The notes under the pieces are model-generated. The model saw nothing but the letters and a program-made list of their open reading frames with translations, had not been told where the DNA came from and did not search any database. This document shows positions 1 through 24,506 of a stretch of 24,506 nt of DNA, one piece after another; within the stretch, counting starts at the first letter, position 1, and every line of letters begins with the position of its first letter. The position numbers and the translations under genes were made by a program. The stretch is from the IMG/VR virus record IMGVR_UViG_3300021962_000627, positions 1 to 24,506 of that record; one strand, written 5' to 3'. The DNA comes from a virus.

Positions 1-785
1 GTATTTGCGCCATTCGGAAGTCCAGCATTACATACACGATATGAAACAGTAATGATAGAAGATGTAGCTGGCTGAACACCAAGCACACCATCACCAAAAC
101 CAATCTTATACTTTTGCTGACGATCTGCTTCGACAAAGTAAATTTTAGAACTTGAGTTTACAGAAAGAATATCGTTACCAAGTACATATGTTTGCGTATT
201 GCCGCCAGATGTTACCGTAACTGAAATGCTTGTTGTATCTACCATTTCATTTGGTAGAACAAAAGACGTATTCGAGCTTCTATTGTAAACAAATCTATGT
301 GTTAGCGGTTCGCCTTCAACAATATTGATATAATCGGCAAAGCCGTTTGAAGTGTTGGCAGTAATCGTATATGTCTGTGGTGTAACAAATTTATATGTCG
401 CACCGTTTACAACTGCGTTGAAAGCTGTATCCTTAGGAACACGAATTGATCTAAAAGTCGTATTGGCAAGCGAGTTGGTAAAGATAAGCTGCACATTAGC
501 ACGAGCGCCACGCGCTGATCTTGGCGTATAGCCAAGTGCCTTAGCATGAGACACAACCGAGTCATATAGCTGAGCTGAATCGATAAAGCTTTCATTGACT
601 GCCATGTTTGCATAGAACGCATTATAATACGTATTGTATGCAAGCAAATCAAGCAATGTACCTAAAGCTGAGTCCGCAAAGTCATAATCAGCAAAATCTT
701 GTTTCGACGCAATATAGTTGCGAAGATTGCTACGGATTGTATCAAAGTCCAATCCTGTTACGATGAGGTCGGTGTTGACTGCCAT
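1..785 (-). CDS. 6: Baseplate wedge protein gp6-like (C-terminus cut by window edge)
   Basis: The open frame reads off the left edge of the window, so only the N-terminal 261 or so residues are present. The start ATG (785-783) shares one base with the gp25 stop (TAATG). The N-terminus has the gp6 pattern of a short helix, 'FDTIRSNLRNYIASK', followed by 'ALGTLLDLLAYNTYYNAFYANMAVNESF' split over the helix, then 'ALGYTPRSARGA' and a beta-rich part. In T4-like phages gp6 dimers join the wedges into the inner baseplate ring. Lying directly after gp25 in an overlapping operon agrees with this. The assignment is by remembered family resemblance; the C-terminal half that would confirm it is outside the window. 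Confidence 0.88.
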   Translation of the reverse strand, partial: MAVNTDLIVTGLDFDTIRSNLRNYIASKQDFADYDFADSALGTLLDLLAYNTYYNAFYANMAVNESFIDSAQLYDSVVSHAKALGYTPRSARGARANVQLIFTNSLANTTFRSIRVPKDTAFNAVVNGATYKFVTPQTYTITANTSNGFADYINIVEGEPLTHRFVYNRSSNTSFVLPNEMVDTTSISVTVTSGGNTQTYVLGNDILSVNSSSKIYFVEADRQQKYKIGFGDGVLGVQPATSSIITVSYRVCNAGLPNGAN

Positions 786-1207
786 TATCGGACCCTATTG
801 AGATTGATGTCGATATCAACGTCGTTGAGTGTAACGGCGTTTCTAAACTTGACTGTAATATAAAGTTGGTTACTATCTCTGTTTTCAGTAACAACTACGC
901 CACCATTTTCAGCAACAACAGCTCTTGGTTCGTAATTCTTGATAGCCGTTGTAATCTGGTTTTCGTAGTCGCTGGCAAAAATAGTATCGAAGTTATCGAA
1001 TAGACGCTTACGAACATCTCCGCCAAACTCTGGGCGAAACGGACGCTCGTAGCGATTTGTTAGCAAAAGGTTCTTTAGTCCTTGCTTGACCGCATCGTCA
1101 TCCTTCTTGACAAGCAGCTTGCCTGTCGATGGATGCGCACGAAACATAAGATCAAAGTCTTTGTTTGTGGTCTTGCCGAGCGATGGTGGTAGTGGTCTTT
1201 TTTTCAT
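785..1207 (-). CDS. 25: Baseplate wedge subunit gp25-like (GPW/gp25 family)
   Basis: A 140-aa protein of the gp25/IraD fold, close to the 132 aa of T4 gp25. The family signature is visible near residues 50-75: 'LLTNRYERPFRPEFGG' followed by a helix 'VRKRLFDNFDTIF', then a C-terminal beta hairpin 'QLYITVKFRNAVTLNDVDIDINL'. gp25 is the conserved sheath-initiating wedge protein shared with type VI secretion (TssE). The start is ATG with AAAGGA upstream, and a late-promoter-like AATAAATA lies 17 nt further up, so it may have its own late transcript. It is followed by gp6 with a 1-base overlap. Confidence 0.93.
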   Translation of the reverse strand: MKKRPLPPSLGKTTNKDFDLMFRAHPSTGKLLVKKDDDAVKQGLKNLLLTNRYERPFRPEFGGDVRKRLFDNFDTIFASDYENQITTAIKNYEPRAVVAENGGVVVTENRDSNQLYITVKFRNAVTLNDVDIDINLNRVR

Positions 1208-1223
1208 ATGTTTTCCTTTATCT

Positions 1224-1231
1224 TATTTATT
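1224..1231 (-). promoter_or_regulatory. Late-promoter-like element AATAAATA upstream of gp25
   Basis: Reading the minus strand, AATAAATA matches the T4 late element TATAAATA at 7 of 8 bases and stands 17 nt before the gp25 ATG, inside the only sizeable gap (1208-1284) of this operon. The family rule is that T4 late promoters need only this -10-type element. That it is active is inferred. Confidence 0.4.
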
Positions 1232-1244
1232 CTGAAAAAAAGAC

Positions 1245-1273
1245 TTGACAAATCAATCAAACGCCATTATAAT
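1245..1273 (+). promoter_or_regulatory. Perfect sigma-70 consensus promoter on the plus strand (antisense)
   Basis: TTGACA at 1245-1250, a spacer of exactly 17 bases, and TATAAT at 1268-1273: both hexamers are perfect. It points to the right, away from gp25 and into the antisense strand of the 439-aa structural gene that ends at 1285. No convincing plus-strand gene follows, so the expected product is an antisense or small RNA starting near 1280. Activity is inferred from the consensus match only. Confidence 0.6.
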
Positions 1274-1284
1274 AGGAATTGTAT

Positions 1285-2604
1285 TCAGGCGGTTGTAATA
1301 CTCGTATTAGCTTTAGCTGCCGCAGCTTTATCCGTTTCCTCGATGATATGCAATGCTTCAGCCACCGTCGATGTTGGTTTGATAGCAGGATACTTCTTGA
1401 TTAGTTCCGGATAGCTATACTTAGTAAGTTTGGTATAGTCAACTTGCTGTAATAGTTCTGCTGTATGCTTTTCGATCTTAGCAGAGATTTCCAGTCTTTT
1501 CTTTTCCAAATTCTCTTTAGACTTGTCTCGTCCATAGCCACCAGAGCCCCAATTAGCACTATTTGCAGTCGAGGTTAGTTTCTGTGGGCCATAAGAAGTC
1601 TTAGCAGGACTATCAGCAATTAGATTGTTGCGCGGACCAATTGTCGACATAATACCCATAAACTTGGATAGAGGTTGGTTTAGCGTCGAAAGCGATGAGC
1701 CGGCTGCTGATTCCGCAAATAGATTTTTTGGTATAATAGGATCTTTTGGCTTTGTTGGTGGCTTGAGCTTCTGTGGTCCTTGTGCGTCTTTTGTTGGAGC
1801 AATAGTAACCTTAGGAAGCATCTTGAGTGCGCCGCTTGCCAATACAAGATTAGGAACAAGCGTAGCAAAGTTTGGTTTACGACCAGAAGCGGCAGTAGCA
1901 ATAAGCACACCAGCCATCGCGTTCATATTGAGCATAGGGAAGTTTGCTTGAATACCAGCTGCCTTAGCAGCGAACCCGATCGGGTCAGCGGCAATCTTTG
2001 TAAGCGATGCGATCTCGTTAGCAAGCGGAATCTGACTTGCTAAATCTGCAAGTCCAGGAATGCCACTCAATAGATTACCTTTGATAGCAGCAAAAACAAG
2101 AGACGCTGGTCCAGATAGACCAAGACTCATAAGTACCTTTACTTGTGCAATCTTGTTTACGATATCTGCTGCGCCGCCTAGTTTGAATGGCAAAGCGCCT
2201 GTTAGGTTCTTGATTGCACCAGTAACAGCAGAGATGGGTCCGTCGAGTCCAGCACCAAGAAAGTCTTTAGCAAGTCCAGTCATTGCGTCAAGTGCACCAG
2301 TCTGCTTGAGCGCAGCAAGACCAACGAGAATAGCTGGATCAATTTGATATGGAGGCGCACGATAGCCAAGTGGATCTTGAATCATACGCTTCGCTTCAGC
2401 ATGATTGACTAGCTCTGGATGGTCGCGATTCATTCGCTCCAGCAATTCGCAGAGTTCGTTTGTTCCAGTATAGATGTATTGCTTGCCGTTGAGTGTATAC
2501 TTGTCACCCTTAGCAAGAGGCGTCTTGTTATCCGCTTCCTGCTTTAGTTGAGCAAGACGTTCACGCTTCGAAACAATATCTGGTGTATCTGGTATATCTG
2601 CCAT
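1285..2604 (-). CDS. Baseplate-operon structural protein of unknown function (439 aa)
   Basis: I do not recognise a named T4 counterpart. The N-terminal 100 residues are charged and include a small beta motif 'GDKYTLNGKQYIYTGTN'. Residues about 110-270 are an unusual Ala/Gly/Leu-rich, moderately hydrophobic stretch with recurring 'GLxxP...L..' patterns, for example 'SLGLSGPASLVFAAIKGNLL'. A Pro/Lys-rich linker follows, then a Gly/Ser segment, and the C-terminus is a charged alpha-helical region ending in Ala/Thr. The start ATG has AGGA upstream and lies 1 base after the PAAR gene stop. Position between the spike tip (PAAR) and gp25 in a late operon makes it a likely virion or hub protein; the amphipathic middle could touch membrane. 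An alternative is an accessory assembly factor. Confidence 0.72.
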   Translation of the reverse strand: MADIPDTPDIVSKRERLAQLKQEADNKTPLAKGDKYTLNGKQYIYTGTNELCELLERMNRDHPELVNHAEAKRMIQDPLGYRAPPYQIDPAILVGLAALKQTGALDAMTGLAKDFLGAGLDGPISAVTGAIKNLTGALPFKLGGAADIVNKIAQVKVLMSLGLSGPASLVFAAIKGNLLSGIPGLADLASQIPLANEIASLTKIAADPIGFAAKAAGIQANFPMLNMNAMAGVLIATAASGRKPNFATLVPNLVLASGALKMLPKVTIAPTKDAQGPQKLKPPTKPKDPIIPKNLFAESAAGSSLSTLNQPLSKFMGIMSTIGPRNNLIADSPAKTSYGPQKLTSTANSANWGSGGYGRDKSKENLEKKRLEISAKIEKHTAELLQQVDYTKLTKYSYPELIKKYPAIKPTSTVAEALHIIEETDKAAAAKANTSITTA

Positions 2605-2605
2605 A

Positions 2606-2893
2606 TTATCCTACCGTAACTGTTCCAAGACCACTCGATGCGTTTGGTGCGCAATGATCTCCGCCTGGAATAGGGCAAAGCGCGTCAGCTGCTGCGCTAT
2701 CTCCAACAACAATAATTCCTTTGCCGTTGATTGTAATATTGCTATGCGATGTCGACAAAGCTCCACCACCATCAGTGTTTTCATCACCATCGACAGCAAT
2801 TAGCTTTCCACCAGCATAAACTGTGGACTGACCTGATACAATCGTTGTCGCTCCGCACGCGCGGCTATCGTCTTGTCTATGAATCGCTGCCAT
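2606..2893 (-). CDS. PAAR-like spike tip protein (gp5.4-type)
   Basis: A 95-aa Gly-rich protein with the layout of PAAR proteins, the metal-bound cones that cap the gp5/VgrG spike. It carries repeated short hairpins ('GQSTVYAGGKLIAVDGD', 'HSNITINGKGIIVVGDSAA') and a C-terminal 'CPIPGGDHCAPNASSG'. Candidate metal ligands are His5, Cys13, His50, Cys73, His80 and Cys81. The literal Pro-Ala-Ala-Arg motif is absent, as is common. Its start overlaps the stop of the beta-helix gene by one base (TAATG), so tip and spike are co-translated, which is the expected neighbourhood. T4 gp5.4 is similar in size (about 97 aa). Confidence 0.85.
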   Translation of the reverse strand: MAAIHRQDDSRACGATTIVSGQSTVYAGGKLIAVDGDENTDGGGALSTSHSNITINGKGIIVVGDSAAADALCPIPGGDHCAPNASSGLGTVTVG

Positions 2894-3612
2894 TATGGAT
2901 TTAGCTGAATTGTGCTACCCTTGATTGTAGTTGTCGATGATGCTTCGACGTTTAGTGTTCCTGCATTTGCTTTGACGGTTGTATTGCCGCCAGAAGCAAT
3001 ACCCATATCTGTACCAGCACCCAATCCCATTCCCGATGTAGCAATAGCTTGAAAATCTTTGCCAGCAAGAACAGCGTAGTTTCCACCAGAGATAACAGTT
3101 GACTCTGTTCCTGTGGATTGGAAATACTCGTTGTTATTTGTTTCGGTCTTATTACCGCCAGTTACTTCGTCGCGATTACCTGATGTACGATGCGCTGTCT
3201 TGCCGTTGACTTGTGTACGCTGATCCCCAATAACTTCGCGTAGCTCGTTGCCGCCGACCTTTACTTTGAGATCGCCGCCAATATTCAACTCGTAGTTTCC
3301 GTCAACATGCTGAATAACGTTGCCTGTGCAATAGATATTGATTGGACCGTTGACTGTTAGATTGAATTCACCAGTGGTTACTTCGTCGCGCCCTTTGTCA
3401 TTGAATTCTTGACGACCGCCCTTAGCAGTCGTGATCATAGCTCCATCGTCTTTGATCTCGACGAATGTTCCTGACTTGTGGTAGATATGAATACGGCAAT
3501 CACCTGGAGTATTATCAAACTCCACGACATGACCGGCTTCTGTCGTATAGGTATGATTGCCGAGATACTCGGACTTCTTACCACCTTGATCCTGTTGATT
3601 CCAATCCGCCAT
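2893..3612 (-). CDS. gp5 C-terminal-type beta-helix spike protein
   Basis: A 239-aa protein beginning at ATG 3612-3610 (AAGGGG upstream), not at the in-frame TTG one codon earlier. It starts with 'SEYLGNHTYTTEAGHVVEF', like the segment that leads into the gp5/VgrG beta-helix, and continues with short repeats of the VxGn type: 'NVIQHVDGNYELNIGGDLK', 'VKVGGNELREVIGDQ', 'RTQVNGKTAHRTSGNRDEV'. These form the trimeric membrane-piercing needle. T4 has this domain fused to an OB fold and a lysozyme in one polypeptide; here it stands alone. It lies between the Ig-like protein and the PAAR tip, overlapping both neighbours by single bases. No lysozyme motif is present. Confidence 0.88.
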   Translation of the reverse strand: MADWNQQDQGGKKSEYLGNHTYTTEAGHVVEFDNTPGDCRIHIYHKSGTFVEIKDDGAMITTAKGGRQEFNDKGRDEVTTGEFNLTVNGPINIYCTGNVIQHVDGNYELNIGGDLKVKVGGNELREVIGDQRTQVNGKTAHRTSGNRDEVTGGNKTETNNNEYFQSTGTESTVISGGNYAVLAGKDFQAIATSGMGLGAGTDMGIASGGNTTVKANAGTLNVEASSTTTIKGSTIQLNP

Positions 3613-4475
3613 CAATTACCCCTTGCCGCTGCCGAAGCAGCTACTGCAACTCCAAGATTTCTTCCTGATATTCTTGCGCCTGTCGATGCTATTGTTCCTG
3701 CGCCTGAACTAATAGCCGCATCCTGAGCAGCAACTTTTGCAGCTGTTTCGTCGAGTGCGCTAATAGTATCTGTTGGCATCGAGCCGGCAGAAAGAAAATC
3801 AAGATTATCTATAACATTTAGATCGCCTGCTGCAGCGCGCTCAATATCTGTCAGACTATATGTTCCAGCAGCACTTGCTGTAGGATCTACAGCTTTATTC
3901 TGCACAGGATTTGCTTTTACGTTACCCTTGCGCTGTGTCTTGTCTTTACTCTTGACGATTGTTTCTTCAACGCGTTCTTCGTTACCGCGACCCACAAGTG
4001 ATGTTGAAGCATCGTCGTTGAGCGTTGGATGAACAGAAGGAACGGGAGCAATACCGTTCTTGCCGCCAAATAGTTTATTCAAGTTTGCCATCAGCAAAGC
4101 AACAGTCGCAACCTTTTCGAGTAGTGTTGGATTCTGTTGTTGAATCTGTACTGGCGTTGGTGGTATAATTGTAATACCAGTTTCCTTAGTATCACTCGCA
4201 AGAATAGTGTCAGTCGCTATATCTGATACGTAAGCTTCAACCTGATATGTTCCGGGCTTGAGCGGTGTAGAGAATTGCAGCTTCCATTTATTAGGCTGTA
4301 CTGTTTCGTCTAGACCTAAATTCCCTTCAAACAGTTTATATCTTGTATAATTGACATAAACAGATATTGTTTCTTTTGCTTGTCCAGGAGCACTAAAACG
4401 CTGAAAGTCAACATAGCCCGTAAGTGTAGGCACAGTATTAGATGTTGAAAGCGGCGTAATACTAATTGAACTCAT
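3612..4475 (-). CDS. Ig-like domain protein between the split gp5 parts (287 aa)
   Basis: Residues about 1-105 look like a beta-sandwich of the bacterial Ig-like type: 'NTVPTLTGYVDFQRF', 'ETISVYVNYTRYKLF', 'WKLQFSTPLKPGTYQVEAYVSD'. Next comes a Pro/Gln-rich linker, a short hydrophobic helix near 120-135, a highly charged Lys/Glu segment (about 165-195), and an Ala/Ser/Gly-rich helical tail. The start overlaps the OB-fold gene (ATGA) and the stop overlaps the beta-helix gene. Sitting exactly where T4 gp5 has its lysozyme domain, it is probably a virion hub component or a connector between OB fold and needle. Sugar or surface binding by the Ig domain is possible but not shown. No catalytic motif was seen. 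Confidence 0.7.
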   Translation of the reverse strand: MSSISITPLSTSNTVPTLTGYVDFQRFSAPGQAKETISVYVNYTRYKLFEGNLGLDETVQPNKWKLQFSTPLKPGTYQVEAYVSDIATDTILASDTKETGITIIPPTPVQIQQQNPTLLEKVATVALLMANLNKLFGGKNGIAPVPSVHPTLNDDASTSLVGRGNEERVEETIVKSKDKTQRKGNVKANPVQNKAVDPTASAAGTYSLTDIERAAAGDLNVIDNLDFLSAGSMPTDTISALDETAAKVAAQDAAISSGAGTIASTGARISGRNLGVAVAASAAARGN

Positions 4476-4864
4476 GACATTGCTCCACCAGAGCCAATCG
4501 AGTTCTGCTCAGTATCTTCTTTTTGTTGAATATGTGGTAGCACGCCAATTGCTACAGGAAACTGTTCGCCGTCTCCGTCGAAAAAGAATCCAACCACTTT
4601 GCTATTCTCGACAATACCCGTAGGGCTGTGACCCACTCCCGAGATACCTGCGGACGTCATAGGCATAAGTACATAGCACCACGGCAACTGACTCGTTGGC
4701 AAGTCGCCTTTATTATCCGTGTGCTTGCCCTTGATGCGCACTTTGATACGACCCAGCTTGAGATCGTCCTTCTCGCCCGAGAACTGCCCAGTGCCGCGAT
4801 CCTCGACCACGCCGATCCACCACTTCAATCCGTCTTGTCCGAGAACTGTACCTAACTCAGCCAT
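4472..4864 (-). CDS. 5: gp5 N-terminal OB-fold baseplate hub protein
   Basis: A 130-aa protein matching the N-terminal OB domain of T4 gp5: 'LKWWIGVVEDRGTG', 'LKLGRIKVRIKGKHTDNKGDLPTSQLPWCYVLMPMTSAGISGVGHSPTGIVENSKVVGFF' read in pieces, and 'DGDGEQFPVAIGVLPH'. In T4 this domain contacts gp27 and starts the central spike. Here the polypeptide ends at residue 130, without the lysozyme and beta-helix that make T4 gp5 575 aa long; the beta-helix is encoded two genes downstream. It follows gp27 with a 2-base gap, the usual partner order. The symbol is used for homology to one domain only. Confidence 0.88.
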   Translation of the reverse strand: MAELGTVLGQDGLKWWIGVVEDRGTGQFSGEKDDLKLGRIKVRIKGKHTDNKGDLPTSQLPWCYVLMPMTSAGISGVGHSPTGIVENSKVVGFFFDGDGEQFPVAIGVLPHIQQKEDTEQNSIGSGGAMS

Positions 4865-4866
4865 AA

Positions 4867-6093
4867 TTATCCTTTATTCTGCGAATCAGATTTACATTCT
4901 AAAACACATTCATACTTCATATCTTTTCCGTCTTTATATAATACGTGTCTAACTGACGTAACCAAATAAGAACCAGAACGATTATCCAGTTCGCCTTCTT
5001 CTTGGTTAGCCGGAATATTCAATTTTACTTTGATTCCAGGCTTATATTCTACGTCTCCTGGAACGCGAACGTGCATAATAAGATTATCTAGTTGCGTTGC
5101 AGCTGACGAATTTGCTCCATGCTCGTGCACAGTTCTTTTATTTTCAGAAATCTTTGGATCGCGCGCGTCACGAAATTTACTCTTAGATGCTCCTGGCGCA
5201 ATAACAAAGTTGAATCGTTCGCCGCGCGCTGTCTTTTGTTTTTGTGTAATTTGATTTTTGCCAGTATGTGAAGTGTCGCCGGCACCATCGCGCTTTGATC
5301 CACCGCCCGTCTTTCCTGTAGTTGGATCAAAATAATACCAGTGGTCAGAGTCTGCACCGTTGAAACTGGACTCAACAGTATTGAAATCTTTTTGCTGCTC
5401 GAAGGCAATAATATTACGCTGCGGATCACTACCGGCAGCACCAATATTCTGTTGCGCATAGCTAAATGTAAACTTATCTCCTTCCGATAACATCGAGTCA
5501 ATTGTTTTGAAGTGATACCCTTCGCGGTCTTGATAATAAACATAATTCGATGCTTTAGCCTTAGCAGACTTTGCTTCCTTTGCAGCCCATCGAATAGCGG
5601 TTACCGGCGAGCGCCCAGTTCCATAATATGTTGCGTTGCCCTCGGACTCTTCGTTTGTGGTTAGGTCTTTTTTGATTGTGATTGAGTCCTTAGTATAGTC
5701 CTCGTGCCACTTCTTGACCATCTCGGAAAGCTTCTCGCCGACATAAGCTTTAGCCACTTCTTTTTGATTATTCTCTAAAAACTCTTGCGGTACGCAGGTC
5801 AGCTCATAATAATCTTGATTATCTTTGACGCGCGTTCTATCTCCAATAATACCGGTCTTGAATTTCATGCGAATGGTGCTACCTTCGCGATTGCCGAAAG
5901 CAAGCTCGACGTCCTCGCCGCCCTTCAACTTAGCCTGCTGATGGAACCCAGACGCGTCGTTGACTGATATATTAGATGAGGCGGCTGTTTCATAAATGCT
6001 TTCGAAATAATCCAGCTTACTGACAAGACTGCGAATGTCAGCGCCACCCACAGTGCATTGTGAAACAATACCAGTTGCTACATTCGGATTCAT
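4867..6093 (-). CDS. 27: Baseplate hub subunit gp27-like
   Basis: A 408-aa protein, close to the 391 aa of T4 gp27. It has the gp27/VgrG N-terminal type barrel ('VGGADIRSLVSKLDYFESIYET', 'VELAFGNREGSTIRMKFKTGIIGDRTRVKDNQ' in parts) and a second barrel near the C-terminus ('HVRVPGDVEYKPGIKVKLNIP', 'SGSYLVTSVRHVLYKDG'). The middle ('YYQDREGYHFKTIDSML') is also typical. gp27 trimers form the pseudo-sixfold adaptor between tail tube and gp5 spike. Its start overlaps the gp53 stop (ATGA), and the next gene is the gp5 OB domain, its direct partner. Confidence 0.87.
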   Translation of the reverse strand: MNPNVATGIVSQCTVGGADIRSLVSKLDYFESIYETAASSNISVNDASGFHQQAKLKGGEDVELAFGNREGSTIRMKFKTGIIGDRTRVKDNQDYYELTCVPQEFLENNQKEVAKAYVGEKLSEMVKKWHEDYTKDSITIKKDLTTNEESEGNATYYGTGRSPVTAIRWAAKEAKSAKAKASNYVYYQDREGYHFKTIDSMLSEGDKFTFSYAQQNIGAAGSDPQRNIIAFEQQKDFNTVESSFNGADSDHWYYFDPTTGKTGGGSKRDGAGDTSHTGKNQITQKQKTARGERFNFVIAPGASKSKFRDARDPKISENKRTVHEHGANSSAATQLDNLIMHVRVPGDVEYKPGIKVKLNIPANQEEGELDNRSGSYLVTSVRHVLYKDGKDMKYECVLECKSDSQNKG

Positions 6094-6680
6094 CTGACGA
6101 ATTGGCTTTCTTCAAAGATATATGGATGCTGATCGCGAATAAGATGTACGTAGTGCAAGTCGAGTAAATAAATGTGTCGACGTTGCTCGTTCAAATCATT
6201 TTCATATTCAAATATATTTACTTCTTTTCTATCCGTGACTGGCAAAGCTGCGTATGTGGTATAATCAACAATAACAGTCTTTTCCGGATAAACACGGCTT
6301 TGAAGACCGTCAGAAGCAATAGTATTCTTTTGCAGTATTTTTTCATAGTGGTGAATATTCTGATATGCATACTGCATCGAGCCATACTTCTGTACAATAT
6401 ACGCGTTGAATTGCTCGTAGCTTAGAGGCCATTCATAATATGGGTCGTGGATCTCATTAGTCAATAGCACAAGCCAGTCGAGTGTATAGTCGTCATAGTA
6501 GTCATATGCCACAACGTCTGGGCGCTCACCGTCTTGCACATAATACTCGTCGTAAGTAACCGCCGCATTGCTAATAAAATTAGCCACAGAAAAACGACGA
6601 GTAATATCGGTAACAGCAATACCTTTATTCTGCCCAGGAATACGATAAGGAATAATTGGATGCGGTCTAAAGAAAAACAT
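6090..6680 (-). CDS. 53: Baseplate wedge protein gp53-like
   Basis: A 196-aa protein, the same length as T4 gp53 (196 aa). The diagnostic part is near residues 50-95: 'DVVAYDYYDDYTLDWLVLLTNEIHDPYYEWPLSYEQFNAYIVQKYGS', the gp53 pattern of a Tyr-rich helix followed by a W-hydrophobic-N-Asp-Pro turn and a KYG. gp53 contains a LysM-like fold and clamps neighbouring wedges around the hub. The C-terminal part ('EVNIFEYENDLNEQRRHIYLL') also fits. It starts 8 bases after gp48 and overlaps gp27 by 4 bases. Confidence 0.9.
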   Translation of the reverse strand: MFFFRPHPIIPYRIPGQNKGIAVTDITRRFSVANFISNAAVTYDEYYVQDGERPDVVAYDYYDDYTLDWLVLLTNEIHDPYYEWPLSYEQFNAYIVQKYGSMQYAYQNIHHYEKILQKNTIASDGLQSRVYPEKTVIVDYTTYAALPVTDRKEVNIFEYENDLNEQRRHIYLLDLHYVHLIRDQHPYIFEESQFVR

Positions 6681-6688
6681 TGTTATCC

Positions 6689-7921
6689 TTAGTTAGTAGC
6701 ACTATTTGGGATATCAAGCGCAGGATCTGGTGTTCTTCCTGGATTCGATGCGTTCCACTGTGCTGTTGAATTTCTGACAAGACCTGCTGTTTCGTCTGGT
6801 AGTGCTCTCGAACGCTCTAATAGTTCTGGATCATTATAGACAGCCGACATATCAGCTGGTGGCGCTGACGGACGACCCAAAGTTTTATTGAGCGAATTCT
6901 TTGTGACGATCTCTGTTTCTTTGAACGATAGCGTCAATTCAACTTCAACTGGTGCAGGAGCTCCACCGCCATTTGCGTCACGAATATAAGCAGCAACGCC
7001 TTGACCATGGTAATTGACCTGAATATCTGTACAGACTGATGGCTGTAGCTCAAACAAATAATTTGGATGGCGGAACTTGATATTGAAGAACTCTGGATAT
7101 TTGAAGAATAGACCGCCGCCAACATATTCTGGGTGAGCATAATAAGTAAACGCGTCAATAATCATTTTGATCATATTCGATTCTTCGCGGCTTCTTGGTG
7201 ATAGTTTCCAAGAGAAACGATGTTCGCGGAAATCAACGCCAGTAAATAATACGATCTTGTGTGGGTTCTGTGCTACACCAAGACCAACCTTGAGCGCTGC
7301 TTCGAACGCACCTGCGCCGCCGAGAGCATTGATGCCTTTACCAATTGTATCTGCAGCGGCAGCAAATCCGCCTCGCCCGCCGCTTTCTAGTGCAGCACCA
7401 GAGATACCATCGCCGCCTGCTCCACCCAATAGAGAAGGGAGCGATGAATTATTATAAATTTTTTGGTCAAATGGTTTTAGAATAGCGCCAGCAGCTGCAC
7501 CCAGATCAGGTGTGCTATACTGTGGATTATAATCTGTGGTAAGACTAGACGGCATCGGAAGTCTAATTGTTGCGAGATTGACCTGACTACCAATATTTCC
7601 TAGAGTCTGTACGGCTTGACCAATAAATGCATTGACTTGATTTTTTACAGCAAAGTCCTGAAATACTTTAGAATCAGCTAATTTACTAAGAGCCTCTGAT
7701 CCTTGACCTTTTGTTTCGACTGCTTGGAATTCAATCCAGTGGTCAATTGTTTTGAGATCGTCAGGGAAATAAAAGCTAGAATCCTGAAAAGGATCTGGTC
7801 TACTAATTTGTCCAACAAGAGATACTCTTGGTGATGCTGTACGACTCAATGCTGTAAACGCTGCAGCGATGCCAGCAACACCGGTTGCAAGTCTTTCTGA
7901 TCTTAGTTGTTTAGCAGACAT
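6689..7921 (-). CDS. 48: Baseplate tail-tube cap protein gp48-like
   Basis: A 410-aa protein, a little longer than T4 gp48 (364 aa). The family block is 'NPHKIVLFTGVDFREHRFSWKLSPRSREESNMIKMI' near residues 225-260, preceded by a Gly/Ala-rich insert (about 150-215), which probably explains the extra length. The C-terminus is a Pro-rich tail. gp48 caps the baseplate hub and, with gp54, starts tube polymerisation. ATG at 7921 has AAGGAG at good spacing (AAGGAGTTTCAATG), and a perfect late promoter is 22 nt upstream, so this is the first gene of the left operon. Confidence 0.9.
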   Translation of the reverse strand: MSAKQLRSERLATGVAGIAAAFTALSRTASPRVSLVGQISRPDPFQDSSFYFPDDLKTIDHWIEFQAVETKGQGSEALSKLADSKVFQDFAVKNQVNAFIGQAVQTLGNIGSQVNLATIRLPMPSSLTTDYNPQYSTPDLGAAAGAILKPFDQKIYNNSSLPSLLGGAGGDGISGAALESGGRGGFAAAADTIGKGINALGGAGAFEAALKVGLGVAQNPHKIVLFTGVDFREHRFSWKLSPRSREESNMIKMIIDAFTYYAHPEYVGGGLFFKYPEFFNIKFRHPNYLFELQPSVCTDIQVNYHGQGVAAYIRDANGGGAPAPVEVELTLSFKETEIVTKNSLNKTLGRPSAPPADMSAVYNDPELLERSRALPDETAGLVRNSTAQWNASNPGRTPDPALDIPNSATN

Positions 7922-7942
7922 TGAAACTCCTTTTCGATATGA

Positions 7943-7950
7943 TATTTATA
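7943..7950 (-). promoter_or_regulatory. T4-type late promoter TATAAATA for the left baseplate operon
   Basis: The minus strand reads TATAAATA exactly, 22 bases before the gp48 ATG and in front of its AAGGAG ribosome site. It lies in the 44-base divergent gap between gp48 and gp4. In T4 this octamer is bound by gp55 and activated through gp33 and the sliding clamp; a gp33-like gene is present in this window at 17050-17292. The plus strand has no equally good copy here for gp4. Confidence 0.8.
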
Positions 7951-7965
7951 TCGATACATAGTGCC

Positions 7966-8412
7966 ATGGCTACTTACAGAGGGCGCTTTCAGCCCAAAAA
8001 CCCAAACAAGTATAAAGGTGATCCAACGAACATTGTCTATCGTTCGTCGTGGGAATTACGCTTTATGAAATATCTCGATGAGAATCCAAATATAATTCAG
8101 TGGGCGTCAGAAGAATTATTCATACCATATAAATCACCGCTCGACGGTAAATGGCATAGATATTTCCCAGACTTTATTATTCGTATGCGAGACCGCGATG
8201 GCAAACTATCGACAAAGATGATTGAGATCAAACCGCGCTCACAGTCTGTGCCACCGACAGTCAAAACAAATGGATCAAAGCCAACAAAGAAGTATCTGCG
8301 AGAGGTCGCAACTTACGGTATAAATATATCGAAGTGGGAAGCAGCGAAAGAATACTGCTTGGACCGCAACTGGGAATTCGTCGTATTGACGGAAAAAGAA
8401 TTAGGAATATAG
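7966..8412 (+). CDS. 4: Head completion protein gp4-like (TnsA/PD-(D/E)XK fold)
   Basis: The best start is ATG at 7966, giving 148 aa against 150 aa in T4 gp4 and the typical beginning 'MATYRGRFQPKNPNKY'; an upstream in-frame ATG at 7921 would add 15 residues and overlap the late promoter. The protein has the TnsA-like nuclease layout: Glu30 ('SSWELRF'), Asp69 ('YFPDFIIRM') and Glu87-x-Lys89 ('MIEIKP'). In T4, gp4 completes filled heads before tail joining and may trim DNA at the portal. The ribosome site before 7966 is weak. The catalytic residues are present, so enzymatic activity is possible. Confidence 0.92.
   Translation: MATYRGRFQPKNPNKYKGDPTNIVYRSSWELRFMKYLDENPNIIQWASEELFIPYKSPLDGKWHRYFPDFIIRMRDRDGKLSTKMIEIKPRSQSVPPTVKTNGSKPTKKYLREVATYGINISKWEAAKEYCLDRNWEFVVLTEKELGI
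8319..8326 (+). promoter_or_regulatory. Exact TATAAATA on the plus strand inside gp4
   Basis: A perfect plus-strand late octamer lies within the gp4 coding sequence, 88 bases before the next gene at 8414. It could start the long plus-strand tail operon, which otherwise lacks a clear late promoter. Because the motif is AT-rich and in a coding region, chance is not excluded. Confidence 0.4.
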
Positions 8413-8413
8413 C

Positions 8414-9025
8414 TTGGTAGCTTACGTCTTCGACACAATACTAAAGCGCGGTGCTAAAGCCGGCTTCACGCCGTCAATCAAACGCGATGCGCGTCAGTGG
8501 TTCCGTAAGCAAGCGCAGGCAGCTGTCGCAACGCCAATGCGTATGATCGGTAGTGATCGCTCCAGACTAACAGCGCGCCCAGTTATTGGCAGCATGTATT
8601 TGTTTCAGTATGATCCAAAGGGAAAAGGGAAACTACCTTATTATGACAGATACCCTCTTGTCTTTCCTATCGGCGCTGGTCGGACCGGCGGATTTGCCGC
8701 AACTGGAGGTTCTTTCTTGGGACTCAATCTCCACTATCTACCACTCCCTCTTAGAGCCAGATTGATGGATGCGCTGTATGCAACAGCAAGCAATCAAACG
8801 CTGGACGAGAATACGCGTCTGAAAATATCTTATCAGATATTAGCCCAAGCAAGTAAATATCGTTTCTTCCGTCCGTGCATCAAGCGTTATTTGATCTCGC
8901 ACGTGCGCACTAAATTCTTTTACATCGAGCCCACTGAATGGGAAATGGCTTTATTTTTACCTTTTGATAGATTTGTTGGCTCAAATAAAACTCGCATTTA
9001 TCGCGACAGTCGCGACAGGATCTAA
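8414..9025 (+). CDS. Conserved T4-like virion/assembly protein of unknown role (203 aa)
   Basis: The start is TTG at 8414, two bases after the gp4 stop, with AGGA at suitable spacing; the next in-frame ATG would remove about 41 residues including a conserved-looking 'FDTILKRGAKAGFTP'. The core 'MYLFQYDPKGKGKLPYYDRYPLVFPI' and 'FLGLNLHYLPLPLRARLMDALY' is typical of a protein family I recall beside gp4 in marine T4-like phages. It is rich in aromatic and basic residues, has no membrane segment and ends in Arg/Asp repeats. I do not know its function. A role in head completion or baseplate assembly is suggested only by position. Confidence 0.82.
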   Translation: MVAYVFDTILKRGAKAGFTPSIKRDARQWFRKQAQAAVATPMRMIGSDRSRLTARPVIGSMYLFQYDPKGKGKLPYYDRYPLVFPIGAGRTGGFAATGGSFLGLNLHYLPLPLRARLMDALYATASNQTLDENTRLKISYQILAQASKYRFFRPCIKRYLISHVRTKFFYIEPTEWEMALFLPFDRFVGSNKTRIYRDSRDRI

Positions 9026-9028
9026 CAA

Positions 9029-9796
9029 ATGCCATTCAATATCGAAGAATTCAACGCAAATATATCGCAGAGCGGTATTGCACAGACCTCTCACTTCGAA
9101 GCATGGATTCTTGGCGGTCCAGGCGTAGCACCGAATATTCTAAACAGATACGGTCTTGACGGTGGTATGCGCTTCCGTATTGAATCGATCAATTTACCTG
9201 GGCGCAATCTACAGACGCTGGATCAGAATTATCATGGTCCGGTTCGCCGTATTCCATTCCGCTTTACTCAGCAGCCCGTCACGATAAGCGTTATTCTATC
9301 TAAGGATATGCGCGAGCGTGAAGTATTCATGCGCTGGCAGGATTTCTTTATTGGGCACTATCGCGATAACCCTAATGGCACCGCTATTCCGGGTATGTTC
9401 GATACCAAGTATTATAAAGATGGTATTGGAACGATTGCTATTCTACAGTTCTCGCAGCCAATCGGAACTGACGCAATGACCCTCGCGCGTATCGGATCGC
9501 AGGTCGTTACTAAGTTCGTCAATCCAAATAGTAACGCTGGACGTAATATAACAGCAGGCGCTCAGATTGCCTCTAATATTCTACGCATCTTCGACCAGCC
9601 TACGTTTGAAATTCAGAATACTATTACGCTAGAAGAAGCATATCCAGTCTCCGTCAATGATATACAAATGGCTTGGGGCGATGAGGGATATGGCAAATTG
9701 CAGATTGAATTGAATTATCGTTATGCTATTGAACATAATCAGAACTTCGGTAGCAGCGATCTATTCAACATGGAAAAGTCAAATAGAGTCAAATAA
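9029..9796 (+). CDS. 54: Baseplate tail-tube initiator gp54-like
   Basis: A 255-aa protein (T4 gp54 is 320 aa). The N-terminus 'MPFNIEEFNANISQSGIAQTSHFEAW' resembles the gp54 start, and the tube-protein fold is visible as 'FRIESINLPGRNLQTLDQNYHGP', 'VTISVILSKDMREREVFMRWQDFF' and the last strands 'YPVSVNDIQMAWGDEGYGKLQIEL'. gp54 sits on gp48 and gives the first ring for gp19 tube subunits. Because gp54 and gp19 share a fold, a tube protein is the alternative, but 255 aa is long for gp19 (163 aa in T4). The start is ATG, 3 bases after the preceding stop. Confidence 0.78.
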   Translation: MPFNIEEFNANISQSGIAQTSHFEAWILGGPGVAPNILNRYGLDGGMRFRIESINLPGRNLQTLDQNYHGPVRRIPFRFTQQPVTISVILSKDMREREVFMRWQDFFIGHYRDNPNGTAIPGMFDTKYYKDGIGTIAILQFSQPIGTDAMTLARIGSQVVTKFVNPNSNAGRNITAGAQIASNILRIFDQPTFEIQNTITLEEAYPVSVNDIQMAWGDEGYGKLQIELNYRYAIEHNQNFGSSDLFNMEKSNRVK

Positions 9797-9819
9797 AATC
9801 ATAATTGGAGTGAATTATT

Positions 9820-10530
9820 ATGGCATTACCTAAGTTAGCTGCGCCGCGCTTCTCAGTCGAACTACCGTCAACTGGTCAGCGTATTTCGTTTAGACCATTT
9901 CTAGTCAAGGAAGAAAAGGCGCTGCTGATGGCAGCAACTTCCGACGATCAGAACTCGATGATTGACGCAGTAAAAGATGTACTTGCTGCGTGCGTATTAG
10001 ATGAGACCGTAAATATATCGAATCTACCGTTCTTTGATTTGGAATATCTGTTTCTCAATTTGAGAGCCAAGTCTGTTGGCGAGATTGTCAAGCTAGAATA
10101 TCGTCATACTGGCGGTAGGAATTATCAGGGTATTGAGTGCGAAGCAGTAACTCCGGTCGAGATCAATCTGGAACGAGTCAAGGTTGAGAAGAGCGAGAAG
10201 CATAGCAATAAGATTCAGATCACTGATAATCTTGGTGTGGTTATGCGCTATCCGACAATCAGCGATATCAAGCTGGTCAATGACGGCGCAGACGAACTAA
10301 AGATGATTGCCAAGTGTATTGTTTCGGTATACGACGAAGAGAATTTATACGAGCCGGATAATTTACAAGATGCAGTGGACTTTATTGACTCGTTGAATAC
10401 GCAGCAGTTCTCCAAGATCATGGAATTTATTGCGACAATGCCAAAGCTGCGTCATACGTTTAGCTATAAGTGCAAGGGCTGTGGGCAAGAAGATACGGTC
10501 ACGCTGGAGGGGCTGTCAGATTTTTTTTGA
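9820..10530 (+). CDS. 26: Baseplate hub assembly protein gp26-like (T4_baseplate family)
   Basis: A 236-aa protein (T4 gp26 is 208 aa) with the family start 'LPKLAAPRFSVELPSTGQRISFRPFLVKEEKALLMA' in parts, a middle helical block ('DLEYLFLNLRAKSVGEIVKLEY') and a C-terminal Cys pair 'KCKGCGQEDTVTLEGLSDFF'. The ATG at 9820 has GGAG upstream. In T4 gp26 acts in hub assembly. The last codons run over eight T residues (10521-10528) just before the TGA, a potential -1 frameshift site into the next ORF, whose ATG overlaps the stop (TGATG). Confidence 0.85.
   Translation: MALPKLAAPRFSVELPSTGQRISFRPFLVKEEKALLMAATSDDQNSMIDAVKDVLAACVLDETVNISNLPFFDLEYLFLNLRAKSVGEIVKLEYRHTGGRNYQGIECEAVTPVEINLERVKVEKSEKHSNKIQITDNLGVVMRYPTISDIKLVNDGADELKMIAKCIVSVYDEENLYEPDNLQDAVDFIDSLNTQQFSKIMEFIATMPKLRHTFSYKCKGCGQEDTVTLEGLSDFF
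10521..10528 (+). other. Candidate -1 frameshift site (T-TTT-TTT) at the end of gp26
   Basis: Eight consecutive T residues end directly at the gp26 stop. In the gp26 frame the bases 10521-10527 read T TTT TTT, the ideal X_XXY_YYZ slippery heptamer. A -1 slip would read TTG then ATG and continue into the downstream ORF, giving a 299-residue fusion. I see no strong stem just downstream. Transcriptional slippage on the T run or simple stop-start coupling (TGATG) could serve the same end. Confidence 0.5.
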
Positions 10531-10718
10531 TGATCCTCTCTCATAATACGCTTGCAAATTACTACCAGACTAATTTTTCGTTGATGCAGCATCACAAATA
10601 TTCGCTAAGTGATATAAATGAAATGATTCCGTGGGAGAGGGATATTTACGTCAAGATGCTTATTGAGCATTTAGAGAAACTAAAAGAAGAACAAGAAAAA
10701 GCTAAAGCAAGGCGATAA
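10530..10718 (+). CDS. Small tail-assembly ORF, likely frameshift extension of gp26
   Basis: A 62-aa ORF with ATG overlapping the gp26 stop (TGATG) and a stop overlapping the next start (TAATG). The sequence begins 'MILSHNTLANYYQTNFSLMQHHKYSLSDINEMIPWERDIYV' and ends in a charged helix 'LEKLKEEQEKAKARR'. The 'Y.LSDINEMIPWERDIY' part is typical of short tail-assembly proteins where a 'PWE' turn is followed by a helix. It occupies the place of T4 gene 51 but is far shorter than T4 gp51 (about 249 aa). Sitting between a chaperone-like gene and a large tape-measure-like gene, it resembles the extension part of G/GT-type tail chaperones. Confidence 0.75.
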   Translation: MILSHNTLANYYQTNFSLMQHHKYSLSDINEMIPWERDIYVKMLIEHLEKLKEEQEKAKARR

Positions 10719-12943
10719 TGTCAAAGGAAGACGAAGAAATTCTTAGAGCCATCCTCGAAAAGGGTGGTGATAAAGCTAAGAAAGCTGCTGCGGAAGCATT
10801 GGCTGCGCAGCCGCATACTTCGGACACACCGCCAGAAGTCAAGCAGGTCAAGCAGAAGCGCAAGGTCAAAGGTCTTGGCAAAGTTATTGGCAAGATCGGT
10901 AAGTCTAATTTTTATCAGACCAAAGAAGGTAATATTGTAGACCAGAACGGTCAGATCCTTGAAGGTCGTCTTGCTCAAATCCTAGCTAAAGAAACTGAAG
11001 TAAAGAAAGCTGCGGTTCAGCAAGCCGTAGCTACAAAGCCGGCTGCATCGAATCAAAAGAATGCTGAACGTCAAATTGATCGCGAGCTAAGTGGCGTTGT
11101 CAAAGCTACATCAAATCTAGCTAAGAGCCATGAAAAAATCCTTACAACGTTGCCAAATGCTTTCGGTGAAGTTGAAAAGGTTATAGCAAATATAACTGAG
11201 CAGCATGAAAAAGTTGTTTCTAATCTAATCAAACAGAACGACGAGTTACGCGAAAAGATTATTGAAGCAATAACAGGTGTAAAGGCAGCATCTAAATCTG
11301 GCGGCGCTACAAAAAGAAAACCGTCTAAGGGAGTTGGCGCTTCGCGTGCAGCGAAAGGCACAGAGATCAAAGCTGCTGCAGCAAAGAAAGCTGCAAAAGA
11401 AAAAGCAGCAAAGGAAGAAAAAGAAAAGGTAAGTGCACCTTCTCGTCCTGTTGCAGCTATGAAAAAGGCTGCAAAGGAAATTGGATTCGCTACGCTTGCC
11501 GGCGCTGCAATTGGTGCTGCTGGATACTTTGCTCCTAAGCCAGAAGAAGCAGCGGCTCCACCAGCAGGCGGCGGTGGTCGAGCAGCTCCAACAGGACCAG
11601 TAACAAAGTATGAAGGTCTTGGTAGTATCTCAGCAAAGTATGAATCCGGCGGTAAGGGTGTTCATACTATTTCGTCTGGGCGCGGTGACCCAGGCGGCGT
11701 ATCGTATGGCGCACATCAGCTTGCGACTAATACTGGAACGATGGCGCGCTATCTTGCGTCTGCCGAAGCAAAAGAGTATGCAGGTAGATTTGCTGGACTA
11801 CAGCCAGGAACCGAGCCATTCAATCAAGTCTATAAGCAAATTGCTGCCAGTGACCCACAAGGCTTCGCTGCTTCACAAAAAGCGTTTATTACAAGAACAC
11901 ACTTCGATCCAGTATCAAAAGCTGCTGGAGATAAAGGCTGGGCTGTAGCTGATCCACGCATACAGGAAGTTCTGTATAGTATGGGCGTTCAGCACGGCGG
12001 CGCTAAAAAGATCGTCGAGCAAGCAGGTAGTCCGCAAGGCAAGACTGTGGAAGAGCAAGTTCAAATGCTCTTCGAGGCTCGCAAGAAATATGTCGCCGGC
12101 GTATCGATGCCAGAAGCAACAAGACAATCTCTCTATAACAGATATGCAAGTGAGCAGAGAGATGTTCTTGCTATGGCTCCTGCGCCTGGTGCTCCGCCCG
12201 GTGCGCCTACACAAGTTGCAGGTAGTAACTTCGCAGTTCCTGGACAAGGAATGGGCGGAGCAACACCAAGCTTCGGTGAGCCGCAGAAGACAGGCTCGAA
12301 TGGTAATCTAGACGATGCACAGCTTGTGGCTATTGGTGGCGGTAGACATAGACTGCAGCCAAGCGCAGCTGCAGCTTATGAAGCAATGGTTCAAGCTGCT
12401 AAAGCAGATGGAGTATCGTGGTCTATTACAGATTCGTATCGTCCGTATGCAGCGCAGGTCAAAGTTGCACAAGAAAAGGGATTATATTCACAGGGCGGTC
12501 TTGCTGCTCGTCCTGGTACTTCTAATCATGGTTGGGGTACAGCGCTTGATCTTGGTGGCGGCGCTAACTCACGCGGAACAAAACAGAACGATTGGTTGAT
12601 GGCAAACGCAAGTCGCTTTGGCTTTAGCACAATTGCGCGCGAACCGTGGCACTGGGAATATAAAGGCTCCGGAGCAGCTATAGCATCTGCTGGACGACCA
12701 GAAGCAGCGCCACAACGAGAGCCAGGAAACGCTCTTGCTGTTGCGTCAAGACAAAACCAAGTAGATACGATGCTTGCTGAAAATCAAGCTCGCGGCGGAA
12801 CTGTTATTGTGCAAACAGACAGAGTTATCAATAATACAAGAACAGTATATCAGACAGCATCAGTTTCACAGAGAAGAATGGAACAAGATTTCAATCCATA
12901 TAATATGCTCGCTAGTGCTGCCACAGGGAGACCTTTATTCTAA
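10718..12943 (+). CDS. Tail protein with lysozyme-like and M15 peptidase-like domains (741 aa)
   Basis: Residues 1-190 are charged and helical, with a probable coiled coil at about 115-190. Residues 195-250 are Lys/Ala-rich and 255-272 are a hydrophobic Ala/Gly segment. A Pro/Gly linker leads to a lysozyme/chitosanase-like domain (about 297-480): 'SAKYESGGKGVHTISSGRGDPGGVSYGAHQL' in parts, candidate acid Glu309, later 'FITRTHFDP' and 'VLYSMGVQHGG'. A domain of the M15 D-Ala-D-Ala carboxypeptidase/endopeptidase type follows (about 535-650), with 'SYRPYAAQ', His604 and Asp611 in 'TSNHGWGTALDLG', and His645 in 'EPWHWEY' as zinc ligands. The tail 651-741 is low complexity then polar. It follows the gp26 frameshift pair, the usual place of a tape measure, and may be both tape and wall-degrading device. 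The exact T4 equivalent (gp28/gp29 region) is uncertain. Confidence 0.85.
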   Translation: MSKEDEEILRAILEKGGDKAKKAAAEALAAQPHTSDTPPEVKQVKQKRKVKGLGKVIGKIGKSNFYQTKEGNIVDQNGQILEGRLAQILAKETEVKKAAVQQAVATKPAASNQKNAERQIDRELSGVVKATSNLAKSHEKILTTLPNAFGEVEKVIANITEQHEKVVSNLIKQNDELREKIIEAITGVKAASKSGGATKRKPSKGVGASRAAKGTEIKAAAAKKAAKEKAAKEEKEKVSAPSRPVAAMKKAAKEIGFATLAGAAIGAAGYFAPKPEEAAAPPAGGGGRAAPTGPVTKYEGLGSISAKYESGGKGVHTISSGRGDPGGVSYGAHQLATNTGTMARYLASAEAKEYAGRFAGLQPGTEPFNQVYKQIAASDPQGFAASQKAFITRTHFDPVSKAAGDKGWAVADPRIQEVLYSMGVQHGGAKKIVEQAGSPQGKTVEEQVQMLFEARKKYVAGVSMPEATRQSLYNRYASEQRDVLAMAPAPGAPPGAPTQVAGSNFAVPGQGMGGATPSFGEPQKTGSNGNLDDAQLVAIGGGRHRLQPSAAAAYEAMVQAAKADGVSWSITDSYRPYAAQVKVAQEKGLYSQGGLAARPGTSNHGWGTALDLGGGANSRGTKQNDWLMANASRFGFSTIAREPWHWEYKGSGAAIASAGRPEAAPQREPGNALAVASRQNQVDTMLAENQARGGTVIVQTDRVINNTRTVYQTASVSQRRMEQDFNPYNMLASAATGRPLF

Positions 12944-14475
12944 TGGCTATTTCTAATCTTCTTCCTGCGCAAGGCGCAAACGATAATAGACCAAACCTCA
13001 AGCAGTTCTTTGGTAAGAATCCTGCTACGGCTAATGACAACGTACAGCGCGTATCGAGTGGTATGTTCTCCAATGCCTTCATTGATTCCGTTGTTGGCGC
13101 ATTACAAGGTCTAGCCCAAGAGATTGCTAAGATCACTGAGATTGCGCAGAAGGTTATTGCGTCTTTTGGAAATATCGTCGAATCAATAAAGGCACTAAAC
13201 AAAGACGTAACTAATCGTTTTCGCGTTCTCAATAACGAACTCAACGCAAGCAAGATTGATTTTATTCGTACAGTTCTAGCTATTCCAAAGACAGATACAC
13301 CAGTCAAGATCGACGGTGTGCCTGTCAATGTAAAGCAAGAAGAACAAAAGAAAGAAGGAGACGCAGACGGATTTTTTGAAAAGCTTATACAGATGTGGCT
13401 TGTAAAGAATCTAGGTGAAGGTGCTATTGCTCTACTAAAAAGCCTTTTAGATTTTGCTAAAGGTACAATGGTTACACTTATCAAGTTTGTGGCAGAAACA
13501 CTACCTAGACTTCTCGCTCTATTAGAAGGAGCACTTACAGGACCTGCAGCCACAGCCTTGGCTAACGGACTGAGAGCTGCTATATTCAATCCAGTAACAC
13601 TAGCTGGTGCTGGATTTATTGCTCTTGCTTATTGGGCTGGAGAGCAGAGAAAACAAAATCCAGAAGCTTGGGTTGACTTCCAGCTAAAGATGCGTGGTGC
13701 TGGAGAAAGATCGAAAGTTATTACTGGACCACAAGCTGAAACAGATAAGTTTGGTCCTCTAGAGGAATCCGGAGTTATTAGACCATTTGATGTTCTAAAA
13801 GCAAACGGACTTGTCAAAGATCAGAGAGACATTAGAAATGTTGTTGACTTTGCAGACGGAGACATTATTACACTCAAGGATGGTCGTTGGTTCGATACAA
13901 AATCTAAAAGCACGGAACTACAACCAGCTGAAACAAATCCTAGCGCAAAAGCTAAAGCTAAAAAAGGAAGACCTACAACTGGTGTTTCGCCTAGTGGATT
14001 ATCTACAACTGGCATGTCTGGAGATACACAAGCTGGTGGTAGTAGCGTAGCCCCATCTACATCAACAATGCCATTGGGTACTCCGACAAATTCTACAGTG
14101 CCTGCTCTTGGTACAACTGGCGCAGGTAGCTTTAGTCCTGGCGGAGTAACTGGATCGCCTCCACCCACTAATCAAATGGGAACACCAGCCGGTGAGATAA
14201 AAACAGAATCTAACGTACCTGCGCCGCCTCCTTCTGGTGCACCCAGCGGCACTCCAGCAGCAACTAGTATGGCTCCGCCTCCAGCTGGTCCATCTGGCGG
14301 AGAAGGTGCTGGCAGTGGTGGTGGAGTTGCAGTTGTTCAGAATAGTAGCGTACAGAATGTCGGAACAACAGCTGGTGCAGAGAACGGCGGTATGACAGGA
14401 CAGAACTTACCGATGTTTGCGCGCAATCCAAAGCTGCAATCTACGTTCGGTATGCAGAATGTAAGATATCAATAA
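12943..14475 (+). CDS. Putative tape-measure or hub protein with hydrophobic middle (510 aa)
   Basis: The ATG shares a base with the previous stop (TAATG). Residues 40-115 are helical and heptad-like ('LAQEIAKITEIAQKVIASFGNIVESIKALNKDV' in parts). Residues 150-232 hold several hydrophobic helices ('LPRLLALLEGALTG', 'VTLAGAGFIALAYWAG'), typical of tape-measure or inner-tail proteins that insert in the host membrane. Residues 255-320 form a small globular part ending 'ADGDIITLKDGRWFDTK'. From about 325 to 470 the chain is Pro/Gly/Ser/Thr low-complexity, and it ends in an ordered-looking 'LPMFARNPKLQSTFG'. I recognise no catalytic motif. It stands where T4 has genes 28-29; tape measure is my best guess, shared with the 741-aa neighbour. 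Confidence 0.7.
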   Translation: MAISNLLPAQGANDNRPNLKQFFGKNPATANDNVQRVSSGMFSNAFIDSVVGALQGLAQEIAKITEIAQKVIASFGNIVESIKALNKDVTNRFRVLNNELNASKIDFIRTVLAIPKTDTPVKIDGVPVNVKQEEQKKEGDADGFFEKLIQMWLVKNLGEGAIALLKSLLDFAKGTMVTLIKFVAETLPRLLALLEGALTGPAATALANGLRAAIFNPVTLAGAGFIALAYWAGEQRKQNPEAWVDFQLKMRGAGERSKVITGPQAETDKFGPLEESGVIRPFDVLKANGLVKDQRDIRNVVDFADGDIITLKDGRWFDTKSKSTELQPAETNPSAKAKAKKGRPTTGVSPSGLSTTGMSGDTQAGGSSVAPSTSTMPLGTPTNSTVPALGTTGAGSFSPGGVTGSPPPTNQMGTPAGEIKTESNVPAPPPSGAPSGTPAATSMAPPPAGPSGGEGAGSGGGVAVVQNSSVQNVGTTAGAENGGMTGQNLPMFARNPKLQSTFGMQNVRYQ

Positions 14476-14499
14476 AAAAAGGGGAGCCGAAGCTCCCCT
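14474..14499 (-). terminator. Rho-independent terminator of the gp32 operon
   Basis: On the minus strand GGGGAGC, TTCG, GCTCCCC forms a 7-bp GC-rich stem (extendable by one A-T pair) with the extra-stable C(UUCG)G tetraloop, followed directly by seven T. It lies 37 bases after the gp32 stop. The T run is only on the minus side, so the plus-strand tail operon would meet the hairpin without a U tract. Confidence 0.9.
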
Positions 14500-14505
14500 A
14501 AGTCT

Positions 14506-14537
14506 AATCATAGGTGAAAGGAATAAGCCCTATGATT
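14506..14537. repeat. 9-bp inverted repeat at the gp32 stop
   Basis: AATCATAGG (14506-14514) and CCTATGATT (14529-14537) are perfect complements around a 14-base loop. The right arm covers the gp32 stop codon. It could be a 3'-end RNA structure that stabilises the gp32 message, or a weak stop for the converging plus-strand transcript; there is no following T tract for either strand. Confidence 0.55.
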
Positions 14538-15453
14538 ATTCGTCATCCTCAGCAAGCTTGTTGAAGAATTCCAGATCGTCGTCATCTTCGACCTTAGGCT
14601 TCTTCGCTGGAGCTGCAGTCTTACCAACAGCAGGTGCTGCGGCTGGACGAGCAACAGAACGCTCAAAAGGGATATCGTCATCTTCCTCGCTCTTACGAGC
14701 AGAACCATTTGGCTCAGAGAGAACCTTTTCGAGACGGCGCTTCAGTTCGTCGTATGACTTGAACTTATCTGGAGCAACGAGTTCTGCGAGTGAGTGTTCG
14801 CCCTTCCAGATTGCTTCCATATCATCATCGTCGTCAAGCAGCGGAGCTGGCTCTTCAAACTCTGACTTATCGTAGTTGCGATAGCCTTCGACCTTGCGGA
14901 TCTTCAGCTTGAAGTTTGCACCAGCCCAGAGATCAAATGGATTGGTTGGCTTCTCATCTTCAAACTCAGGATTCATCTTCTCGTTGATCTTGTCGAAAAT
15001 CTTCTTACCGAACTTGAAGAGGAACACCTTACCTTCGTTCTCAGGATGAGCAGGATCCTTGACAACATAGATGTTTGCGATATAGCTCAGACGGCGCTTG
15101 CGTGCGCGAGCAATCTCCTTGTCCTTGTCGTTACCTGAGTTCCAAAGCTTGGAATTCATTTCAGCAACAGGATCGGGCTGATTGAGAGTCGTCAACGAGT
15201 TCTCAATGTACCAGCCACCTGGACCTTGGAAACCGTGGTTCCAGATACGGACCCATGGAAGTTCTTCATTGACGGGAGCGGGAAGGAAGCGAATGATAGC
15301 GTATCCGTTACCAGCCTTATCAACTTCAGGCTGCCAATAGCGATCATCGGATGACGATCCCTGTTCTTTGTTGGCGAGCTTGTTGATTTCTTTGGTGAGA
15401 CGCTCCAGCGAAGAAGTGCGCTGACGCTTGAGGGCAGAAAAAGATTCGTTCAT
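14536..15453 (-). CDS. 32: Single-stranded DNA-binding protein gp32-like
   Basis: The start is ATG at 15453 (GGAG upstream, 'MNESFSALKRQRTSSLERL'), giving 305 aa against 301 in T4; an ORF extension upstream lies in the leader. The N-terminal basic 'LKRQRTSSLERLTKEI' matches the gp32 cooperativity region. The core has 'AGNGYAIIRFLPAP', 'ELPWVRIWNHGFQGPGGWYIENS' in parts and 'VVKDPAHPENEGKVFLFKFGKKIFDKI'. The C-terminus is strongly acidic, as expected for partner binding. The zinc-site cysteines of T4 gp32 are missing: the corresponding stretch reads 'DPVAEMNSKLWNSG', as I recall for cyanophage versions. It protects ssDNA at the fork and works with gp59. It has its own promoter and terminator. 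Confidence 0.95.
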   Translation of the reverse strand: MNESFSALKRQRTSSLERLTKEINKLANKEQGSSSDDRYWQPEVDKAGNGYAIIRFLPAPVNEELPWVRIWNHGFQGPGGWYIENSLTTLNQPDPVAEMNSKLWNSGNDKDKEIARARKRRLSYIANIYVVKDPAHPENEGKVFLFKFGKKIFDKINEKMNPEFEDEKPTNPFDLWAGANFKLKIRKVEGYRNYDKSEFEEPAPLLDDDDDMEAIWKGEHSLAELVAPDKFKSYDELKRRLEKVLSEPNGSARKSEEDDDIPFERSVARPAAAPAVGKTAAPAKKPKVEDDDDLEFFNKLAEDDE

Positions 15454-15502
15454 GTATGTCTCCGTTGTATGTGTTGTGTATAACGTCTTATCCACAGTAT
15501 GC

Positions 15503-15531
15503 ATAATATACTAGTATATAGCACGAGTCAA
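15503..15531 (-). promoter_or_regulatory. Sigma-70-type promoter for gp32 with palindromic spacer
   Basis: Minus strand: TTGACT at 15531-15526, a 17-base spacer, TATTAT at 15508-15503, each one mismatch from consensus. The spacer and -10 edge hold the 14-bp palindrome ATATACTAGTATAT (15506-15519), a possible operator. The predicted leader of about 45 nt before the gp32 ATG is rich in A and C (ACACAACACATACAAC) and probably unstructured; in T4 an unstructured leader allows gp32 to repress its own translation, so similar autoregulation is plausible. Confidence 0.6.
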
Positions 15532-16124
15532 GACGAAAAGACATCGCGCATTACTTTTTTTATTGTAGCCTTTTCGACTCTGACAAATGGGCGATACTTA
15601 GAAAGCTGACGATGAAACTCAGGCCATACGACTGGATCGTCAATCTCTTCGTTCCACTTGTCAAGGACGTTGAATGCTACATCAAATGCAATAACAGTTT
15701 CAGCCGCGATCTTACCCGCCATATACATTTTCAAAAGAACTGGATGAGTTTGCTCAACCAGTAGAATACGGCTTACGCTGTTATTGCATTCATCAAGAAT
15801 GGTTTCCAAGTCTTGCTTCAGATAGTATGAAAATGCTTCCATACGTTTCTGCCAGTTGAGATATACCTTCTCTGACTCGGGACCATTCATCTCTCCAACC
15901 CAGCGAACACCTGCGTTGGAGACAAAGTTAGCAACGAAGAAGTTTGTGAGTTCCTCGTCGCTATACTTGCGTTCCAGTTTGCGAAAGAGATACTGATCCT
16001 TGCGCTTCAGGAACGATTCCTCGCTTATCTTGCGCACCTTGCCACTATACTTGATAAAGTCATAATCAGAAGTAAAGTGCAGCTTCAACGCTTGATAGCG
16101 GTTGTATGCTTTCATACCTTCCAT
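15528..16124 (-). CDS. 59: Helicase loader gp59-like
   Basis: A 198-aa protein (T4 gp59 is 217 aa). It matches the family at 'YNRYQALKLHFTSDYDFIKYSGKVRKISEESFLKRKDQYLFRKLERKYSDEELTNFFVANFVSNAGV' read in parts: two helices, then 'RKDxYxFxKLxxKY' and 'NFVSNxxxWVG'. The C-terminal half is helical ('IAAETVIAFDVAFNVLDKW'). gp59 loads the gp41 helicase onto gp32-coated fork DNA. The order 32-59-(insert)-33 keeps the T4 synteny. ATG 16124 overlaps the previous stop (TAATG); a second ATG three codons in (MKAYN) is an alternative. Confidence 0.9.
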   Translation of the reverse strand: MEGMKAYNRYQALKLHFTSDYDFIKYSGKVRKISEESFLKRKDQYLFRKLERKYSDEELTNFFVANFVSNAGVRWVGEMNGPESEKVYLNWQKRMEAFSYYLKQDLETILDECNNSVSRILLVEQTHPVLLKMYMAGKIAAETVIAFDVAFNVLDKWNEEIDDPVVWPEFHRQLSKYRPFVRVEKATIKKVMRDVFSS

Positions 16125-17050
16125 TACAGGGTTACGTCAAGAGGCTCGTGCTTCCAGCCGCGCTCTTTGAACTTCTCGAAGCGCCACTCAGCTGGAATTC
16201 TGTTGCTGTTCTGAACGAGTTTCTTAGCTTTGATAAGATCGTAGACTTCACGAGTGATGTATAGCTTATCCTTAGAAAAATCATACGATACACAGCAGTG
16301 CTTGAAATCAAAATGCTTGACTAGTTCTTCACGAGTCTTATACTTTGTCGTGATATACTGCACGCCAGTTTTTTTGAAGAACACAGTTTGTTCGATCTGT
16401 TTGTTGTTCATGTAATTAGAATTGCCTAGTCGAACATCATCATTACCTTCGGCAGATACGGATAGCTGTTTTACATATTCGCGATTATCAATATCGTCGA
16501 GCATGAATATATCATAGTCTTTGACTGGCTCTTTGTTGAGCATAGAAGCGAAGCAACCTCCAGCGACAACAAGACGAGTCATATCAAGCGCAGTAATCGG
16601 AACTGTATCGAATAGAAGGGCTTTGATAGTCTGTTTGACTTCTAGAATACGACGTTCATCATCAAAAGAGAACAGCTTACTCTTTACATCTCGATGTGGA
16701 TCATCGACGTATGTTGCAGACATAACAGAACCGATAGCACCATGATTTTGCATCGCGCTTTTTACAACTGCACCGAAACCAGCACCTCCGCCAGAGCTGG
16801 CACCGATTGCTCCTGTGTTGACTGCTGTCACTGGAATAGTATTTGGCATGATTGTCTCTATTGCGCTTGATATCACCGAGTATGGAAAATGTGTATCTTC
16901 AAGTTCTGTTCTACCAACAACAGTTCGATTTCCGTTCTTCATATTGGTCAGAACAATGTTGTCCCAAGCATAATCCCTATCGACCGCTAGGTCTGGGATA
17001 TTCATTTGATTGATTGAAGAAATGAGATTGTCGATTGTTGTCTTAGCCAT
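16124..17050 (-). CDS. Nucleotidyltransferase-fold protein inserted between gp59 and gp33
   Basis: A 308-aa protein. A nucleotidyltransferase core begins near residue 155: 'LVVAGGCFASMLNKEPVKDYDIFMLDD', with the Gly164-Gly165 loop and Asp178-x-Asp180 that bind metal in the pol-beta superfamily. The next part, 'IEQTVFFKKTGVQYITTKYKTREELVKHFDFKHCCVSYDF' in pieces, gives further strands and the third-strand region. The first 130 residues have no recognised domain and include a Gly-rich loop ('GAIGASSGGGAGFGAVV'). Substrate is unknown: tRNA, protein or nucleotide are all possible. Its start and stop each overlap the neighbours (TAATG), so it is co-translated with gp33 and gp59. I recall similar proteins in marine T4-like phages. 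Confidence 0.72.
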   Translation of the reverse strand: MAKTTIDNLISSINQMNIPDLAVDRDYAWDNIVLTNMKNGNRTVVGRTELEDTHFPYSVISSAIETIMPNTIPVTAVNTGAIGASSGGGAGFGAVVKSAMQNHGAIGSVMSATYVDDPHRDVKSKLFSFDDERRILEVKQTIKALLFDTVPITALDMTRLVVAGGCFASMLNKEPVKDYDIFMLDDIDNREYVKQLSVSAEGNDDVRLGNSNYMNNKQIEQTVFFKKTGVQYITTKYKTREELVKHFDFKHCCVSYDFSKDKLYITREVYDLIKAKKLVQNSNRIPAEWRFEKFKERGWKHEPLDVTL

Positions 17051-17292
17051 TAGATCGGCAACCTTGATCCAGTGCGTTTGATAAGATTGAGTGACGCAGC
17101 TTCTGACTGAAGCAGCTTACGCATAGTAGGAGTCATGAGCTTGGATACATTCTCAAACTCAAGACCAGTCTTTTCACAGACATCGGTAATCGCTTCGAGA
17201 TAGCTCATACCTTTGTCGCTGATACGAAGTTCCACCATCGAGATGAATGTGTTGGAACTCATGATGCTTGCTACAGCTGCTGTCTCACTCAT
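17050..17292 (-). CDS. 33: Late transcription coactivator gp33-like
   Basis: An 80-aa, mostly helical protein. 'ISMVELRISDKGMSYLEAITDVCEKTGLEFENVSKLMTP' in parts, and 'LQSEAASLNLIKRTGS' match the short gp33 proteins of cyanophage-type T4-like phages; T4 gp33 is 112 aa. gp33 binds the RNA polymerase flap and connects it to the sliding clamp at late promoters. Position beside gp59 and gp32 is the T4 synteny, and exact TATAAATA sites in the window show the pathway is in use. The family is poorly conserved, so the identification depends on synteny as well as sequence. Confidence 0.75.
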   Translation of the reverse strand: MSETAAVASIMSSNTFISMVELRISDKGMSYLEAITDVCEKTGLEFENVSKLMTPTMRKLLQSEAASLNLIKRTGSRLPI

Positions 17293-17831
17293 TTATCATA
17301 TCCTTCGTAGGGGACGTTCTGTGCGCCGCTCCAGAATAGTGTGTTGTCAAGTTTGAGTTTGCTGTTTCCAGCTTCGGCAATCTCAGCAAGAGTGCGATCA
17401 CAGCCAATACACTTTTCGCCGGCTTCGTCAAGCTGACAAATCTTTACACAAGGTGTTTGCTTAGGAACTGTAATAGGGACAGTTGCACGACCACCAACGC
17501 TACGACGAACGATATCTTCGCTAAGTGCTTCTGGATAGTAAAGTTCTAGTGCAGAACAATCTTCGAGGCAGTTGAACCAATGAAACTCGCCAGGACGGAC
17601 AGAAGTATAATCACCTGCTCGAAGAGTGGTGACATCGGTAAGATCATAGTTATTCTTTGCGACATGGATTTCCAGCACTCCTGAGATGACATAGAATCCG
17701 TTCCACTTGTGTTCATGCTTATGCTCCGAGCAGCGATAGCCAGCTTTGACATTGATCTTGTGAAGTTCAACCAGCGAGTTCTGAAACAGAACGCTTGTGT
17801 CACCCCAAACCTTTCCAGTGATGTTTCCCAT
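17289..17831 (-). CDS. Cupin-DUF1289 fusion protein
   Basis: A 180-aa protein of two parts. Residues about 15-100 are a cupin barrel: motif 1 with His37, His39 and His41 ('GYRCSEHKHEHKWNGFYVISG') and motif 2 'GDYTSVRPGEFHWFN' with His84, so a metal-binding site is likely. Residues about 125-160 resemble DUF1289: 'TPCVKICQLDEAGEKCIGCDRTLAEIAE' in parts, with Cys128, Cys132, Cys141 and Cys144 as probable zinc or Fe-S ligands. The fusion is unusual to me, and neither part reveals a substrate. It overlaps gp33 (ATGA) and is co-translated with the Tat-signal gene upstream (TAATG). A role in sensing metal or redox state, or in sugar modification, is speculation. Confidence 0.78.
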   Translation of the reverse strand: MGNITGKVWGDTSVLFQNSLVELHKINVKAGYRCSEHKHEHKWNGFYVISGVLEIHVAKNNYDLTDVTTLRAGDYTSVRPGEFHWFNCLEDCSALELYYPEALSEDIVRRSVGGRATVPITVPKQTPCVKICQLDEAGEKCIGCDRTLAEIAEAGNSKLKLDNTLFWSGAQNVPYEGYDK

Positions 17832-18256
17832 TATACTTCCTTCATCAATTCCTGAATACGTTGGAACAGGCTATTCTTATTTGATTCATAACGACGTTGA
17901 GCCTTACGAGTAATAAACATTCGCATCTTTGCAGATTCGGTTATCGACTTCATATTACGAATATCTGGATCGATATTGTCTAAACGGAAAGAAGAGTATC
18001 CGCACATATATTCTTCATATTCGCGAGCAACATAATCTGCGATCCACTTGGAAGGATCGCTAGTCATTGTATTATATTCTGCCTTGACTCGTGAAAGAGT
18101 TTCAACTGGATCCCACGGAATGGCTTGATCTACAAAGTTTGCGGGTGTAGATAATCCTGGCGATGGATACGAAGATTGATAGATCATCTCTTTTGCAACG
18201 ACAGGACCAGCAGCTGCGCCAAGTCCAAGCATACCAAGAACACCACGACGATTCAT
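17831..18256 (-). CDS. Protein with twin-arginine-like signal peptide (141 aa)
   Basis: The start is ATG at 18256, not the TTG two codons before. The N-terminus 'MNRRGVLGMLGLGAAAGPVVAKE' reads in parts as a twin-Arg pair, a moderately hydrophobic Gly/Ala/Leu core and a possible cleavage site after 'VVA', the layout of a Tat signal. The mature part is helical and charged ('IADYVAREYEEYMCGYSSF', 'MRMFITRKAQRRYESNKNSLF') with no recognised domain. It lies between a small secreted-type gene and the cupin gene. If exported it would act in the periplasm of a Gram-negative host. A lysis or superinfection role is possible, but nothing shows it. Confidence 0.65.
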   Translation of the reverse strand: MNRRGVLGMLGLGAAAGPVVAKEMIYQSSYPSPGLSTPANFVDQAIPWDPVETLSRVKAEYNTMTSDPSKWIADYVAREYEEYMCGYSSFRLDNIDPDIRNMKSITESAKMRMFITRKAQRRYESNKNSLFQRIQELMKEV

Positions 18257-18262
18257 GACCAA

Positions 18263-18445
18263 TCAACCTTTTGGCACACAAGCCAGTTTGTAATTATCCC
18301 AGATACCGCGACCGTATTTCTTTTCTTCAATAAACTTCAACGCATACAAACACGATTCGTAGGTATTGAACTCTTGGAACTTGACGTTCTGACCGTTGCC
18401 AGCGTTACCTGAGAAATATGTAATAACCACAAGAACGTAGATCAT
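18263..18445 (-). CDS. Small membrane-targeted or secreted protein (60 aa)
   Basis: It begins 'MIYVLVVITYFSGNAGNG', a short hydrophobic leader, followed by 'FQEFNTYESCLYALKFIEEKKYGRG' and 'NYKLACVPKG'. The two cysteines in the mature part could form a disulfide, which fits a periplasmic protein. The pattern 'F.s...C..al......C.p' recalls many small secreted proteins of proteobacteria and their phages. The start overlaps the KdsA stop (ATGA), which supports its reality, and it is 6 bases from the Tat-signal gene. Confidence 0.65.
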   Translation of the reverse strand: MIYVLVVITYFSGNAGNGQNVKFQEFNTYESCLYALKFIEEKKYGRGIWDNYKLACVPKG

Positions 18446-19266
18446 CGCCTCAAACCTCGTTTTGATATGATGTCCAATTCTACTAAATCATACAGCAGTT
18501 TCTCGAAGCTGTCAAGATAAATCATGTTCGGACCATCAGATGGAGCGAAGTCTGGCGACTCGTGAACTTCCATGAACAACGCAGCTACGCCAACAGCAAC
18601 AGCAGCGCGAGCCATTGTCGGCACATACTGACGCTGTCCGCCAGAAGTCATACCGTTTCCGCCAGGAAGCTGAACAGCATGAGTGCAATCCATCACAACA
18701 GCGTTGGTGTATTGCTTCATTACTTCCAGAGAACGCATATCGACTACAAGATTGTTGTAGCCAAATGTCGTGCCACGCTCTGTGAACATATACTTGTCGC
18801 AGCCAAACTTACGCAGCTTCTCAGCAACATTCTTCATTTCCCACGGAGATAGGAACTGACCTTTCTTCACGTTGACGGGCTTACCTGTTTCTGCTGCCGC
18901 GCGAATAAGATCAGTCTGTCGGCAAAGGAACGCAGGGATTTGTAAGATATCAGCCTGCACTTGTTCACATTGCCATGATTCGTGAACGTCCGTGAGAACC
19001 TCGATGTTCCTAGCACGGACGGCCTCCATTCCGTAAAACGCCTCGTCGAAGCCGCTACCTCTACTACTATCTGCGGAACTTCGATTCGCTTTATCGAAAG
19101 AGGTCTTATAAATGAAGTTGATTTCTCTGTCGAACTGTTGTCCGACCTTGATACAGATTTCCTTGAGGGACTCTGCCATCATGACTGCGTGATCCTTAGT
19201 CTCGAACGCACAAGGACCAGCGATGATACTCAAGGGTTTGTCATTACCACAGTTTTCATAGAACAT
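18442..19266 (-). CDS. kdsA: 3-deoxy-8-phosphooctulonate synthase (KdsA), metal-dependent class
   Basis: A 274-aa, full-length KdsA. It would condense phosphoenolpyruvate with arabinose 5-phosphate to make KDO 8-phosphate, the precursor of the inner-core sugar of LPS. Visible family blocks are 'TSFDKANRSS', 'VNVKKGQFLSPWEM', 'FTERGTTFGYNNLVVDMR', 'GGQRQYVPTMARAAVAVGVAALFMEVH' in parts and 'APSDGPNMIYL'. Metal ligands of the class II enzymes are all present: Cys19 ('AGPCAFE'), His196 ('CTHAVQ'), Glu233 and Asp244. The related DAHP synthase (AroG-type) is excluded by the ANRSS and GPN motifs. All key residues are intact, so it is probably active. It is embedded in a phage operon with a 3-base gap upstream and ATGA overlap downstream. 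Confidence 0.95.
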   Translation of the reverse strand: MFYENCGNDKPLSIIAGPCAFETKDHAVMMAESLKEICIKVGQQFDREINFIYKTSFDKANRSSADSSRGSGFDEAFYGMEAVRARNIEVLTDVHESWQCEQVQADILQIPAFLCRQTDLIRAAAETGKPVNVKKGQFLSPWEMKNVAEKLRKFGCDKYMFTERGTTFGYNNLVVDMRSLEVMKQYTNAVVMDCTHAVQLPGGNGMTSGGQRQYVPTMARAAVAVGVAALFMEVHESPDFAPSDGPNMIYLDSFEKLLYDLVELDIISKRGLRR

Positions 19267-19269
19267 AGT

Positions 19270-19854
19270 TTAGTCCCACAGTGCGCGATAATACTTTCCA
19301 AACAAACGAAGTCCGTTCTTGATACGCTCGTGATGCGCATCCATACCTTCACGATCCCATCCCGTTCCTTCGGTATAGAACAGATCGTAATCGTTGTCGA
19401 TTTTCATCGCTTCAAACGTCCAGATCATTTCTTCCATAACCCACTTGTAGCGATCCAACGCGAGCGTGTCATTATGCCCAAAATCAGTCTCTTCACCTTT
19501 ACCAAGATGAGGAACGTCTTCTGGATCTGGAGTGAAGTAGCCGTGATTGGTATCACGAAGCTGAACAAGCATAGGATGAATGATGAGCGCAAGCGTGTGA
19601 TCCATCGACCAAGTATCGTAGTTGTCGATGCGAACCTTGACCTTACGTTCAAGATCACCAATTAGCTTGTTGATCGTAAAGTTCAAAACAGTTTGAATGT
19701 GATCACAGATGCGCTCGACGAACTTATCCGTCTTAGTCATCTGATCTGGATCAAGTTGCCAGTATGGCTCCTTATACTTCCAGGAAACATACTTGTCGAA
19801 GAGGGTATATGCGCTGATATGAGTTGTGCGATAAGGACCAATGTAGACTTTCAT
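19270..19854 (-). CDS. Conserved phage protein of unknown function (194 aa)
   Basis: The start is ATG at 19854 with GGAG six bases upstream; the longer reading frame runs into the tRNA gene and is rejected. The protein begins 'MKVYIGPYRTTHISAYTLFDKYVSWKYK', a start I recall from a family common in marine T4-like phages. It is soluble and rich in Asp, His and aromatic residues ('DTWSMDHTLALIIHPMLVQL', 'DRYKWVMEEMIWTFEAM'), and ends with 'HHERIKNGLRLFGKYYRALW'. Several His/Asp/Glu could bind metal, but I see no catalytic motif. It is 3 bases from kdsA. Confidence 0.82.
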   Translation of the reverse strand: MKVYIGPYRTTHISAYTLFDKYVSWKYKEPYWQLDPDQMTKTDKFVERICDHIQTVLNFTINKLIGDLERKVKVRIDNYDTWSMDHTLALIIHPMLVQLRDTNHGYFTPDPEDVPHLGKGEETDFGHNDTLALDRYKWVMEEMIWTFEAMKIDNDYDLFYTEGTGWDREGMDAHHERIKNGLRLFGKYYRALWD

Positions 19855-19869
19855 GATATACTCCAAGAA

Positions 19870-19945
19870 TGGTTCGGGGTGATGGGATCGAACCACCAAC
19901 ATGCGGATTCAAAGTCCGCTGTTCTACCAATTGAACTAACCCCGA
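19870..19945 (-). tRNA. tRNA-Gln (anticodon TTG)
   Basis: A complete cloverleaf. The acceptor stem is TCGGGGT with ACCCCGA, the anticodon stem GCGGA with TCCGC around the loop CTTTGAA (anticodon TTG), and the T arm contains GGTTCGATCC. The 3' CCA is encoded (19872-19870). The U1-A72 pair is typical for glutamine tRNAs. It reads CAA codons, and lies between two protein genes in the same operon, so it must be cut from the message. Confidence 0.96.
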
Positions 19946-19949
19946 ATGA

Positions 19950-20174
19950 TTAGCAACCCACGTTCGTGTCAGTTTCGTTTAGCAATTGCTTGGGAGAAGA
20001 ATGGGAACCAGCTTCGATAAATGAGAGAAGCTCTGTAGCCTTTTCGGTATATGCGCTTGTCGGAGGAGCGGTAACCTTCTCTCCATTTTCCTTGCGCCAA
20101 TAGAGATCCTGATCGACAATACCAATTGCTGTCATAAGAACTTCATAGCGAAGACGCTTATCGTTATAATCCAT
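19950..20174 (-). CDS. Small conserved-type protein of unknown function (74 aa)
   Basis: The start is ATG at 20174 with GAGG seven bases upstream ('MDYNDKRLRYEVLMTAIGI'); an earlier GTG would overlap the hydroxylase stop. It is a helical N-terminal part followed by a polar tail ending in Cys. There is no recognised domain. The good ribosome site and tight packing between the tRNA and the hydroxylase gene support it as real. Confidence 0.6.
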   Translation of the reverse strand: MDYNDKRLRYEVLMTAIGIVDQDLYWRKENGEKVTAPPTSAYTEKATELLSFIEAGSHSSPKQLLNETDTNVGC

Positions 20175-20182
20175 AATGTACC

Positions 20183-20716
20183 TCACGGGTTTTTGTTTGA
20201 ATGCGGAACATCGAATACAAATGTAATTCTATCGACTGTTCCAATATTCTTTGCGGAATGCGGTAACTTGTTATTGAACCAGAAGAAAGTTCCTGGCTTG
20301 ATAACATGTTCTTCACCATCCACTTCATACAGATATTCGCCTTGTAGAGCGAAGTGATATCTATCACGCGAAAGATAATAAGTTCCGTCGTCGATATGAC
20401 GACCAACACGATTGTTGGGCTTTAGCTTGAAGAAAGCTGCGCGAGATGTTTTCTCAATACCCCATCCGCGCAACCAGTCATGAACCTCGTGATACTTATC
20501 GAACAATGGTGTATTCTGCTGTTCTTCGCAGTTCTTCGGGTTGACACGAATAGAAGGAACTGCAGCCATAACAAGCGGAAGAAATCCGTAAGGATCTAAG
20601 TTGCCCGCGATATTATCGTAGGTCGACACAGCTTTCCAATCATCGGGATTGTCGAGTACCTTTTGAAGGATAGGCTTGTAGGATTCGGTAAGACTAATAA
20701 ATCTAAAGTTGCTCAT
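20183..20716 (-). CDS. Aspartyl/asparaginyl beta-hydroxylase-like Fe(II)/2-oxoglutarate protein
   Basis: Starting at ATG 20716 the protein has 177 aa (an in-frame TTG lies four codons upstream). The double-stranded beta-helix signature of the Asp/Asn hydroxylase family is clear: His107-x-Asp109 in 'NRVGRHIDDGTYYLSRDRYHFALQG' (in parts), distal His153 in 'PGTFFWFNNKLPHSAKNIG' and Arg163 in 'DRITFVFDVP', which would hold 2-oxoglutarate. All ligands are intact. Such enzymes hydroxylate residues in proteins or peptides; the phage substrate is unknown. It is the first gene after the tmRNA on the same strand. Members of this family are frequent in marine T4-like phages. Confidence 0.83.
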   Translation of the reverse strand: MSNFRFISLTESYKPILQKVLDNPDDWKAVSTYDNIAGNLDPYGFLPLVMAAVPSIRVNPKNCEEQQNTPLFDKYHEVHDWLRGWGIEKTSRAAFFKLKPNNRVGRHIDDGTYYLSRDRYHFALQGEYLYEVDGEEHVIKPGTFFWFNNKLPHSAKNIGTVDRITFVFDVPHSNKNP

Positions 20717-20882
20717 CTTTACATACAAAGGTCTTCATATCGGGAGTGATGTACTCTATGGCGACTAGTATCACCATAGTAATTATAATTCGAAAACCAA
20801 GCGAAAAGTAAACCAATCATGGCGCATTCTTTCATTAGAGAGGTGGGGGGATTCTGTTCCAAAGCTCCCCCCTTGCTCGTTC

Positions 20883-20924
20883 TTAGGCTGCTAGAGCGTA
20901 AGAGATAGGTGCATTATCGTTTGC
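20883..20924 (-). other. tmRNA tag reading frame, peptide ANDNAPISYALAA
   Basis: From the resume codon GCA (20924-20922) the frame reads ANDNAPISYALAA and stops at TAA (20885-20883). The bases before it, TAGAT-GCA, follow the UAG-N2-GCA arrangement of E. coli tmRNA. The AND(N) start and ALAA end are the conserved parts of tags; the end is the ClpXP recognition signal in bacteria. Confidence 0.95.
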
Positions 20925-20987
20925 ATCTAAAACGCGCTTTCGGTCTCCTCGTAGCTTTACTACGCACGTCGATCCTATTTCGCCCCC

Positions 20988-21069
20988 ATCAAGAATACAC
21001 CGCTGTGTTTCGGTTGGGGCTTACTTATATTCATAAGGTTTACCCATGTAGTCCGTGTCGATGTATTCG
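20988..21069 (-). other. Intervening segment of the permuted tmRNA gene
   Basis: 82 bases between the CCA end of the acceptor piece and the G-run of the coding piece. GAATACA near its 5' end (21068-21062) and TGTATTC near its 3' end (21000-20994) are perfect complements, extending the acceptor stem region into a closed precursor, as expected for a segment cut out by tRNA-processing enzymes such as RNase P and RNase Z/E. It has no coding sign. Confidence 0.75.
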
Positions 21070-21140
21070 TGGTGGAGGCGGTGGGTACTGCCCCCACGTC
21101 CGAAACGTCTATTCCATACGCCTCAACGACCTCAGCATAT

Positions 21141-21174
21141 TATTTATACTAAGCGGTTTGACGTTGATTGTCAA
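21141..21174 (-). promoter_or_regulatory. Overlapping early-type and late-type promoters of the tmRNA
   Basis: Minus strand: TTGACA at 21174-21169, 17 bases, TAGTAT at 21151-21146 (4 of 6 for a -10). Overlapping it, an exact late element TATAAATA at 21148-21141. Either would start RNA near 21139-21133, just before the acceptor piece. The -35 part lies inside the exonuclease gene, whose stop TAG (21151-21149) begins the -10. Confidence 0.6.
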
Positions 21175-21844
21175 GACTTTTCCTCCACTCATACTGATCT
21201 CTTACACGAATCAGTTGGCGGACGTAGTCGTTGCGTTTGCCAGGAAATACTTGGAACTCGCCTTCGTCGGAAACCATGAGAATGGCAAAGTGATGGCACT
21301 CGATGCCAGTATGCTCTTCGAACATGATAGAGTATGCTGTAGCCTGCATGAAGTAGTCTGTAATCATGTCTGGCTTTTTCATTTCGCGAGCAGTCTTGAA
21401 ATCGACTACCGTCACTTCGCCGTTCCACTCACAGATTAGGTCTGCGGTCCCTGCGATGCGGAGGATGTCCGAGAACATCGGCGTTTCAGATGCATACACA
21501 AGTTGTAGATTATCGTCCAGACATTTTTGAACAAGACGAAAACGTGCGAGGGTCGAAGGCATGATTTCTTTTGCATCTATCTCATCTCCTAGAATATATT
21601 TTTCCATTAGATTGTGAAGATCGGTGCCTCGTCTTGCGCTCTGTCGTGCGATCTTGTTAGCTTCTTCTTCACCAACACGAGCGCGCCACTCGGCAATCGC
21701 TTTCTTCTTCTCGGGCTGATCGCCCAGAACTGTAGTGATGGAAGGATACACGTTACCATCGGGCGTCTGATAACGTCTGCCCGATGGTGTGTTGATTTGT
21801 TTTGCTCTTGGTAAATCTATATAAGGACTATGATCAAATCTCAA
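21149..21844 (-). CDS. PD-(D/E)XK exonuclease (Cas4/RecB/MGME1-like)
   Basis: A 231-aa protein with the full nuclease motif set of the RecB/Cas4 group: His77 in 'RRGTDLHNLME', Glu120 ('YASETPMF'), Asp135 in 'RIAGTADLICEW', Asp148-x-Lys150 in 'VTVVDFKTA' and the motif 'QATAY' at 167-171. There is no helicase part and no cysteine cluster of the Cas4 type, so it is closest to stand-alone exonucleases such as MGME1 and phage homologues. It would trim single-stranded DNA ends in replication or recombination. The ATG overlaps the PhoH stop (ATGA). Confidence 0.88.
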   Translation of the reverse strand: MRFDHSPYIDLPRAKQINTPSGRRYQTPDGNVYPSITTVLGDQPEKKKAIAEWRARVGEEEANKIARQSARRGTDLHNLMEKYILGDEIDAKEIMPSTLARFRLVQKCLDDNLQLVYASETPMFSDILRIAGTADLICEWNGEVTVVDFKTAREMKKPDMITDYFMQATAYSIMFEEHTGIECHHFAILMVSDEGEFQVFPGKRNDYVRQLIRVRDQYEWRKSLDNQRQTA

Positions 21845-22611
21845 GTTATCATTCCACGTTCTTCAAGTTCTGTTCGCGTAAGTATATATTCGCGAACAAA
21901 GCCTGATCGAACGACATCCTCCTTATTGAATTTCACAATTTCGAATGATCTCATTTGATTTGCAATCTTCAACAGATTGTTCATACCAGATCCTTCACGA
22001 GTATAATCCTTCTGTGTAAAGTCGCCACAGAAAATAACACGACAACCCTCACCCACGCGAGTCATAACTGTATGGATTTCATGATCTGACAAGTTCTGAC
22101 ACTCGTCGATGATAATGATGTTATCGCGGAATGTCATACCACGTAGGAATGACGTAATGTCAAATTGAATGTAGCCGTTCTGCTTCATCCAACCATAATC
22201 TTTATCACAGATTTCGGATACAATACCTTGATACGGTGCTTCATAGACTGCTGCTTTATCTTTAGCGTTGCCAGGCAAGAAACCGATATCGCGTGTAGGA
22301 ACCACGCTGCGTAGAATGACGATTGGCTTAGGCGCATCACCATTGAGCATAGCATTCATCGAAAGCCAAACAGCAAGGAACGTCTTACCTGTTCCTGCGC
22401 ACCCGTGCATAATAATATTCTTATCGGAATTGAATGCTTCGACGACTAGTCGTTGCGCTGCTGTCTTTGGGGATACACGACACAAGCTCGGAATTACAGG
22501 TTGTCGATAACCTGTACCCTTAGCTCTCTTCTTTTGTTTTCGTTCTTTTCTCGTCAAATACTTACTTGCTTCGGCTTCAAGGAATGCTTCGTCTATGATT
22601 GCAGGCTTCAT
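21841..22611 (-). CDS. phoH: PhoH-like ATPase
   Basis: The start is ATG at 22611 (GGAG upstream), giving 256 aa; an ATG 11 codons earlier lacks a ribosome site. After a basic N-terminal stretch ('RKERKQKKRAKG') comes the PhoH core: 'RVSPKTAAQRLVVEAF', Walker A 'MHGCAGTGKTF', the PhoH segment 'ILRSVVPTRDIGFLPG', Walker B 'NIIIIDECQNL', and 'VIFCGDFTQKD'. It is related to the ATPase/helicase part of superfamily 1. PhoH genes are common in T4-like and marine phages; the role, perhaps RNA or phosphate-stress related, is not settled. It sits with the exonuclease in one operon. Confidence 0.93.
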   Translation of the reverse strand: MKPAIIDEAFLEAEASKYLTRKERKQKKRAKGTGYRQPVIPSLCRVSPKTAAQRLVVEAFNSDKNIIMHGCAGTGKTFLAVWLSMNAMLNGDAPKPIVILRSVVPTRDIGFLPGNAKDKAAVYEAPYQGIVSEICDKDYGWMKQNGYIQFDITSFLRGMTFRDNIIIIDECQNLSDHEIHTVMTRVGEGCRVIFCGDFTQKDYTREGSGMNNLLKIANQMRSFEIVKFNKEDVVRSGFVREYILTRTELEERGMIT

Positions 22612-22681
22612 GTCTGCTCCGATGTTATTGTTATGGGGAATCATAACGAACGAGAACGAGTTCTGTGTCGTGCATACCTCC

Positions 22682-22915
22682 TTAGAATGTGTTGACGGTT
22701 GATTTGGGATGCTTCTTCTTGATAGTCTTCAAGATGTCGCGGAAACCAGAATCGGGTTTGTTGCGACCAGCCGATACGCCGCTAACAATCTGCGGCGCTG
22801 CTGGAACCTGACGGATGTGGGGGTTTTTTTCGAGAAGTTCTTCCATTGAGGAAATCGTCATGAAGTCCTCGTAAATCTCACCTGTCTGGGTATTCTCAAA
22901 TGTATATTTTGGCAT
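22682..22915 (-). CDS. Small conserved phage protein, FmdB-like N-terminus (77 aa)
   Basis: The start ATG has GAGG well placed. 'MPKYTFENTQTGEIYEDFMTISSMEELLEKNPHIRQV' in parts has the shape of FmdB/CxxC-type zinc-ribbon regulators, but all cysteines are missing, so no zinc ribbon is expected. The C-terminus 'GFRDILKTIKKKHPKSTVNTF' is basic, and I recall it as conserved in a small protein near phoH and thyX in cyanophages. Function unknown. It lies 9 bases after thyX. Confidence 0.78.
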   Translation of the reverse strand: MPKYTFENTQTGEIYEDFMTISSMEELLEKNPHIRQVPAAPQIVSGVSAGRNKPDSGFRDILKTIKKKHPKSTVNTF

Positions 22916-22924
22916 CTTACCTCA

Positions 22925-23605
22925 TTATTTAGTATCCGACAAAACGTCGGTCAAAGACGGAAAGATTTTTGTGATTTCGTTCCATGCCATAGTGGCAATC
23001 TCTCGGTGCTCCTTCTGAGTGCCATTATCCATACGCAGCTCGCAGTAGTGAATCCAGCTACGCAGCGTCCCGTTCATATACATGCGGGACTGAATCAGAC
23101 CTTCAGGAAGAACAGCGCGAGCCTGTTCCTTGGCAATGTTATTTTCGATAGCCCATTTGTATGCACCTCTTGCCATATCCTGCATGTTGCTCTGGATCTG
23201 ATTCCAATCGCGCTGAAGTTTTTCATCTTCAGTTTCAATGCTATTCTGACGATTCTTCATATCCTGCAAACGAGCTTCGCGAGTAACAAAGCCAAGATCC
23301 TTGGTAGGATCAGCATAACGCTGGCTAAACTCTTGGAACGAGAAGCTGCGATGGCGCAGAATCTGACGAGCGATGTCGCGTGTCGTATCAATTTCCATAC
23401 AGATGGAAACCATCTCGAATGGAGACCAATGCTTATGCTTTGCGAGATACCGAAGCAGCTTTGGAGCAGTCTCGGTATTCATTTGATTAGATGGATTGCT
23501 TACACGAGCAACATACGCAATGAACTCGTCAACTCCTACGATATAACCAGTGATAGGATCACTAATTGTTGGCTTACTTACAGCTACAACCTTCACGCTT
23601 TGCAT
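22925..23605 (-). CDS. thyX: Flavin-dependent thymidylate synthase ThyX
   Basis: A 226-aa protein with the ThyX signature RHRX7S: Arg84-His85-Arg86 to Ser94 in 'LRHRSFSFQEFSQRY'. Other family parts are 'HKHWSPFEMVSICMEIDTTRDIARQ' in pieces and 'ARAVLPEGLIQSRMYMNGTLRSWIHY', the last containing the substrate Arg region. It methylates dUMP with folate and FAD to give dTMP for phage DNA. The ATG has GAGG upstream and overlaps the end of the FlbD-like gene by 32 bases. Confidence 0.96.
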   Translation of the reverse strand: MQSVKVVAVSKPTISDPITGYIVGVDEFIAYVARVSNPSNQMNTETAPKLLRYLAKHKHWSPFEMVSICMEIDTTRDIARQILRHRSFSFQEFSQRYADPTKDLGFVTREARLQDMKNRQNSIETEDEKLQRDWNQIQSNMQDMARGAYKWAIENNIAKEQARAVLPEGLIQSRMYMNGTLRSWIHYCELRMDNGTQKEHREIATMAWNEITKIFPSLTDVLSDTK

Positions 23606-23828
23606 TTAGTGCCTCATTCAATTTGTTTACGACTTCACTTAGACTTTCTTCAACGAACCACTCGTTACCATTACAACCGTAGATGGTTGTCGTCAGACTA
23701 GCGCCTTGGGTACGTCGTGATTCATAAACTGATAAAACATTTGTGGCATTGATATACACAGGCATATCAAGGAAGTTCTGATTTAGATTCGTGAACTTAA
23801 CTAGCAAGGAACCATCCTGGTACTTCAC
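23574..23828 (-). CDS. Small FlbD-like protein (84 aa)
   Basis: It probably starts at GTG 23828 with GGA upstream; an ATG 21 codons later ('MPVYINATN') would cut the first strand. 'SLLVKFTNLN', 'MPVYINATNVLSVYES', 'TTIYGCNGNEWFVEESLSEVVNKLNEAL' match strand by strand the small beta-helix layout of the flagella-associated FlbD family. No function is known for phage copies. Both ends overlap neighbours by 32 bases, longer than other overlaps in this operon. The final 'EGCSCK' falls in the thyX overlap. Confidence 0.68.
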   Translation of the reverse strand: MKYQDGSLLVKFTNLNQNFLDMPVYINATNVLSVYESRRTQGASLTTTIYGCNGNEWFVEESLSEVVNKLNEALNAKREGCSCK

Positions 23829-24333
23829 GACTCGTCCATTTCGCGAATCGTTTCTTATGTTCTATGTAGTATTTACGATAGCCGTCTACAGGGTTTTCAC
23901 GCTTGCAATCATCTGGCATAGCTTGTGGGAACCATGTGCGATTAGCTGACATGATATTCTTAGGAAGCTTTTGCAGATGTGGAAGTAGCTGCTCACACTT
24001 GTGATGTTTGCCGTAACGATAGGTATACTCGTCGAGCAAACACTGGAGTAATGAAACCGACCAGATATAGTTTGCACTTGTATGCATCGACCACTGTGTG
24101 CAAGGATGATTGACATGAGTGGCATGATATAGAGTGGTCTCGCGTGAGTCAGGAAGAACCCAACGCTTTGCCTTGCGACCAGACTTAGACTTGCCTTCAA
24201 TTTCAATACCGTCGAGAATACGATGCGCAGTGCAAAGCATTTGGCATTCTTCGACAATCATCTTGACAACATGTTTGTCGCAATGATACTCAGCCGCGAT
24301 CTGCGGATCTTCGTCAAGAATAAATCTGTTCAT
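23797..24333 (-). CDS. Conserved phage protein with HCDKH motif (178 aa)
   Basis: The start is ATG at 24333; a TTG eight codons earlier overlaps the promoter -10. The protein opens 'MNRFILDEDPQIAAEYHCDKHVVKMIVEECQML' in parts, with 'HVNHPCTQWSMHTSANYIW', 'LLDEYTYRYGKHHKCEQ' and 'PQAMPDDCKRENPVDGYRKYY' downstream. I remember this pattern from many phage genomes as a conserved protein, sometimes labelled pyrimidine-dimer glycosylase-like, but I cannot support that label from motifs. The His/Cys/Asp cluster at 18-22 could bind metal or be catalytic. It has its own good promoter. Confidence 0.8.
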   Translation of the reverse strand: MNRFILDEDPQIAAEYHCDKHVVKMIVEECQMLCTAHRILDGIEIEGKSKSGRKAKRWVLPDSRETTLYHATHVNHPCTQWSMHTSANYIWSVSLLQCLLDEYTYRYGKHHKCEQLLPHLQKLPKNIMSANRTWFPQAMPDDCKRENPVDGYRKYYIEHKKRFAKWTSREVPGWFLAS

Positions 24334-24496
24334 CGTTGTCTTCCCATTTCCATTCAAGTATATACCACATCATCTTGATTGTCAACCACCGTGGGCGTTT
24401 GTATGCAGCGAACTTGGTTGACACAGCTGGAACAGATCCAGGCATAATCCAATAACCAACAGGCTTCGGTGGTAGCTGAATTGTGTAGCCTTGCAT
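24314..24496 (-). CDS. Possible small protein at the window edge (60 aa)
   Basis: An ATG ORF with GAG seven bases upstream, starting 'MQGYTIQLPPKPVGYWIMPG', then a basic/aromatic part 'KRPRWLTIKMMWYILEWKWED'. The stop lies 20 bases inside the next gene. The Trp-rich composition and the promoter inside it leave doubt. No family recognised. Confidence 0.4.
   Translation of the reverse strand: MQGYTIQLPPKPVGYWIMPGSVPAVSTKFAAYKRPRWLTIKMMWYILEWKWEDNDEQIYS
24357..24385 (-). promoter_or_regulatory. Strong sigma-70-type promoter upstream of the HCDKH gene
   Basis: Minus strand: TTGACA at 24385-24380, 17 bases, TATACT at 24362-24357. The -35 is perfect and the -10 has one mismatch. Transcription would begin about 15-20 bases before the ATG at 24333. 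The extended -35 region TTGACAATCAA is identical to that of the tmRNA promoter. Confidence 0.7.
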
Positions 24497-24506
24497 ATCA
24501 AATCTC

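Follow-up and report, generated by a model that had tools for sequence, protein, structure and literature searches.

In typical two-piece tmRNA the tag frame is flanked by the pseudoknots PK1 and PK2, PK1 lying between helix P2 and the resume codon (PMC3985003), and in the tmRDB feature table mitochondria alone lack PK1 (PMC1168896). Almost every bacterial tmRNA so far described retains PK1, and arguments about what it does have come chiefly from engineered mutants of E. coli: it was initially reported as required (PMC3968760); a hairpin or a single strand can stand in for it (PMC3968760, PMC4236655); and chimaeras in which PK1 was swapped together with its neighbours were impaired in tagging (PMC4236655).

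tmRNA has been recorded in 402 phages, with 53 unique structures of the two-piece type, and a permuted tmRNA in 17 of 47 contigs resembling that of phage Melnitz (PMC9004378); 79 bacteriophage tmRNA sequences are listed elsewhere (PMC11915505). Methylophilales phage Melnitz (MZ577097) is a T4-like myophage with a permuted, alpha-type two-piece tmRNA and a gammaproteobacterial host (PMC9004378). Permuted alpha-type tmRNA genes were also found here in cultured phages of the alphaproteobacteria Rhodobacter, Mesorhizobium and Erythrobacter: RcSimone-Hastad, RcRudolph, RcXuper, Mesorhizobium phage Cp1R7A-A1 and Erythrobacter phage vB_EliS-L02. In none of the five is the gene so annotated in GenBank (loci L002, L397, L398, L399 and L401 of our set), and the RcRudolph record has a hypothetical protein in its place, spanning the gene. 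The TLD-only tmRNA of mycobacteriophage DS6A and the one-piece tmRNAs of Bxz1 type are likewise phage-encoded (PMC4131195), but they are not permuted, and that of DS6A has no tag frame.

The DNA analysed here (the window) is a virus record of 24,506 nucleotides, a 24.5-kb contig. Homologues of the T4 core genes gp32, gp59, gp53, gp5, gp25, gp48/54, gp2 and gp4 place it with the T4-like myoviruses, and ARAGORN finds a tRNA-Gln on it. An earlier note on this DNA had proposed a permuted alphaproteobacterial-type tmRNA in a T4-like phage, correctly on both counts, and had thought the combination hardly described. This last opinion has been overtaken by the literature, two-piece phage tmRNAs having been published in 2022 (PMC9004378), and by the further examples in cultured phages; published and database evidence together rule out plain rarity as the point of interest. 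The inference that the gene points to the host class is also weaker than was supposed: the host class cannot be read off an alpha-type tmRNA, since Melnitz carries one and infects a gammaproteobacterium (PMC9004378).

Structure and conservation of the permuted gene

ARAGORN and two Rfam models agree on a complete, permuted two-piece tmRNA gene on the minus strand, a strand left unstated before, at about 20845-21138. ARAGORN calls tmRNA* (permuted) with the tag ANDNAPISYALAA; RF01849 (alpha_tmRNA) matches with 102.9 bits (E 2e-27, gathering threshold 50) and RF04321 (tmRNA_permuted) with 102.8 bits (gathering threshold 47), both about twice the threshold. The parts described earlier, namely the acceptor helix of 7 bp, the encoded CCA, the TTTCGGAC stretch, the tag frame, the intervening segment of 82 bases and the permuted order, were all found as described.

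The acceptor piece (21070..21138, its 5' end placed from promoter spacing) precedes the coding piece (20845..20987, its 3' end approximate), and the two are joined by the acceptor stem and P2. Reading from its 3' end, the acceptor piece comprises the encoded CCA (21070-21072), a discriminator A (21073), the acceptor-stem strand CGCCTCC (21074-21080), the T arm GTGGG-GGCAGTA-CCCAC (21081..21097) and the P2 strand GGTCGTTGAGGCGTA (21117..21131), the last two assigned by covariation. CGCCTCC forms seven base pairs with GGGGGCG at the start of the coding piece (20981-20987), among them the alanine identity pair G3-U70. The intervening segment (20988..21069) could close end to end in a helix of 10 pairs, GAATACATCG with CGGTGTATTC. 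Within the coding piece a linker of 17 nt, GAAAGCGCGTTTTAGAT (20925..20941), where PK1 would be expected, leads from P2 to the resume codon and retains UA at -5/-4 (the A86 equivalent); it is followed by the tag frame with its TAA stop (20883..20924) and by an H-type pseudoknot (20845..20879; GAGC/GCTT and GGGGGGA/TCCCCCC). A 5-bp hairpin, CGTTT/AAACG, at the resume codon of the window was dropped because, by eye, it was inconsistent across relatives. The glutamine riboswitch reported in the 3' domain of the Melnitz ssrA (PMC9004378) was not found here at Rfam thresholds.

Minimum-free-energy cofolding of the two pieces recovered the acceptor and T stems and was unreliable for P2; as the same was true of bacterial controls, covariation was used as the test of P2 instead. 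For the 107 listed phage genes of the short-spacing type described below, RNAalifold finds acceptor stem, P2 and T stem alike, most of their variable pairs showing compensatory changes, which puts the gene well outside anything chance would give; acceptor-stem variants include GGGCCAG/CTGGTCC and GGGCCGG/CCGGTCC. All five positions of the T stem are paired in 107/107, with compensatory changes at three, and G3-U70 is likewise present in all 107, as is the CCA end, which the extraction script required. The A at -4 of the resume codon, which sets the frame in E. coli (PMC2481249), is kept in 105/107. The downstream pseudoknot can be drawn in 104/107, against 23% of shuffles, through 46 distinct stem-2 helices. 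The end helix of the intervening segment is found in 99 of 101 listed genes, as 83 different helices, compared with 29 in shuffles. Compensatory changes in the inter-piece helices and the T stem, together with the retention of G3-U70, of the A that sets the frame and of the pseudoknot after the tag, show that the tmRNA is under selection.

Three of the loci (L006, L016 and L018) share an identical tmRNA of this type, with the stem GGGCCGG/CCGGTCC, in which the intervening segment is just 5 nt (TTTAT); this RNA may be processed differently or retained as a single piece.

A phage lineage lacking PK1

In the window 63 nt of the coding piece precede the resume codon. At least 107 distinct phage genes, that of the window included, have a similarly short spacing of 59-68 nt, and at least 106 others a long one of 75-87 nt; the spacing of the listed phage genes is thus bimodal, with none between. 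Two motif scans that ignored spacing had yielded 41 distinct short-type and 15 long-type phage genes, and the larger totals come from two further scans by spacing, which choose their class by construction. In 59 alphaproteobacterial genes, picked from high-scoring matches, the spacing is 83-87 nt. A pattern test on 385 alphaproteobacterial genomes, this being the only bacterial class compared, gave the long spacing in 162; the short spacing appeared in two, in each case by chance, outside tmRNA and away from the long-pattern tmRNAs of the same genomes.

The RNAalifold consensus places the final P2 pairs at GACC/GGTC, which leaves the 17 nt of the linker in the window. In none of the 107 listed short-spacing genes do the 21 nt that lead up to the resume codon allow an H-type pseudoknot, whereas 48 of the 59 bacterial genes and 90 of the 106 listed other phage genes have room for one within 42 nt. 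Judged by these alignments, the stretch missing from the short-spacing genes is PK1, and the pseudoknot that typical two-piece tmRNA carries between P2 and the resume codon (PMC3985003) was looked for in the window and found to be absent. A large, phage-only branch without PK1, set against its retention in the bacterial genes checked, appears to be new, and was not recorded in the earlier note. The known phages differ from the window in this respect: Melnitz has a spacing of PK1 length (counted from TCGAC, 62 nt where the window has 43), as do RcSimone-Hastad, RcRudolph, RcXuper and Cp1R7A-A1 (65-69 nt, counted likewise). The alphaproteobacterial two-piece tmRNA of Caulobacter type (RF01849) shares with the window the permuted order, acceptor stem, P2, T arm, G3-U70, resume context and downstream pseudoknot; the phage genes depart from it in the loss of PK1, a shorter segment after the tag, different tags, a promoter of phage type and a longer intervening segment (median 82 nt, against 34 nt).

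When the PK1 columns are left out of the alignment, the resulting tree requires 6 changes for the PK1-less label, against 50 when shuffled, and 2 for the bacteria; this tree, on about 118 columns, is poorly resolved, and PK1 may have been lost once. These figures, weakly resolved as they are, bear on the idea that the gene is a recent capture from a host or a decaying passenger. Its alpha_tmRNA score of 102.9 bits, mostly far exceeded in alphaproteobacterial genomes, could be read in that way, but the tree, the compensatory changes throughout the molecule and the phage-type promoter of nearly all listed genes already contradict it, and we regard it as most improbable.

The preferred reading, which is likely to be correct, is that the two-piece tmRNA of the window is functional, belongs to a phage-specific lineage without PK1, depends on host SmpB and supplements or replaces host ribosome rescue during infection. 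That PK1 should be dispensable in a phage tmRNA accords with the E. coli mutants in which a hairpin or single strand replaces it (PMC3968760, PMC4236655). A quite different role, which we consider unlikely, is that of a decoy, the RNA mainly titrating SmpB or blocking host trans-translation, as has been proposed for the TLD-only RNA of DS6A: expression of a TLD-only phage tmRNA inhibits the tmRNA of E. coli (PMC11915505, PMC4131195), and loss of PK1 could weaken tagging yet spare SmpB binding. A decoy would, however, have no need of the tag frame, the A at -4 (105/107), the stop codon and the LAA end that are kept across the 107 listed genes. With all its other elements in place, a large natural lineage devoid of PK1 makes the question of what PK1 does testable on evolved molecules.

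Candidate early and late promoters

Upstream of the acceptor piece, on the minus strand, lie a sigma-70-type -35 hexamer TTGACA (21169..21174), a -10 hexamer TAGTAT 17 nt from it (21146..21151) and, offset from the latter by 3 nt, the octamer TATAAATA (21141..21148). This octamer is the T4 late promoter consensus (PMC5587285), and by motif and position it is a candidate T4-type late promoter. Transcription would start at about 21138, which is the end given to the gene in the earlier note, where these putative overlapping promoters went unremarked.

Counted over whole records, the octamer was hardly commoner than the reversed pattern, and the test was therefore made on where it lies with respect to the gene. 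The octamer, with NATAAATA counted, stands between -75 and -83 relative to the CCA end in 97/107 listed PK1-less genes and at a fixed upstream place in 0/59 bacterial ones; it is missing from 7 of the 102 listed genes that could be tested. Its background is 0.5% of random 33-nt stretches from the same loci, a test in which the reversed-pattern control is compromised by its overlap with the octamer. A -35-like element occurs at a fixed place in 84/107 listed PK1-less genes and, again, in 0/59 bacterial genes.

The late promoter might nonetheless be illusory, the octamer being simply the -10 element of a single sigma-70 promoter and the gene an early one, as has been proposed for Melnitz, where an early promoter was inferred (PMC9004378). 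The likeness of TATAAATA to a -10 element means that one promoter could explain both motifs where they are 17 nt apart, as they are in 35 of 77 listed genes and in Melnitz itself (L400), which has TTGACA-17-TATAAATA directly upstream of its tmRNA, a promoter termed early only in that report. Against this, the gap is 20 nt in 32 listed genes, the window included, and almost all of these have, distinct from the octamer, a TANNAT hexamer at 17 nt; these genes may thus carry two offset, putative promoters. In addition, 18 listed genes have the octamer and no -35 element, as do the late genes gp25 (with the variant GAATAAATA) and gp48/54 of the window, while gp32, which is also present in most large records of the PK1-less relatives, has in the window a -35/-10 pair and no octamer. 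A single early promoter seems to us a serious possibility, though somewhat improbable. The sigma-70 promoter, the overlapping late promoter or both could allow early and late expression; such overlap predicts when, and hence why, phages make their own rescue RNA, a matter left open in the Melnitz paper.

Tag, proposed function and neighbouring genes

The tags of the 107 listed PK1-less genes are of 51 different kinds, 97 of the 107 ending in LAA; Melnitz shares with the window the ANDN...LAA form. As far as could be tested the tag is the phage's own, as the earlier note had it: none is common to the 213 listed phage genes and the 59 bacterial ones, and in 84,980 species genomes the exact tag ANDNAPISYALAA did not occur, as searched by a pattern with AAC at codon 2 and TAA or TAG stops. 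A search of plasmids gave no match, and in the search for a cellular homologue through the tag 21 loci had an ANDNAPI reading, none of them called tmRNA by ARAGORN. In four permuted tmRNAs (L031, L032, L077 and L059) the tag frame does not start with ANDN, and for the first three ARAGORN reports the long tag AKKSTTFASILPVKVERVSLVQEALAASA.

In another reading what matters most is the phage-specific tag, which would give stalled proteins a different fate from that conferred by the host tag, such as slower or adaptor-independent proteolysis. The separation of phage and bacterial tags, even though the bacterial sample is of only 59 genes, the absence of the window tag, as far as the pattern reaches, from the species genomes, and the failure to find a phage SspB in 18 records are all compatible with it. 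So many different tags with an ordinary ClpX-type LAA end are, however, what would be expected of plain degradation tags, and retagging of this kind is rather doubtful.

If the molecule is instead a working rescue RNA, as we favour, a sigma-70 promoter of host type, the T4-type late promoter that overlaps it, or both would drive a transcript beginning where the acceptor piece begins or just ahead of it. The precursor would fold through the paired ends of the intervening segment, which host tRNA-processing enzymes would excise, leaving two RNAs that the acceptor stem and P2 hold together. Charging by host alanyl-tRNA synthetase would depend on G3-U70, and host SmpB and EF-Tu would deliver the RNA to stalled ribosomes; 47 viral records, many of them fragments, yielded no SmpB, so host SmpB would be needed. 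Translation would resume at GCA, the frame being fixed by the A at -4, and the protein on the stalled ribosome, tagged with ANDNAPISYALAA, would be passed to host proteases of ClpXP type. The benefit to the phage may be that host rescue capacity is topped up or replaced while mRNA is broken down in infection; the phage would then alter ribosome rescue, as the earlier note had suggested. The fuller proposal, that a widespread, phage-only PK1-less lineage is expressed throughout infection from overlapping promoters and puts phage-tagged rescue in place of that of the host, we advance tentatively, as possible.

On the same strand as the tmRNA gene the window encodes a KdsA (3-deoxy-8-phosphooctulonate synthase, 18442-19266), above the NCBIfam equivalog cut-offs. 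This gene for an LPS-core sugar is rare in phage records, being found in 12, with best identities of about 43-45%. Near it, also on the minus strand, lie genes for a cupin/DUF1289 protein (17289-17831) and for an Asp/Arg-hydroxylase-like, weakly LpxO-like protein (20183-20728), and the three possibly form a surface-sugar or lipid A module.
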